A stretch of DNA of 64,000 nucleotides from Pseudomonas putida (GTDB lineage: Bacteria > Pseudomonadota > Gammaproteobacteria > Pseudomonadales > Pseudomonadaceae): NCBI GenBank assembly GCA_029953615.1, contig CP124529.1, positions 5,420,494 through 5,484,493 of the forward strand. The letters are read 5' to 3'. The notes below the pieces were generated by a model. The model did no database searches, was not told the origin of the DNA, and was given only the letters and a program-made list of their open reading frames with translations. Every line of letters begins with the position of its first letter. The first letter of the stretch is position 1. Of the stretch, positions 1 through 64,000 are shown piece by piece. A program made the translations under genes and the position numbers.

Positions 1-1
1 A

Positions 2-289
2 ATGACCTGCCGGGAAGCCGCACAGGAACTCAAGGTATCCCAGTCCTCGCTGTGGGACATGGCCAAGCGCTACGGCTTCGCGTTTGCGCCGGGCAATCGC
101 GGCAAGCACACGGAAACTGCCGACATGGAGGCGCGCGATGCCAAGCTTGCTGAGCGCATCCAGGCTCTGCGGGATGCAGGCCTGTCGCGTAACAGTGCCA
201 GCATGAAGCTTGAGATCGGCCACTCAACCATGAGCCGAATCATCAAGAAGTTCAGCATCGATTTCCCGCTCAAAAAGCGCAGGAGGTAG
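2..289 (+). CDS. phage-type small DNA-binding-like protein, possibly 5'-truncated
   Basis: A 95-residue reading frame begins at the window edge, so the true start may lie upstream. It holds two helix-turn-helix-like stretches: residues 5-25 (REAAQELKVSQSSLWDMAKRYG) and residues 60-83, where 'GLSRNSASMKLEIGHSTMSR' resembles the resolvase/homeodomain type of recognition helix. The C-terminus is strongly basic (KKRRR). It stops two bases before the next start and all following genes point the same way, so it is probably part of a phage early operon. The likely role is DNA binding or regulation; this is inference from the HTH pattern, and no specific family is recognised. Confidence 0.6.
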   Translation: MTCREAAQELKVSQSSLWDMAKRYGFAFAPGNRGKHTETADMEARDAKLAERIQALRDAGLSRNSASMKLEIGHSTMSRIIKKFSIDFPLKKRRR

Positions 290-291
290 CG

Positions 292-501
292 ATGCGACCG
301 CGAAAGCACAAGCATATCTTCCCGCTCCCCTACTACCAGGGCCGAACCGCCCGGGCCGCTGGCCGGTGCCGCGCGTCCCAGCCCTACCCCGAAATGACCG
401 TAGACAGTGCCTGGTGGCTCGGAGGCTGGCACGACTGCGACATGGAGCTATCTGATGAACCGAAGAATTACCCGATCGCTGCAGCTGCACAGGCGGCGTG
501 A
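292..501 (+). CDS. RMF/CrpP-like small protein of the prophage
   Basis: This 69-residue protein has the pattern of the ribosome modulation factor / CrpP fold. A basic start (MRPRKHK) is followed by a 'YYQGRTARAAGR' helix, a 'C..SQPYP' segment and the diagnostic 'WWLGGWHDCDME' helix near residues 41-52. In RMF the same order is G-x-x-A-G followed by CPY and WLGGW. RMF dimerises 70S ribosomes in stationary phase, while plasmid/phage CrpP relatives have been linked, controversially, to fluoroquinolone resistance. The gene follows the previous one by 2 bp, with an AGGAGG just upstream. A host-ribosome target is inference; membership of the RMF/CrpP fold is fairly well supported by the motif order. 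Confidence 0.7.
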   Translation: MRPRKHKHIFPLPYYQGRTARAAGRCRASQPYPEMTVDSAWWLGGWHDCDMELSDEPKNYPIAAAAQAA

Positions 502-542
502 GCAGTTCAACCTTCCCCCAAGCGGCCTGCAGGAGGTCGAGC

Positions 543-890
543 ATGGCATCACTTTTCGACGCATCGATGCGCAAGCCGGTGCGAAAGCTGTACATCACCC
601 GCAGTGGCGGCAAGTACCGGCCTGATGATGTGGCCCTGGCCTTTGCACTGAGCCTGCGTGAGCACGACAGCGCCGATCACTTGCGCAGGCTGGCCCGGCG
701 CCTGGTCGACAAGGTCTGCCTGGAGCACCAGCCGAACATGAAGCGCCTGGCCCGCGATCCGGACGATGCCAAGGTGTTCGACGCCGCGCTCAAGATTATC
801 AACCGGGTGTGCGACCTGCTGGATATCAGCCCGGGCACCCGCTTTGTGCGCAATGGAGGCGATGATGGCTCTGACGCCGAAGCAGCGTGA
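543..890 (+). CDS. phage hypothetical protein
   Basis: The start at 543 (MASLFDASMRKPVRK) is chosen over an upstream in-frame ATG at 498 because a strong AGGAGG Shine-Dalgarno lies 6-7 bases before it. The 115-residue product is soluble and mainly helical, with basic N-terminal and central parts (LRRLARRLVDKVC) and an acidic C-terminal tail. It has no domain I recognise. Its 3' end overlaps the start of the next gene at 865, which suggests translational coupling within the early phage operon. Confidence 0.55.
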   Translation: MASLFDASMRKPVRKLYITRSGGKYRPDDVALAFALSLREHDSADHLRRLARRLVDKVCLEHQPNMKRLARDPDDAKVFDAALKIINRVCDLLDISPGTRFVRNGGDDGSDAEAA

Positions 891-1428
891 TCAGCGCAGG
901 CGAGAGAAGCAGGAGCGCCTGGGCGAGCAAGATTTGCGCTTGAAGGTGACCACCACTCATGCCAGCCAGCTTGCTGAGCTGATGTCCTGGGATGAGATCG
1001 AGGAAAGCGGCGAAGCGCTTACCCTGCTGATCTACAACGCCCACAAGCTAGGTCGCTCGAAGTTCCCGTTTTTCGCCGCCGGCGCCCACCTCGAAATTGA
1101 AAGCGATCAGCACAGCAAGGCAGATCGCACCGAGATTCGGCTCATGGCGCGGCGCGGCACCGTTCAGCAGATTGACGAAATGGGTGAGTGGATCAACGCC
1201 ACGGACCGCAACTTCATCATCCGCCTGCTGATCGAGCGCGCCCATGCGCTTGGGCCGATTCAGGCCCTCACGCTGCTGTCGCTGCCTCCGCGCCACAAGT
1301 ACGCAGTCAGCAATTCCGTGGCGCGGGCGCTGGATCAATGGCGAATGCAACGTGAATTTCGTGCGCCAGACATCAGGCTTGGCGCTGACCCTGACGACAA
1401 AGGCCTGCTGCTGCTCGCCAACGTCTGA
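865..1428 (+). CDS. phage hypothetical protein with basic N-terminus
   Basis: Three in-frame ATGs (853, 862, 865) occur. The last is preferred because GGAGG at 855-859 sits five bases upstream. The 187-residue product starts with a very charged helix (MALTPKQRDQRRREKQERL), followed by a mixed domain containing 'LMARRGTVQQIDEMGEWINATDRNFIIRLLIERA'. It overlaps the end of the preceding gene by 26 bases. I do not recognise the family. The helical basic head and early-phage context suggest a nucleic-acid or replication accessory role, but that is only inference. Confidence 0.55.
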   Translation: MALTPKQRDQRRREKQERLGEQDLRLKVTTTHASQLAELMSWDEIEESGEALTLLIYNAHKLGRSKFPFFAAGAHLEIESDQHSKADRTEIRLMARRGTVQQIDEMGEWINATDRNFIIRLLIERAHALGPIQALTLLSLPPRHKYAVSNSVARALDQWRMQREFRAPDIRLGADPDDKGLLLLANV

Positions 1429-1511
1429 CTCGCGCTGCCCGCCAGCGCCATCCCCTATTCAACGATAACGCCTCCCCGGCGAGGGCGGCGCCTGCACGCA
1501 AGGACCACAAC

Positions 1512-2504
1512 ATGACCCAGCAGCACCGCATTTTGGTGGGCGACTGCATCGAGATGATGCGGACGCTGCCTGATCAATCAGTGCACACCTGCATCACCAG
1601 CCCGCCCTATTTCGGGCTGCGCGACTACGGGGTCGACGGCCAGATCGGGCTGGAGGCCTCTCCCCGCGCATTCATCGAGAGCCTGGTCGCTGTGTTCCGT
1701 GAAGTGCGCCGTGTGCTGCGGGATGACGGAACCATATGGGTGAACATCGGCGACAGCTATGCAAACGATACAAAGTGGGGTGGATCTACGAGCGGCAAGC
1801 ACGTTTCGGCGATGCACGGGAACAGTGGTATCGGTCGGCGCAGGACGCATACAGGACTTAAATCAAAGGATCTGATAGGCATTCCATGGCGTCTGGCAAT
1901 CGCGCTTCAAGATGACGGCTGGTACCTGCGCCAGGACATCATCTGGCACAAGCCCAATCCCATGCCCGAATCAATCAAGGACCGGTGCACGAAAGCGCAC
2001 GAGTATCTGTTCCTGCTGAGCAAGAACCATCGCTATTACTTCGACCAGGACGCCATACGCGAGCCTGCCAGAGCCCAGGCGGCCACAGAAAGCGCCAGCA
2101 GGCGCAACAGCTTCGCCAGGGAGACGAAGTACACAGATGGCGAGCACGGGCAGACAGCGCAGCACCGGACAGGCCGTGATGATGTGGACTACGACGAGAC
2201 CCGGAATAAGCGCAGCGTATGGACGGTGGCCACCGCTAGCTTCAAGGGCGCGCACTTCGCCACCTTCCCGCCCGACCTTATCCGCCCATGCGTCCTGGCC
2301 GGCTCGCCGCGCGGCGGGATGGTGCTCGACCCGTTCGGCGGCGCCGGTACCACCGCGCTCGTCGCAATGCAGGAAGGCCGTCAATCGGTTATCTGCGAGC
2401 TGAACCCCGAATACGCCGCCCTCGCCCGCCAGCGCCTGGATACAGCCTGGATTGAAGGCGCCGCACAGATGGACTTCCTGCTGGATCAATCGCCAGCCGC
2501 TTAA
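1512..2504 (+). CDS. site-specific DNA methyltransferase (N4/N6, beta-class order)
   Basis: This 330-residue enzyme transfers a methyl group from S-adenosylmethionine to an exocyclic amino group of adenine or cytosine in DNA. The catalytic motif IV, TSPPYFGLRDYG, is at residues 29-40. The SAM-binding motif I, DPFGGAGTT, comes near the C-terminus (around residue 275), which is the permuted beta-class order. SPPY is common in N4-cytosine enzymes but also occurs in N6-adenine ones, so the target base is open. 'WHKPNPMPES' and 'TASFKGAHFATFPPDLI' are typical family blocks. An AAGGA lies upstream of the start. No restriction endonuclease gene is adjacent, so it is probably an orphan phage methylase that protects or marks phage DNA. 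Confidence 0.9.
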   Translation: MTQQHRILVGDCIEMMRTLPDQSVHTCITSPPYFGLRDYGVDGQIGLEASPRAFIESLVAVFREVRRVLRDDGTIWVNIGDSYANDTKWGGSTSGKHVSAMHGNSGIGRRRTHTGLKSKDLIGIPWRLAIALQDDGWYLRQDIIWHKPNPMPESIKDRCTKAHEYLFLLSKNHRYYFDQDAIREPARAQAATESASRRNSFARETKYTDGEHGQTAQHRTGRDDVDYDETRNKRSVWTVATASFKGAHFATFPPDLIRPCVLAGSPRGGMVLDPFGGAGTTALVAMQEGRQSVICELNPEYAALARQRLDTAWIEGAAQMDFLLDQSPAA

Positions 2505-2519
2505 TTACGGAGTATCCCC

Positions 2520-3659
2520 ATGCCCACAGAAAACCGATCCAGCAACACAGAGATGGTCAGCGTGCCGCGTGCGCTTGTAAACGTTGCGGTGAATGGTTAC
2601 GTGCAGGAGCAAGGCCATGCGCTCAATGAGCTTCGTCAACTGCTGATCGACACCCCACCCACGGGCGCTACGCATCGCTACCCATCGCCAGAGCTGGTCA
2701 ATAGCACACGTCAGTGGCGCCGCATGGTGGATGGGCAATGGTGCGAATACCTAAATGGCGAATGGGCGCCCCTGGATTTCGCAATGGTGGAAAACTACCT
2801 GCCAATTGAGAAGCAGAACCAGGACGAGCCGGTGGCGATCACCGACGACATGCACCGCCTGATGGAAGCCTATCGCCTAGGCGAATTCACAGCCGAAGGC
2901 GGGTCGGACACCATAGAGGCACTTGCTGTAGCGTCGTTCGATACAGTTGCTGACCGGGGCCATGACGCTGACAGCTATATGGCTGGGTTCTGCGCCTCCC
3001 TGTACTGGCAGGCCGCACCATTCATAGGGTTAGCGATCAAGCCCAGTACCCATGCCGATCCTGGCGAGGTTGAGCGGCTGCGCGCTGCGTTAGCTGAAAA
3101 CAAAAAGGCTTACAGCGAGCTTGAAGCCCAGGTCGCAGAAGGCTTCAAGCACATCGACGACCTGCGCGCACAGCTGGCCGAGCGGAATGCGCTGCTAGAG
3201 GACTGGCACACGGCCAATTGCACTGGCGAGGTAAACGTTTCGGACAAGGCATATCGAATCGTTACCCGAACCGCGGCCATGCTGTCCGCCAACGCAGAGC
3301 CGAGCGTGTCAGTTGATAGCGATGCGCGGTCGGACATTGCCGCTGACGCCGCATACCGCAATGGAGTGATGCACGGCTACAAACTGGCAATGGAAGGTAC
3401 TGAAGCTGATTACCAGACCTGCATCAACAGCCTGACGGGACACTTGCGCGCAGCTCGCGCCGTCCTATCCGCCAGCGCAGAGCCGAGCGCGCCGGTTGAG
3501 ATCGATGAGCGGGCTGTGACGAATGCCTTCCACGACTGGGCGTTCTACAAGAAGGGCGAAGCGATAGGCCGCATGGATGGCCAGCAAGCCGCACTTGAAG
3601 GATTCATTGCTGGGGCAGACTGGCAAGCCCGCGCCGCCCTGGAGCGCAACCCCTCCTAA
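2520..3659 (+). CDS. mosaic phage protein with coiled coil and internal repeats
   Basis: A 379-residue protein preceded by GGAG seven bases before its ATG. The N-terminal half has no recognised fold. A coiled coil lies near residues 184-230 (EVERLRAALAENKKAYSELEAQVAEGFKHIDDLRAQLAE). Two linker-like repeats, 'LSANAEPSVSVDSDAR' near residue 255 and 'LSASAEPSAPVEIDER' near residue 316, separate modules. The C-terminal module 'GFIAGADWQARAAL' is of the kind shuffled among Pseudomonas phage early proteins. It looks like a modular scaffold-type protein. Function is unknown. Confidence 0.65.
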   Translation: MPTENRSSNTEMVSVPRALVNVAVNGYVQEQGHALNELRQLLIDTPPTGATHRYPSPELVNSTRQWRRMVDGQWCEYLNGEWAPLDFAMVENYLPIEKQNQDEPVAITDDMHRLMEAYRLGEFTAEGGSDTIEALAVASFDTVADRGHDADSYMAGFCASLYWQAAPFIGLAIKPSTHADPGEVERLRAALAENKKAYSELEAQVAEGFKHIDDLRAQLAERNALLEDWHTANCTGEVNVSDKAYRIVTRTAAMLSANAEPSVSVDSDARSDIAADAAYRNGVMHGYKLAMEGTEADYQTCINSLTGHLRAARAVLSASAEPSAPVEIDERAVTNAFHDWAFYKKGEAIGRMDGQQAALEGFIAGADWQARAALERNPS

Positions 3660-3663
3660 CACT

Positions 3664-3684
3664 GGAGTACATCTGTACTCCTTT
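3664..3684 (+). terminator. hairpin after the 2520-3659 gene
   Basis: A perfect 7-bp stem (GGAGTAC / GTACTCC) around an ATCT tetraloop is followed by TTT, five bases after the stop codon. It resembles a weak intrinsic terminator or attenuator inside the otherwise tightly packed phage operon. The short U-run makes full termination doubtful. Confidence 0.45.
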
Positions 3685-3741
3685 CGCTGTAACCCCTCTC
3701 CCCTCTATTCACTGCCGCGATATGGCGGCCAAGGATTTCCT

Positions 3742-4209
3742 GTGCCCGAAAAAATTGTGTTGGATCTCGACGCGATCGAGGCAGCAGCCAAAGCTGCAAC
3801 GCCGCAAGACTTCGTCAGCGCCCAAGTCGGTGGTGCCGAAGAAGGATGGATGGAATGCCCTGGGTGTGGCGGTGAAGGCTCTGTCGAGCTGACGGCCGAC
3901 TACCTGAACTACGACGGCGTGGCATTGGGTGTCCAGTTCTATGGCATTGGTGAGCCGCACGTTCATGCTGAGGCGTACTACCGCGCTGCGCGGCCTGCCG
4001 TCATGTTGGCCCTGATTGCAGAAGTCCGCGCTCTCCGGACTGACGCAGAGCGGTACCGCTGGTTGCGCGACCCCGACGGACAGGAGGACTTGGGCAGCGA
4101 ATACAACATGCCGCCCATCATCTGCGGTTACGCCGAGCATGAGGACATTCTTGCCAACGACGCGCTAGACCGTGCGATCGATCTGGGCATGGAGGCGACC
4201 AAGCCATGA
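3742..4209 (+). CDS. Ea22-like phage protein
   Basis: The GTG at 3742 is chosen because AAGGA sits six bases before it; the frame is open further upstream. The 155-residue product begins 'VPEKIVLDLDAIEAAAKAATPQDF' and contains 'RPAVMLALIAEVRALR...AERYRWLR', the layout of Ead/Ea22-like proteins found near the integrase end of lambdoid phages. A CPGCGGEG knuckle near residue 35 may bind a metal or be a degenerate zinc ribbon. The function of the family is unknown. The stop overlaps the next start (ATGA), pointing to translational coupling. Confidence 0.65.
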   Translation: MPEKIVLDLDAIEAAAKAATPQDFVSAQVGGAEEGWMECPGCGGEGSVELTADYLNYDGVALGVQFYGIGEPHVHAEAYYRAARPAVMLALIAEVRALRTDAERYRWLRDPDGQEDLGSEYNMPPIICGYAEHEDILANDALDRAIDLGMEATKP

Positions 4210-4514
4210 CCCGCCTCGCCCTCTGCCTCCTGCTGCTGGCCACCGGCGCCAGCGCAGCAACCCCTGATGCGGAAATCCGCCGACTCGAACGTGAAGACAT
4301 GAGCTTTGGCGATGGCGTGACCGCCATTCATGACGATCGCCGCGAGGTTACGTGCTGGGTCGCAAGTAGCTGGTACGGGAAAGGCATCAGCTACTTGCCC
4401 GACAGCCAGCTGCAGGCCGGCAACGAGCGCCAGCTCTCCCCGCACGAAACCCAACCCGAACCTACACCCGCTCTGGCGCCTGGGCGCTGGATTGATGAGA
4501 GGTATGAGCTGTGA
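4206..4514 (+). CDS. small secreted phage-encoded protein
   Basis: This 102-residue product starts with a clear signal peptide (MTRLALCLLLLATGASAA), giving a mature protein of about 85 residues with one Cys and a conserved-looking 'TCWVASSWYGKGISYLPDSQL' block. The C-terminal third is proline-rich. The start overlaps the previous stop and its own stop overlaps the next GTG, so it is part of a coupled chain. Periplasmic localisation is supported; the function is unknown, though a superinfection or envelope role would be a reasonable guess for a secreted early phage product. Confidence 0.55.
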   Translation: MTRLALCLLLLATGASAATPDAEIRRLEREDMSFGDGVTAIHDDRREVTCWVASSWYGKGISYLPDSQLQAGNERQLSPHETQPEPTPALAPGRWIDERYEL

Positions 4515-5023
4515 CAGAAGACGACATCATCAAGCTTTCGGCCAAGGCCATGGGCTTCGAGCTGGAGTACCGGCGCGGCAGTGACGCCTTCTACTACGAC
4601 GATCCCGAGACAGGCCGCGAGGTATGGCTGCCGATTCAGGATGACCGGCAGACGATGCTCATCATTGCAAAGCTAAGGATGGACATCTGCTGCTTGCACC
4701 ACCTCGCTCGCGCCACGGCGCATGTGCCATACGTCGGCTTCAAACAAAGTGAGGTGTCGCATGCAGACGAACCCGGCAGCCGGATGAGTGCTCTTCGCTT
4801 GGCAGTGGCAACAGTGGCAGCCAAGTATGGCCAGGGGATGCTCGACGGCGGGACAGACGAGCGAATTCTGGGGCACTTGCTTGGCATCGAAGGCTCAACC
4901 GCCCACGCCATGCGCGGCGCGATCCGAGAGTCTCGCGAGGAGATCAGCAAGGCGTGCCAGCGCCTGAAGCGGAAGGGGCTGGTGACCAACAAAGGGCCTT
5001 TCTGGCAGGCGGTGCAGCGATGA
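4511..5023 (+). CDS. phage hypothetical protein, possible C-terminal HTH
   Basis: It starts with GTG at 4511, sharing bases with the preceding stop. The 170-residue product has an N-terminal region (MTEDDIIKLSAKAMGFELEYR) typical of small phage proteins that recognise substrate class 'YDDPETGREVWLPIQDD', and a C-terminal region (GTDERILGHLLGIEGSTAHAMRGAIRESREEISKACQRLKRKGLV) that could form a winged-helix-like domain. No family is firmly recognised. It ends overlapping the NinX-like gene by four bases (ATGA). Confidence 0.55.
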   Translation: MTEDDIIKLSAKAMGFELEYRRGSDAFYYDDPETGREVWLPIQDDRQTMLIIAKLRMDICCLHHLARATAHVPYVGFKQSEVSHADEPGSRMSALRLAVATVAAKYGQGMLDGGTDERILGHLLGIEGSTAHAMRGAIRESREEISKACQRLKRKGLVTNKGPFWQAVQR

Positions 5024-5415
5024 CCGACCTGATCGAAGTGAGGGTATCCAACCTGGTCGGCGCGCCGCTGGACTGGGCTGTGGCCATGGCCGAGGGCTTC
5101 GGCACAGACCCCGAGTGCCGGACCACTATCTGGATCACTAGGACTGCCCCTACCAGCGTCAGCATCCGCGGCGCTGCCGAGGGATTCGGCTATCGCCCTT
5201 CCAGCAACTGGGAGCACGGCGGACCGCTGCTTGAAAAGAACCAGGCAGGGTTGAGCCATGACAGATATTTGTCAGGCGGGCCATGTGGCTGGAGCGCAGG
5301 CCCGCTCAACTCGACTTGGCTTTCAGGCCCAACTCCCCTTATCGCCTTCTGCCGCGCCCTGGTCCATGCCAAGCTCGGCCCGATCGTCCATGTGCCGAAG
5401 GAGTTGATGCCATGA
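5020..5415 (+). CDS. NinX-like phage protein (DUF2591)
   Basis: Start 5020 is chosen because its ATGA overlaps the preceding stop, like its neighbours. The 131-residue product shows the DUF2591/NinX layout: 'VSNLVGAPLDWAVAMAEG' at the start, 'YRPSSNWEHGGPLLEKNQ' in the middle and 'GPTPLIAFCRALVHAKLGPIVHVPKELM' at the end. NinX proteins sit in early or nin regions of lambdoid phages; their biochemical role is not known. The family call rests on this conserved block order. Confidence 0.75.
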   Translation: MTDLIEVRVSNLVGAPLDWAVAMAEGFGTDPECRTTIWITRTAPTSVSIRGAAEGFGYRPSSNWEHGGPLLEKNQAGLSHDRYLSGGPCGWSAGPLNSTWLSGPTPLIAFCRALVHAKLGPIVHVPKELMP

Positions 5416-5462
5416 TCGCCCTCGCCTATATGGCCTACCTGATCTACAGGGGGCCGCAATGA
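5412..5462 (+). CDS. 16-residue coupled hydrophobic ORF
   Basis: This tiny ORF, MIALAYMAYLIYRGPQ, starts with ATGA overlapping the NinX-like stop and ends with an ATGA that starts the next gene. It therefore exactly bridges two genes by four-base overlaps on both sides. The sequence is mostly hydrophobic (a short possible membrane helix) with a basic end. It may encode a micro-protein or simply carry ribosomes across the gap; the geometry is seen, the role is inference. Confidence 0.45.
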   Translation: MIALAYMAYLIYRGPQ

Positions 5463-5770
5463 GCGCAGAAGTCTTCAAATTTCCGCTGAAGCGCCGCGCC
5501 CACAACAACCAGGTGATGGCCAACCAAGCTGAGCGCAAGAGGCTGGCCGACTGGTTCCGAGAAATCGCCCGGCACATCGAGGGCAACGAGGTGGAGCGCG
5601 AGCCGCTGGCAGCCATGATCGTACTCAGCAGTGCAGCAGGTGACGAAGTCCTGCATGTCGGCTACTCAACCGACGCCACCTCACTCGTCCAGGCAGGGAA
5701 TGCAGCCCGCCAATGGGCTCACCTGACCTTCCAGCGCAAAGCCGGCAACTTCTTCGTCCGCCAACGCTAA
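5459..5770 (+). CDS. phage hypothetical protein
   Basis: A 103-residue protein, coupled to the preceding micro-ORF by an ATGA overlap. It has a basic N-terminus (FKFPLKRRAHNN), an amphipathic helix (RLADWFREIARHIE) and a C-terminal 'VGYSTDATSLVQAGNAARQWAHL' segment. Similar small proteins occur in Pseudomonas prophages just before the excisionase, but no function is assigned. It is the last member of the tight overlap chain. Confidence 0.55.
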   Translation: MSAEVFKFPLKRRAHNNQVMANQAERKRLADWFREIARHIEGNEVEREPLAAMIVLSSAAGDEVLHVGYSTDATSLVQAGNAARQWAHLTFQRKAGNFFVRQR

Positions 5771-5852
5771 CCCCTCCCCCTACTACTCAAGCCCGCCGAC
5801 ATGCGCGGGCATGGAAAGCTATTGCCGCCGCCGGGGCGGCTATGGAGCCCCC

Positions 5853-6185
5853 ATGGAAACCGAAAGCACCGGTGACGTAGACAAGGTCACCGAGCAACGC
5901 ATGGCCGATCTGCTCGGCTGCACCAAGCGCGCCCTGGAGGGCCGACGCCTACGCGGGGCAATCCCCGAAGGCGTCTGGATGAAGCACAGCGGCCGCATCA
6001 TTTACAGCAAAAAGAGGTATGACGAATGGCTGGAAAGCCAATGGATTTACCCCCAGGAATTGACGTCCACTACGGCTCGCTCCGGCTCCGGTTCATGTGG
6101 GAGGGTACTCGCCGAAGTGAAACCCTTCCCTACCCCGCGACACAGAAAGGCATCAAAGCTGCATCCCAGCTTCGCGATAAAGTAA
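5853..6185 (+). CDS. excisionase-like protein
   Basis: The start at 5853 has GGAG five bases upstream; an in-frame ATG at 5811 is less well placed. The N-terminal 55 residues (VTEQRMADLLGCTKRALEGRRLRGAIPEGVWMKHSGRIIYSKKRYDEWLESQ) form a winged-helix-like layout typical of phage excisionases found directly before integrases. Such proteins bend attachment-site DNA and favour excision. The frame runs 160 bases into the integrase gene in another frame, giving a basic tail of doubtful value. The real protein may depend mainly on the first 65 residues. Confidence 0.6.
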   Translation: METESTGDVDKVTEQRMADLLGCTKRALEGRRLRGAIPEGVWMKHSGRIIYSKKRYDEWLESQWIYPQELTSTTARSGSGSCGRVLAEVKPFPTPRHRKASKLHPSFAIK

Positions 6186-7219
6186 ACAGCCTGATCAAGC
6201 TGAATCTCCTGGATCACGACAAGTACGCGGAGCTGTTCCCCAGTTCCGCCGCTGTCGTAGGCGGCGTCCCGACCTTCGGTGAATACGCCCAGCTATGGCT
6301 GGATAGCCGGGAGATCGCCGCAGGCACCAGGCTGAACTACAAGGGAACTCTGAATTTGTACTGGGTGCCACATCTCGCCTTGGTGCGCATAGACCTGATC
6401 ACCTCCACTCTACTCCGGCGAATTGTCGCGTCGATCAACTGGACGTCTCCGTCGGTAAAGCGCAATGCAATGGTCAAGCTGTCGACCATTCTCCGCTCCG
6501 CGGTGCTTGATGGGTTGATCACTCGGAACCCAGCAGAGGCCATCCAATTGCCGGCGCGCTCCAAGAAGGAAGTCGATCCGTTCACCCTGGAGGAAGCCAA
6601 CGCCATCGTCGCCGAACTCTACAAGCACCCGCACTGGCCAAGCCAGATCTACGCTGCGTTCTTCGAGTTCATGTTCTTCACTGGCCTGCGGTTATCGGAA
6701 GGCCTGGCGCTGCGCTGGGATACGGTAGACACGACCAAGAAGACCGTTCACGTGCGGCGAACGATTGCACTGGGGGTGGTTGAGGAAAGGACAAAAACCG
6801 GGAGGGATCGGTTTGTGCTGCTCAACGACCGGGCGCTGCATGCCCTGGAGTTCGCCAAGCAGTACGCGGAGCGCCGCAGGCAGGGCAAAGGGCAATTCAC
6901 CGAATCGCCGTTCGTCTTCCCGCCCGGGAAGAATGGTGAGCATGTCAAACAGACCTCGGATCTGCACCACCAGTGGCGCCCGATCCTGAAGGGCCTGGGG
7001 ATCAGATACCGCCCCCCGTATAACTGCCGTCACACCTATGCGACAATATGCTTAATGTCTGGTCTCAACCCCGCATTTATCGCCCAACAGCTCGGGCATA
7101 GCGTGCAGATGCTCTTATCGACTTATGCGCGCTGGATTAACTCGTCCAACGACTGGCAGGAGCTGGAAAAGCTCCAAATTGGTCCGAAATTGGTCCGTAG
7201 CTGCGAAGAAGTCACGTAA
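6026..7219 (+). CDS. tyrosine site-specific integrase
   Basis: This 397-residue recombinase would integrate and excise the element. The N-terminal arm-binding domain (DVHYGSLRLRFMWEGTRR, DUF3596 type) is followed by a SAM-like core-binding domain (TFGEYAQLWLDSREIAAGTRLNYKGTL). The catalytic domain shows the first Arg in FFTGLRLSEGLALRW, the second Arg/His block in YNCRHTYAT, LGHS, and the tyrosine in STYARWI. The usual first His of the HxxR box is Tyr here, as in some phage relatives. It ends 20 bp before ybiT, so the attachment site is probably just downstream of the gene or overlapping the start of ybiT. Confidence 0.93.
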   Translation: MAGKPMDLPPGIDVHYGSLRLRFMWEGTRRSETLPYPATQKGIKAASQLRDKVNSLIKLNLLDHDKYAELFPSSAAVVGGVPTFGEYAQLWLDSREIAAGTRLNYKGTLNLYWVPHLALVRIDLITSTLLRRIVASINWTSPSVKRNAMVKLSTILRSAVLDGLITRNPAEAIQLPARSKKEVDPFTLEEANAIVAELYKHPHWPSQIYAAFFEFMFFTGLRLSEGLALRWDTVDTTKKTVHVRRTIALGVVEERTKTGRDRFVLLNDRALHALEFAKQYAERRRQGKGQFTESPFVFPPGKNGEHVKQTSDLHHQWRPILKGLGIRYRPPYNCRHTYATICLMSGLNPAFIAQQLGHSVQMLLSTYARWINSSNDWQELEKLQIGPKLVRSCEEVT

Positions 7220-7239
7220 GTTATTGATAGGTAAGCCTC

Positions 7240-8826
<1,587 letters not shown>

Positions 8827-8865
8827 TTGATGGGGCGGCCTGGCCATCTGGTATGGCTGGGCCGG

Positions 8866-8952
8866 CCTCTTCGCGGGCATGCCCGCTCCCACAAGTACTA
8901 CACGCGTCCTGGATCTGTGCTTTACCTGTGGGAGCGGGCGAGCCCGCGAAGA
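8866..8952 (+). repeat. inverted pair of REP elements
   Basis: Two P. putida-type REP sequences (core CGCGGGCATGCCCGCTCCCACA and its inverted form TGTGGGAGCGGGCGAGCCCGCG) face each other over a spacer of about 33 bases in the gap after ybiT. Each can form its own hairpin. Such REP pairs commonly sit after genes and may act in mRNA stability or supercoiling. Confidence 0.85.
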
Positions 8953-9042
8953 ACACACCACCGACCTGTCAGGCTGGCATTCTCCGACGAATAATTCGTT
9001 AGCCTGCTTTCATTCCTTTCGCGCAACGGCCATGATGGAACC

Positions 9043-10266
9043 ATGCCCAACCGCCCGCCCGCGAACGAGCCCATGACCGCGCAACAACCCGCCCCCGCCG
9101 GCAACACGCTGCAAATCACCCTGCAGATCCTGTCGATCGTTTTCTACACCTTCATTGCCTTCCTCTGCATCGGCCTGCCAATCGCCGTGCTGCCCAGCCA
9201 TGTGCACGACCAGTTGGGGTTTGGCGCGGTGGTTGCCGGGCTGACCATTGGCCTGCAATACCTGGCCACCCTGCTCAGCCGCCCGTTTGCCGGGCGCGTG
9301 GCGGATACCCTGGGGGGCAAGCAGGCCATCCGCTTCGGCCTGCTGGGGATTGCCGGCTGCGGGGTGTTGACCCTGCTATCGGCCTGGACCCTGACGCTAC
9401 CGGTGCTGAGCCTGGCGCTGTTGCTCGGCGGGCGCCTGCTGCTGGGTATTGCCCAAGGGCTGATCGGCGTTGCCACGCTTAGCTGGGGCATCAGCCAGGT
9501 CGGGCCTGAGCACACCGCCAGGGTGATCTCCTGGAACGGTATCGCCTCCTATGGCGCTATCGCCATTGGTGCCCCATTGGGTGTACTGGCCGTGGATGGG
9601 CTGGACTTCGGCGTGCTGGGGCCGGCATTGCTGGTGCTGGCGCTGCTTGCCCTGCTGGTACTGCGCAAACGGCCGGACGTGGTGGTGGTGCGCGGCGAGC
9701 GCTTGCCCTTCTGGTCGGCTTTCGGCCGGGTCGCCCCCTGCGGCCTGGGCCTGACCCTGGCCTCTATCGGCTACGGTACCCTGACCACCTTCGTCACCCT
9801 GTATTACCTGGAGCGCGGCTGGGTGGGCGCGGCCTGGTGCCTGAGCGCATTCGGCATGTGCTTCATCATTTCGCGGCTGCTGTTCGTCAACGCGGTCAAC
9901 CGTTTTGGTGGCTACAACGTGGCTGTCGCGTGCATGGCCACCGAAGTGCTCGGTCTGAGCCTGCTGTGGCTGGCACCGTCGCCGCTGTGGGCGCTGATCG
10001 GCGCCGGGCTTACCGGTTTCGGGCTGTCACTGGTATACCCGGCACTGGGGGTGGAGGCGATCAGGCAGGTGCCCAGCAGCAGCCGCGGCGCAGGGCTGGG
10101 TGCTTACGCGGTGTTCTTCGACATGGCCCTGGCCATTGCCGGGCCGATGATGGGCGCAGTGGCCGCGCACCTGGGCTATGCCTCGATCTTCTGTGTGGCG
10201 GCCCTGCTCGCCCTCGCCGGTGTCGGCCTAACGCTGTTGCTGGCGCGGCGCGCTGGCCGCGGCTGA
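9043..10266 (+). CDS. MFS transporter, YhhS/UPF0226-like
   Basis: A 407-residue inner-membrane protein with about 12 hydrophobic segments. After a polar start comes 'IVFYTFIAFLCIGLPIAVLPSHVHDQLGFGAVVAGLTIGLQYLATLLSRPFAGRVADTLGGKQ', which holds the MFS loop 2-3 motif (RPFAGRVADTLGGK). 'GRLLLGIAQGLIGVATLSWGIS' is a typical TM4-5 block of the YhhS group. Relatives are proton-driven drug or metabolite exporters, but the substrate is unknown here. No good Shine-Dalgarno sits before 9043; 9073 is an alternative start. Its last 39 bases overlap the convergent hydrolase gene. Confidence 0.85.
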   Translation: MPNRPPANEPMTAQQPAPAGNTLQITLQILSIVFYTFIAFLCIGLPIAVLPSHVHDQLGFGAVVAGLTIGLQYLATLLSRPFAGRVADTLGGKQAIRFGLLGIAGCGVLTLLSAWTLTLPVLSLALLLGGRLLLGIAQGLIGVATLSWGISQVGPEHTARVISWNGIASYGAIAIGAPLGVLAVDGLDFGVLGPALLVLALLALLVLRKRPDVVVVRGERLPFWSAFGRVAPCGLGLTLASIGYGTLTTFVTLYYLERGWVGAAWCLSAFGMCFIISRLLFVNAVNRFGGYNVAVACMATEVLGLSLLWLAPSPLWALIGAGLTGFGLSLVYPALGVEAIRQVPSSSRGAGLGAYAVFFDMALAIAGPMMGAVAAHLGYASIFCVAALLALAGVGLTLLLARRAGRG

Positions 10267-11274
10267 ACGCTCGGCCGGCTGCGGCGCGCCCAGCGCCTGG
10301 CTGAAGAATGCCGCGGTTTCGCGTTGCAGTGAATGATGGATATGGCGGCGATCCACGCCTTCGCCGTCCTTGCACAGCGCTGGCGTACGCAGGTACTGCT
10401 CGGCATCGCAATGGGCCATGAACACGAAGTGCCCGGCGCCGGCCAACAGGCGGTAGTCCGGGGTAACCGGCAGTTTGCGGGCCAAGGCTTCGGCGTTACG
10501 GTCGACGGCCACCAACTGGTCGCTGTCGCCACTGTAGATCAGTGCCGGCACCTGCACCCCGGCCAGGGCATGACGCCCGAACAGCAGGCTCAACGGTGCC
10601 ATCAGCATCACCGCCCCCACTCGCTGGTCGGCTTGGGGCGCCAGTTCGCTGCGATCGGCAATCAGTACGCCGTGGGTCCTGCAGGCATCGGCGTCGTTCG
10701 GGCGCTCCAGGCAATACTGGCGCAGGCGGTCCAGGTCGGGCCGCGCGCCGGAGAGAATCAAAGCGGTTTCACCACCGGCCGAGTAGCCGATCACCCCCAC
10801 CTTGCCGTCGTTCAGGTAGGGCCCCAGCAAAGCATCACCACGTGCAGCCGTGATGGCGGCACTGACCTGCAGCGGCCGGCCATACAGGTTGCTGAGGGTG
10901 CCCAGGCGGCTGTGGTCACGGGCGTTGTCCCCCGGGTGTACCACCGCCACCACGATAAAGCCCTGGTGTGCCAGCGACGTCGCCAGGTAATGCAAGGCCA
11001 ACGGGCTGCCAGTATTGCCATGGGACAGCACCAGTAACGGGAACTGGCCCAACGCGACCGGCGCCTCTTCAGCCACGTCGACCGGGTAGCCGTCCAGGCG
11101 GCTGATACGGGTTTTGCCTGTGGCCGGGTAGAACGCCAGCGCCTGCATCGGCCGGGCGTCGACCGGATCTGCCAGGGTCATGTAGTGCAGGCCGGCAACC
11201 CAGGGCGCGGCCTCGGCGTGGGCCAGCAGGCCGCCGAGCAGGGCCAGCACCAGCATGCAACGTGAGAGCGTCAT
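10228..11274 (-). CDS. secreted alpha/beta hydrolase, dienelactone-hydrolase/PAF-acetylhydrolase-like
   Basis: A 348-residue protein with a signal peptide (MTLSRCMLVLALLGGLLAHAEA), so probably periplasmic. The fold is shown by LVLSHGNTGS (oxyanion region), the nucleophile elbow GYSAGG near residue 168, an acid in YSGDSDQLV near 260, and GAGHFVFMAHC for the catalytic His. It probably hydrolyses esters of short or oxidised substrates; the actual substrate is unknown. AAGGAA precedes the start. It overlaps the end of the convergent MFS gene by 39 bases, which is tolerated for a convergent pair. The Gln/Ala-rich C-terminal tail looks dispensable. Confidence 0.85.
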   Translation of the reverse strand: MTLSRCMLVLALLGGLLAHAEAAPWVAGLHYMTLADPVDARPMQALAFYPATGKTRISRLDGYPVDVAEEAPVALGQFPLLVLSHGNTGSPLALHYLATSLAHQGFIVVAVVHPGDNARDHSRLGTLSNLYGRPLQVSAAITAARGDALLGPYLNDGKVGVIGYSAGGETALILSGARPDLDRLRQYCLERPNDADACRTHGVLIADRSELAPQADQRVGAVMLMAPLSLLFGRHALAGVQVPALIYSGDSDQLVAVDRNAEALARKLPVTPDYRLLAGAGHFVFMAHCDAEQYLRTPALCKDGEGVDRRHIHHSLQRETAAFFSQALGAPQPAERSAAASAPRQQQR

Positions 11275-11474
11275 CGGCCAGCGGTTCCTTGCAGCGCGAA
11301 GAGATAAGCCAGCATAGAACCGACCTGGGCTGTACCGGATGAAACCTGGATGAAACCGACGTCATGCACTTCACGCCCGCGCCCTATGCATTTGCGCTTT
11401 TCGTCGAACCCATGGCATAGATGCAGGTCGATGTTTCTATGTGATCGTTTCGCGCCATTGAAGGAGATTCATGC

Positions 11475-12314
11475 ATGAGCAAGCCCGCCTACGTGCCACC
11501 CAAAGTCTGGCGCAACGACGCAGCGTCCGGTGGCCAGTTCGCCAGCATCAACCGCCCGGTTGCCGGCCCGACTCACGACAAGGACCTGCCGCAGGGCAAG
11601 CACCCGCTGCAGCTTTACTCCCTGGCCACGCCCAATGGCGTCAAGGCCACCATAGCCCTCGAAGAGCTGCTCGCGCTGGGCCACCGTGGAGCCGAATATG
11701 ATGCCTGGCTGATCCGCATCGGCGAGGGTGAGCAGTTCTCCAGCGGCTTCGTCCAGGTCAACCCCAATTCGAAAATCCCCGCCCTGCTCGACCGCAGCGT
11801 CGAACCGCCGGTGCGGGTGTTCGAGTCGGGTTCGATCCTGCTGTACCTGGCGGAAAAGTTCGGTGCCTTGCTACCGAAAGCGCCCGCTGCACGCACCGAA
11901 AGCCTGAACTGGCTGTTCTGGCAAATGGGCGCGGCGCCCTACCTGGGCGGCGGCTTTGGCCACTTCTATGTGTATGCGCCGGAAAAGTTCGAGTACGCGA
12001 TCAACCGCTTCACCATGGAAGCCAAGCGCCAGCTGGATGTGCTCAACCGGCGCCTGGCCGAAAGCCGCTACCTGGGTGGCGAGGAATACAGCATCGCCGA
12101 CATTGCCGTGTGGCCGTGGTATGGCCAGCTGGTACGCGGCAATCTGTATGGCGCGGCGGAATTCCTGGCAGTGGACGAGTACCCACATGTGCAGCGTTGG
12201 GCCGAGGAGATTGCCCTTCGCCCTGCGGTGCAGCGTGGCACCCGGGTGAACCGCACCTGGGGGGATGAAGCCAGCCAGGTGCCGGAGCGGCATGCAGCGG
12301 CAGACCTGGACTGA
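11475..12314 (+). CDS. yghU: glutathione S-transferase-like disulfide reductase YghU
   Basis: A 279-residue cytosolic protein of the Nu-class glutathione-transferase group. It uses glutathione to reduce disulfides and organic hydroperoxides. An N-terminal extension (YVPPKVWRNDAASGGQFASINRPVAG) typical of YghU precedes the thioredoxin-like domain (LQLYSLATPNGVKATIALEEL). 'VNPNSKIPALLD' holds the cis-Pro glutathione site, and 'FESGSILLYLAEKFG' the ESGSI motif. The helical C-terminal domain carries 'YSIADIAVWPWYG'. AAGGAG lies before the ATG. Length and motifs match the family well. Confidence 0.92.
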   Translation: MSKPAYVPPKVWRNDAASGGQFASINRPVAGPTHDKDLPQGKHPLQLYSLATPNGVKATIALEELLALGHRGAEYDAWLIRIGEGEQFSSGFVQVNPNSKIPALLDRSVEPPVRVFESGSILLYLAEKFGALLPKAPAARTESLNWLFWQMGAAPYLGGGFGHFYVYAPEKFEYAINRFTMEAKRQLDVLNRRLAESRYLGGEEYSIADIAVWPWYGQLVRGNLYGAAEFLAVDEYPHVQRWAEEIALRPAVQRGTRVNRTWGDEASQVPERHAAADLD

Positions 12315-12341
12315 GCCACAATCCGCAGCGCTACGCGGGCT

Positions 12342-12461
12342 CTTGTAGGAGCGGCCTTGTGTCGCGAAAGGGGTGCGAAGCGCCCCCAGGATCTTCGCAT
12401 CACTGCAAAATCGCCGGGGCCGCTCTGCGGCCCTTTCGCGACACTAGGCCGCTCCTACAAG
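12342..12461 (+). repeat. inverted pair of CTCCTACA-type REP elements
   Basis: A second REP class is seen: TTGTAGGAGCGGCCTTGTGT at one end and its inverted copy at the other, with GTCGCGA and complementary GGGCCGCTCTGCGGCCC-type inner arms. It fills most of the 286-bp gap between yghU and the amidase gene. The same class recurs at 14353 and 44005. Confidence 0.85.
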
Positions 12462-12600
12462 AGTCCGTGCAGTGCTTGGGAAGACCCCGACAATGCCCGC
12501 CTGCAAAAAACCATTTGCCCCCGCGCAAACCTGCGCCCGCCAAGCCCTTCTTGTACACTCCTCGCATTAGCCCCCACCTGCACATTTTTTTGGTGAACGC

Positions 12601-14304
12601 ATGATCGAGGTAACCGAGGTTTCCATTGCCGAGCTGCGCGACGCGCTCGAGTCGGGCCGCACGACGGCGGTCGAGCTGGTCCAGGCCTACCTGGCGCGCA
12701 TCGACGCCTACGATGGCGCCGACACCGCCACTGCCCTGAACGCCGTAGTGGTACGCAACCCCGAGGCGCTGAAAGAGGCCGCCGCCTCCGATGCCCGTCG
12801 CGCCAAAGGCCAGGTCCTGAGCCCGCTGGACGGCATCCCCTACACCGCCAAGGACAGCTACCTGGTCAAAGGCCTGACCGCAGCCTCTGGCAGCCCGGCC
12901 TTCAAGGATCTGGTGGCCCAGCGCGACGCCTTCACCATCGAACGCCTGCGCGCCGCCGGCGCCGTGTGCCTGGGCAAGACCAACATGCCGCCCATGGCCA
13001 ACGGTGGCATGCAGCGCGGCGTGTATGGCCGCGCCGAAAGCCCGTACAACGCCAATTACCTGACCGCCCCCTTCGCCTCGGGTTCGTCCAACGGTGCCGG
13101 CACCGCCACCGCCGCCAGTTTCAGTGCCTTCGGCCTGGCCGAAGAAACCTGGTCCAGCGGCCGTGGCCCGGCGTCCAACAACGGCCTGTGCGCCTATACC
13201 CCTTCGCGCGGGGTGATTTCGGTGCGTGGCAACTGGCCACTGACACCGACCATGGACGTGGTGGTGCCCTATGCCCGCACCATGGCCGACCTGCTGGAAA
13301 TCCTCGACGTGGTCGTAGCCGACGACGCCGACAAGCGCGGCGACCTGTGGCGTCTGCAACCCTGGGTGCCCATCCCGGCGGCTTCGGCGGTGCGCCCGGC
13401 CTCGTACCTGGACCTGGCTGTGGATGCCAGCGCGCTCAAGGGCAAGCGCTTTGGCGTGCCGCGCATGTACATCAATGCCGATGCCGAAGCCGGTACTTCC
13501 GAGAAGCCCGGCATCGGTGGCCCGACCGGCCAGCGCATCAACACTCGCGCCACGGTGATCGACCTGTGGCAGCAGGCCCGCCAGGCACTGGAGGCGGCGG
13601 GTGCCGAAGTGCTGGAAGTGGACTTCCCGCTGGTGTCGAACTGCGAAGGCGACCGCCCGGGCGCACCGACCGTGTACAACCGCGGCATCGTCAGCAAGGA
13701 ATTCCTGCATGACGAACTGTGGGAGCTGTCAGGCTGGGCCTTCGACGACTTCCTGCGCGCCAACGGTGACCCCAAGCTCAACCGCCTGGCCGACGTCGAC
13801 GGGCCGCAGATCTTCCCCCACGACCCGGGCACCCTGCCCAACCGTGAGGACGACCTGGCCGCCGGCATGGACGAGTACGTCAACATGGCCAAGCGTGGCC
13901 TGAAGACCTGGGACCAGATCGAGACCCTGCCCGACGGCCTTCGCGGCCTGGAGCAGACCCGCAAAATGGACCTGGAAGACTGGATGGACAACCTGGGCTT
14001 GGACGCGGTGCTGTTCCCCACCGTGGCCGACGTCGGCCCGGCGGATGCCGACGTCAACCCGGTATCCGCGGACATCGCCTGGAGCAACGGGGTCTGGGTG
14101 GCCAACGGCAACCTGGCGATCCGTCACCTGGGCGTGCCGACCGTGACAGTGCCGATGGGCGTGATGGCCGATATCGGCATGCCGGTGGGGCTGACCTTTG
14201 CTGGCAGGGCTTACAGCGACAATGCGCTGCTCAGCTTCGCTGCAGGCTTCGAGGCGACCGGGTCGCGTCGGATGATCCCGCCGCGTACCCCGCCTCTGGG
14301 TTGA
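12601..14304 (+). CDS. amidase signature family enzyme
   Basis: This 567-residue enzyme hydrolyses an amide bond with the Ser-cisSer-Lys triad. Lys84 lies in YTAKDSY, the cis-Ser in FASGSSNGAG (162/163) and the catalytic Ser near 186 in TWSSGRGPAS. The usual TGGS block is altered (ETWSSGR), so the active-site loop is atypical, yet the key residues remain. The C-terminus carries the usual 'LAIRHLGVPTVTVPMGVMADIGMPVGLTFAGRAYSDNALL'. It is longer than GatA-type proteins (about 480) because of an insertion near 395-465. Substrate unknown. REP pairs flank it on both sides. Confidence 0.85.
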   Translation: MIEVTEVSIAELRDALESGRTTAVELVQAYLARIDAYDGADTATALNAVVVRNPEALKEAAASDARRAKGQVLSPLDGIPYTAKDSYLVKGLTAASGSPAFKDLVAQRDAFTIERLRAAGAVCLGKTNMPPMANGGMQRGVYGRAESPYNANYLTAPFASGSSNGAGTATAASFSAFGLAEETWSSGRGPASNNGLCAYTPSRGVISVRGNWPLTPTMDVVVPYARTMADLLEILDVVVADDADKRGDLWRLQPWVPIPAASAVRPASYLDLAVDASALKGKRFGVPRMYINADAEAGTSEKPGIGGPTGQRINTRATVIDLWQQARQALEAAGAEVLEVDFPLVSNCEGDRPGAPTVYNRGIVSKEFLHDELWELSGWAFDDFLRANGDPKLNRLADVDGPQIFPHDPGTLPNREDDLAAGMDEYVNMAKRGLKTWDQIETLPDGLRGLEQTRKMDLEDWMDNLGLDAVLFPTVADVGPADADVNPVSADIAWSNGVWVANGNLAIRHLGVPTVTVPMGVMADIGMPVGLTFAGRAYSDNALLSFAAGFEATGSRRMIPPRTPPLG

Positions 14305-14352
14305 GTACTGGGGCTGCTTCGCCGCTTATATACCTCGATCCGTGCGCAATTC

Positions 14353-14471
14353 CTGTAGGAGCGGCCTTGTGTCGCGATAGGGCTGCGAAGCAGCCCCAAC
14401 AATCTGTGCATGTACGCTGAAATCCTGGGGCTGCTTTGCAGCCCATTCGCGACACAAGGCCGCTCCTACAG
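14353..14471 (+). repeat. inverted pair of CTCCTACA-type REP elements
   Basis: Same class as at 12342: CTGTAGGAGCGGCCTTGTGT faces its inverted copy AAGGCCGCTCCTACAG, with inner GGCTGCGAAGCAGCC and GGCTGCTTTGCAGCC hairpins. It lies between the amidase and the YheO-like regulator. Confidence 0.85.
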
Positions 14472-14549
14472 CGCTGTGCAGTCCACAATAGATCGCAAAT
14501 TTCAACGTTATGTGTAAATATGCACAAACCGTTGAATTTGTGCTCTGCC

Positions 14550-15224
14550 ATGTCCATGACTCCCAGCGAAGAACGCCAGCTCACCCTCACCGTCCTCAAG
14601 GCCGCCATCCAGGCCCTGGGCAGCGTTGCCGCACGCAACATGGAAATCCTGCTGCACGACCTCGACCACCCGGAACACTCCGTGGTGGCGATCGTCAATG
14701 GCCATCTTTCCGGCCGCAGCGTCGGAAGCCCGATCCTCGCCGCGCCTGAACAGGACCAGGGTTTCAAGGCACTCATGCAGGCCTCAGCTGACCAACGCGG
14801 CTGTGAACCGGTGGTGCTGCCCGATTACCCGACGACGCTCAAGGGCCGCACCCTGCGCAGCGCCACGGCAATCTTCCGCGACCGCAGCGGCCACCCGTTC
14901 GCCAGCCTTTGCGTCAACACCGACGTCACCGGCCTGGATACCGCCATGAACTTTCTCCAGCAGTTCCAACCGCTGGGGGCCACGCCTGTCGTCAGTGAAC
15001 CCGCCGACATGGAACTGCTGATGAGCGAGATAATCCAGGCATCCCTGCAGCGCAGCGGCCAGGGGCGGATGAACAAGCAAGCCAAGGTCGAGGCCGTGCG
15101 AATGATGCAGGAGCGCGGTCTGTTCATCGTCAAGGGCGGCGTGGAAAAGGCCGCCAGCGCACTTGGTGTGACCCGCTACACCGTTTACAACTACCTCGAG
15201 CAACTGCGCGGAGCCAGCCAATGA
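14550..15224 (+). CDS. YheO/DauR-type transcriptional regulator (PAS + HTH)
   Basis: A 224-residue regulator. The N-terminal YheO-like PAS domain is seen in 'ARNMEILLHDLDHPEHSVVAIVNGHLSGRSVGSPI' (about 31-65) and 'RTLRSATAIFRDRSGHPFASLCVNTDVT'. The C-terminal DauR-like HTH is in 'RMMQERGLFIVKGGVEKAASALGVTRYTVYNYLEQLR'. DauR regulates D-amino-acid catabolism in P. aeruginosa. Here the stop overlaps the start of a dehydratase-like gene (ATGA), so it most likely controls that enzyme's operon. ATGs at 14520 and 14556 are alternative starts. Confidence 0.85.
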   Translation: MSMTPSEERQLTLTVLKAAIQALGSVAARNMEILLHDLDHPEHSVVAIVNGHLSGRSVGSPILAAPEQDQGFKALMQASADQRGCEPVVLPDYPTTLKGRTLRSATAIFRDRSGHPFASLCVNTDVTGLDTAMNFLQQFQPLGATPVVSEPADMELLMSEIIQASLQRSGQGRMNKQAKVEAVRMMQERGLFIVKGGVEKAASALGVTRYTVYNYLEQLRGASQ

Positions 15225-16138
15225 CCTTGCATATCCATACCCCCCTGATCGAATCCCGTCCGCTGTCGCTGGCCGCGGGCAGCAACGTCTGGCTCAAGCT
15301 CGATGCCCTGCAGCCCTGCGGCTCGTTCAAGCTGCGCGGCGTGGGCCATGCCTGCGAGGTGCACCATGCCCGTGGCGCGCGGCATTTCGTGTCTTCTTCG
15401 GGCGGCAACGCGGGCCTGGCAGTGGCCTATGCCGGGCGCAAGCTGGGCGTGCCGGTGACTGTGGTAGTACCCGAGACCACCACTGAGCGGGCCAAGGACC
15501 TGCTGCGCCTGGAAGGCGCCAAGGTGATGGTGCATGGCAGCTCCTGGCAGGAGGCCAACGCCCTGGCACAGACCTTGGTCGGCCCGGATGACGCCTTCAT
15601 CCACCCCTTCGACGACCCGCTGCTGTGGGCCGGGCATGCCAGCCTGGTGGATGAAGTCACCGAAGCCGGCGGGAAGCCGGATGCGGTGGTGTTGTCGGTG
15701 GGCGGTGGCGGTTTGCTCAGTGGCGTGGTCGAGGGGCTGCAACGCAACGGTTGGGGCGATGTGCCGGTGCTGGCGGTGGAAACCGCGGGCGCGGCATCGC
15801 TGCATGCGGCCATGCAGGCAGGGCATCCGGTGGAGCTGGAACGTATTGCCTCGGTGGCGACCTCGCTAGGGGCCAAGCGTGTGGCTGACCAGGCGCTGGT
15901 GTGCGTGCAGCAGCATCCGGTGCACAGCCATCTGGTCAGTGACCGCGCTGCGCTGGAAGCCTGCGAGCGGTTCCTGGTGGACCATCGTGTGCTGGTGGAG
16001 CCCGCGTGCGGGGCGGCGTTGGCGTTGGCGTATGCACCGGGCGCCCTGGCGCAGTACCAGAATGTGCTGGTGGTGGTCTGCGGCGGGGCTACCGCCACGC
16101 TGGAGCAGATCCAGGCGTGGTTGCAGCAGGTCGATTGA
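15221..16138 (+). CDS. PLP-dependent serine/threonine dehydratase-like enzyme
   Basis: This 305-residue fold-type II PLP enzyme has the PLP lysine at about residue 37 (CGSFKLRG), a substrate loop SSSGGNAG near 69 and the phosphate-binding SVGGGGLLSG near 165. Eliminases of this group deaminate L-serine or L-threonine to 2-oxo acids plus ammonia. The protein lacks the C-terminal ACT-like regulatory domain and is short like catabolic serine dehydratases. It is translationally coupled to the upstream YheO/DauR-like regulator, which suggests use of a specific hydroxy- or D-amino acid. Substrate choice is inference. Confidence 0.8.
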   Translation: MTLHIHTPLIESRPLSLAAGSNVWLKLDALQPCGSFKLRGVGHACEVHHARGARHFVSSSGGNAGLAVAYAGRKLGVPVTVVVPETTTERAKDLLRLEGAKVMVHGSSWQEANALAQTLVGPDDAFIHPFDDPLLWAGHASLVDEVTEAGGKPDAVVLSVGGGGLLSGVVEGLQRNGWGDVPVLAVETAGAASLHAAMQAGHPVELERIASVATSLGAKRVADQALVCVQQHPVHSHLVSDRAALEACERFLVDHRVLVEPACGAALALAYAPGALAQYQNVLVVVCGGATATLEQIQAWLQQVD

Positions 16139-16153
16139 GGTTGCCTGTACCAC

Positions 16154-16258
16154 CCTCTTCGCGGGCTTGCCCGCTCCCACAGGTTTAGCGCGTGGCTCAG
16201 AAAAAGCGCGGTTCCTGTGGGAGCGGGCGAGCCCGCGAACACCGGCAAAGCCGGTGCC
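16154..16258 (+). repeat. inverted REP pair plus short GC hairpin
   Basis: CTCTTCGCGGGCTTGCCCGC and the inverted TGTGGGAGCGGGCGAGCCCG occur about 30 bases apart, the second followed by ACCGGCAAAGCCGGT, a perfect small stem. They occupy the gap after the dehydratase-like gene. Confidence 0.85.
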
Positions 16259-16430
16259 ATCCGATACAACACTCATCGGAATCCTCTTTCGACACCCGGC
16301 TGCTGATTACGATAGTCACATGCCGCTGTTCTACTGAGCCCGCTGCAACCGGAAAATCCCCTTTCGATCTGCGGCAAGTGAAGGCACAATGCGTGTCCTT
16401 TTTTTGGCCGGCCTGGCCGGGGGCCTTTAA

Positions 16431-17528
16431 ATGATCAAGACGCCGTACTACTTCATCGATAAAACCAAGCTGCTGGGCAATATGGAGAAGATCGCCTACG
16501 TGCGCGAACACTCCGGTGCCAAGGCGCTGCTCGCCCTCAAGTGCTTCGCCACCTGGTCGGTCTTCGACCTGATGCAACAGTACATGGACGGCACCACCTC
16601 TTCGTCGTTGTACGAGCTCAAGCTCGGCCGCCAGAAGTTCGCCGGCGAAACCCACGCCTACAGCGTGGCCTGGGCCGACGACGAGGTCGAGGAAATGCTC
16701 GAGAACTGCGACAAGATCATCTTCAACTCGATCGGCCAGCTGCAGCGCTTTGCCGAACAGTCCGAAGGCAAGGTCCGTGGCCTGCGCGTCAACCCGCAGG
16801 TCAGCAGCTCCGACTACCTGCTGGCCGACCCGGCCCGCCCGTTCAGCCGCCTGGGCGAATGGGACCCGGCCAAGGTCGAACAGGTGATCGAGCAGATCTC
16901 CGGCTTCATGTTCCACAACAACTGCGAGAACGGCGACTTCGGCCTGTTCGACAAGATGCTCACGCACATCGAAGAGCGCTTCGGCCACCTGCTGCACAAG
17001 GTCGAATGGGTCAGCCTCGGTGGCGGCATCCACTTCACCGGTGAAGACTACGCGCTGGACGCCTTCTGCGCGCGCCTGAAAGCCTTCTCGGAAAAGTACG
17101 GCGTGCAGGTGTACCTGGAGCCGGGCGAAGCGGCCATCACCAACAGCGCATCGCTGGAAGTGACCGTGCTCGACACCCTGTACAACGGCAAGCACCTGGC
17201 CGTGGTCGACAGCTCGATCGAAGCGCACATGCTCGACCTGCTGATCTACCGCCTCAACGCCAAGATGGCCCCCAACGACGGCGCGCACACCTACATGGTC
17301 TGCGGCAAATCGTGCCTGGCCGGTGACATCTTCGGCGAATACCAATTCGATCGTCCACTGGCCATCGGTGATCGCCTGTCGTTCGTTGACGCGGCGGGTT
17401 ACACAATGGTCAAGAAAAACTGGTTCAACGGTCTGAAAATGCCATCCATCGTGGTCAAGCAACTCGACGGCAGCGTCGAAGTGGTGCGCGAGTTCGGTTT
17501 CGAAGACTACGTTTCCAGCCTGTCCTAA
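16431..17528 (+). CDS. nspC: carboxynorspermidine decarboxylase
   Basis: A 365-residue PLP decarboxylase of the alanine-racemase fold. It converts carboxynorspermidine or carboxyspermidine to norspermidine or spermidine. The PLP lysine lies near residue 37 in ALLALKCFATWS. 'FHNNCENGDF', 'SLGGGIHFTGEDY', 'EPGEAAI' and the catalytic Cys block 'CGKSCLAGDIFGEY' fit the family. It precedes a carboxynorspermidine dehydrogenase by 31 bp, the usual partner. The two enzymes form an alternative aspartate-semialdehyde polyamine route, distinct from SpeD/SpeE. Confidence 0.93.
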   Translation: MIKTPYYFIDKTKLLGNMEKIAYVREHSGAKALLALKCFATWSVFDLMQQYMDGTTSSSLYELKLGRQKFAGETHAYSVAWADDEVEEMLENCDKIIFNSIGQLQRFAEQSEGKVRGLRVNPQVSSSDYLLADPARPFSRLGEWDPAKVEQVIEQISGFMFHNNCENGDFGLFDKMLTHIEERFGHLLHKVEWVSLGGGIHFTGEDYALDAFCARLKAFSEKYGVQVYLEPGEAAITNSASLEVTVLDTLYNGKHLAVVDSSIEAHMLDLLIYRLNAKMAPNDGAHTYMVCGKSCLAGDIFGEYQFDRPLAIGDRLSFVDAAGYTMVKKNWFNGLKMPSIVVKQLDGSVEVVREFGFEDYVSSLS

Positions 17529-17559
17529 GACCGGCTTTCAGTAAGGAGCAAGGGATAAA

Positions 17560-18804
17560 TTGAAGAAGAACGTTCTTATCATTGGTGCAGGAGGTGTCGC
17601 CAAGGTGGTGGCCCACAAGTGCGCGCAGCATAACGACGAACTGGGTCGTATCGCTATCGCGTCACGGAACATCTCCAAATGCCAGGCCATCATCGACAGC
17701 GTCAAGGCCAAGGGTAGCCTGAAGGTGCCCGCCGACATCCAGGCCTTCTCGCTCAATGCCCTCGATGTCGAGGCAACCAAGGCGCTGATCCGCGAAACCG
17801 AATCGCAGATCGTCATCAACGTTGGTTCCGCCTTCCTCAACATGTCGGTGCTGCGTGCCTGCATCGATACCGGTGTCGCCTATCTGGACACCGCCATCCA
17901 CGAAGAGCCGGGCAAGATCTGCGAGACCCCGCCGTGGTACGGCAACTACGAGTGGAAACACCTCGAAGAGTGCCAGGCAAAAAACATTACCGCCATTCTC
18001 GGCGTCGGTTTCGACCCGGGTGTGGTGAACAGCTACGCCAAGCTGGCGCAGCAACAGTATTTCGACAGCATTGACTCGATCGACATCCTCGACGTCAATG
18101 CCGGTTCGCATGGCAAGTACTTCGCCACCAACTTCGACCCGGAAATCAACTTCCGCGAGTTCACCGGGCAAGTGTGGAGCTGGCAGAACAGCCAGTGGAC
18201 CAGCAACACCATGTTCGAGGTCAAGCGTACCGATGACCTGCCAGTGGTAGGTTCGCAGAACCTGTACCTGACCGGCCACGATGAAGTTCACTCGATTTCG
18301 AAGAACCTCAACGTGCCGAACGTGCGTTTCTGGATGAGCTTCGGCGAGCACTACATCAACGTGTTCACCGTGCTGAAGAACCTGGGCCTGCTCTCCGAGC
18401 AGCCGGTGAAAACCGCCGAAGGCCTGGAAGTGGTACCGCTGAAGGTGGTCAAGGCCGTGCTGCCCGACCCAGCCTCGCTGGCCCCGGGCTACACCGGCAA
18501 GACCTGCATCGGTGACCTGGTCAAGGGCACCAAGGATGGCCAGCCGCGCGAAGTGTTCATCTACAACGTGGCAGACCACGAAGAAGCCTACGCCGAGACC
18601 GACAGCCAGGGCATTTCCTACACCGCCGGTGTACCGCCAGTGGCCGCTGCCCTGCTGGTCGCCCGAGGCGAGTGGGATGCCAAGCGCATGGTCAACGTCG
18701 AAGAGCTGCCAGCCGAGCCGTTCCTCAAGGCGCTGGACGTGATGGGCCTGCCGACCCGCGTCAAGGATGAAAAAGGCGATCGTCCCTGGGACGCTGAAGC
18801 CTAA
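17560..18804 (+). CDS. carboxynorspermidine/carboxyspermidine dehydrogenase (saccharopine dehydrogenase family)
   Basis: TTG start at 17560 with AAGGAG upstream. The 414-residue NADPH-dependent enzyme condenses aspartate semialdehyde with a diamine (diaminopropane or putrescine). The Rossmann motif IIGAGGVAKVVAHKCA is at residues 6-22. 'IVINVGSAFLNMSVLRACIDTGVAYLDTAIHE' and 'LGVGFDPGVVNSYAKLA' are typical blocks of the LYS1-like family. It lies after nspC in the same operon and is followed by a strong terminator. The dehydrogenase and decarboxylase pairing is the reason for assigning the polyamine role. Confidence 0.9.
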   Translation: MKKNVLIIGAGGVAKVVAHKCAQHNDELGRIAIASRNISKCQAIIDSVKAKGSLKVPADIQAFSLNALDVEATKALIRETESQIVINVGSAFLNMSVLRACIDTGVAYLDTAIHEEPGKICETPPWYGNYEWKHLEECQAKNITAILGVGFDPGVVNSYAKLAQQQYFDSIDSIDILDVNAGSHGKYFATNFDPEINFREFTGQVWSWQNSQWTSNTMFEVKRTDDLPVVGSQNLYLTGHDEVHSISKNLNVPNVRFWMSFGEHYINVFTVLKNLGLLSEQPVKTAEGLEVVPLKVVKAVLPDPASLAPGYTGKTCIGDLVKGTKDGQPREVFIYNVADHEEAYAETDSQGISYTAGVPPVAAALLVARGEWDAKRMVNVEELPAEPFLKALDVMGLPTRVKDEKGDRPWDAEA

Positions 18805-18812
18805 GCAGCAAG

Positions 18813-18849
18813 ACAGAGAGGGCGCCGATATGGCGCCCTCTCTGTTTTT
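18813..18849 (+). terminator. strong rho-independent terminator
   Basis: A perfect 14-bp stem (ACAGAGAGGGCGCC / GGCGCCCTCTCTGT), loop GATAT, and five Ts directly after. It starts 9 bases after the stop of the carboxynorspermidine dehydrogenase gene and would end the nspC operon. Confidence 0.9.
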
Positions 18850-18857
18850 GCAGGCCC

Positions 18858-18950
18858 GGCCTCTTCGCGGGCACGCCCGCTTCCACAGCTAGCGTGCCTG
18901 CCCCTGGCCTGTGCCAGTCCTGTGGGAGCGGGCATGCCCGCGAAGAGGCC
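18858..18950 (+). repeat. inverted REP pair
   Basis: GGCCTCTTCGCGGGCACGCC and the inverted GGGCATGCCCGCGAAGAGGCC face each other in the gap between the operon terminator and the convergent DJ-1-like gene. A dinucleotide repeat directly follows it. Confidence 0.85.
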
Positions 18951-18955
18951 AATGC

Positions 18956-18973
18956 AGAGAGAGAGAGAGAGAG
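18956..18973 (+). repeat. (AG)9 microsatellite
   Basis: Nine AG units adjoin the REP pair and lie between two copies of a 16-base direct repeat, GAAGAGGCCAATGCAG (18942-18957 and 18973-18988). The arrangement suggests replication slippage within the repeat. It ends four bases before the stop of the convergent gene at 18992. Confidence 0.85.
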
Positions 18974-18991
18974 AAGAGGCCAATGCAGGCT

Positions 18992-19837
18992 TCAGCTACC
19001 CTGCCCGGCCAGTTTGTCCAGCAGCGCTTTGGCCAGGGCCTTGTCCGAGAACGGGTTCTGCCCGGTAATCAGTTCACGGTCCACCACCACATGGGGTTGC
19101 CAGGCCTCCGCATAGCCCATCTCGCCCCCTGCCGTTGCCATGGCGTTGGCCGGGTAGAACAGCAAACGCTGGTCCTTGAGCGAACCCTCGAACACCTGCT
19201 CCTCCGGGTCGGAGAAAATGGTCATCTTGTAGCCTTTGTACAACCAGTCGTTGGCTGCCGGCTTTTCACCACGCGCCAGCGCCGACTGGTAGCTTGCCGG
19301 GTCCTGCTGGGCCGAGAGCAAGGCGATGGGGCCGTGGCAGATGGCGGCCGTGGGCTTGCCGGCCTGGTGGAAATGCCGCAGCAAGGCACCCACTTCCGGG
19401 TTGTTGGCCAGGTCGATCAACGGCGCATGGCCACCGGGGATGAACAGCCCGGCATAGCGCCCCAGGTCACCGGCCAGGACTTCTTTCACCGACAGGGTAT
19501 CGTCAATGCCCGGCAGGCCTTGCACGACCTTCTCGATCCGGCGCATCTCCACCGCATCGCCGGCAAAGTAGCTTGGGTCGATCGAACGCTGGTCGACGCG
19601 CGGGGCATTACCCTTGGGGGTAACCAGCACCAGCTTGTAACCAGCCTTGAGCAACTGGTCGGCAGGCACGCCGAATTCGTTGAGGTAGTAGCCGGTGGCG
19701 TAGCGCTTGCCGTCCTGCAGCGGCAACTGGTGCTCGCTGGACAGCAGCACCAGCACCTCACCCTTGGGTGTAGCGTGGGCGCCGGCGGCAAGCAGGGTGC
19801 CGGCAACAGCCAGGGCAAGTCGGGACATCTTGGTCAT
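18992..19837 (-). CDS. exported DJ-1/ThiJ/PfpI-family protein
   Basis: A 281-residue protein with a signal peptide (MTKMSRLALAVAGTLLAAGAHA). The DJ-1/PfpI fold is shown by 'EVLVLLSSEHQ', 'YAGLFIPGGHAPLIDLANNPEVGALLRHF' and the nucleophile elbow 'KPTAAICHGPIALL' (Cys near 168). It resembles Hsp31-like members, which act as glyoxalase III, protein deglycase or chaperones in the cytosol; export to the periplasm is unusual. AGGAG precedes the start. It is divergently placed from a LysR gene, which likely controls it. The active function is not settled by the sequence. Confidence 0.85.
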   Translation of the reverse strand: MTKMSRLALAVAGTLLAAGAHATPKGEVLVLLSSEHQLPLQDGKRYATGYYLNEFGVPADQLLKAGYKLVLVTPKGNAPRVDQRSIDPSYFAGDAVEMRRIEKVVQGLPGIDDTLSVKEVLAGDLGRYAGLFIPGGHAPLIDLANNPEVGALLRHFHQAGKPTAAICHGPIALLSAQQDPASYQSALARGEKPAANDWLYKGYKMTIFSDPEEQVFEGSLKDQRLLFYPANAMATAGGEMGYAEAWQPHVVVDRELITGQNPFSDKALAKALLDKLAGQGS

Positions 19838-19916
19838 GCAACAATCTCCTGATCACGCAAATGGAACTGTCCGCTCATGTTGGCGGGATGCGTTCATGCT
19901 AATGGCAAGGCTATGA

Positions 19917-19930
19917 TTCGATAATTCGAA
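19917..19930. promoter_or_regulatory. palindrome in the LysR/DJ-1 divergent gap
   Basis: A TTCGA-TAAT-TCGAA palindrome lies 7 bases before the LysR start and about 80 bases from the DJ-1-like start. This is the symmetry and place expected for an operator of the divergent LysR protein. The short arms make this a candidate only. Confidence 0.35.
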
Positions 19931-19937
19931 AGCTCTC

Positions 19938-20891
19938 ATGCCTGTGATCCAGAAAATGAATATCACCAGCAAGGACCTCAACCTGCTGTACCTGTTTCAT
20001 GTGCTGTATCAGGAACGCAACGCCACCCTCGCCGCGCAACGCATGGCGCTGAGCCAGCCTGCGCTCAGTCACAAGCTGAACAAGCTGCGCCATCAGTTTG
20101 GCGACCCGCTGTTCGTCCGCGCGCCCCGGGGCCTGACCCCGACACCACGCGCCCACGAACTGGCGCCCGAGGTAGAACGCCTGGTGGTAGGGCTGGAAGG
20201 TTTCTATGAACGCTGCGAGGGGCAGGACTTCCTCGCCCGCCCTGCCCGCCTGCACCTGTACAGCACCGACTATGCAGAGCAGACGCTGTTGCCCAGGCTG
20301 CTGCCGATCCTGCGCAGCCAGGCACCGAACCTGACACTGGTCACCCACAACACGCGTGGCCAGCTACCTCGCGAAGAACTGGAGAAAGGCACCTGTGACC
20401 TGGCCGTTGCCGGGTTCTACACCGGCCTCCCGGAAACGTTCCACCAACAGCGCCTGCTCAGCGAACATTTTGTAGTGCTGGCCTCGCGCAGCCATCCAGG
20501 CCTGGACCAAGGCCTGGATCTCGATACCTTCCTTGCCAGCGACCACCTGCTCACGACACTCACCGGCGACCTTGATGGCCTGGTCGACCGCGCCTTGCGC
20601 AGCCAGGGCATGCAGCGACGGGTGGTGGCAGGCCTGTCGAGCTTCGTCGCACCCACGCGCCTGCTGCGCGGCACCAACCTGCTGCTCACCTGCCTGCGCT
20701 CGTTGGCCATCGAAGCCACCGAGCGTGATGACGACCTGCGCATGTACCCGCTGCCGCTGACACTGCCAGCGGTCGAGGTGATGCAGATCTGGCACGAACG
20801 CACCCATGCAGATCCCTTGCGACGCTGGTTCCGGCAACAGTTGTGGCGCGTCAGTCAACAGCTGCCGGCCTGCACAGGTAACAATTTCTAA
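19938..20891 (+). CDS. LysR-family transcriptional regulator
   Basis: A 317-residue regulator. The winged HTH is in residues 8-68 (LNLLYLFHVLYQERNATLAAQRMALSQPALSHKLNKLRHQFGDPLFVRAPRGLTPTPRA). The rest is a type-2 periplasmic-binding-like effector domain. LysR proteins typically regulate a divergent neighbour, here the exported DJ-1-like gene. The effector is unknown. A start at 19956 (MNITSKDLNLL) is an alternative. Confidence 0.9.
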   Translation: MPVIQKMNITSKDLNLLYLFHVLYQERNATLAAQRMALSQPALSHKLNKLRHQFGDPLFVRAPRGLTPTPRAHELAPEVERLVVGLEGFYERCEGQDFLARPARLHLYSTDYAEQTLLPRLLPILRSQAPNLTLVTHNTRGQLPREELEKGTCDLAVAGFYTGLPETFHQQRLLSEHFVVLASRSHPGLDQGLDLDTFLASDHLLTTLTGDLDGLVDRALRSQGMQRRVVAGLSSFVAPTRLLRGTNLLLTCLRSLAIEATERDDDLRMYPLPLTLPAVEVMQIWHERTHADPLRRWFRQQLWRVSQQLPACTGNNF

Positions 20892-20939
20892 ACAACAATG
20901 TGACATTTTTTTTCAGCTTTCTTACCAAGGAGCTGTCAA

Positions 20940-22277
20940 ATGAAGGTCACTGTTTTCGGTACCGGCTATGTCGGCCTCACCCAGGCAGTGTGCCTGGCCC
21001 AGGTGGGGCACTCGGTGTTGTGCATGGATGTCGACGCCGAGCGGGTCGCGAGCCTCAATACAGGCCATTGCCCGATCTTCGAGCCCGGCCTTGCGCCGAT
21101 GCTGGAAAAGAACCTGGCCTGCGGTCGCCTGCGCTTCACCACCGACGCCAGCGAAGCGGCCAACTACGCCAGGTTGCAGTTCATCGCCGTCGGTACCCCG
21201 CCACAGGCCGATGGCAGCGCCGACCTGAAGCATGTGTTCGCAGTGGTCGACAGCATCCTCGAACATGCCGACGGCCCCAAGGTGATCGTCAACAAATCCA
21301 CTGCTCCGGTCGGCACGGTGCACCGCATCAAGGCGCGCATCGCCCAGACCGTGGCCGATAGCAGCCGCTTCCACGTTGTCAGCAACCCCGAGTTCCTCAA
21401 GGAAGGCTCGGCCGTCGATGACTGCATGCGCCCGGAGCGCATCATCATCGGCGGCGCGGCCCCCGCCGAAGTGGAGCTGCTGCGCGAGCTGTACCTGCCA
21501 TTCAGCCGCAACCGCGAAAAGCTCATGGTCATGGATGCCCGCAGCGCCGAGCTGACCAAGTACGCGGCCAACTGCATGCTGGCGACCAAGATCTCGTTCA
21601 TCAACGAAATCGCCAACCTGGCCGAGCACCTGGGCGCTGACATCGAAATGGTGCGCCGTGGCATCGGCTCGGACCCGCGCATCGGCTACGACTTCATCTA
21701 TGCCGGCTGCGGCTTTGGCGGCTCATGCTTCCCCAAGGACCTGCAAGCCCTGCGCCGCAGCGCAGAGGCCGAAGGCTTCGAACCGCAGTTGCTGCGTGCG
21801 GTGGAGTCGGTCAACGAGCAGCAAAAGGGCCGGCTGTTCAGCAAGATCCAGCGCCACTACCCACGTGGCCTGCGGGGCAAGGTCTTCGCTTTGTGGGGGT
21901 TGTCGTTCAAGCCCAATACCAACGACATCCGCGAGGCCTCCAGCCGGGTCCTGCTGGAAGCGCTGTGGGCCGCCGGTGCGCGGGTGCAGGCCCACGACCC
22001 GCAGGCCATGGAAGCGATCCAGCGCCACTATGGTCCGCGCGCCGACCTGCAGCTGATGCCGTGCAAGGACGATGCGCTGCACGGCGCCGATGCCTTGGTG
22101 ATCGTCACCGAATGGCAGGACTACCGCGTGTTGAACCTGGACAAGGTACCGCACCAACTGGCCGACCGGGTGGTATTCGACGGGCGCAACCTGTTCGAAC
22201 CCGAGCACATGGCCGCCGCCGGCCTGACTTATTACGGCATCGGCCGTGGCCAGGTACAGCCAGCATGCCCGTACTGA
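20940..22277 (+). CDS. ugd: UDP-glucose 6-dehydrogenase
   Basis: This 445-residue enzyme oxidises UDP-glucose to UDP-glucuronate with 2 NAD+. The Rossmann motif is at the N-terminus (VFGTGYVGLTQAVCLA). The catalytic Cys lies in FGGSCFPKDLQAL near residue 262. 'NKSTAPVGT', 'SNPEFLKEGSAVDD' and 'FKPNTNDIREASS' are canonical. AAGGAG precedes the ATG. It overlaps the next gene by 13 bases and is the first of five genes that appear to make and transfer an activated uronic acid to LPS. Confidence 0.96.
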   Translation: MKVTVFGTGYVGLTQAVCLAQVGHSVLCMDVDAERVASLNTGHCPIFEPGLAPMLEKNLACGRLRFTTDASEAANYARLQFIAVGTPPQADGSADLKHVFAVVDSILEHADGPKVIVNKSTAPVGTVHRIKARIAQTVADSSRFHVVSNPEFLKEGSAVDDCMRPERIIIGGAAPAEVELLRELYLPFSRNREKLMVMDARSAELTKYAANCMLATKISFINEIANLAEHLGADIEMVRRGIGSDPRIGYDFIYAGCGFGGSCFPKDLQALRRSAEAEGFEPQLLRAVESVNEQQKGRLFSKIQRHYPRGLRGKVFALWGLSFKPNTNDIREASSRVLLEALWAAGARVQAHDPQAMEAIQRHYGPRADLQLMPCKDDALHGADALVIVTEWQDYRVLNLDKVPHQLADRVVFDGRNLFEPEHMAAAGLTYYGIGRGQVQPACPY

Positions 22278-23239
22278 TTACCGGCGTGGCCGGCTTTATC
22301 GGCTACCACGTTGCGCGGCGCCTGTGCGAAACAGGCATCGAGGTGGTCGGTATCGACAACCTCAATGCCTACTACAGCGTCCAGCTGAAGCTGGCGCGCC
22401 TGCAGCAGCTGTTCGGCTTTGCCGGTTTCCGCTTCCACACCCTCGACATCGCCCACCCGAGCGAACTGCAACAACTGTTCGCCGGGCAAGCGTTCAGTGC
22501 CGTGATCCACCTGGCGGCGCAGGCCGGGGTGCGCTATTCGCTGGACAACCCCGGCGCCTATGGCCAGGCCAACCTGGTCGGCTTTCTCAACCTGCTCGAA
22601 GCCTGCCGCCAGCAGCCGCCCCGCCATCTGATCTACGCCTCCAGCAGTTCGGTGTACGGCGCCAACGCCAAACTGCCGTTCTGCGTCGACGACCCGGTCG
22701 AGCAACCGCTGTCGCTGTATGCCGCCAGCAAGCGCGCCAATGAACTGATGGCGCACAGCTACGCACACCTGTACCAGCTGCCGACCACCGGCCTGCGCTT
22801 TTTCACCGTTTACGGCCCCTGGGGCCGCCCCGACATGGCGTTGTTCAAGTTCACCCGCGCCATGCTCGAGGGCCGGCCGATCGAGGTCTACAACAACGGC
22901 CTGATGGGGCGCGACTTCACCTACATCGACGACATCGTCGAGAGCATCGTGCGCTTGCGCCTGAAGCCGCCAGTGCCGGACAAAGGGCAACCACCCTGCC
23001 AGTTGTTCAACATCGGCCGAGGCCAGCCGGTACGGCTGCTGCACTTCGTCGAAAGCCTGGAACGTGCCTTGGGCATCAAGGCCCGGCGCGACTACCTGCC
23101 GCTGCAAGCGGGTGACGTGCTGGAAACCTGGGCCGACGTCGGCTCGCTGGCGCGCTGGATCGGCTACACCCCCGACACATCGCTGGAACACGGCGTCAAT
23201 GCCTTCGTTGGCTGGTACCGGGATTTCTACCGGGTTTGA
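22265..23239 (+). CDS. UDP-glucuronate 4-epimerase-like SDR enzyme
   Basis: The ATG at 22265 lies inside the end of ugd. The 324-residue extended SDR enzyme has the NAD-binding GVAGFIGYH at residues 6-14, 'SVIHLAAQAGVRYS'-type block, SSSSVYG and the catalytic Tyr-x3-Lys in LYAASKRANE. It resembles UDP-GlcA 4-epimerases (LspL group), which would convert the product of ugd to UDP-galacturonate. The substrate is inferred mainly from the adjacency to ugd and the overall family resemblance; GalE-like alternatives cannot be excluded. Confidence 0.8.
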   Translation: MPVLITGVAGFIGYHVARRLCETGIEVVGIDNLNAYYSVQLKLARLQQLFGFAGFRFHTLDIAHPSELQQLFAGQAFSAVIHLAAQAGVRYSLDNPGAYGQANLVGFLNLLEACRQQPPRHLIYASSSSVYGANAKLPFCVDDPVEQPLSLYAASKRANELMAHSYAHLYQLPTTGLRFFTVYGPWGRPDMALFKFTRAMLEGRPIEVYNNGLMGRDFTYIDDIVESIVRLRLKPPVPDKGQPPCQLFNIGRGQPVRLLHFVESLERALGIKARRDYLPLQAGDVLETWADVGSLARWIGYTPDTSLEHGVNAFVGWYRDFYRV

Positions 23240-23273
23240 AGCGCGCAATCACAACACGATCACAGGACGCCTC

Positions 23274-24017
23274 ATGACAGATGCACTGGACCTCTCGGTA
23301 CTCATTCCCGCCAGGAACGAGGTCGACAACCTGCCGTCACTGCTGATGGAAATACGCACCGCGCTGGCGGATGAAGACTATGAAGTGCTGGTGGTCGATG
23401 ACGGCAGCAGCGACCGCACCCTGAGCGTACTGCAGCAACTGAAAAGCCAGGGTTACCCGCAGCTGCGCATCCTCCGCCACGCGCGCTCGCTGGGCCAGAG
23501 CACCTCGCTGTGGCATGCCGCCCAGGCTGCACACGGGCGCTGGCTGGCGACCCTGGACGGCGACGGCCAGAACGACCCGGCCGACATCCCCGGCATGCTG
23601 GCCCTGGTGCGCGCCAACCAGGACCTGGCCGGCGGCCTCAAACTGGTGGCCGGGCACCGGGTCAACCGCCGCGATAGCGCCAGCAAGCGCTGGGCCTCGC
23701 GCTTTGCCAACGGCCTGCGCAGCCGCCTGCTCAAGGACGCCACGCCAGACACCGGCTGCGGGCTGAAACTGATCGAGCGCACGGCCTTCCTGCGCCTGCC
23801 CTATTTCGACCACATGCACCGCTTCATCCCGGCGCTGATCCTGCGCCACAACGGCCGCATGCTGGTGCACCCGGTCAATCACCGGCCACGTCACGCCGGG
23901 GTGTCCAAGTACGGCAACTTGGACCGCGCCCTGGTCGGCATTCTCGACCTGTTCGGGGTCTGGTGGCTGGTCCGTCGCACCCGCCTGGACACGCCCCCCC
24001 AGGAGCTCGAAGGATGA
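23274..24017 (+). CDS. polyprenyl-phosphate glycosyltransferase, GT2 family (DPM1/RgtF-like)
   Basis: A 247-residue cytosolic GT2 enzyme. The N-terminal nucleotide-binding 'LSVLIPARNEVDNLPSLL', the VVDDGSSDRT block and the DxD-like 'TLDGDGQNDPADIP' motif are seen, and 'HAGVSKYG' near residue 211 is typical of dolichyl/undecaprenyl-phosphate sugar transferases. No C-terminal membrane anchor of the ArnC type is visible. It likely loads a uronic sugar on undecaprenyl phosphate for the ArnT-like transferase later in the operon. The stop overlaps the next start (ATGA). Confidence 0.85.
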   Translation: MTDALDLSVLIPARNEVDNLPSLLMEIRTALADEDYEVLVVDDGSSDRTLSVLQQLKSQGYPQLRILRHARSLGQSTSLWHAAQAAHGRWLATLDGDGQNDPADIPGMLALVRANQDLAGGLKLVAGHRVNRRDSASKRWASRFANGLRSRLLKDATPDTGCGLKLIERTAFLRLPYFDHMHRFIPALILRHNGRMLVHPVNHRPRHAGVSKYGNLDRALVGILDLFGVWWLVRRTRLDTPPQELEG

Positions 24018-24286
24018 CCCGTGAAACCCTGTGGTTGATCATCGGCTTCGCCGGCCAGGTCGTATTCACCGGGCGCTTCGTGTTGCAGTGGCTGTACAGC
24101 GAGTTCAAGCGCCGCAGCGTGATACCGGTGGGTTTTTGGTACCTGAGCATGCTCGGCAGCGCACTGCTGCTGACTTATGCCATCTATCGCCAGGACCCGG
24201 TGTTCATCATCGGCCAGAGCTTCGGCTTTCTGGTCTACCTGCGCAACCTGCAGCTGATCGCCCGCCACCAGGAACAGAAGGAATAG
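24014..24286 (+). CDS. lipid-A-biosynthesis N-terminal (LAB_N) membrane protein
   Basis: A 90-residue membrane protein starting with an ATGA overlap. It has three hydrophobic segments; 'GFAGQVVFTGRFVLQWLYSEFKRRSVIPVGFWYLSMLGS' is the LAB_N signature. Stand-alone LAB_N proteins are regularly encoded between DPM1-like and ArnT-like genes and probably help polyprenyl-sugar flipping or transfer. The precise role is not known. Confidence 0.85.
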   Translation: MTRETLWLIIGFAGQVVFTGRFVLQWLYSEFKRRSVIPVGFWYLSMLGSALLLTYAIYRQDPVFIIGQSFGFLVYLRNLQLIARHQEQKE

Positions 24287-24289
24287 CCC

Positions 24290-25811
24290 TTGCCAAGGTT
24301 CAACACGCTCGGGGCCGAACGCCTGGCCCTGATTACCCTCGCCATATTGCTGGTGGGCGCGGGTATCGGCTGGCGCCAGCCGATGAATGTGGATGAAGAA
24401 CGCTTTCTCGGCGTCGCCCTGGAAATGCTGCAGAGCGGCAACTGGTTCATCCCGCACCGGGCAGCGGAAATCTACGGCGACAAGCCGCCGTTGTTCATGT
24501 GGACCGTGGCTATGTTCAGCCACCTCACCGGCTCGCCCAAGGTGGCCCTGTACCTGCCTGGGCTGCTGTCGGCGGCAACCATCACCTGGGTGCTACATGA
24601 CCTGGGGTGGCGCCTGTGGAACCGGCGCATCGGCGTGATCGCCGCCTTGCTGTTCCTGGCTACCTACCAGAGCTACAGCATCCTGCGCACCGGGCAGATC
24701 GACAGCTTCCTGTGCCTGTGGGTGGCATTGGGTTTCTACGGCATGCTGCGCCACTTGCTGCTCGGGCCGGCGTGGGGCTGGTTCTACCTGGCCTGCATCG
24801 CCATGGGCCTGGGCATCATCAGCAAGGGCGTGGGCTTTATCCCGGCGCTGCTACTGCTGCCCTATGCCTGGGCGGTGCGCCACCGCTGGCACGGGGTTGT
24901 GACCATGCCCGGCCAGGGTTGGCGCTGGTGCCTGGGGCTGCTGTGGCTGCTGGCCGGTTGCGCGGTGTGGCTGCTGCCACTGCCTGGTATCGATTGCCCA
25001 TGGCGGTGGCGCGGCGGAGCTGGCCTATCTGAAGGAGATCCTGCTGCGCCAGACCGCCAGCCGCTATGCCAATGCCTGGGACCATCGCGAACCGTTCTGG
25101 TACTTCTTCGTCAAGGTCATCCCCAAGTACTGGTTGCCATTGGTGCTGGCCCTGCCCTGGCTGGTACCGGCCTGGCGCCGACAGTTGCACAAACGGGACG
25201 GGCGCTTCTTGCTGCTGCTCGGCTGGGTGGCACTGGTGCTGTTGTTTTTCAGCCTGAGCAGCGGCAAGCGCAAGCTGTATGTCTTCCCGGCGCTGCCGGG
25301 TCTGGTGCTGGCCATCGCGCCGCTGTTGCCGTGGCTGCTCAAGCGCTGGCTAGGCGGCCGTCCGGCCTGGCGCAAGGTGTTCACTGCGGTGGCCCTGGCA
25401 TGGTTTGCGCTGTGGTTTGCGCGCGGTTTCGTCGAGCCGTCGAAGGAAGGCCGCAACCCGCATGAGACATTGATGACCGAAGCTGCACGAGCCACAGGCG
25501 GCGCCGAGCTGGTGCTGGTCAACTGGCGCGAGGGGCATTGGCTGTTTGCCCGGCAACCCATCGTGCACTTCGGTTTCACCGACCAGTCCAGGGCGGATGC
25601 AGCCGTCTACTGGCTGCGCCACAACCCTGCCGCCTTTGCCTTGGTCCCGGCTTCGGAACTGGGCCGCTGCTTCAGTGCCGACAAGGCACGCAGGCTGGGC
25701 CAGACCTCGCGCGCCGAATGGTATGTGGTCGCTGCCGACGCCGATAATGGCCATTGCCAGGCCACGGCCCCCAGCCATGTCTACCACTTCGCCTGGGCGG
25801 CCTCGCCTTAG
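24290..25811 (+). pseudogene. ArnT-like GT83 glycosyltransferase, broken by a +1 frameshift
   Basis: The frame from a TTG at 24290 encodes the N-terminal part of an ArnT/GT83 inner-membrane transferase: 'PMNVDEERFLGVALEMLQSGNWFIPHRAAEIYGDKPPLFMW' with the family DE and KPP blocks, then several membrane helices. Near 24983 an extra C shifts the frame. Downstream the proper continuation (HGGGAELAYLKEILLRQT, then the ORF with VLALPWLVPAWRR and a soluble C-terminal domain) is in the other frame to 25811. Total length 1522 bp is 3n+1. If repaired, about 506 residues would be made, the usual ArnT size. Either a decayed gene or a sequencing error. Confidence 0.85.
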
Positions 25812-25881
25812 TGCCTGTCAATGTTTCCGCAGGAATCCGCGGGCCGGTGCACAATCACTTGCAATCCGTCACATCTCAAAA

Positions 25882-25901
25882 TACTGTATGAATATTCAGT
25901 A
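25882..25901 (+). promoter_or_regulatory. LexA (SOS) box
   Basis: TACTGTATGAATATTCAGTA fits the SOS consensus CTG-N10-CAG with matching outer TA and inner AT-rich bases. It ends 15 bases before the ATG at 25917, overlapping where the promoter must be, so LexA would repress the downstream DNA repair pair. Confidence 0.85.
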
Positions 25902-25916
25902 TCACAGGTCAGCCCC

Positions 25917-27137
25917 ATGCAACTCATTGCCAAACTCGGCATCCTTGCCGATGCTGCCAAGTACGACGCATCCTGCGCCAGCAGCGGCGCGCCCAAGCGC
26001 AACTCGCGCGGGGCTGATGGCCTGGGTGCTACCAATGGCATGGGCATCTGTCACAGCTACACCCCTGACGGGCGCTGCGTGTCGCTGCTCAAGGTGCTAC
26101 TGACCAACTTTTGCCTCTACGACTGCCAATACTGCGTCAACCGCCGCTCCAGCAACGTGCCACGCGCACGTTTCAGCCCCGAGGAAGTGGTCCGGCTGAC
26201 GCTGGACTTCTACCGGCGCAACTGCATCAGCGGCCTGTTTCTCAGCTCTGGCATCATCCGCTCGGCGGACTACACCATGGAGCAACTGATCCGCGTGGCC
26301 CGGCTGTTACGCGAGGAGCACGGCTTCCGTGGCTACATCCACCTCAAGACCATCCCTGATGCCGATCCGCTGCTGATCGAGGAGGCCGGGCGCCTGGCTG
26401 ACCGGCTCAGCGTCAACATCGAGCTGCCGACCGACGCCAGCCTGAAACGCCTGGCACCGGAGAAACAGGCGCACACCATTCGCCAGGCCATGGGCGTGAT
26501 CCACCGCGGCCAGCAAGCCGTGGCCCAAGAACCCAAGGCGCCGCGCTTTACCCCGGCCGGGCAAAGCACCCAGGTGATCGTCGGGGCCGACAGCACCGAC
26601 GACAGCACATTGCTGCGCAATGCCGAATCGCTGTACCAAGGCTACGGCCTCAAGCGCGTGTACTATTCCGCCTTCAGCCCCATCCCCGACAGCCCCGGCA
26701 GCGTACCCCTGGCCGCACCGCCGCTGCTGCGCGAACACCGCCTGTACCAGGCTGACTTCCTGTTGCGTGGCTATGGCTACAAGGCCGGCGAGCTGCTGGG
26801 TCAGAGCGGCAACCTGGCACTGGACATCGACCCCAAGCTGGCCTGGGCGCTGGCCAACCGCGAAGTGTTCCCACTGGATGTGAACCGTGCCGAGCCGGCG
26901 CTACTGGCACGCATCCCCGGCATTGGCCTGCGCAGCGTGCAGCGCCTGGTAGCCCTGCGACGCGAACGGCGCATTCGCTACGATGACCTGATCCAGTTGC
27001 GCTGTGTGCTGGACAAGGCGCGGCCGTTCATTGTTACCAGCGACTACCGCCCGGCCCAGGCCGAGTTGCGCAGCGGCCTGCTGAGGGCGCGCTTGCGTGA
27101 GCCGCAGGCGCCGGTGCAAATGGGCTTGTGGGGATGA
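25917..27137 (+). CDS. radical-SAM DNA modification/repair protein (UDG-linked family)
   Basis: A 406-residue protein of the group annotated 'putative DNA modification/repair radical SAM protein'. The 4Fe-4S motif is CLYDCQYC (CX3CX2C) near residue 70. A helix-hairpin-helix near the C-terminus (ARIPGIGLRSVQRLVALR) should contact DNA. Its start overlaps nothing, with an SOS box directly upstream. The stop overlaps the start of the paired UDG-like gene (ATGA). The chemistry is undefined; DNA base repair is the favoured idea because of the HhH, the partner and the LexA control. Confidence 0.9.
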   Translation: MQLIAKLGILADAAKYDASCASSGAPKRNSRGADGLGATNGMGICHSYTPDGRCVSLLKVLLTNFCLYDCQYCVNRRSSNVPRARFSPEEVVRLTLDFYRRNCISGLFLSSGIIRSADYTMEQLIRVARLLREEHGFRGYIHLKTIPDADPLLIEEAGRLADRLSVNIELPTDASLKRLAPEKQAHTIRQAMGVIHRGQQAVAQEPKAPRFTPAGQSTQVIVGADSTDDSTLLRNAESLYQGYGLKRVYYSAFSPIPDSPGSVPLAAPPLLREHRLYQADFLLRGYGYKAGELLGQSGNLALDIDPKLAWALANREVFPLDVNRAEPALLARIPGIGLRSVQRLVALRRERRIRYDDLIQLRCVLDKARPFIVTSDYRPAQAELRSGLLRARLREPQAPVQMGLWG

Positions 27138-28012
27138 TCGCGCTCGACTGCGACGGCCTGTTCGCCACCTGGCGTGACCAGGCCCGGGTGTTGTTGGGGC
27201 ATGGCGTCGACCCGTCGGAGGTCACCTGGGTGCAAGGGCCGGTGGCTGATTTGCTGGCCATGCCGACAGCACTGCCGGAAGGCCCCGGTCCTTTTCGCGC
27301 CAAGGTGCCAGCGGCGCTGCTGGGCCAGCTGGAACAGGCGGCTCGCTACCGTGGCGAGCAGCGCTGGAACCTGCTTTACGAGGTACTTTGGCGGGTGGCC
27401 CATGGCGACCGCACTGCCATGCTGGCGGGCGACCGATTGGGCAGTGAGCTGCACAGGCGGATCAAGCAGGTCAATCGCGAAGCGCATCACCTGCATGCGT
27501 TCGTACGCTTCGTGCCACTGCCCGAAGTACTGGCTGAACAGCTGCAAATTGACCTGGTGGCCTATCACGAACCGGCGCATGACATTCTGGAAAGCGCCAG
27601 TGCGCATTTCGCAGACCGCCTGGGGCGTTTGCGCTGGTTGATTGCCACGGCCAACGACGGCATACGCTTCGATGGCCAGGCATTCGACTACCAGCGCCAG
27701 TGCCCCGAGCCCTGGCGCCAGTGGGCGCGCAACGCCGAAGACCCTGGCGCGGAATTGTGGCGCACCTACTATCGCCATACCTTCAACCCTGCCCGCCTCA
27801 ACCCCGATGCCTTGCGCCTGCACATGCCCGGCCGGTTCTGGCGCCATTTGCCGGAGGGCATGCTCATTCCGCAGCTCGAAGGCCTGGCTCGGCAAGGCAA
27901 GCAACGGGATGGCCAAGCCCTGGAAGTCGCCTCCCAGGCTGGCAAACAGATCAGCAAGCCCACGAACCATTCTCAAGCCGAACGATCAGCCGCCACAGCC
28001 GTCATAACCTGA
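27134..28012 (+). CDS. TIGR03915/DUF4130-type probable DNA metabolism protein
   Basis: The ATG at 27134 overlaps the preceding stop. The 292-residue product has the layout of the protein always linked to the radical-SAM repair enzyme: 'DCDGLFATWRDQARVLL' at the start, 'RRIKQVNREAHHLHAFVRFVPL' in the middle, 'YHEPAHDILESASAHFADR', 'DWLIAT'-like LRWLIATAND, and 'WRTYYRHTFNPARLNPDALRLHMPGRFWRHLPEG'. Members have been related to uracil-DNA-glycosylase-like proteins. It belongs to the same SOS-controlled operon. The function is unproven. Confidence 0.85.
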   Translation: MIALDCDGLFATWRDQARVLLGHGVDPSEVTWVQGPVADLLAMPTALPEGPGPFRAKVPAALLGQLEQAARYRGEQRWNLLYEVLWRVAHGDRTAMLAGDRLGSELHRRIKQVNREAHHLHAFVRFVPLPEVLAEQLQIDLVAYHEPAHDILESASAHFADRLGRLRWLIATANDGIRFDGQAFDYQRQCPEPWRQWARNAEDPGAELWRTYYRHTFNPARLNPDALRLHMPGRFWRHLPEGMLIPQLEGLARQGKQRDGQALEVASQAGKQISKPTNHSQAERSAATAVIT

Positions 28013-28042
28013 GCCGCTGCCGACACGCAAAGAGGACGCGAA

Positions 28043-30109
28043 ATGACCCCACCCGATCCGTCATACGTCAAATGGCTCGAAGACCGCGCCATGCTCAGGG
28101 TCTCCCAGCAACGCACCCACCTGTACTCCGGCCAGTCGCGCCTGTGGCAACAGCCCTACGCCGAAGCCCAACCCCGCCGGGCCACCGAGATCGCTTCGGT
28201 CTGGCTGACCGTCTACCCCGACGCCATCATCGCCCCCGACGGTTGTTCGGTGCTTGGGGCCCTGGCCCACGAGGCGCTGTGGAAGCGTTTGTCGGAGATC
28301 GGCATCCAGGGCCTGCACACCGGCCCGATCAAGTTGTCTGGCGGCATCCGTGGCCGTGAGCTCACCCCCAGCGTCGATGGCAACTTCGACCGCATCAGTT
28401 TCGACATCGACCCGCTGTACGGCAGCGAGCAGGAGCTGGTCCAGATGAGCCGCATGGCCGCCGCGCACAACGCCGTGACCATCGACGACCTTATCCCTTC
28501 GCACACTGGCAAGGGCGCCGACTTCCGCCTGGCCGAGCTGGCCTACGGTCCCTACCCGGGGCTGTACCACATGGTCGAAATCCGCGAGGAAGACTGGCCG
28601 TTGCTGCCCGAAGTGCCGGCCGGGCGCGACGCAGTCAACCTGCTGCCGGCCCAGTGCGACGAGCTCAAGGCCCGCCATTACATCGTCGGCCAGCTACAAC
28701 GGGTGATCTTCTTCGAGCCAGGTGTGAAGGAAACCGACTGGAGCGCCACGCCGCCGGTGACCGGTGTGGATGGCAAGACCCGGCGCTGGGTGTACCTGCA
28801 TTACTTCAAGGAAGGCCAGCCGTCGCTGAACTGGCTGGACCCGACCTTCGCCGCCCAGCAGATGATCATTGGCGATGCCCTGCACGCCCTGGACTGTCTG
28901 GGCGCCCGCGGCCTGCGTCTGGATGCCAACGGCTTTCTCGGCGTGGAGACGCGCGCCAGCGGCACCGCCTGGTCGGAAAGCCACCCGCTGTCGATCGTCG
29001 GCAACCAGCTGATCGGCGGCATGATCCGCAAGGCCGGCGGTTTCAGCTTCCAGGAACTGAACCTGACCCTCGACGATATCGCGCAGATGTCCAGGGGCGG
29101 TGCCGACCTGTCCTACGACTTCATTACCCGGCCGGCCTACCAGCATGCACTGCTGACCGGCGACACCGAGTTCCTGCGCCTGATGCTCAAGGAAATGCAC
29201 GCCTTCGGCATCGACCCGGCCTCGCTGATCCATGCCTTGCAGAACCATGACGAGCTGACCGTGGAGCTGGTGCATTTCTGGACCCTGCATGCCCATGACA
29301 TGTACCTGTACAAAGGCCAGACGTTGCCCGGCGGCATCCTGCGCGAGCACATCCGCGAAGAGATCTACGAACGGCTGTCAGGCGAGCATGCGCCGTACAA
29401 CCTGCGCTTCGTCACCAATGGCATAGCCTGTACCACGGCCAGCCTGATCGCTGCCGCACTGGGTATCCGCGACCTTGGGCAGATCGGCGCGGCAGAAACA
29501 GAGCTGATCCAGAAGGTGCACCTGCTACTGGTCATGTACAACGCCATGCAGCCGGGGGTGGTGGCGCTGTCCGGCTGGGACCTGGTGGGCGCCCTGCCCT
29601 TGCCCGCCGAAGCGGTCGCGCAGCGGATGCTGGATGGCGATACCCGCTGGATTCACCGGGGCGGCTACGACCTGGCCGGGCTTGAGCCGCAGGCCCAGGC
29701 GTCAGTGCGTGGCATGCCCCGTGCCCGGTCGCTGTATGGCAGCCTGGACAGCCAGCTGGAAAACGGCGATTCGTTTGCCTGCAAGGTGAAGAAACTGCTG
29801 GCAGTGCGTCAGGCCTATGGCATCGCCACCAGCCGTCAGCTGTTGGTGCCCGACGTCAGCAGCCCCGGCTTGCTGGTAATGGTGCATGAGCTGCCGGCCG
29901 GGCGCGGCATTCAGATCAGTGCACTGAACTTTGGCCAGGAAAAGATTGCCGAGGAGCTGCAACTGACCGGATTCACGCCGGGGCCGGTGGTGGACATGAT
30001 CAATGAAACGGTCGAAGGGGATTTGACCGAAGATGGGCGGCTGATGGTGAACCTGGACCCGTATGAGGCGCTGTGCCTGCGGATCGTCAACAGCAGTGGC
30101 CATGTCTGA
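28043..30109 (+). CDS. treS: trehalose synthase (GH13, Pseudomonas type)
   Basis: A 688-residue GH13 enzyme of the length of the characterised Pseudomonas trehalose synthases, which interconvert maltose and trehalose. The GH13 boxes are '[13 protein letters not shown]' (I), '[13 protein letters not shown]' with the nucleophile Asp (II), 'FQELNL' with the acid/base Glu (III) and 'QNHDEL' with the transition-state Asp (IV). The C-terminus is a small beta domain. '[14 protein letters not shown]' marks it. It is unlike actinobacterial TreS in sequence. An AGAGGA lies before the start. It is followed by a large repeat array. Confidence 0.85.
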
Positions 30110-30168
30110 ATGGTATTTGCCCCATTGCCTTCGCCGGTGAAGTTCTGAACGGCAGCCACGCGACATTT

Positions 30169-31705
30169 GTGGGAGCGGGTTTACCCGCGAACACCGGCGC
30201 AGCCGCTGCCATCCACCGCGTCGCCTGCTTCGCGGGCATGCCCGCTCCCACAGGGACCTGACCAACTGAAGGAATGCGCCATACCTGTTGGAGCGGGCGC
30301 GCCCGCGAACACCGGCGCAGCCGGTGCCATCCACCGCGTCGCCTGCTTCGCGGGCATGCCCGCTCCCACAGGGTCCGTACCAGCTGAAGGAATGCACCAT
30401 ACCTGTGGGAGCGGGCGCGCCCGCGAACACCGGCACAGCCGGTGCCATCCACCGCGTCGCCTGCTTCGCGGGCATGCCCGCTCCCCACAGGGTCCGTACC
30501 AGCTGAAGGAATGCGCCATACCTGTGGGAGCGGGCGCGCCCGCGAACACCGGCGCAGCCGGTGCCATCCACCGCGTCGCCTGCTTCGCGGGCATGCCCGC
30601 TCCCACAGGGTCCGTACCAGCTGAAGGAATGCGCCATACCTGTGGGAGCGGGCGCGCCCGCGAACACCGGCGCAGCCGGTGCCATCCACCGCGTTGCCTG
30701 CTTCGCGGGCATGCCCACAGGGTCCGTACCAGCTGAAGGAATGCACCATATCTGTGGGAGCGGGTTCACCCGCGAACACCGGCGCAGCCGGTGCCATCCA
30801 CCACGTCGCCTGCTTCGCGGGCATGCCCGCTCCCACAGGGACCTGACCAACTGAAGGAATGCGCCATACCTGTGGGAGCGGGCGCGCCCGCGAACACCGG
30901 CGCAGCCGGTGCCATCCACCGCGTCGCCTGCTTCGCGGGCATGCCCGCTCCCACAGGGTCCGTACCAGCTGAAGGAATGCACCAGGACCTGTGGGAGCGG
31001 GTTCACCCGCGAACACCGGCGCAGCCGGTGCCATCCACCGCCTCGCCTGCTTCGCGGGCATGCCCGCTCCCACAGGGTCCGTACCAGCTGAAGGAATGCA
31101 CCATATCTGTGGGAGCGGGTTCACCCGCGAACACCGGCGCAGCCGGTGCCATCCACCGCGTCACCTGCTTCGCGGGCATGCCCGCTCCCACAGGGTCCGT
31201 ACCAGCTGAAGGAATGCGCCATACCTGTGGGAGCGGGCGCGCCCGCGAACACCGGCGCAGCCGGTGCCATCCACCGCGTCGCCTGCTTCGCGGGCATGCC
31301 CGCTCCCACAGGGTCCGTACCAGCTGAAGGAATGCACCATACCTGTGGGAGCGGGCGCGCCCGCGAACACCGGCACAGCCGGTGCCATCCACCGCGTTGC
31401 CTGCTTCGCGGGCATGCCCACAGGGTCCGTACCAGCTGAAGGAATGCACCATATCTGTGGGAGCGGGTTCACCCGCGAACACCGGCGCAGCCGGCCGGTG
31501 CCATCCACCGCGTCGCCTGCTTCGCGGGCATGCCCGCTCCCACAGGGTCCGTACCAGCTGAAGGAATGCGCCATACCTGTGGGAGCGGGCGCGCCCGCGA
31601 ACACCGGCGCAGCCGGTGCCATCCACCGCGTCGCCTGCTTCGCGGGTGAACCCGCTCCCACAGGGTCACCTGCAGCTGACGGAGTGCGCCGTACCTGTGG
31701 GTTTA
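30169..31705 (+). repeat. tandem array of 13 REP-pair (BIME-like) units, about 118 bp each
   Basis: Each unit has a forward REP (GTGGGAGCGGG...CCCGCGAAC), an ACCGGC/GCCGGT stem, a spacer ATCCACCGCGTCGCCTGCTT, an inverted REP (CGCGGGCATGCCCGCTCCCA) and a linker GGTCCGTACCAGCTGAAGGA. Units begin at 30169, 30286, 30404, 30524, 30642, 30754, 30872, 30991, 31109, 31227, 31344, 31457 and 31579, plus a truncated repeat to 31705. Units at 30642 and 31344 share a 7-bp deletion and a C-to-T change, six units apart. It is not a CRISPR because both parts of the unit are conserved. Confidence 0.92.
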
Positions 31706-31792
31706 GAGCTCCAGACAAATGGCCGGCTTGCTTTTACCGCTCCACGGGCATAGCGTTCGGTAGTTTTATTTTTCGTGCCCAGGAGCAACTCC

Positions 31793-32419
31793 ATGTACAC
31801 CGGCATCGTCCAGGCCGTCCGCCCTCTGCTTGATGTGACCACCTACCCGGGCCACAACCAGTTCACCATCGACCTCACCCCGGAACTGCTCGACGAGCTG
31901 AAGATCGGCGCCAGCGTCAGTGTCGAAGGCACCTGCCTGTCAGTTACCGAGATCAACGGCACCCAGGTCAGGTTCGACGCCATGACCGCCACCCTCGAGC
32001 GCACCAACCTGCGCAACTTCAAGGCCGGCCAGGGCGTCAACATCGAACGCTCGGCGAAGATGAACGCCGAAGTCGGCGGCCACCTGATGGCCGGCCACAT
32101 CGCCACCACCGCCGAAATCGTCGAGCTGTCGATCAAGGAAACCGGTGCTTTCATCAAATTCCGCATGCCACCGGAATGGGGCAAGTACGTGTTCCCGCGC
32201 GGCTTCATCGGGGTCAACGGCTGCAGCCTGACCGTAGCCGATGTCGAGGACAACGTGATCACCATCAACCTGATCCCGGAAACCCTGCGCCAGACCACCT
32301 TCCCTGGCTACAAGGCCGGCGAGCTGCTCAACATCGAAGTGGACCACCAGACCATGGTGCTGGTCGATGTCGTGGAGCGCACCATCAAGAGTACCCTGGC
32401 CCGCGAAATGCCTCGCTGA
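31793..32419 (+). CDS. ribE: riboflavin synthase alpha subunit, E. coli-type paralogue
   Basis: A 208-residue enzyme with two tandem lumazine-binding domains, catalysing dismutation of two 6,7-dimethyl-8-ribityllumazine molecules to riboflavin. The first domain opens MYTGIVQAV and has 'VEGTCLSVTEI'; the second begins near residue 98 with 'VGGHLMAGHI' and has 'VNGCSLTVADVEDN'. AGGAG at 31781 precedes the ATG. No rib genes flank it and no FMN riboswitch is apparent, so it is probably a second copy beside the canonical rib operon elsewhere. It resembles the E. coli type. Confidence 0.92.
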   Translation: MYTGIVQAVRPLLDVTTYPGHNQFTIDLTPELLDELKIGASVSVEGTCLSVTEINGTQVRFDAMTATLERTNLRNFKAGQGVNIERSAKMNAEVGGHLMAGHIATTAEIVELSIKETGAFIKFRMPPEWGKYVFPRGFIGVNGCSLTVADVEDNVITINLIPETLRQTTFPGYKAGELLNIEVDHQTMVLVDVVERTIKSTLAREMPR

Positions 32420-32429
32420 GTTCCCGAGC

Positions 32430-33131
32430 ATGCTGCCCAATACCCTCCCCGCGCGCACAGCCAAGCGGCTGCGCCTGCAGGTGCTGCGTGGCCGTGTCGG
32501 CCTCGGCCTGGTCGCCGGCCTGTCGGTGCTGGCCGGCATGACCGATGCCATCGGCCTGCTGGCGCTGGGCGACTTCGTGTCGTTCATGAGCGGTAACACT
32601 ACGCGCCTGGCCGTCGCCATCAGCGATGCGGACCTGCCCCTGGTGCTGCGCCTGAGTGCTGCGGTGCTGGGCTTTGTCGTCGGCAACGCCCTGGGCGTGC
32701 TGCTGGCGCGCGGTTTCCGCCGTCGAGCCTGGCCGGTGCTGCTGGTGGTCGCCGCCCTGCTGGCCTTTGCAGCCGCATGGCCCTTGGCAGTGACCTTTCC
32801 AGCGTTACTCGCTGCCACGCTGGCCATGGGCATGATCAATGCCGTGGTCGAACAGGTGAACGGCCTGCCGATCGGCCTGACATATGTCACCGGCGCCCTG
32901 TCACGCTTCGGTCGCGGGCTGGGGCGCTGGCTACTGGGCGAACGGCGCAATGGCTGGCGGGTGCAACTGGTACCTTGGGCCGGCATGCTGCTGGGCGCCG
33001 CGCTGGGTGCCTGGCTAGAGCACCACCTGGGCCTGCAGGCGCTGGCCGGCAGCTGCGCGCTGGCCTGCGTGCTGGCCCTGGTGTCGCGGTTCATTCCACG
33101 GACATGGCTGCGTGGCTACATGCCGCACTGA
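32430..33131 (+). CDS. DUF1275 (YoaK-like) inner-membrane protein
   Basis: The ATG at 32430 lies 10 bp after ribE; the upstream in-frame ATG lies inside ribE. The 233-residue protein has about six hydrophobic segments. 'LVAGLSVLAGMTDAIGLLALGDFVSFMSGNTTRLAVAI' is the DUF1275 signature (F.SFMSGNT). The role of the family is unknown, though a transport role is often suggested. It ends convergent with proP. Confidence 0.85.
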   Translation: MLPNTLPARTAKRLRLQVLRGRVGLGLVAGLSVLAGMTDAIGLLALGDFVSFMSGNTTRLAVAISDADLPLVLRLSAAVLGFVVGNALGVLLARGFRRRAWPVLLVVAALLAFAAAWPLAVTFPALLAATLAMGMINAVVEQVNGLPIGLTYVTGALSRFGRGLGRWLLGERRNGWRVQLVPWAGMLLGAALGAWLEHHLGLQALAGSCALACVLALVSRFIPRTWLRGYMPH

Positions 33132-34634
33132 TCACTCGATGCGCGGGTGCTGCTGCACCAGCAACTTGCGCTTGGCCTCCAGTTCGGCAATCTGCGCATC
33201 GATGTCCTCGATCCGTTGCTCGATGTTGTCGTGATGCTCCTGCAGCAGCTCACGCGCTTCCTCGATATCCGATGCTGCCGGTGCCGCGCCGCGCAGCGGT
33301 TTGTTGGCGGTTTCCTTCATGGTCAGGCCGGTGACCAGCCCCACGGCCGCGATCACCATCAGGTAATAGGCCGGCATGTACAGGTTGCCAGTACTCTCCA
33401 CCAGCCAGGCGGCGATGGTCGGGGTAAGGCCGGCTATCAGCACCGAGATATTGAAGGCGCTGGCGAGGGCGCTGTAGCGGATGTGTGTGGGGAACATTGC
33501 CGGTAGTGTCGAGGCCATCACGCCGATGAAGAAGTTCAGCAGCACGGCAATGATCAGCAGCCCGGCAAAAATCACCCCCAGCACGCCGCTGTTGATCAGC
33601 ATGAATGCCGGGATGGCCAGCACCAACAGGCCGACGCTGCCGACGATGATGAACGGTCGACGGCCGAACTTGTCGCTGAGCAGCCCGATCATGGGCTGCA
33701 CGAACAGCATGCCGACCATGATCGCGATGATGATCAGCACGCCATGATCTTCGCTGTAATGCAGGTTGTGCGACAGGTAGCTGGGCATGTACGTGAGCAA
33801 CATGTAGTAGGTGACGTTGGTGGCAATAACCACGCCGATGCAGGTCACCAGGCTGCGCCAGTGTTGGGTGGCCACTTCCTTGAACGACACTTTCGGCCCG
33901 GTCGCCAGGCCTTCGCGGTCGCCTTTCTCCAGCTTGTCGACGTGCTGCTGGAAGGCTGGCGTCTCCTCCAGCGCATGACGCAGGTACAGGCCGATGATGC
34001 CCAGCGGCAAGGCGAGGAAGAACGGCAGGCGCCAACCCCATTCGAGGAACTTTTCCTCACCCAGCACCGTAGAGATCAACACCACCACACCGGCACCCAA
34101 CACGAACCCGGCGATCGAGCCGAAATCCAGCCAACTGCCGAGAAACCCCCGTTTACGGTCAGGGGCATATTCGGCGACGAAGATCGACGCACCGGTGTAC
34201 TCGCCCCCCACCGAGAAGCCCTGGGCCATCTTGGCCAGCAGCAACAGGATCGGCGCCCAGATACCGATGCTGGCATAGGACGGTATCAGGCCGATGGCGA
34301 AGGTACTGAGCGACATGATCACGATGGTTGCAGCAAGGATTTTCTGCCGCCCGAACCGATCGCCCAGGGCACCGAAGAACAGCCCGCCCAGAGGCCTGAT
34401 CAGAAACGGCACCGAGAACGTGGCCAACGCCGCGATCATCTGCACGCTTGGGTCGGCGTTGGGGAAGAATACCTTGCCAAGGGCATAGGCGACGAAGCCG
34501 TAGACGCCGAAGTCGAACCACTCCATGGCGTTGCCCAATGCGGCCGCGGTGATTGCCTTGCGCATCTTGCCATCGTCGACAATGGTGATGTCCTTCAGGC
34601 CGATTGGCTGGAGGTTTTTCTTGCGAGGTTTCAT
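33132..34634 (-). CDS. proP: proline/glycine betaine MFS transporter
   Basis: The start at 34634 (MKPRKKNLQPIGL) has AGGGA upstream and is preferred to an in-frame ATG at 34685. The 500-residue MFS protein has twelve membrane segments and 'GNAMEWFDFGVYGFVAYALGKVFFP' plus 'GALGDRFGRQK', typical of the metabolite:H+ symporter family. The C-terminal 45 residues (ARELLQEHHDNIEQRIEDIDAQIAELEAKRKLLVQQ) form a coiled coil as in E. coli ProP, where it tunes the osmotic set-point. It imports proline and betaine for osmoprotection. Confidence 0.9.
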   Translation of the reverse strand: MKPRKKNLQPIGLKDITIVDDGKMRKAITAAALGNAMEWFDFGVYGFVAYALGKVFFPNADPSVQMIAALATFSVPFLIRPLGGLFFGALGDRFGRQKILAATIVIMSLSTFAIGLIPSYASIGIWAPILLLLAKMAQGFSVGGEYTGASIFVAEYAPDRKRGFLGSWLDFGSIAGFVLGAGVVVLISTVLGEEKFLEWGWRLPFFLALPLGIIGLYLRHALEETPAFQQHVDKLEKGDREGLATGPKVSFKEVATQHWRSLVTCIGVVIATNVTYYMLLTYMPSYLSHNLHYSEDHGVLIIIAIMVGMLFVQPMIGLLSDKFGRRPFIIVGSVGLLVLAIPAFMLINSGVLGVIFAGLLIIAVLLNFFIGVMASTLPAMFPTHIRYSALASAFNISVLIAGLTPTIAAWLVESTGNLYMPAYYLMVIAAVGLVTGLTMKETANKPLRGAAPAASDIEEARELLQEHHDNIEQRIEDIDAQIAELEAKRKLLVQQHPRIE

Positions 34635-34744
34635 GTCCGTATCCCTGTCGATGAATGCTCTAAGGGATGAGATACAACGGGACACTAAATAATTCAGCGC
34701 TTACTGCTTTTTTGTGATTTTCCTCGCCGGTTGCTGCGCAGCAA

Positions 34745-34772
34745 GAAAAAGCCGCTGCGATGACAGCGGCTT
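34745..34772 (-). terminator. rho-independent terminator of hemB
   Basis: On the minus strand a 9-bp stem (AAGCCGCTG / CAGCGGCTT) with a 6-base loop is followed by a T-run (TTTTTC), 20 bases beyond the hemB stop. Confidence 0.8.
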
Positions 34773-34792
34773 GCAGGGGCAGCGGCTCGCGG

Positions 34793-35767
34793 TCAGATAC
34801 CTTCGCGGGCCAGGTCCATGGCGAAGTAGGTGAGGATCAGGTCGGCACCGGCACGCTTGATCGCGCCGATGCTTTCACGCACCACCCGGCCTTCATCGAT
34901 GGCGCCCGCCAGGCCACCGAACTTGATCATCGCGTATTCACCGCTTACCTGGTAGGCCGCCAGCGGCAGGCGCGATGCTGCACGGATATCGGCGATCACG
35001 TCGAGGTAGGCACCAGCCGGCTTGACCATCAGCACATCAGCCCCTTCCTGCTCGTCGAGCAGTGACTCACGCACGGCTTCGCGGCGGTTCATCGGGTTCA
35101 TCTGGTAGCTCTTGCGGTCGCCCTTCAGCGCGGTACCACCGGCTTCACGGAACGGACCATACAGCGACGAAGCGAACTTGGTGGAATAGGCCATGATCGC
35201 GGTGTCGTGGAAGCCGGCACCGTCCAGGGCGCTGCGGATGGCCTGGACCTGGCCGTCCATCGCCGCCGACGGGGCAATGAAATCGGCACCGGCAGCGGCG
35301 GCGATGACTGCCTGCTTGCCCAGGTTGGCCAGGGTGGCGTCGTTGTCCACGCCGTGGTCGTGCAGCACACCGCAGTGGCCGTGGCTGGTGTATTCGCAGA
35401 AGCAGGTGTCGGACATCACCACCATTTCCGGCACGGTGTCCTTGCAGATGCGCGACATGCGCGCGACCAGGCCGTTTTCGTTCCAGGTGTCGCTGCCGAC
35501 GGCGTCCAGGTTGTGCGAAACGCCAAAGGTCATAACCGACTTGATACCGGCGCGGGCATAGCGCTCGATTTCCTGCGCAAGCAGCTTCTCGGGGATGCGG
35601 TTGACGCCTGGCATGCTGGTGATCGGCACGAAGTCATCGATGCCCTCTTCGACGAAGATCGGCAGGATCAGGTCTTCAAGGCGGAACTCGGTTTCCTGGA
35701 AGATCGTGCGCAGGGACTCGTTCTGGCGTAGGCGGCGTGGACGAACGGACGGAAATTGGTTGGACAT
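34793..35767 (-). CDS. hemB: delta-aminolevulinic acid dehydratase (porphobilinogen synthase), zinc type
   Basis: The start at 35767 ([16 protein letters not shown]) fits the family length of 324 residues. The enzyme condenses two 5-aminolevulinates to porphobilinogen in heme synthesis. Active-site lysines are K197 ([10 protein letters not shown]) and K249 ([10 protein letters not shown]). The zinc triad is intact: C122, C124 and C132 in [14 protein letters not shown], as in E. coli. The known P. aeruginosa enzyme is magnesium-type and lacks these cysteines, so this is likely a second, zinc-dependent copy. A terminator follows. Confidence 0.93.
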
Positions 35768-35883
35768 GACAGCTCCAGGGAATTTGAACGGCGTATACCT
35801 TATGCCTGTCACGCGCCAGTGAAAAGGCCAGATGACGAGATATTGTCTTGCGTCAAAGGCAATGGCTGCATTTTTCCTGTGCC

Positions 35884-35959
35884 GGCCTCTTCGCGGGTAA
35901 ACCCGCTCCCACAAGTACAGCGCGATCCTGTGGGAGCGGGTTTACCCGCGAAGAGGCCA
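35884..35959 (+). repeat. perfect inverted REP pair
   Basis: GGCCTCTTCGCGGGTAAACC and its inverted copy GGTTTACCCGCGAAGAGGCC form a nearly perfect 30-bp-arm palindrome around a spacer of about 16 bases, between the hemB start and the RIO kinase stop. Confidence 0.88.
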
Positions 35960-35973
35960 GTGCAGACAACCTA

Positions 35974-36867
35974 TTACTGAAGCCAGGGCGGCGTCGGCTC
36001 CTCTGCCCTCGCCGCCCCATGCTCTGCCTCGGCGCGCGCCGCGCGGCGCCGGGCATCATCCAGCCGGGCTGCGTCAATTTCGCGCATCACGCCGCTTACG
36101 TCGGCTTCATGTTCGTCATCCTCGAACACGCCGGTCAATTCGCTATCAGGCAGCAATTTGCCGGCCTCGTACAAGGCCCACATTTCCTGCGCATAGCGGG
36201 TACTTTTCAGCTCCGGCGCAAAGCGCCCGAAATAATGGGCCATGTTCGCCACGTCGCGCTGCAGCATGCTGAAGGCATGGTTGTTGGCCGCGGCATCCAC
36301 CGCCTGCGGCAGGTCGATGATCACCGGCCCGTCCGGGCCTAGCAGCACGTTGAACTCGGACAGGTCACCATGCACCAGCCCGGCACATAGCATCAGCACG
36401 ATCTGGCGAATGACGAAGGCGTGGTACGTACGGGCATCCTCGGCCTCGAGGTGCACGTCGTTCAAGCGTGGGGCCGCGTCCCCGTCGGCATCGGTGACCA
36501 GCTCCATCAACAGCACGCCGTCCTGGAAGTCGTAAGGCTTGGGCACCCGCACGCCAGCGCCGGCCAGGCGGAACAGCGCCGCCACTTCGGCGTTCTGCCA
36601 GGCGTCTTCGGCTTCCTTGCGGCCGTACTTGCTGCCCTTGGCCATGGCCCGGGCCTGACGGCTGTTACGTACCTTGCGGCCTTCCTGGTACTCGGCGGCC
36701 TGGCGGAAACTGCGCTTGTTGGCTTCTTTATAGACCTTGGCGCAGCGTACCTGGCTGCCGCAGCGCACCACATACACGGCGGCTTCCTTGCCGCTCATCA
36801 ACGGCCGCAGGACTTCGTCGACCAGGCCGTCTTCGATCAGGGGTTCGATTCTTTTCGGTGTCTTCAT
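35974..36867 (-). CDS. RIO1-family serine protein kinase
   Basis: A 297-residue protein with an N-terminal RIO1 kinase domain. 'MSGKEAAVYVV' is the nucleotide loop, 'CAKVYK' contains the ATP lysine, 'VHGDLSEFNVLL' the catalytic loop (Asp and Asn) and 'VIIDLPQAVD' the metal-binding Asp. The C-terminal 60 residues are acidic and Arg/Ala-rich. Bacterial RIO kinases are poorly studied; ribosome or stress roles are guesses. The ATG is part of a 12-bp perfect inverted repeat in the leader (36865-36922), which could hide it. Confidence 0.88.
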   Translation of the reverse strand: MKTPKRIEPLIEDGLVDEVLRPLMSGKEAAVYVVRCGSQVRCAKVYKEANKRSFRQAAEYQEGRKVRNSRQARAMAKGSKYGRKEAEDAWQNAEVAALFRLAGAGVRVPKPYDFQDGVLLMELVTDADGDAAPRLNDVHLEAEDARTYHAFVIRQIVLMLCAGLVHGDLSEFNVLLGPDGPVIIDLPQAVDAAANNHAFSMLQRDVANMAHYFGRFAPELKSTRYAQEMWALYEAGKLLPDSELTGVFEDDEHEADVSGVMREIDAARLDDARRRAARAEAEHGAARAEEPTPPWLQ

Positions 36868-36922
36868 CAGGCTGTGTTCGGGGTCCTGGCTGTGATGGCG
36901 GACATCCTCTCACAGCCTGATG
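36865..36922 (-). promoter_or_regulatory. inverted repeat over the RIO kinase start codon
   Basis: CATCAGGCTGTG (36865-36876) and CACAGCCTGATG (36911-36922) are perfect 12-bp inverted arms with a 34-base loop. On the minus-strand mRNA the downstream arm ends with the ATG of the RIO gene. The hairpin could block initiation, or serve as a protein-binding site. Structure is seen; regulation is inference. Confidence 0.5.
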
Positions 36923-36967
36923 CGACTTGCTCGTCTGTCTGCAATGACCCAATCGTCAGGCCGTACT

Positions 36968-38359
36968 TCAGGCACTCTGCCCCACACGAGTCACCGGTGC
37001 CCCGCGTGCCCGACGCCGCGTGACCAGCAGGCCCGAACACACCACCAGCACCGCCAGCACCATGGTCGATACCACTTCAAGGCGGTGGTCCGGACGGAAC
37101 AGCATCAACACCAGCACACCGCTGATAAACAGGATCACGCCCCAGGTCAGCCACGGGAACAGCCACATGCGGTAGCCCAACGTCTTGCCCTGTGCGGTCA
37201 GGCGCTGGCGCAGGCGCAGCTGGGAAACGGCGATCACCAGGTACACCAGCAGGGCAATGGCGCCGGAGCTTGCCATGAGGAAGCCGAACACCTTGGCCGG
37301 CACCAGGTAGTTGGCAATCACCGCCAGGAACGCTGCACCGGTAGACAGCAGCACCGCCACCACCGGCGTGCCACTGCGGCTGGTCACCTGGGCGCAGGCC
37401 GGGGCGTCACCGCGACGGCTCAGCGAATAGACCATGCGCGAAGCGGTGTACAGCGAGGAGTTGAGGCAGCTGGTCACCGAGGTCAGCACCACGAAGTCGA
37501 TGATGGCCTTGGCATTCGGTACCCCGAGGGTGTCCAGCACCGTGACATAGGAGCCTTCGGTGGCCAGGCGCGGGTCGGTCCAGGGCACCAGCGCGATGAC
37601 AATGAAGATCGACAGAATGTAGAACAGCGTGATGCGCCAGATCACCGAATTGGTGGCCTTGGAAATATGCTTGCCTGCCTCGTCGGATTCGGCGGCAGCG
37701 ATGGTTACCACCTCGGCCCCGAGGAACGAGAACATGGTAATCAGCATGGCACTCAGCACCGCACCAAACCCGTTGGGCATGAAACCGCCGCTATCCCACA
37801 GGCGCGATACGCCACTGACACCGGAGCCTGGCAGCAGGCCGAAGATGGCGCACACCCCCAGCGCGATGAAACCGACGATGGCCACCACCTTCACCAGCGC
37901 CAGCCAGAACTCGAACTCACCGTAGTTCTTCACGCTGAACAGGTTGGTGGCGGTCAGCAACAGGGTAATCACCAACGACAGGACCCAGATCTCCAGCTGC
38001 GGGACCCAGGAATTTATGATGGTGGCGGCGATGTTGGCCTCGATGGGGATGATCAGTACCCAGAACCACCAGTACAGCCAGCCGATGGTGTAGCCGGCCC
38101 ACTTGCCAATGGCAAGATCGGCATAGGTAGAGAACGAACCGGTGTCTGGCGACGCAACGGCCATTTCGGCCAGCATGCGCATCACCAGCACCACCAGTGC
38201 GCCGGCCAGGATATAGGCCAGGATGGTGGCGGGCCCTGCTTCGGCAATGGCGCGGCCGGAGCCGACGAACAGGCCGGCGCCGATCACGCCGGCAATGGAC
38301 AGCATGGTGACATGCCGGGATTTCAATCCATGACTCAAATTGTTCTTGTGGGTTTGCAT
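36968..38359 (-). CDS. gabP: APC-family amino acid permease, GABA permease type
   Basis: A 463-residue inner-membrane permease with 12 hydrophobic segments. 'MLSIAGVIGAGLFVGSG' at residues 19-35 is the APC substrate-binding TM1; 'SFLGAEVVTIAAAES' and 'SSLYTASRMVYSLSRRGDAP' are GabP blocks. It is most likely for GABA or 5-aminovalerate, given the flanking glutarate cluster (lhgO, glaH). An AAGG-like Shine-Dalgarno precedes the ATG. The three genes are on one strand and may form one catabolic operon, with a 151-bp gap to lhgO. Confidence 0.87.
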   Translation of the reverse strand: MQTHKNNLSHGLKSRHVTMLSIAGVIGAGLFVGSGRAIAEAGPATILAYILAGALVVLVMRMLAEMAVASPDTGSFSTYADLAIGKWAGYTIGWLYWWFWVLIIPIEANIAATIINSWVPQLEIWVLSLVITLLLTATNLFSVKNYGEFEFWLALVKVVAIVGFIALGVCAIFGLLPGSGVSGVSRLWDSGGFMPNGFGAVLSAMLITMFSFLGAEVVTIAAAESDEAGKHISKATNSVIWRITLFYILSIFIVIALVPWTDPRLATEGSYVTVLDTLGVPNAKAIIDFVVLTSVTSCLNSSLYTASRMVYSLSRRGDAPACAQVTSRSGTPVVAVLLSTGAAFLAVIANYLVPAKVFGFLMASSGAIALLVYLVIAVSQLRLRQRLTAQGKTLGYRMWLFPWLTWGVILFISGVLVLMLFRPDHRLEVVSTMVLAVLVVCSGLLVTRRRARGAPVTRVGQSA

Positions 38360-38510
38360 GGCGCTACCTTGTTGTTTTTGTCATGCCCACGCAGGGGCCG
38401 CCGGCTTGCACGTCACCGACGCAGGCGCGAAAAAGCCCGCCCTGCCCCAGATGGTGAGTAGGGCAGTACGGGTTGAGTAAAACGAAACCGCAGAACGTGT
38501 TACGGGCAGG

Positions 38511-39761
38511 TCAGCCGCCAGCCCGTTGACGAGGCGCCAGGTCGGCCTTGGGGAAACTGCCGCCCTGCCGGCCGACCTGCTCGCATACCTTGTCGACGAT
38601 GTAGGCACCGATCGGGATGGCGGAGGTGGCGGCCGGCGATGGTGCGTTGCACACATTGACGCTGCGCGCGGTGTTGACGAACAGGAAGTCGTCGATCAGC
38701 TTGCCGTCACGCGACACGGCCTGGGCACGCACGCCGGCCGGGTATGGCGTGAGGTCGGTCTTGGTGATGCTCGGGCAGTACTTCTGTACCTGCTTGAGGT
38801 AGCCACCCTTGAACAGCGAGTTCTTCATCTCGATCAGGCCAGGGCGGAAGTTCTTCGCCAGCACCTTGAGGATGCCCGGGGTGGTCAGGGTCTGGAACAG
38901 GTCGGCCGGGCTGACGTCGGTCTTGCGGTAGCCCTCGCGCTTCATCGCCAGCACGGCGTTGGGGCCGACGGTGACGGTGCCGTCGATCATGCGCGTCAGG
39001 TGCACCCCCAGGAACGGCATGGACGGGTCGGGAATCGGGTAGATCAGGTGGTTGACAATCTGGTTGTGCTGTTTGGGCAACAAATAGTACTCGCCCCGGA
39101 ACGGGCAGATGACGAACTCGGTACGCAAGCCCAGCATGCTCACCACGCGGTCGGCCATCAAGCCCGAGCAAGTCACCAGGAAACGGCTGCGCAATTCGTC
39201 AGCCTGCGTGCGTACGATCACTTCGCTGGCCAGTTCCTGCAGGCCGACCACCTCGGCGCCATAGCGGATTTCACCCCCGGCGCGCTGGAACTCGGCCCCC
39301 ATGGCCGCAGTCACTTCAGCATAATTGACGATGCCGCTGGAGGGCACGAAGATGCCACCCATGCCAACGATATTGGGCTCGCGCTCGCGCAGCTCGGCCG
39401 CCGACAGCCAGTAGCGCTCCAGGCCATTGGCCGCGGTGCGCTCCCACAGCGCCTTCATGCGCTGCATTTCAAGGTCGTTGGTGGCCACCAGCAGCTTGCC
39501 GCACTCATCGAAGCGGATCCCGTGCCGGGTGCAGAAGGCCTTGGTGGCCTTGTTGCCTTCCAGGCAGAAGCGCGCCTTGAGGCTGCCGGGGGTGTAGTAC
39601 ACGCCGGCGTGGATCACGCCGCTGTTGTGGCCGGTCTGGTGGCGGGCCGGGCCGGACTCTTTCTCCAGCAGGAGAATCTTCGCATCCGGGTAGACCTTGA
39701 TCAGGTGCATGGCCGTGGACATGCCCACAATGCCACCGCCAATGATGATGAAATCGTACAC
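38511..39761 (-). CDS. lhgO: L-2-hydroxyglutarate oxidase/dehydrogenase
   Basis: A 416-residue FAD enzyme that converts L-2-hydroxyglutarate to 2-oxoglutarate. 'YDFIIIGGGIVGMSTAMHLI' is the FAD Rossmann motif. 'HQTGHNSGVIHAGVYYTPGSLKA' and 'GRQGGS'-type tail follow. 'CPFRGEYYLL' and 'VGPNAVLA' fit the family. It is the step after GlaH in lysine/glutarate degradation and lies between gabP and glaH on the minus strand. Confidence 0.93.
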   Translation of the reverse strand: MYDFIIIGGGIVGMSTAMHLIKVYPDAKILLLEKESGPARHQTGHNSGVIHAGVYYTPGSLKARFCLEGNKATKAFCTRHGIRFDECGKLLVATNDLEMQRMKALWERTAANGLERYWLSAAELREREPNIVGMGGIFVPSSGIVNYAEVTAAMGAEFQRAGGEIRYGAEVVGLQELASEVIVRTQADELRSRFLVTCSGLMADRVVSMLGLRTEFVICPFRGEYYLLPKQHNQIVNHLIYPIPDPSMPFLGVHLTRMIDGTVTVGPNAVLAMKREGYRKTDVSPADLFQTLTTPGILKVLAKNFRPGLIEMKNSLFKGGYLKQVQKYCPSITKTDLTPYPAGVRAQAVSRDGKLIDDFLFVNTARSVNVCNAPSPAATSAIPIGAYIVDKVCEQVGRQGGSFPKADLAPRQRAGG

Positions 39762-39875
39762 AGCCTTACCTCACACGCAGGCATTGCCTGACTGGCTCAC
39801 CAAGGCCCGCGCGGGCCCTGGTGGCATCGTTTTGTGCAAAGACGCGTGGGCGGGCGCCCGCCCCGCGCCCTGTCA

Positions 39876-40853
39876 TTATTGCCCGCGCTGGTACAGCGGC
39901 TTGGGGAAGGCTACGTAGCCGCGCTGGCGCATCAGCTCGCGGCGCAGGCCTTCGTGCGGCGTGAAGCGGTCGCGGCCATGCAGCCAGAACAGGTTGTTGA
40001 TCAGCAGGAAGCTACCCACGCCCACCGGTACCGAAAGCTTCTTCGCGCTGCCCTCCAGCGATTCGGACAAGGCGTTCAGCCAGATGCCCTCCTCGTAATT
40101 TTCCGGCTGCACGAACTGATCAATGTAGCGCATGGTCGGGCGGCCTTCGGCATCGGTGTCGAACACCGAGTGGAACACATCCTCGGACACTTTCTTGCTC
40201 GGCGGTGCGGTCCAGCGCATTTCGCGACGGGCCAGCGGGTGACGGAAGAATTCGTCGCACTGCTCCCAGTCGTCGAGGTGCAGCAGCAGCGAGTTGCCGC
40301 CTTCCATGTTCTTTTCGTCGATTTTCAGCATCAGCACGTAGTCGGTGATCTGGTTGACGAAGGTGCCGTCGTTGTGCAGCTCCATGACCCGGTGCGGCTG
40401 GCGCAGGTAGCTGTCGGAGTTGTCGCTGTTGACCACTACGAAGCGGGCATAGAACTGACCGCTCATGGCATCGTAGTTGGAGCGCCCGATCAGGTGTGCG
40501 CAGGCGGTGGTGAACTTGACCATGTCCTCGGCCTGGCTCACGTCATCCAGGCCGACCGGGGTGATCAGCATGCCGCCGCTGGCGCGGTTGAGGATGGTGT
40601 TGAGCAGCACCGGGCGCAGGGTGCCCTGGCACAGCTCGTCGAGGATCTCGCCAACACGGAAACGCAGGAACGACTTGTATTCCAGCGCCTGCACCGGCCA
40701 CTGGGCAACGGCCTGGACGAACGCTTCGACCGTTTCACGGGCAAAGGTGATCTCAAGCAGGCGTGGCGACTGTTTCGAGGGAGCGATGGTGTAACCACGC
40801 GGTTCGAGCGGCAGCGGCATCACAAGTTCGTCGATCTGCGTAAAAGCGTTCAT
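39876..40853 (-). CDS. glaH: glutarate 2-hydroxylase (CsiD/GlaH)
   Basis: This 325-residue Fe(II)/2-oxoglutarate dioxygenase hydroxylates glutarate to L-2-hydroxyglutarate. The iron ligands fit '[11 protein letters not shown]' (HxD) near 160 and the distal His in '[15 protein letters not shown]' near 290; 'RRELMRQRG' holds the 2-oxoglutarate Arg. Length matches E. coli CsiD. It is the first gene of the minus-strand cluster and is divergent from glaR, with a palindrome between them. Confidence 0.94.
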
Positions 40854-40940
40854 GGCAGTTTCCTGGCAAAAAAGGTGGGTGGCGCCGTCCGGTCATGACC
40901 TGGATCAGTGCGGGCGAGGTAAAAATATCGCCACAAACAC

Positions 40941-40956
40941 AAAATGTCTACATTTT
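40941..40956. promoter_or_regulatory. candidate GlaR/CsiR operator
   Basis: AAAATGTCTACATTTT is a perfect 16-bp palindrome (AAAATGT-CT-ACATTTT) between the divergent glaH and glaR starts, in an AT-rich stretch. GntR/FadR regulators of this type bind such palindromes to repress glaH until glutarate is present. A weaker ACAAA-N7-TTTGT repeat lies at 40969-40985. Confidence 0.6.
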
Positions 40957-41048
40957 TATTATTCAGCGACAAAACACATGTTTGTCCATTGTTTTTCGCC
41001 AGCGAACGCTTTCGGTATGATCGGCAAAACGGTTTGAGGAACAGGACC

Positions 41049-41744
41049 TTGGAAGCGCTCGCCCCCCGACAAAACTCAGCATTCAGCGGGTATGAGAGGC
41101 TCAAGAAGGACATCATCCGCGGCGTCTTCAAGCCCGGAGAAAAGCTGTTGATGAGCACCCTTAAGGAACGCTACGACCTGGGCGTGGGCCCACTGCGGGA
41201 AGCACTTTCGCAGCTGGTGGCCGAGCACCTGGTCAATGCGATCAGCCAGAAAGGCTACCGCGTGGCGCCCATGTCGCTGGACGAGATGAACGACATCTAC
41301 GATGCCCGTGCCAACCTGGAGGCAATGATCATCACCCTGGCCATCGAGCGTGGCGACGACGCCTGGGAGGCGTCGGTACTGGCCCACTCGCATACCTTGG
41401 CCAAGGTGGTGGAAGTCAAGACCCGCGAGCAGCGCCTGGATGTCTGGGACGAGCGGCACAAGGCGTTCCATACGGCGATTGCATCGGGCTGCGGCTCCAA
41501 GCACCTGCTGCAGGCGCGCACCTACCTGTTCGACCAGGCCGAGCGCTACCGGCACCTGTGGTTGACCCAGACGGTGTTTTCCGAACAGGCCCTGGAGCTC
41601 AAGCGCCAGGAGCATGCGGCACTGGTGGAAGTGATCCTGGCCCGCGACGCCAAGCGCGCCAGTGCCATGATGCGTTCGCACCTGATGACTCCAGTGCCGA
41701 TCATTGCGCAGATCATGCATGCCGAGGGGATTGGCACACGCTGA
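41049..41744 (+). CDS. glaR: GntR/FadR-family regulator of glutarate catabolism
   Basis: A TTG at 41049 is chosen because it gives the length of E. coli CsiR/GlaR (about 230 residues) and has AGG near the right place. The winged HTH is in 'YERLKKDIIRGVFKPGEKLLMSTLKERYDLGVGPLREALSQLVAEHLV', and the C-terminal FCD domain carries 'DARANLEAMIITLAIERG', 'WDERHKAFHTAI' and a His-rich end. It is divergent from glaH and probably represses it with glutarate as inducer. Confidence 0.9.
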   Translation: MEALAPRQNSAFSGYERLKKDIIRGVFKPGEKLLMSTLKERYDLGVGPLREALSQLVAEHLVNAISQKGYRVAPMSLDEMNDIYDARANLEAMIITLAIERGDDAWEASVLAHSHTLAKVVEVKTREQRLDVWDERHKAFHTAIASGCGSKHLLQARTYLFDQAERYRHLWLTQTVFSEQALELKRQEHAALVEVILARDAKRASAMMRSHLMTPVPIIAQIMHAEGIGTR

Positions 41745-41764
41745 GAGGTAGCCTTGTACCTGTA

Positions 41765-41862
41765 AGGGCCCTATCGCCGGCAAGCCAGCTCCCACAGGTA
41801 CTGCGCTGCCCTCAGGGCCCATGGGATCTCTGTGGGAGCTGGCTTGCCGGCGATGGGGCCCT
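41765..41862 (+). repeat. inverted repeat pair, third REP-like class
   Basis: AGGGCCCTATCGCCGGCAAG and the inverted CTTGCCGGCGATGGGGCCCT enclose AGCTCCCACA/TGTGGGAGCT arms. Arms of about 32 bases match almost perfectly around a spacer of about 34 bases, in the gap after glaR. It is related in layout to the REP pairs but differs in sequence. Confidence 0.85.
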
Positions 41863-41953
41863 GACGGCAAACACCCTAGATGAATTTTTCTTAAATCGCC
41901 GTTTGGCTATTCTTTGGCACAATCAAGTCTCCATTAGATGCCCAGGAACCAGC

Positions 41954-42634
41954 ATGCCTCGCGTACTGACCATCGAAGACGACGCCGTCACCGGCCAGGA
42001 AATCGTCGCCGAACTTACCAGCCACGGCCTGGAGGTGGATTGGGCCGATAATGGCCGTGAAGGCCTGGCCAAGGCCATTGCCGGCGGCTACGACCTGATC
42101 ACCCTGGACCGCATGCTGCCCGAGGTCGACGGGCTGACCATCGTTACCACCCTGCGCAGCCTCAAGATCGCCACGCCGATTCTGATGATCAGCGCCCTCT
42201 CCGACGTCGACGAGCGGGTACGCGGCCTGCGTGCCGGGGGTGACGACTACCTGACCAAACCGTTCGCCTCCGACGAGATGGCCGCGCGAGTCGAAGTACT
42301 GCTACGCCGCAACAGCGTGCCCATGACCCAGACCCGCCTGCAGGTTGCCGACCTGCAACTGGACCTGATCAGCCACGAGGCCCGCCGTGGCGAGCAGACC
42401 CTCAATCTGCTGCCCACCGAGTACAAGTTGCTGGAGTACCTGATGCGCCATAGCGGTCAGGTGATCACGCGGATGATGATTTTCGAGGAAGTCTGGGGCT
42501 ACCACTTCGACCCGGGCACAAACTTGATAGACGTGCACATCGGCCGCCTGCGCAAGAAAATCGACTCACCCGGCCAGCAGCCGCTGATCCGTACGGTACG
42601 GGGCTCCGGCTATGCCATTGCTGAACCCGTCTAA
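41954..42634 (+). CDS. OmpR-family response regulator
   Basis: A 226-residue regulator. The receiver has acidic EDD near residue 7, the phospho-acceptor Asp in 'DLITLDRMLPEVDG' near 52 and the KPF Lys near 102. The C-terminal winged helix carries 'LLPTEYKLLEYLMRHSGQVITRMMIFEEVWGYHFDPGTNLIDVHIGRLRKKI'. It overlaps the histidine kinase gene by 23 bases, so the pair is co-expressed. Signal and targets are unknown. Confidence 0.93.
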   Translation: MPRVLTIEDDAVTGQEIVAELTSHGLEVDWADNGREGLAKAIAGGYDLITLDRMLPEVDGLTIVTTLRSLKIATPILMISALSDVDERVRGLRAGGDDYLTKPFASDEMAARVEVLLRRNSVPMTQTRLQVADLQLDLISHEARRGEQTLNLLPTEYKLLEYLMRHSGQVITRMMIFEEVWGYHFDPGTNLIDVHIGRLRKKIDSPGQQPLIRTVRGSGYAIAEPV

Positions 42635-44003
42635 AGGCTGGAGCTCCTCGACCAGCCGCCTGCTTGCGCTGTACAGCTTTCTGTTCGTGGCCTGGAGCAG
42701 CATCCTCATGGGGGTGCTGTACTTCGAGGTGTCCAGCTACCTGAACAAGCTCACCCGCCATTCCATGCTGCAACGCCAGCACCTGTTCGCACACATGAGC
42801 GGTAAACAGCTGGACGACGCCCTGGTCGCCAGCCAGGCCTTCGAAGAACGCAGCTTCGACGCCTATGGCCTGTTCGACAGCCAGCTCAACCCGATTGGCG
42901 GGCGCATTCGCGCCGTCCCGCCAGAGCTGGGGCTGGACGGCAAGGTTCACGAACTCAAACGCTGCCTGGACGCCGACGACCCGCACATGCCACGCGACAG
43001 CTGCGACGCGGTAGCGATCAAGGTGCAGGATGGCCGCTGGCTGGTGCTGGTGCGCGACAACGGCTCGCTGTTCGTGGTCACCCGCATCATCCTGCATGCC
43101 CTGCTCTGGGGCATCTCGCTGACCCTGATCCCGGGCTTTGCCGGCTGGTACCTGTTAAGGCGCCGGCCGCTCAAGCGCATCCGCGCGATCCAGGCCCAGG
43201 CCGAACTGATCGTCGCCGGCGACCTTACCCACCGCCTGCCGTTGTCAGCCCGCCGTGATGAGCTGGATATGCTGGCGGCCATCGTCAACGCCATGCTCGA
43301 TCGCATCGAGCGGCTGATGCACGAGGTAAAGGGCGTGTGCGACAACATCGCCCACGACCTGCGCACCCCGCTCACCCGCCTGCGCGCCCAGCTGTACCGC
43401 ATTCGCCAGCAAAGTGAGGTGGACTCCACCCAGGCCGAGGCGCTGGACCAGGCTATCGGCGAAACCGACACGCTGATGGCGCGTTTTCGCGGTTTGTTGC
43501 GCATCAGCGAACTGGAAGACCGCCAGCGGCGGGCCGGCTTCGTCCAGCTTGACCCGCACGAACTGCTGGTGGAGTTGCACGACTTCTACCTGCCCTTGGC
43601 CGAAGATGGCGGCATCCGCCTGGAACTGCGGCAACCGGATGAGCTGCCGGCATTGCACGGTGACCGCGAGCTGCTGTTCGAGGCGCTGGCCAACCTGGTG
43701 GGTAACGGCATCAAGTTCACGCCCGAGGGTGGGCTGGTACGGATTACTGCCACGCAGGATGACAAGGGCCTGCAGCTGGCCATCGAGGACAGCGGACCGG
43801 GTATTCCTGAAGAGGAACGGGCGGCAGTGCTGAAGCGCTTCTACCGTAGCGATGAAGGCCATCGCCATGCGGGGTTCGGGCTGGGGTTGTCGATCGTTGC
43901 GGCGATCGTCGACCTGCACGGGTTCGGGCTGGAGGTGGGGGAAAGCGAGCTGGGTGGGGCCAGATTGGTGTTGCACTGCCCGTTGGCCGGGTTGGCTAAA
44001 TAA
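42612..44003 (+). CDS. sensor histidine kinase
   Basis: A 463-residue membrane kinase. TM1 is near residues 16-38 and TM2 near 157-178 (LHALLWGISLTLIPGFAGWYLL), enclosing a periplasmic domain of about 115 residues. A HAMP domain follows, then the phospho-His in 'NIAHDLRTPLTRLR' and ATPase boxes 'LANLVGNGIKFTPEG', 'DSGPGIPEEE' and 'GLGLSIVAAI'. It is paired with the upstream response regulator by overlap. The signal is unknown. Confidence 0.93.
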   Translation: MPLLNPSKGWSSSTSRLLALYSFLFVAWSSILMGVLYFEVSSYLNKLTRHSMLQRQHLFAHMSGKQLDDALVASQAFEERSFDAYGLFDSQLNPIGGRIRAVPPELGLDGKVHELKRCLDADDPHMPRDSCDAVAIKVQDGRWLVLVRDNGSLFVVTRIILHALLWGISLTLIPGFAGWYLLRRRPLKRIRAIQAQAELIVAGDLTHRLPLSARRDELDMLAAIVNAMLDRIERLMHEVKGVCDNIAHDLRTPLTRLRAQLYRIRQQSEVDSTQAEALDQAIGETDTLMARFRGLLRISELEDRQRRAGFVQLDPHELLVELHDFYLPLAEDGGIRLELRQPDELPALHGDRELLFEALANLVGNGIKFTPEGGLVRITATQDDKGLQLAIEDSGPGIPEEERAAVLKRFYRSDEGHRHAGFGLGLSIVAAIVDLHGFGLEVGESELGGARLVLHCPLAGLAK

Positions 44004-44004
44004 A

Positions 44005-44127
44005 AGCGGGGCCGCTTTGCGGCCCATCGCGACACAAGGCCGCTCCTACAAGGATCGCGCAAGCATTGAATGCGGCGCTGATCCTGTAGGAGCGGCCTTG
44101 TGTCGCGACGGGCTGCAGAGCAGCCCC
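44005..44127 (+). repeat. inverted pair of CTCCTACA-type REP elements
   Basis: AAGGCCGCTCCTACAAGGATC and its inverted GATCCTGTAGGAGCGGCCTTG with GTCGCGA outer parts and GC-rich end hairpins, filling the gap between the convergent kinase and cysS genes. Confidence 0.85.
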
Positions 44128-44138
44128 CTTGAAACCGA

Positions 44139-45521
<1,383 letters not shown>

Positions 45522-45530
45522 GGCGGTTCC

Positions 45531-47234
<1,704 letters not shown>

Positions 47235-47482
47235 AGGATCCTTGAATGCACGTGTCCGGCCTGGGTAGGCCGATTGAATCAAAGGGCCTATCATAGCCGA
47301 AGCAGTCAAGCTGCTGACAGCCGGGCCCGGACAAACTGGCGTGATTTATCACGGCTTTTTGCCGCAGCCTGGCAAAATGGCCAGTGCGCGCCATGTGTCG
47401 CGATCGCCTGATCCTGCGTCAGGTGATAACCCGCGCCCTGCGCACCCTAATTCCCGATTGCCTTGAAAGAGCGAGTTTCAGC

Positions 47483-47983
47483 ATGTCCAAAGTCAAACTG
47501 AGCACCAACCACGGCGACATCGTCCTGCAACTGGACGCCGAGAAAGCGCCGCTGACTACCGAAAACTTCGTTCAGTACGTCAAGGACGGCCACTACAATG
47601 GCACCGTGTTCCACCGCGTAATCAAGGGCTTCATGATCCAGGGCGGCGGCTTCGAGCCGGGCATGAGCCAGAAGAAAACCCGCGCCAGCATCCAGAACGA
47701 AGCCGACAACGGTCTGAAAAACAAGAAGTACAGCATCGCCATGGCACGTACCATGGAGCCGCACTCCGCCTCGGCGCAGTTCTTCATCAACTCCTCCGAC
47801 AACGACTTCCTCAACCACAGCGGCAAGAACGTGCAAGGCTGGGGCTACGCGGTATTCGGCGAAGTGATCGAAGGCCGTGAAATCGTCGACGCCATCGAAA
47901 AGGTCGCCACCGGTTCCAAGGCTGGCCACCAGGACGTGCCGAAAGACGACGTCATCATCGAGAAAGCCGAGATCATTGAGTGA
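47483..47983 (+). CDS. ppiB: peptidyl-prolyl cis-trans isomerase B (cyclophilin)
   Basis: The start at 47483 ([18 protein letters not shown]) fits the family. The 166-residue cytosolic cyclophilin has the active-site blocks '[16 protein letters not shown]', '[16 protein letters not shown]' and '[12 protein letters not shown]'. No signal peptide, so it is the cytosolic type. The stop overlaps the GTG start of lpxH, so the two are translationally coupled. Confidence 0.95.
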
Positions 47984-48702
47984 TCCTGCTGATCTCCGAT
48001 CTGCACCTGCAAGAAGAACGCCCGGACATTACCCGGGCGTTTCTTGATCTGCTCGATGGCCGCGCCCGTCACGCCCAGGCGTTGTACATCCTTGGCGACT
48101 TCTTCGAAGCCTGGATCGGCGACGATGCCATGACCCCCTTCCAGCAGTCGGTCTGCCACGCCATGCGTCGGCTGAGCGACAGCGGCACGGCCATCTACCT
48201 GATGCATGGCAACCGTGACTTCCTGATCGGCCAGGCCTTCTGCGACGCTGCCGGCTGCAGGTTGCTGCACGACCCCTGCGTGATCGAACTGGGCGGTGAA
48301 CAGGTGCTGCTGATGCATGGCGATACCTTGTGCACCCGCGACCTGGCCTACATGAAAATGCGCCGTCTGCTGCGCAACCGGCTGAGCCTGTGGGTGTTGC
48401 GGCACCTGCCGCTGTCGGTCCGCTACAAGCTGGCACGCAAGCTACGCAGCGAAAGCCGCACGCAAACGCGAATGAAGTCCACCGAGATTGTCGATGTCAC
48501 GCCGGAGGAAGTGCCGAAGGTGATGGCGGCGCATGGTGTGCGCACGTTGGTGCATGGGCATACCCATCGGCCGGCGATACACAAGCTGGTGGTGGACGGG
48601 CAACCGGCACGGCGTATCGTGCTGGGCGACTGGGACCGCCGCGGCTGGGCATTGCAGGTTGACGAGCAAGGGTTTCAACTGGCGCCGTTCGAGTTTTCCT
48701 GA
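47980..48702 (+). CDS. lpxH: UDP-2,3-diacylglucosamine hydrolase
   Basis: A GTG start overlaps the ppiB stop. The 240-residue enzyme hydrolyses UDP-2,3-diacylglucosamine to lipid X in lipid A synthesis. Calcineurin-like metal motifs are 'LISDLHL' at 3-9, '[13 protein letters not shown]', 'MHGNRDF', 'LMHGDTLC' and 'LVHGHTHRP'. Length matches. Confidence 0.95.
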
Positions 48703-48715
48703 ACGGCCCAGTCGC

Positions 48716-48804
48716 CTTCTTCGCGGGCTCGCCCGCCCACAGGCACTGCACCCGGGCAACAAGCGGTGCGGTACCTGTGGGAGCGGGCAAGCCCGCGAAG
48801 AGGC
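48716..48804 (+). repeat. inverted REP pair
   Basis: CTTCTTCGCGGGCTCGCCCG and inverted TGTGGGAGCGGGCAAGCCCG with GCGAAGAGGCC tail lie between lpxH and the convergent acylase gene. The first copy lacks a few bases. Confidence 0.85.
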
Positions 48805-48813
48805 CAGCATGCC

Positions 48814-51126
48814 TTACTGCTGAACCACCGCCCCCTTGTCCCCTTCACTGATCACCACTTCCCGGTACTCCGGGTCTGCCTTGATCTGCGCCTCGGTAAA
48901 CGGAAGCACCGCCAGTTGCCCGGCCGCGAACGCCTTGGTCTGGTCACCGGCGTGGATCGAAGCCGCTTCACTCGACTGGGAAAACGCCAGCAGCCCGCGG
49001 GCCTCTGGCCCCTTGTCGGTAAAGCTGACCAGTTGCAGGTAGCTGGTACCACTGACCACCAGCCGCTTGCCCTGCCCGTGCGGCACGCTGTAGATCGCGT
49101 TGTATACGCCCAATGCCTGCGGGCCACCCGGCACCGGCGTGCCATTACTCGCATGTTGCACCTGCCCCCAACGCGCCTCCCCTGTTATACCGCTATCACT
49201 CACCTGCTTGAGCGAAGCCAGCGCGGCCTGGTGCAGCAGTTTGCGCACGGCTGCTTGCTCGACCGCCAACCCACGCGGGGTATGCTGCGGATCGGCCGGG
49301 TCAAAGGCCACCCGCCAGCTTTCCGGGTGCTCGGCCAAGGCATCGAACAGGTTCTGGAAATGCACCAGGCCAATGCCGCTCTCCAGGTCAGCCTTGCCAT
49401 TCCAGGTCGCCAGGCTGCTGCATACGGCCCGCACATCCGCATCGGCGCCCTTGCACCATTGCAGCAGGTCTGGCAGTACCAGGCTGGCCAGATAAACCTC
49501 ATCATCGGTCACCATGCGCTGCAGGTCGTCAGCACCCAACCGGGCCTTACCCTGCAGGCGGTGCAGGGCAAAGCGGCCACGCATGCCCAGCGGCTGGTCA
49601 CTGCGGCTGACCAGCGGCGAATAACCGGTCAACGGCTGCGCCGGGTTGGCCATCCAGGCCGGGTCGTTGGAGTTCTGCACGAAGTCTTCGCGCTCCAGAC
49701 TTGGCAGCAGCCGTGCGGGGAAGATCCCCGGCTGTGCGGCCTGCGCATCCACCTTCCACTGGCACGCGCTGCGTGAGCCATCCAGTACCACCAGGCGCCC
49801 CTGTGCCTGCGGGTTGCTGCATGCATCCAGCAATTGCTGATCCACATAAGGCACCACCGACTGGTTCAGGTACAAGGCCTTGCCAGCCTGGTCCACCGCC
49901 AGCGTGTTTACCCAGGGAATGCCCTGCACTTGTTCGATCGAGCCTTTCAACGTCGCCAGGCTGTCGGCACGGTTGATCTGGTACCACTGCTGCAACACCC
50001 GGGTGTTCTCGAGGTTGGCGTCGCGCAGGCTGTAGGCCGCCTGTGCATCCCAGTCCAGGCGCCCGGGCCACTGCACCAGCGGGCCGAACTGCGAGCTGTA
50101 GATCTGGCGCTGCACCTGGCTCAGGCCGCCATCCTCGGCCCTGACCGCAACGCTGACGGTTTGCCGGGTCAGCGGCAGTGATTTGCCATCCAGCAGGTAG
50201 CGGGTCGGGTCCTTGGGGTCGAGCTGCAGGCGGTACAGGGTGAAGTGCTTCGACGTGTCGACGGTGTGCGTCCAGGCCAGATGCTGGTTGAACCCGATAT
50301 TGACCACTGGCAGGCCCGGCAATGCTGCCCCCATCACATCGAGCTGGCCGGGAATGGTCAGCTGCATCTGGTAGAAGCGCATGCCGCCCATCCACGGGAA
50401 GTGCGGGTTGGCCAGCAACAGGCCGCGGCCATTGGCCGAACGCTGCGCCCCGACGGCCACCGCATTGCTACCGCGCTCCGCGGCAAAACGTTGCTGCCGG
50501 GCCAGCGCCGTGGCGAACCCTGTAGACGCTTGCTGGCTGGCCAGTGTTGGCGGTTGCGCACCCGCCAGTGCTTCGACGAACTGCCCGACACCGCCTTCAG
50601 CCAGCAGCCGACGGGTCAGCTTGACCAGGTCTTCGCTGCTGATCGGCCGCAGCCACTCGCCGCTGCCACATTCGGCGGGCAAACCCTGGCTGCGGCGCTC
50701 GGCCAGCGCACGGTTGTAACCGCTGGCATAGCCTGCCAGCAGCGCCTTTACCGGCGCCGGCTGCGCCTGCAGGAACGCATCGACTGCCGCCGGCGTGTTG
50801 AGCCAGGTGAAGAACACATCGCTGGCCAGGTTGTCACGCTGCTCCAGGGTTTTGCCCTTGGCACCGAAGTAGCGTGAGCGCTCGCCGCTCACGGTCAGCA
50901 CTTCATTGGCCAACAGGCAGAGGTTGTCCTGGGCGTAGGCGTAGCCGATGCCATAGCCCAGGCCACGTTCGTCCTTGGCCACGATGTGCGGCACCCCGTA
51001 ACTGGTTCGGCGAATTTGCGCACTGGCATCGGCTGCGGCGGACTGCGCCGGCACTGCAGCGAAGCTGACGGCTACCAGGGCCGCGACCAGGCCAGCGCAA
51101 GTCATGGGACGGGAAAGTGGAAACAC
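48814..51126 (-). CDS. pvdQ: PvdQ-like Ntn-hydrolase acylase (AHL/pyoverdine type)
   Basis: A GTG at 51126 with GAGGAG five bases upstream is the likely start; the frame opens at 51132. The 770-residue proenzyme has a signal peptide (to about residue 31), then the alpha chain, and self-cleaves before the nucleophile Ser near 220 in AERGSNAVAVG. 'HFPWMGGMRFYQMQLTIPGQLDVMGAALPGLP' and 'GFNQHLAWTHTVDTSKHFTLYRL' are PvdQ-like. Such enzymes remove long acyl chains from N-acyl homoserine lactones or from pyoverdine precursors. No pyoverdine genes are nearby, so the native role is uncertain. Confidence 0.8.
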   Translation of the reverse strand: MFPLSRPMTCAGLVAALVAVSFAAVPAQSAAADASAQIRRTSYGVPHIVAKDERGLGYGIGYAYAQDNLCLLANEVLTVSGERSRYFGAKGKTLEQRDNLASDVFFTWLNTPAAVDAFLQAQPAPVKALLAGYASGYNRALAERRSQGLPAECGSGEWLRPISSEDLVKLTRRLLAEGGVGQFVEALAGAQPPTLASQQASTGFATALARQQRFAAERGSNAVAVGAQRSANGRGLLLANPHFPWMGGMRFYQMQLTIPGQLDVMGAALPGLPVVNIGFNQHLAWTHTVDTSKHFTLYRLQLDPKDPTRYLLDGKSLPLTRQTVSVAVRAEDGGLSQVQRQIYSSQFGPLVQWPGRLDWDAQAAYSLRDANLENTRVLQQWYQINRADSLATLKGSIEQVQGIPWVNTLAVDQAGKALYLNQSVVPYVDQQLLDACSNPQAQGRLVVLDGSRSACQWKVDAQAAQPGIFPARLLPSLEREDFVQNSNDPAWMANPAQPLTGYSPLVSRSDQPLGMRGRFALHRLQGKARLGADDLQRMVTDDEVYLASLVLPDLLQWCKGADADVRAVCSSLATWNGKADLESGIGLVHFQNLFDALAEHPESWRVAFDPADPQHTPRGLAVEQAAVRKLLHQAALASLKQVSDSGITGEARWGQVQHASNGTPVPGGPQALGVYNAIYSVPHGQGKRLVVSGTSYLQLVSFTDKGPEARGLLAFSQSSEAASIHAGDQTKAFAAGQLAVLPFTEAQIKADPEYREVVISEGDKGAVVQQ

Positions 51127-51321
51127 AGGCACTCCTCGGATTCGGGGTCATCCCGATCAGACGAATGGCCAAATGAAAATTTTACGTACTACAAGCCAAT
51201 GGAACGTCTTGAACAGAACCAGGCATTTTTTTTGCGATCGGGCTGCAGTTTTTCCGTTCTCATTCGTCCTAGTAAGTGAGGCACCCATATTTCGGGTTCG
51301 TCCACGAAAAGGAGCATTCAC

Positions 51322-51696
51322 ATGTACAACCCGCATACCTCGAGCCAGGCTGGGCGCGTCCCAGGCAACGCGCCCAATGGACAGGGCGTTTTGGCTGACG
51401 AACGCATCGGCAACGAACAGATCCGCGAGCTACTGCGCAGCTTCGGCCTGCGCACCAGCCTGATCCGCCTGAAAGTCATCGATGCCTTGCACGCCGCCGA
51501 CCGCAATGGCCGCAGCATTGGCGTACGCGGCGTGCACGCGCAGCTGGAACAACTGGACATCCCCCTGTCATTCCTCAGCGTACGCGAAGTGCTCAAGCGG
51601 CTGTGCGCCGAGGGCGTCATCCAGCTGGGCAGCGACAAATGCTACAGCCTCAACCCCCAGGCGCGCGCCGTGCTGGAGCAAACGCCTTTGCGCTGA
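51322..51696 (+). CDS. Fur-like winged-helix protein lacking metal sites
   Basis: A 124-residue protein after AAGGAG. The 'IRELLRSFGLRTSLIRLKVIDALHAADRNG' and 'LSFLSVREVLKRLCAEGVIQLGSDKCYSL' blocks are those of the DNA-binding domain of the Fur family. The second half that would hold the metal ligands (HHDH and Cys pairs) is missing. It is a truncated-type Fur-like regulator. Its targets are unknown. Confidence 0.65.
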   Translation: MYNPHTSSQAGRVPGNAPNGQGVLADERIGNEQIRELLRSFGLRTSLIRLKVIDALHAADRNGRSIGVRGVHAQLEQLDIPLSFLSVREVLKRLCAEGVIQLGSDKCYSLNPQARAVLEQTPLR

Positions 51697-51702
51697 GCGC
51701 AT

Positions 51703-51724
51703 GGCCGGCCATGACTGGCCGGCC
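51703..51724. other. perfect GGCCGGCC hairpin between convergent genes
   Basis: GGCCGGCC-ATGACT-GGCCGGCC, an 8-bp perfect stem, starts 6 bases after the Fur-like stop and 9 bases before the end of the convergent small membrane gene. There is no T-run, so it may be a weak bidirectional terminator or RNA stabiliser. Confidence 0.45.
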
Positions 51725-51732
51725 CGCCAGGC

Positions 51733-51921
51733 TCAAGGCTTGACCTTGCGTCGCAGAATACCGTTGATCACCACGACCACCACGGCGATGGCGATGGCCA
51801 GCATCTGGAAGGTCTGCTCACTGATCGTGCCCTCCTTCTGCAGGTGGGACAGGCCCAGCATCAAGCCCAGTACCACCAGGATGATCAGAAGGGAATATTT
51901 GAGGCGCTGCACGTGTGTCAT
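51733..51921 (-). CDS. small two-helix membrane protein
   Basis: A 62-residue protein with two hydrophobic segments (YSLLIILVVLGLMLGLSHL at 9-27 and MLAIAIAVVVVVINGIL at 40-56), a short polar loop and a basic end. The family is unknown; similar short inner-membrane proteins are common in Pseudomonas. AAGGA lies upstream of the ATG on the minus strand. Confidence 0.6.
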   Translation of the reverse strand: MTHVQRLKYSLLIILVVLGLMLGLSHLQKEGTISEQTFQMLAIAIAVVVVVINGILRRKVKP

Positions 51922-52069
51922 CGAAGGTTCCTTGCAACATCAGGGGCAAATGGCTCGCAACAAGCCGCGGCAATGATACAACGGCCAGCCAGCCCCGGCG
52001 CTGCATTTCCTGCTGGGTGGGGCGGCGCCTGCCTGAAAGCATGGGGCTCCCACTCATGCTGGAGGCTCC

Positions 52070-52528
52070 ATGTACAAACCCCTGCTGTTCGCCTCGCTGT
52101 TTCTGACACCCTTTTCCCTTCATGCACTGGACACCCGCCAGGTCCCGACCGAGCAACTGCTCGAACTCGGCCGCGAACTGGCTACCCACGCTGGCGCCAG
52201 CCAATGGCAACAACTCTGGCAGCGCGTGCGCCAGGCAGGTTACCTGCAAGACAAGGGTGCTCCGCTGCATTTCAGCGTACCGCCGGCGCAACTGCCCGAA
52301 CTGGCCAGGAAAACCCTGGCCCGGGCCGACCAGGCACGCCCGCTGCACCAGACCCAGGCGCTGTATCGCCGCAGCTTCGCCGGGCTGGTCATCGGCCATC
52401 GCGACGGGCAGCCGCTGCATGCGCTATGCCTGCTGGTCGACTGGCGCACGCTGCCACACGGCATGCGCGAGACACCCCAAGCCTACCTGCGCAGCGCCAG
52501 CCTTCTGAGCGGCTATCCGTGCGATTGA
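52070..52528 (+). CDS. secreted protein of unknown function
   Basis: A 152-residue protein with a signal peptide (MYKPLLFASLFLTPFSLHA) and a mature helical domain (TEQLLELGRELATHAGASQWQQLWQRVRQAGYL) followed by 'YRRSFAGLVIGHRDGQPLHALCLLVDWRTLP'. The Cys at 126 and Cys near 151 could pair. GGAGG lies before the start. I recognise no family. Confidence 0.6.
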   Translation: MYKPLLFASLFLTPFSLHALDTRQVPTEQLLELGRELATHAGASQWQQLWQRVRQAGYLQDKGAPLHFSVPPAQLPELARKTLARADQARPLHQTQALYRRSFAGLVIGHRDGQPLHALCLLVDWRTLPHGMRETPQAYLRSASLLSGYPCD

Positions 52529-52779
52529 GGGTTACCCGGCCCAACACGCAATACAGGGCGAGACCTCATGGGAAATCACCCGCTGCAGCCAAATGTTGAA
52601 GCCATGTCCTACAACGCCCGATATCGCTGCCTGCAAAAACTGTTCGCTGAAGCTACAACCCCCAACCCATATGCCGCCTAGCGACGCGCCGCGGCTGTCA
52701 CAGAAAATCCAGTCACACCTTCGACATAACGCCGCTGGTGATCGGGTAGCACAGCCCATCCGCCCCGAAGGAGCGCCAT

Positions 52780-53148
52780 ATGCAATTGCCAGACTTGAGC
52801 CACATCGATATCAGCCAACTGCCCCACTCGCTGCAGGCCCTGATCGACTGCATCGGCATCGAAAACGCCTACCAGCTGACCTGCGCCTACGGCGGCAGGC
52901 CCAAGTACATCCCCAAGCACCGCGAGCGCACCAAGCTTGCCGATGTGTTGCCAGCCGAAGCGCTCGACGCGCTGATCAAGCGCTTTGCCGGTGTGGCCCT
53001 GGAAATTCCCAAGGCTGACCACTTCCTGCGTCAGTTGCGCAACCTGCAAATCCAGAAGGAAAGCGCCAACGGCTTGTCCCGCAGCCTGTTGGCCGACAAG
53101 TACGGCCTGAGCCTGCGCCAGATTGGCAACATCCGTCGCCAGGCGTAG
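52780..53148 (+). CDS. Mor-family transcriptional activator-like protein
   Basis: A 122-residue protein after AAGGAG. 'LQALIDCIGIENAYQLTCAYGGRPKYIPKHRERTKLADVL' and the C-terminal HTH 'SRSLLADKYGLSLRQIGNIRRQA' are the Mor activator layout known from phage Mu. Alone in the chromosome it may be a prophage remnant or a domesticated regulator. It sits at the edge of an AT-rich patch beginning right after its stop. Confidence 0.75.
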   Translation: MQLPDLSHIDISQLPHSLQALIDCIGIENAYQLTCAYGGRPKYIPKHRERTKLADVLPAEALDALIKRFAGVALEIPKADHFLRQLRNLQIQKESANGLSRSLLADKYGLSLRQIGNIRRQA

Positions 53149-53230
53149 TTTTTCAACTTGAACAAAAATTTTTTCACAAAAAAATAAAATGAAGTCTCAC
53201 TTACCGCCCCTACTACCAAGGATCTAACCG

Positions 53231-53338
53231 ATGTTACTAACTCTCATCCTAGTACATAAAGGGATGGCGCTCAGCGCTCAGCGAGTTCATAGTATTGAGG
53301 TATTCATGCGCACCTCGGAGCGTCTCCATGAATGGTAA
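53231..53338 (+). CDS. short upstream ORF before the DUF2384 gene
   Basis: A 35-codon frame (MLLTLILVHKGMALSAQRVH...) starts at 53231 and ends 11 bases into the antitoxin-like gene in another frame. Its overlap with the next start would permit coupling. It has no recognisable domain and could be a leader peptide, or the wreck of the lost N-terminus. Low confidence. Confidence 0.25.
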   Translation: MLLTLILVHKGMALSAQRVHSIEVFMRTSERLHEW

Positions 53339-53594
53339 AATCATTTACGGAATCGCCGATCAGCTTTCGGCTCACTGCTGGACCACTCCTCATCACGCCT
53401 TCTTGACTAGGTGTAACTGGATCGTCCAAAAAGCTACCGGGGTATTGGGAAGCCATGAGGCTGCCGAACGGTGGCTAACCCATCCCGCTTTGGGACTTGG
53501 ACACCAAGCGCCTTGCACGATCCTGGGCACCAGCGAGGGCTATACTGAAGTTTATAATTATCTTTGCCGAATTGAGTACTGCATTTACACATAA
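53328..53594 (+). CDS. DUF2384 (Xre/MbcA/ParS toxin-binding) antitoxin-like protein, HTH missing
   Basis: The start at 53328 has GGAG seven bases upstream. The 88-residue product carries the toxin-binding domain of Xre/MbcA/ParS antitoxins: 'ATGVLGSHEAAERWLTHPALGLGHQAPCTILGTSEGYTEVYNYLCRIEYCIY' (compare FG-xx-A-WL-P-LGG-P-LL-t-G-V-L-rieyG-y). The usual N-terminal HTH is absent; the first 25 residues are unrelated. No RES-domain toxin gene is next to it. It could be an orphan inhibitor or remnant. Confidence 0.7.
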   Translation: MNGKIIYGIADQLSAHCWTTPHHAFLTRCNWIVQKATGVLGSHEAAERWLTHPALGLGHQAPCTILGTSEGYTEVYNYLCRIEYCIYT

Positions 53595-53732
53595 AACCTA
53601 CAGATTAACAATAAGGCTGCCATACCAATATCAATTACCTTTGGGCATCAAAATCCATGTCAGCGGCCTTTCCTCTAAGAAACCGCCCCTCAGGACGGCT
53701 TCTGGCTGCACATCACTGACGTGAAGAAGAGC

Positions 53733-54101
53733 TCATCGGGTAAGCCAGCCCTCCACCTCATCTGCCCCGTACTCTGCTTTCCATTCCTTAAGCAGCTTGT
53801 GATTGCCCCCTTTGGTCTCGATGATCTCGCCGTTATGCGGGTTTTTGTACTGCTTAACCTTGCGTGCCCGGCGCGGGGCTCTCTCATCGACCGATGAAGC
53901 TACAGCACGACGACTGGCTTGTGGATCCAAGATGTTGATCACATCGCGCAGGCTGCAGCCATACTCGGCGAGCAGATCACGAAGCTTGGTCTCGAATGCA
54001 ATTTCTCTCTGAAGCTCAGAGGAGCTTTTCATTTCTTCCAGCTCAGCTAACTGAGCGGCCAATTTCTGTTCAAGCTGACGAAATTCTGCCAAGCGGGACA
54101 T
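53733..54101 (-). CDS. MvaT-family H-NS-like protein
   Basis: A 122-residue xenogeneic-silencer-type protein. The N-terminal coiled coil (RLAEFRQLEQKLAAQLAELEEMKSSSELQREIAFETKLRDLL) serves oligomerisation. The C-terminal DNA-binding block is 'RKVKQYKNPHNGEIIETKGGNHKLLKEWKAEYGADEVEGWL', very close to MvaT. AGGA precedes the ATG. It is in an AT-rich patch, the kind of DNA such proteins bind, and is probably an accessory member beside the core MvaT/TurA-like proteins. Confidence 0.9.
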   Translation of the reverse strand: MSRLAEFRQLEQKLAAQLAELEEMKSSSELQREIAFETKLRDLLAEYGCSLRDVINILDPQASRRAVASSVDERAPRRARKVKQYKNPHNGEIIETKGGNHKLLKEWKAEYGADEVEGWLTR

Positions 54102-54345
54102 AAGTACTTCCTCGTTACCAAATTATATTGATGGATTACATTTAACACATCTGGAAGGATTCCACTTAAATTTTCTTTATAGCCCGATGAATTCCGCCAC
54201 TACGGCGATTAGGTCAACCAACCTACCGGCCATGGGGTTACCCATACCGTAGCTACGACAAGAGTCCAGCGCGACACATGATGGCTTGGCATACGCCCTA
54301 TGTTCGCGCTGATCATTTCATGTCTGGCCAACTGATCTGAGCGTC

Positions 54346-54561
54346 ATGGTCATGAAGCACACATTCATTGGACTAATCGGGACAGGCGAGCCGCTGATAC
54401 GGCAAGCTCTGGAGTCCATTCCTAAAGCCCATGAAGCTGACCCTTCTGGTTTGCCCGCGGATGAGGTGCTGCGTCTTAAACTGTTGACGGATTCGCTTTA
54501 CCAAGCTGTCATTGATAGTCAGCTTGTCAAAGCTGGCGAGCCACTGCCGATCATTCACTAG
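54346..54561 (+). CDS. small protein, paralogue of the next gene
   Basis: A 71-residue protein with a helical centre (HEADPSGLPADEVLRLKLLT). Part of it aligns with the next protein over 33 residues with 14 identities, including HEA-x2-SG-x-P and QAV-x3-QL. A start at 54352 is also possible. It lies in the AT-rich patch and has no known family. Confidence 0.5.
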   Translation: MVMKHTFIGLIGTGEPLIRQALESIPKAHEADPSGLPADEVLRLKLLTDSLYQAVIDSQLVKAGEPLPIIH

Positions 54562-54575
54562 GGTGTTTCCATTAA

Positions 54576-54782
54576 ATGACGCAAAAATCACCATTTCTTT
54601 ATCCTGATCACCCTATGTATACCCAGGCAACGGACGCATTAAAGCGATATCACGAAGCTCAAGCTTCTGGCTGCCCTACCGAAGAAATCGAACGTCTCCT
54701 TCAAATTGCGGAAGCAGAGTTCCAAGCTGTAAACGAATATCAACTCAGGGCTCTGGACTGCCATTTCCGCAAGAGCCATTGA
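54576..54782 (+). CDS. small protein, paralogue of the preceding gene
   Basis: A 68-residue protein ('YHEAQASGCPTEEIERLLQI' core) matching the previous small protein in the shared HEA-SG-P-EE-RL-QAV-QL pattern. It follows by 14 bp and probably shares a transcript. Tandem duplication followed by divergence is the simplest account. Function unknown. Confidence 0.5.
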   Translation: MTQKSPFLYPDHPMYTQATDALKRYHEAQASGCPTEEIERLLQIAEAEFQAVNEYQLRALDCHFRKSH

Positions 54783-55008
54783 GGGGCCCAGCAAGCACGC
54801 TTTTCGAGGGTATATCCGTCACCTGAGCGCATCACTAAATGAGCAGTGCGCCACCGAGCGAACACTGACCTGCCCCGGTTCCGCCCCTACCCCTTCAGCG
54901 ATGGAGAACTGCGCTTTTATACTCAGCCCCACCAACTCATCAGCTTTCGAAGAGGGCTTTTAGTTCTGACAATTAAATCTTATCCGAGCTAATCGTCATT
55001 AAACTTAA
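54783..55008. other. gap without a gene
   Basis: AT-rich sequence after the paralogue pair. No gene, strong hairpin or repeat is seen, apart from stretches of A/T near 54970-55020 that could bind H-NS-like proteins. Confidence 0.5.
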
Positions 55009-55050
55009 TTAACAATACGGTATACGTGTCAAATAATACAATATATTAAG

Positions 55051-55272
55051 GATTGCCGTCTCAGTTCCACTGGCGGTGGATGCAGTGGCGCCTCGGTCGA
55101 GGCGTCTTCGCCGGGCACGGCGGCTAATACCGTGCGCAGTTACCAGAGCGCCCTCGCCTATTGGTCGGCCTGGCTTCAACTGCGCATCACCGGGCGCTCG
55201 GCGACGGCCCCTACCGTAGAGGTCGCAATGCAGTTCATCGTCGCTCACTTGGCCCACAAAGCTGGTAGGTAA
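55051..55272 (+). pseudogene. N-terminal remnant of a tyrosine integrase
   Basis: A frame open from about 55009 to a TAA at 55270-55272, without a start codon, encodes 'TAANTVRSYQSALAYWSAWL' and 'TVEVAMQFIVAHLAHKAGR'. This matches the SAM-like N-terminal core-binding domain of tyrosine recombinases (NTVRSY-SAL-YW-AW), cut before the catalytic domain. It marks the GC-rich edge of the AT-rich patch and suggests a former mobile element. Confidence 0.7.
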
Positions 55273-55367
55273 AAAGCACGAGCCTCGCCACCCACTGACA
55301 TCGCGCGCGTCGGCTGTGCTGTGGCAAACTGCCGGCTCTATTGGTTGTCCGATGAAATCGCCTCCCT

Positions 55368-56042
55368 ATGCCTGAAGCACATCCCCGCCCTGCTCCCAAC
55401 GCCAAGGCCAATGAATGCGAATCCGAACCGATTGCCCGTCGTGGGCGCCCGGTTGGCGATCGCGACGCCAAAAGGTCCGAGTTGCTGGCGGCGGCGATCG
55501 CGGTGATCGCGCAAGAAGGCTATGCCGGTGCCACCATGCGCAAGGTGGCGCAGCACGCCGGGTGCACCACAGGCGCGGTGACCTACTACTTCGCCAACAA
55601 GGAAGAAATGGTCAGTGCCGTTGCGCAGACCCTGTTCGACAAGGTCGACGCACTGCTGGACATCCACCTCGATCAGGTCGACATCAAGTCGCTCATTGAG
55701 CAGTGGCACCAATGGATCAGCCTTGACGAGCCAGGCAACTGGCTTGCATGGCTGCAACTGCTCACCCATGCCCGGCACCAGCCCGCGTTCGCCAGCGTCA
55801 TCAAGCAGCGCTATACCAACTTCCGCGAGGTGGCCACTTCGGTGCTGGAGGCCGGCCAGCGCCAGGGCCAGGTCCGTGAAGATGTGCCGGCCGATGTGTT
55901 GGCCGATCACATTGCCGCGTTCAGTGATGGCTGGCTCATGATGCTGCCTTTCGAATCCGAGCCTGTCAGCGCAGAGCGCGGGAAGGCCTTGATTGACGCC
56001 TTCATTGTCATGATTTCTCCCCCTAAAACCGCCAAGTCCTAA
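55368..56042 (+). CDS. TetR-family regulator
   Basis: A 224-residue regulator. The HTH is in 'RSELLAAAIAVIAQEGYAGATMRKVAQHAGCTTGAVTYYFANKEEMVSAVAQTLF' after an N-terminal tail of about 30 residues. The C-terminal ligand domain fits the BetI-like group (LAWLQLLTHARHQPAF). No gene it clearly controls is divergent; the MCP-porin cassette downstream is one candidate. No good Shine-Dalgarno is seen. Confidence 0.88.
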   Translation: MPEAHPRPAPNAKANECESEPIARRGRPVGDRDAKRSELLAAAIAVIAQEGYAGATMRKVAQHAGCTTGAVTYYFANKEEMVSAVAQTLFDKVDALLDIHLDQVDIKSLIEQWHQWISLDEPGNWLAWLQLLTHARHQPAFASVIKQRYTNFREVATSVLEAGQRQGQVREDVPADVLADHIAAFSDGWLMMLPFESEPVSAERGKALIDAFIVMISPPKTAKS

Positions 56043-56226
56043 GTCGCCTCCCGGTAAACCCGGCGCCTTCCCAGGAAGGCGTCACCCCACCAAACCGCTC
56101 GGTCTTCGCCGCCTTCCGTCGTCGCGCAACCGTCGCCCCGCGCCTTGCCGACCCAACCCAAGCACCAGGCCCCGATAGCGCCTGCCCTGCTTTTTTTGCA
56201 GGCTCTGGCGCCATTGCGTCTTGCAT
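56023..56226 (-). CDS. basic 67-residue minus-strand ORF
   Basis: A frame starting at 56226 (MQDAMAPEPAKKAGQALSG) with CAGGAG ten bases before it, in an AT-rich leader. The product is highly basic and low-complexity (ARRGATVARRRKAAK). Its end overlaps the TetR 3' end on the opposite strand by 20 bases. The leader is promoter-like, but codon and product are unlike neighbours. It may be an RNA instead of a protein gene. Confidence 0.3.
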   Translation of the reverse strand: MQDAMAPEPAKKAGQALSGPGAWVGSARRGATVARRRKAAKTERFGGVTPSWEGAGFTGRRLRTWRF

Positions 56227-56299
56227 GTAAGCAAAACTCCTGTATTTTACAAAACACTTGATATAACAAATAAAACACAACCAAGTGGCAGGAGCGAAA

Positions 56300-56500
56300 A
56301 TGGGCTTTAGCACCAAGACGCTGTCGCGATCCGAGCAGGCATGCCAGAACTGCCGGCTCCTTATTCCACAAAGACGCAGGTTGTCTGAAATGGACGACCT
56401 CACCTTCCCCCACCTCTCCCAACCTGGCCTCGGCCTGACCCTCCGCGCAAGCGGGTGGCCAATTCGCAACGGGGCACGGAGGGGCGCCATGATCACGTAA
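56300..56500 (+). CDS. short 66-residue ORF upstream of the MCP gene
   Basis: An ATG at 56300 has AGGAG at a good distance (GGCAGGAGCGAAAATG). The product [20 protein letters not shown]... contains a CQNC pair and a basic end. No family is recognised. It may be a leader peptide or non-coding 5' sequence of the downstream operon; the remaining 128 bases to the MCP start hold no other clear feature. Confidence 0.3.
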
Positions 56501-56628
56501 CGCCAACTTCCGAAGGACAGCCCTTTGTCCGACGCGTAGCGATAGCAGGCCCTGCCAACAGCGCACCGGCTTTTGCGGCCCTGCTTGCCTGCGATTTGCC
56601 CTTCGTTCCGACGAGGCCCGCACAGCCC

Positions 56629-58248
56629 ATGTTCAAAAAAATCTCGCTCACCTTGAAACTCTTCCTGCCACCCGCCATCGCCCTGTTCGGTCTGTTGCTG
56701 TTCGTGGGCTACACCGCGGTGCAACTGGACGACAACGACAGCCGATTGGTATCGCTCGAAAAGCAGCGCTACCCAACGCTGGAAGCTGCCGACAACGTGA
56801 TCTTCCAGTTTTCCCGCCTGCCCGGCCTGCTCAACAGCGCCGTGGCAGCGGGCGAGCGGGACACCTTGGATGAAGCGAGCGACGTGCTGGCCGACGTCCA
56901 TGCGCGGCTGCGCGACCTGGAACCGCTGACCGCTGAACGGGCCGACCGACACCGGGAGCTTCAAGCCTGGTCAGCGGCGATCAAGCGCTACGCCGATAAC
57001 GCGCTCGCCTCCTCCGGCCAACTGCTCGACGGGGCCGCGTTCGATGATTTGCGCCCCCATTTCGACCGCATGGCCAGCGACCTCAAGAACGCCCAGGCGC
57101 TGGGCGAACAGTTTCGCAGCCACGCCTACGCCGACTTCCTGAGCAGCTTGACCCAGGTCCGCGCCGACAACGCCACCACCACGCATGTCGGCTACCTGCT
57201 CAGCTTTTGCCTGCTGCTGTTGGTCAGCGCCAGCGCGGCCTGGGTGATTCGTCAGGTCATGGGCAATGTCCGCGGCGTCATCGCGTCGCTCAGGACCATT
57301 GCCAGCGGCGATGGCGACCTGACCCGCCGCGTGCATGTCGACTCCTCGGACGAAATCGGCGAAATGATCGGCCTGTTCAACGGCTTGCTGGACAGCCTGC
57401 AAGGCACCCTGCGCCAGGTCATCGAAACCGCCGCGCCCCTGGAGCAGATGTCCCGCGAGCTGCACCGGCTCACCCAGGGCGCGGAGGACAGCGCGCGCTC
57501 GCAGCAGGAGCGCACCGAGTCCATCAGCAGTGACATCGACACCATGACCAACAGCATTCAAGAAGTGGCACAGCGCTCCGGACAGGCCTCCGAGCAAGCC
57601 AGCGCCGCGGCGCGCCAGGCGAACGAAGCCAGGCACAACATCGACATACTGTCCTCCAGCATCGGCGACCTGGGCAACAGCGTGCTCGGCTCGGTGCAGG
57701 CCATGGAACAACTGGAAGCAGAAACCCAGCATGTCGGCGCGGTGCTGACGGTGATCCGGAGCATCGCCGAACAGACCAACCTGCTCGCCCTGAACGCCGC
57801 CATCGAGGCGGCACGGGCCGGTGAGCAAGGGCGAGGCTTCGCCGTGGTCGCCGACGAAGTGCGCAACCTGGCCCAGAAAACCGCCGCTTCCATCGCGCAG
57901 ATCCAAGACATCATCCAGCGCCTGCAAAGCAGCGCCAGCGGCGTCTTGCACGCAATGAACCTGAACGGCGAGAAGGCCAGGACAAGCATCGAGCGCTCAG
58001 AACATGCCACGCAGACCCTGGAGGCGATTACCAAGACCGTTCGCCAGATCGATGAGTTGAACGCCGGCATCGCCCGTTTCACCAACGAGCAGATCGGCCT
58101 TTCCCGTTCGATCCAGCAAGACACCGAGAAGCTGCAACAGGATACCCAGGCCACCACGCAAGGTGCCGACGCCACCGCACGGCTCGGTGAGCAATTGGTC
58201 GGTATGGGCAACCACCTTCGCAGCGCCACCGCTCAGTTCCGCATTTGA
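56629..58248 (+). CDS. methyl-accepting chemotaxis protein
   Basis: The start at 56629 ([20 protein letters not shown]) gives a 539-residue protein with TM1 at about 10-32 and TM2 at about 180-205 ([25 protein letters not shown]). A HAMP domain follows and the signalling tip '[36 protein letters not shown]' is standard. The periplasmic helical sensor domain has about 145 residues. The C-terminus has no CheR pentapeptide. It precedes a porin and a PstS-like protein and may sense what they bind. Confidence 0.93.
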
Positions 58249-58277
58249 CCCTTACCCACCACAAGAGCAGTTGAAGC

Positions 58278-59438
58278 ATGCAAGGCATTAGAGCACTCGG
58301 TATCGCAGGCCTTATCGCGACCACCCCGGCAATGGCCCTGGACCAGGGAGACTATCGATTCAACGGCTTCGGCACTGCCGGCCTCACCCACCTGGGAGGC
58401 GAGGGTCAAGGACGGAGCTTCGGCATCAGCGGGCAGACCACGGACGCCTGGCGCGGTGACCAGCTCTCCCGGCTGGGCGGCCAACTCCAATATGGGCTCA
58501 CCGACAAGCTGGGGATGACCGTGCAGGGCACCCTCAAGCCGGAACAGGACACCTGGAAAGGCAACCTGGAATGGGCCTACCTCTCCTGGAAGGCGACCGA
58601 AGGCCTGACATTGCGCGCAGGCCGGCTGCGCCTGCCGATCTACATGTACTCCGAAACCCTCGACGTCGGCGTCACCCACCCTTGGTTGCGGCTGCCGGAT
58701 GAGGTCTACAGCCAGGTCCAACTGAGCAACTACGAAGGCGCCGATGCCCTCTACACCCTGCCCACCGGCATCGGCTCCGTGACGCTCCAGGTGGCAGGCG
58801 GCCAAGCCGCCAAGCGCAACCTGTTCGCCATGGATGACCTGTACGACATCGACTACAAGAAAATCTTCGCGGCGAATGTCAGCCTGGAAACCTACGACTT
58901 CGGCACGCTGCGCGTCGGGTATGCCGAAGCAGACATCGACACGGACCTCAGTGCGTCGGTGGTCGCCCCTGGGGGAGCGCCCACGCGTGTCGACTTCCTG
59001 AGCCTGAACCGCAAGAAAGGCCGCTTCGCATCCATCGGTTACCAGTACGACAATGGCACCTGGGTCTCTTCGAACGAGTGGACCAGCAACAACACCGAAG
59101 GTGACCAGCAAGGCAGCATCGATGCCTTCTACCTCATGGGCGGGCGCCGTTTTGGCGACGTGCTGCTCCACCTCACTTACGCTCAGCTCGACGAAGACGC
59201 TGGCCGCCAGAGCTCCTGGACCTACGGCGTGAACTACAACCTGGCGCCGAACCTGGTGCTCAAGGGCGAGTACAAGCGGGTGGACACGCGCGGCAACGGC
59301 TACCGCGGCACCTTCGTGCAGAACGCCCAAGAGACCTTCGACCAGGCAGTCTTCGCGGCTAGCAACGGTGCCGCCGGCACTCCTTCGCGCAACTACGACG
59401 GCGATATCGTCAGCGTCGGCGTCGATTTCGTCTTCTAA
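58278..59438 (+). CDS. outer-membrane porin-like protein
   Basis: A 386-residue protein with a signal peptide (MQGIRALGIAGLIATTPAMA) and alternating beta-strand sequence, ending in a C-terminal aromatic (VDFVF). The FNGFGTAGLTHLGG start and 'WKATEGLTLRAGRLRLPIYMYSE' are features of a porin family often found next to small phosphate-binding-like genes. Its substrate is unknown. It starts 29 bp after the MCP stop and ends 10 bp before the next gene. Confidence 0.85.
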   Translation: MQGIRALGIAGLIATTPAMALDQGDYRFNGFGTAGLTHLGGEGQGRSFGISGQTTDAWRGDQLSRLGGQLQYGLTDKLGMTVQGTLKPEQDTWKGNLEWAYLSWKATEGLTLRAGRLRLPIYMYSETLDVGVTHPWLRLPDEVYSQVQLSNYEGADALYTLPTGIGSVTLQVAGGQAAKRNLFAMDDLYDIDYKKIFAANVSLETYDFGTLRVGYAEADIDTDLSASVVAPGGAPTRVDFLSLNRKKGRFASIGYQYDNGTWVSSNEWTSNNTEGDQQGSIDAFYLMGGRRFGDVLLHLTYAQLDEDAGRQSSWTYGVNYNLAPNLVLKGEYKRVDTRGNGYRGTFVQNAQETFDQAVFAASNGAAGTPSRNYDGDIVSVGVDFVF

Positions 59439-59448
59439 GGAGCGCCAC

Positions 59449-59853
59449 ATGAAACCACTCATCACCGCAGTGTTCGCCGCAGCCCTGGCCACGGCCTGCA
59501 CCCTGGCCCGCGCCGAAGTGGCCGTGATCGTGAATGCCAGCGCCAGCGCCGCACCGTCCCAGGCCGAGGTGGCCAACATATTCCTGGGCAAGAACACCAG
59601 CCTCAAGGGCCTCGACCAGAAAGGCTGGAACCCCACCAAGGAAAGGTTCTACAGCGCGCTGACCAACAAGAACGAATCTCAGCTCAAGTCGTACTGGTCA
59701 GGCCTGGTGTTCACGGGCAAGGGGCAACCACTGCAGAGCGTGGATGATGACGCCGCAGTGATTGCCAAAGTGGGCAGCGAGTCGAATGCCATCGGCTATG
59801 TCGACACCTCGGCCGTCAATGACAAGGTCAAAGTGCTCTTCACCCTGCCCTGA
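59449..59853 (+). CDS. small PstS-like periplasmic binding protein
   Basis: A 134-residue protein after AAGGAG with a signal peptide (MKPLITAVFAAALATACTLARA). 'VANIFLGKNTSLKGLDQKGWNP' and 'SYWSGLVFTGKGQPLQSVDDDAAVIAKVGSESNAIGYVDTS' are the PBP-like blocks of the phosphate-binding family. It is about half the length of PstS and likely represents one lobe. It forms the last gene of a three-gene cassette with the porin and MCP. Confidence 0.85.
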   Translation: MKPLITAVFAAALATACTLARAEVAVIVNASASAAPSQAEVANIFLGKNTSLKGLDQKGWNPTKERFYSALTNKNESQLKSYWSGLVFTGKGQPLQSVDDDAAVIAKVGSESNAIGYVDTSAVNDKVKVLFTLP

Positions 59854-59859
59854 GCTTCG

Positions 59860-59894
59860 CCGCCTCCCTCGACCTGGAACGCCGAGGGAGGCGG
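59860..59894 (+). terminator. strong hairpin after the PstS-like gene
   Basis: CCGCCTCCCTCG-(11-base loop)-CGAGGGAGGCGG, a perfect 12-bp stem 6 bases after the stop codon. There is no T-run, so it may be a terminator helped by Rho or an RNA stabiliser. Confidence 0.65.
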
Positions 59895-60031
59895 TGCCTT
59901 GGTGCCCGCAAGCAAGGACCCGCACGGCTGCGACCTGCAAGCCTTGGTTGAGCCATTATTTACTCAAATGGGTGCCCTATGAGCCGTTTTCCTTCACAAT
60001 GCCTGCACGATATGCAGTGTGGAATCTTCTG

Positions 60032-60590
60032 ATGCACCTCCCTACCGATGAGCGCTTGCTCAAAGCGCTGGCCGACGCGATCGTCGTCCACCCCCGAGCC
60101 ACCTTGAAGGAGCTGGCCGAGGCGGCGGGCGTGAGCAAAGCGACCCTGCACCGTTTCTGCGGCACCCGTGACAACCTGGTGAACATGCTGGAACGCTATG
60201 GCGACCAGATCCTCTCCCAGGTCATCGGCAACGCTGACTTGCACGGCGGCGACCCGACCGCAGCCCTGCATCGTCTCATCGTCGAGCACCTCAAGCATCG
60301 CGAGATGATGATCTTCCTGCTCTTCCAGTACCGCCCGGACTCGTTCGACGACAGCGAAGCGAACCGTCCGTGGCGGGCCTATGCCGACGCCCTGGATGCC
60401 TTCTTCCTGCGCGGCCAGAAGGCGGGAGCTTTCCGTATCGATATCAGCGCGGCGATCTTCACCGAAATGTTCCTGAGCATGGTGTACGGGCATCGTCGAT
60501 GCCGAACGACGCGGGCGGGCGGCCAGCGCGACGTCCGTGCAGACGCTGGAACTGATGTTCCTCGACGGCGCTGCGGCACCCGCCCGCTGA
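60032..60590 (+). pseudogene. TetR-type regulator with a 3' frameshift
   Basis: The HTH 'LLKALADAIVVHPRATLKELAEAAGVSKATLHRFCGTRDNLVNML' at the start and a ligand domain to 'EMFLSMVYG' are in one frame. At about 60487-60489 a run of GGG shifts the frame; in the +1-corrected frame the end reads IVDAERRGRAASATSVQTLE and stops at 60590. The uncorrected frame stops at 60595 with a nonsense tail. Total span is 3n+1. It is either decayed or has a sequencing error. It probably controls the adjacent RND pump genes. Confidence 0.75.
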
Positions 60591-60605
60591 CCTGACTGCG
60601 CACGC

Positions 60606-60640
60606 AAAAAAAAAAGCCCCAGGGCATCGATCCCTAGGGC
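60606..60640 (-). terminator. rho-independent terminator of the pump operon
   Basis: On the minus strand GCCCTAGGG-ATCGATG-CCCTGGGGC forms a 9-bp stem with one mismatch, followed by ten Ts. It lies 36 bases after the stop of the outer-membrane channel gene. Confidence 0.85.
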
Positions 60641-60675
60641 GAAGTGGCTGGACATGCCAACCAAAGGAGGCCGTT

Positions 60676-62080
60676 TCAGCCCTTGCCCGACCACCCACCA
60701 CCGAGTGCGCGGAACAGGTCGACCAACGCCAGTTGCCGCTGGGTACTGGCTTCGATGAAGGCCGCTTCGTTCACGTTGCTGTTGCGCTGGGCGTCCAGGT
60801 AGCGCAAATGGTTGTCCACTCCCCCCTCGTAACGTGCCTTGGCCAGCGCCAGGGTCGCACGACTGGTATCGACCAGGGCCCTTCGCGCAGCCTGCTCACG
60901 GCGCAGGGTGTCGGTGGCGGCCAGCGCATCGGCCACTTCGCGGAAGGCCACCTGGATCGCGCCTTCATAGGCGGCCACAGCCGAGTCCTTGCGTGCCTCG
61001 GCCAGGCTGAGCCCGGCCCGGTTGCGCCCGGCGTCGAACAACGGCAGCGACAATTGCGGCATGAAGGTCCAGCTACGCGAGCCTCCGTCGAACAGCCCGG
61101 ACATCTGCGCACTGGCGGTCCCAAAGCTGCCGGTCAGGCTGATACGCGGGAAAAACGCTGCCCGCGCCGCGCCAATATCGGCGTTGCGCGCCCGCAGCCG
61201 ATGCTCGGCGGCGAGGATGTCCGGGCGACGTTCGATCAGCGCCGACGGCGCGCCCGGGGCGATGTCCTGCAGGACCATCGGCGCCTCGTCGCGCTCGGCC
61301 GGGATCGCCTTCGCCGCGTCCGCGCTGCCCAGCAGCAGCACCAGGGCGTTGTAGGCCTGGCGCTGCTCGCGCACGATGCCTTCCAGCTCGGCCCGCGACT
61401 GCTCGACCAGCCCCAGCGCCTCCTGGTGATCCAGCGCCGTGGCCGTGCCGGCGGTGCGCCGCTGGCCGACCAGGGCCAGCGAATCCTCGGCGGCTGGCCA
61501 GGGTCTGGCGGGTCAGCGCCAGGCGCCGCTCGGCGCCGTCCAGGGTCAGGTAGGCCTGGCTCACCTCGGAGATCAGGGCGATGCGCGCGGCACGCGCGAC
61601 TTCCTCGGTGGCCAGGTACTGTTCCAGTGCCGCATCGCTCAGGCTTTTGACACGGCCGAACAGGTCCACTTCGTATTCCGGCAGCGACAACCCCACCTGA
61701 TAGGTGCTGCTGACCCCTTCGCGGCCATCGCTCGACAAGTCGGTCGGCAAGTGCTGGCGGTTGCCGGAAGCCCCGGCATTCAAGCCCGGGACCCGGTCGG
61801 CACGCTGGATGCGGTACTGCGCGCGGGCCTGCTCGATATCCAGCAGGGTCTGGCGCAGCGAGCGGTTGTTGTCCAGCGCGGTCCCCACCAGCTGGCGCAG
61901 GGACGGGTCGACGATGAACGCCTGCCAGTCCAGTTGCTCCACCGCCCGGCCGCGATGGCCGGCGGCATCGCCCCACGCGGTCGCCACCGGCGCCTCGGGG
62001 CGCTGGTAGGTCGGTGCCAGGGAGCAGCCGGCCAAAGTGACGGCCAGCGCGAACGGAATTGCAAGATTGCGCATGAGCAT
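60676..62080 (-). pseudogene. NodT-type outer-membrane efflux lipoprotein with an internal frameshift
   Basis: The start at 62080 overlaps the pump gene's stop (TGATG). 'LAVTLAGCSLAPTYQRPEAP' is a lipoprotein signal with Cys18. The first 195 residues (to QTLASR) are in one frame; near 61490 it shifts and the rest (from about EQRQAYNALVLLLGS to GGGWSGKG) is in another frame. The span of 1405 bp is 3n+1. Corrected, it is about 467 residues, as in OprM/NodT channels. The reading is broken unless it is a sequencing error. A terminator follows. Confidence 0.85.
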
Positions 62081-64000
62081 CACTGGGTTACCTCGACAGC
62101 GTGTTGCACGGGGGCCGGCTTGCGCTTGAGCAGCTTCAGCACGAATACGAAACAGATCGGCACGAACACCACGCCCAGCAAGGTGGCGCTGAGCATGCCG
62201 CCGATCACCCCGGTACCGATGGCGCGCTGACTGGCCGCACCGGCGCCGGTGGCGATGGCCAGCGGCACCACGCCGAGGATGAAGGCCATGGAGGTCATCA
62301 CGATCGGGCGGAAACGCAGGCGCGCGGCCTCGATGGCGGCGTCGCTCAGGCTGTAGCCCTTCTCCCACAGTTCCTTGGCGAACTCGACGATCAGGATGGC
62401 GTTCTTCGCCGCCAGGCCAATGATGGTGATCAGGCCGACCTTGAAGTACACGTCGTTGGGCATGCCGGTGAGCGTCACCGCCCACACCGCCACCCAGAGC
62501 ACCGATCGGCACGATCAACATGACCGTCAGCGGGATCGCCCAGCTCTCGTACAGCGCCACCAGCAGCAGGAACACCACCAAGATGGCCAGGGCGAACAGG
62601 CTGGCCGCCTGGCCGCTGGACACCTTCTCCTGGTAGGAAAGGCCCGTCCAGGCGTAGCCGATACCCGGCGGCAGCTCGCTGACCAGGCGCTCCATCTCGG
62701 CCATCGCCTGGCCAGTACTATGCCCCGGCGAAGCGTCGCCGGCGATGCGGATGGACGGGTAGCCGTTGTAGCGCACCAGTTGCACCGGCCCCTCTTCCCA
62801 CTGGGTGGTGACGAAGGCGCTGAACGGCACCTGCTCGCCGTTGGCATTCGGGGCATAGAGGCGCAGCACGCTTTCGGGGGTCATGCGTTCGCCTTGCTCA
62901 GCCTGCACCACCACGCGCTGCTGGCGCCCGGCATTGGTGAAGTCGTTGATCACCGCCGAACCGAAAGCCGTGGCCAAGGTGCTGTTGATGGCCTCGAAGC
63001 TCACCCCCAGTGTTCGGGCTTTTTCCCGGTCGATGTGCACACGCAACTGCGGCGCCTCGGCCAGGCCTTCCATCATCGCATAGAGAATCACCGGGTTGCT
63101 GTTGGCGCGGGCCAGCAGTTGGTCACGGGCGGCGAGCAGCGCTTCACGGCCAAGGCCACCACGGTCCATCAGACGCAGGGCGAAACCGCCGGAGTTGCCC
63201 AGGCCGTCGATGGGCGGCGGCATAACCGCGGTGATGGCACCATCACCGTTGGCGGCGAACTGCGCATTGATCGCTGCCGTTTCCGCCTCTGCCGATTGCG
63301 TCTTGTCACGCTGCGACCAGTCCTTGAAGGTGGGGAACGCCAGCGCGGCGTTGTCGCCCTGACCCGAGAAACTGAAGCCGCTGACGATGAACGAGTTGGC
63401 CACCGCCTCACGAGACATCAGGAATTTTTCCAGCGTCTCGGCGGTGTGGTCGGTGCGTACCCGGCTGGCGCCTGGCGGCAACTGTACGTCGACGACGCTG
63501 TAGCCCAGGTCTTCAGCTGGCACGAAGGCCTCCGGTAGACGCAGGTAGGAATAGCCCAGCACCACCAGGATGCCGACATACGCCAGCATCCAGCGCCCGG
63601 CACGCGCCACCAGCCCGTTATTGAGCAACGAATAGCGCTCGGTGATATGGGCGAAGCCACGGTTGAAGGCACCGAAGAAACCGCCCTTCTCATGATGGCC
63701 CTGAGGCACTGGCTTGAGCAGCGTGGCGCACAGCGCTGGGGTGAAGGTCAAGGCCAGGAAGCCGGAGAACAGGATCGAGACAGCCAGAGACACAGAGAAC
63801 TGCTGGTAGATCACCCCCACCGAACCGGACATGAACGCCAAAGGCAGGAATACCGCCGCCAGTACCAGGGTGATACCAATAATGGCCCCGGAAACCTGCC
63901 CCATGGCCTTGATGGTCGCCTCCACCGGCGACAGGCCTTCCTCGGCCATCAAGCGCTCGACGTTCTCCACCACCACGATGGCGTCGTCCACCAAGATGCC
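62080..64000 (-). pseudogene. RND (HAE1) efflux pump subunit, 5' end off window, frameshifted
   Basis: The visible part covers the C-terminal two-thirds of an AcrB/MexF-like drug-proton antiporter: 'VDDAIVVVENVERLMAEEGLSPVEA' (TM4 DD), 'FLPLAFMSGSVGVIYQQFSVSLAVSILFSGFLALTFTPALCATLL', the periplasmic docking region and '[15 protein letters not shown]'. Near 62490 an extra C (plus strand) shifts the frame; the correct end ([30 protein letters not shown] ... [18 protein letters not shown]) is in another frame to 62080. Its N-terminus is beyond position 64000. Substrates unknown. Confidence 0.85.

Follow-up and report, generated by a model that had tools for sequence, protein, structure and literature searches.

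A pair of overlapping genes in Pseudomonas putida probably forms a LexA-repressed repair operon, whose SOS-induced products, a radical SAM protein recruited to the sliding clamp and a DUF4130 protein, would act on a DNA lesion. The pair lies within the 64,000 nt analyzed here (the window; GCA_029953615.1, CP124529.1 positions 5,420,494-5,484,493, forward strand). This reading is built on clade-matched LexA boxes, a pairing that is obligate in the sampled genomes, a clamp-type motif and a cysteine triad in the radical SAM protein, and the absence of UdgX from this genome. The features of the locus, in window coordinates, are as follows.

25882..25901, + strand: LexA box TACTGTATGAATATTCAGTA, 15 nt before the ATG at 25917, with 1 mismatch to TACTGT-N8-ACAGTA.
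25917..27137, + strand: radical SAM protein of family TIGR03916 (rSAM_link_UDG), 406 aa; 535.1 bits, cut-off 343.5.
25974..26078, + strand: span of the codons for C20 (25974-25976), C45 (26049-26051) and C54 (26076-26078), a candidate auxiliary Fe-S/metal site, from their invariance in the family.
26112..26135, + strand: radical SAM cluster motif C66-x3-C70-x2-C73, kept in 220/220 family members.
26874..26969, + strand: helix-hairpin-helix (HhH), residues 320-351, a likely non-specific DNA contact, from a sub-threshold HHH_3 match and conservation.
27117..27131, + strand: C-terminal sliding-clamp-binding-type motif QMGLW, residues 401-405, from the motif match and family conservation.
27134..28012, + strand: TIGR03915/DUF4130 protein, 292 aa, without a UDG domain; 179.4 bits, cut-off 112.25.
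27356..27856, + strand: DUF4130 (PF13566) domain core, residues 75-241; 113.5 bits, cut-off 27.

The original prediction, a radical SAM gene with an HhH behind a LexA box and coupled by ATGA to a TIGR03915 gene, was confirmed by the family scores, which exceed their cut-offs, and by the position of the box 15 nt upstream; the ATGA is the overlap of the radical SAM stop codon with the DUF4130 start codon. No sigma-70-type promoter and no terminator pattern were found in a scan of positions 25700-28100. Just 5' of the pair (24290-25811) lies a membrane glycosyltransferase-like (ArnT-like) coding region, which by eye is apparently split across two frames.

The consensus forms of LexA boxes are general knowledge. 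In the 5.76 Mb genome, TACTGT-N8-ACAGTA occurs with up to one mismatch at 7 sites, including the box of the pair, and perfectly at 3 sites, whereas with up to two mismatches 50 sites were found versus 67 for the reversed control pattern. Within the window, CTGT-N8-ACAG was not enriched (13 found vs 22.8 expected), and the 24 matches with up to one mismatch to the Gram-positive type GAAC-N4-GTTC (18.3 expected) were judged irrelevant. The match in this single genome is, by itself, not beyond chance. The significance of the box comes instead from its conservation across relatives: the gene was found in 21 of the 25 genus genomes, our own included, and a box with up to two mismatches occupies the same place at all 21 loci, with a spacer that varies.

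This conservation extends beyond the genus. Among the first 123 loci, 117 have, no more than 150 nt from the start, either a gamma-type box with up to one mismatch or a perfect alpha-type one. Perfect gamma-type or alpha-type boxes are present at 173 of 214 loci; they end a median of 13 nt 5' of the start codon (161/173 within 40 nt), the start codons having been chosen by a simple rule in the scripts. For non-redundant upstream windows, defined by less than 60% shared 5-mers, perfect boxes were seen in 107 of 128, versus 19 of the 4305 control windows that these loci supplied (log10 binomial tail -228). The protein searches for relatives gave the best 120 of 732, the best 120 of 8000 scored and the best 120 of 7998 scored; some loci overlap between sources (L218-L221 repeat L189, L173, L151 and L143).

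In a named set of 80 loci, with clade labels assigned by hand from record titles (28 gamma/beta, 50 alpha and 2 Verrucomicrobiota), CTGT-N8-ACAG was found with up to one mismatch at 27 of the 28 gamma/beta loci, 18 of them perfect, and the alpha-type at none. Conversely, perfect GTTC-N7-GTTC was found at 48 of the 50 alpha loci and the gamma-type at none, even when one mismatch was allowed. No perfect box, gamma-type or alpha-type, was found at the two Verrucomicrobiota loci; a gamma-type match with one mismatch is present at one of them. The form of the box follows the LexA specificity of each clade, which is hard to explain except by LexA control, and two LexA proteins over the family cut-off are encoded in the genome. 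Thus, LexA control of the pair is well supported at the level of sequence, and we infer that LexA binds the box and that DNA damage induces the operon. The clade-matched boxes also support the earlier claim of LexA/SOS control and, with it, of a role in DNA damage, which follows from this control.

Several loci count against a universal box. None of the four box types, allowing one mismatch, was found at L022, L024, L069, L070, L075, L154 and L167; L064 has a Gram-positive-type near-match only, and L187 has a perfect Gram-positive-type site only. The box is also weak outside Pseudomonadota, with no box at L212, L215 and L216, and with non-cognate or one-mismatch matches only at L211, L213, L214 and L217. 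The loci L069, L070 and L075 have in common the palindrome TCTCATCCAATGAGA near the radical SAM start, which is no known LexA box and is possibly another operator.

The pair had also been predicted to be widely conserved, and this held true: among 397 Pseudomonadota genomes, TIGR03916 was over its cut-off in 103, every one of which also has DUF4130. TIGR03915 was over its cut-off in 106 genomes and found at any level in 107. The four genomes that have DUF4130 without the radical SAM protein are G211, G222 and G270, over the cut-off, and G108, with a fragment below it. DUF4130 lies downstream on the same strand in 120 of the 123 loci, mostly overlapping or tens of bases off and in a few cases up to about 560 nt away; of the three remaining loci, one has it adjacent (L022; G111) and two have it about 3 kb off (L067, which is G230, and L072, which is G238).

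In many of the relatives, DUF4130 is fused to the uracil-DNA binding glycosylase UdgX (TIGR03914). The lengths of 189 DUF4130 proteins fall into 71 of up to 330 aa, 115 of over 450 aa and 3 between, and the GEQPGD motif of the UdgX half is present in 110 of the 115 long proteins versus 0 of the 71 short ones. The two long proteins scanned (L106 and L055) were both over the TIGR03914 cut-off. Profile A2 matched UdgX structures at 2.6e-71 via the UdgX half, its other matches being weak and at chance level. UdgX was over the cut-off in 75 of the 103 radical-SAM genomes, as well as in 16 genomes without the radical SAM protein.

These observations raise the alternative that the pair acts in uracil or base-excision repair, by feeding a uracil-DNA glycosylase or helping it, consistent with the term putative UDG-based base excision system used for it in the accessible part of PMC8565304. 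However, the DUF4130 protein of the window has no UDG domain, and TIGR03914 has no match at E <= 1e-3 in the whole genome, so the designation of the pair as UDG-like fails here. Moreover, 12 of the 397 genomes, our own included, belong to the genus and have the pair; of these, only G091 was over the UdgX cut-off and G370 gave a weaker match, whereas DUF4130 accompanies the radical SAM protein in 103 of 103 genomes. We therefore consider a glycosylase-centered role unlikely. The invariable pairing with DUF4130 and the patchy occurrence of UdgX indicate that the core consists of the radical SAM protein and DUF4130, the UDG being optional. In other lineages, UdgX is an additional domain fused to DUF4130. 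Within the genus, with its full match in G091, its weak match in G370 and mostly none in the other members, the distribution looks as if the UdgX domain were being lost.

For the radical SAM protein, the HhH was detected as a sub-threshold Pfam match (HHH_3, 20.5 bits vs the gathering score of 27), and the region gave weak matches to the HhH of RuvA and ComEA. Its core residues P334, G335 and G337 are unchanged in 220/220 family members, and R332 in 219/220. The C20/C45/C54 triad is complete in all 220 members and makes, together with C66/C70/C73, six invariant cysteines, which renders a second metal centre a fair guess from the sequence; it could hold zinc instead of an Fe-S cluster. This triad points to what chemistry to look for. 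The protein matched no SPL family model, TIGR03916 being the only NCBIfam match at E <= 1e-3, and sequence searches for solved structures returned no relative of the whole radical SAM protein and none of the DUF4130 domain.

Peptides of the Q-x-x-L-F type bind the beta clamp, and the clamp consensus forms are general knowledge. A peptide of this kind is located at the very end of the radical SAM protein, following a linker that is mostly poorly conserved. It reads QMGLW in the window protein and most commonly QLSLF in the family: in 128 non-redundant proteins, QLSLF occurs 25 times, QLELF 18 times, QLSLL and QASLF 7 times each, besides others. The strict motif Q[LMIVA]x[LMI][FLWYIM] was found within the last 14 residues of 108 of these 128 proteins, whereas shuffled tails averaged 1.2 matches and never exceeded 5. 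When a penta- or hexapeptide was accepted anywhere in the tail past position 370, 207 of the 220 members matched, and the Gln was kept in 219. Among control ORFs, taken from the window and from L131-L210, the strict motif appeared in 2 of 435, one of which is, by our own identification, presumably the C-terminus of DNA polymerase II.

The tag is also present in Bacteroidota (L211 and L212), in Bacillota (L213), in L216, which is labelled Acinetobacter, in L214 (QLSLW), a divergent protein from Gemmatimonadota, and in 6 of 9 distinct Verrucomicrobiota members. If Phe is admitted at position 4 as well, 23 of the 26 non-redundant clostridial-type proteins, drawn from the best 120 of 7998 scored, carry the tag; in Clostridia a tail of about 15 to >50 residues is appended after it. 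The 13 of 220 members that miss both motif definitions count against the tag, although most are near-variants such as QGSLF and QRDLF. Among the rest of these 13, L224 has GELDLAV, which is not close, and L189 and L218 (the same protein) have QLELN. SOS polymerases such as DinB and ImuB are LexA-controlled clamp clients, and the DinB of this genome has the C-terminus EQLELFPPK and the LexA box CTGTATGAATTTACAG upstream. We infer that the radical SAM protein binds the beta clamp. Its C-terminal tag suggests that it would repair DNA at or behind the replication fork, and would indicate where the pair works.

The Verrucomicrobiota provided a natural control. In 145 of their genomes, the family was over its cut-off in 8, and 24 further proteins scored 245-296 bits; 22 of these 24, together with the Gemmatimonadota protein L214, were taken as 23 sister proteins. 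The Verrucomicrobiota sisters (L229-L250) make up a radical SAM-HhH subfamily with no clamp tag, no full triad and no DUF4130 in the flanks examined. DUF4130 was beside none of the 23 sisters in these flanks, which in most cases spanned roughly 1.5 kb either side, less for L229, L232, L233 and L244, and the whole 8 kb locus for L214; L237 has a UDG-like stretch upstream. The full C20/C45/C54 triad is present in 0 of the 23, with C45, H46 and C54 absent from all and C20 kept in 21. The tag is absent from 22, L214 being the exception. By comparison, canonical Verrucomicrobiota loci have DUF4130 in 7 of 9, none being seen for L218 and L224 in the sequence examined. Among the proteins compared here, presence of the triad coincides with that of DUF4130, and presence of the tag almost does. 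However, L214 is tagged and has no DUF4130 within 8 kb, which counts against a strict link between tag and DUF4130.

Such co-occurrence would also be expected if the QxxLF peptide were no clamp tag but a conserved element that closes the fold or provides a docking site for DUF4130, since the 22 untagged sisters are without DUF4130 in the flanks examined. We regard this as very doubtful, because the peptide fits the clamp consensus, sits at the extreme C-terminus after a poorly conserved linker, tolerates the added clostridial tails, resembles the tags of the genome's own DinB and of the apparent Pol II, is kept in L214, and recurs in a second LexA-boxed family described below.

The strict pairing could, alternatively, reflect a maturase, in which the radical SAM enzyme would install a radical modification on DUF4130 (or UdgX), and this modified partner would be the actual repair enzyme. 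Modification of a partner protein is common among radical SAM enzymes, and both the co-occurrence in 103 of 103 genomes and the often adjacent or overlapping genes fit this arrangement. In contrast, it is the radical SAM protein that bears the HhH and the clamp motif, and a clamp-type motif was found in 0 of the 189 DUF4130 proteins, which argues that the radical enzyme, and not its partner, is placed at the DNA. A maturase is improbable in view of this distribution.

The second family is found in the same genome, outside the window (L125:1292-2350). This radical SAM protein belongs to the PA0069 family (NF033668; 490 bits vs 360), which we take to be SplB-like; one of the genome's three perfect TACTGT-N8-ACAGTA sites lies 13 nt upstream of its gene, and the protein ends with QLPLL. 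Among 51 loci of this family (that of our own genome, 30 from a genome search and 20 picked from genomes of the same class), the strict tag was found in 45 and a perfect LexA box in 29, and the family was over its cut-off in 144 of 299 genomes. The PA0069 protein resembles the TIGR03916 protein in combining a LexA box with a C-terminal tag, whereas it belongs to a separate radical SAM family. That two families each have a LexA box and a clamp tag suggests that radical chemistry may be brought to the DNA at the fork or behind it. It is quite possible that SOS-induced, clamp-tethered radical SAM enzymes form a class with no fewer than two distinct families (TIGR03916 with DUF4130, and PA0069), which would provide fork-delivered direct repair as an alternative to translesion synthesis.

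Taking the pair as a clamp-recruited repair operon, the following sequence of events can be proposed. DNA damage would lead to LexA cleavage, lifting repression from the radical SAM enzyme as well as from DUF4130, its obligate partner. The enzyme would be recruited to the beta sliding clamp via QMGLW and would touch DNA through the HhH. With a 5'-deoxyadenosyl radical, and probably with the help of a second metal centre at C20/C45/C54, it would then reverse or modify the damage, be it a base or a crosslink, in DNA that is stalled or newly replicated, and DUF4130 would recognize the lesion or complete the reaction in a second step. In many other bacteria, the UdgX fused to DUF4130 would add uracil or abasic-site capture, which this genome dispenses with. 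What the enzyme acts on, and in which direction its chemistry runs, are conjectural in this scheme; that the damage would be directly reversed, and the DNA not modified in another way, is suggested by analogy with spore photoproduct lyase. The resemblance to this enzyme, SplB, lies in radical SAM-based DNA repair, whereas the window protein differs in having an HhH, a clamp-type tag, an extra cysteine triad and a constant partner. Similarly, DinB shares the LexA box and, as QLELF, the tag, whereas DinB and ImuB are polymerases and not radical enzymes.

In published work, the TIGR03916 protein presumably appears under the name COG4277. SOS regulation of a COG1573-COG4277 pair is in print for Bacteroidetes, and the accessible part of that paper credits earlier SOS reports for Verrucomicrobia and Alphaproteobacteria (PMC8565304). 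In PMC3765255, DUF4130 was named in 2013 as a predicted mutagenesis-related enzyme that is linked to SplB-like radical SAM proteins and to UDGs, and in the accessible part of a Cr/U fitness paper (PMC5554334) radical SAM is mentioned once, for NirJ. The pair had originally been called undescribed, which holds for its function, as none was found in the literature searched, and not for its SOS control, which the accessible part of PMC8565304 already reports. The literature search found no function for the TIGR03916/TIGR03915 pair, no paper naming TIGR03915, no paper joining UdgX with radical SAM, and no report linking radical SAM enzymes to the sliding clamp, the co-mentions being off-topic by their titles and the starts of their abstracts.

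The pair of the window is like the putative DNA modification/repair pair TIGR03916/TIGR03915 in that both proteins exceed the curated cut-offs, and in being widespread and SOS-controlled. In the accessible parts of the publications on this pair, the clamp tag and the cysteine triad are not mentioned, and the window version differs in being without UdgX. As far as the literature search shows, the following are new: the clamp tag, which nearly correlates with DUF4130 and the triad; the census of LexA boxes by clade in Pseudomonadota; a core without UdgX in Pseudomonas; and the PA0069 parallel. The UdgX-free Pseudomonas version offers a minimal system for reconstitution. If the proposed scheme is true, radical-based repair at the replication fork joins the DNA-damage response.

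Two other readings were considered and rejected. For anti-phage defence, there was no PADLOC match at E <= 0.1. For a phage origin, the PHROGs matches were weak only, 1 of 49 pattern matches in viral contigs was confirmed, and 10 phage records had a match. In one of these records, L216, which is 240 kb long and labelled Acinetobacter phage, the pair adjoins glyQ/glyS, and the record looks like a bacterial host chromosome.

On the other side of the pair, the window contains a GC-rich unit of 118 bases in about 13 tandem copies (30168-31701); the array lies 3' of a sugar-enzyme-like ORF (28043-30109) and 5' of a riboflavin-synthase-like ORF, both named by eye.
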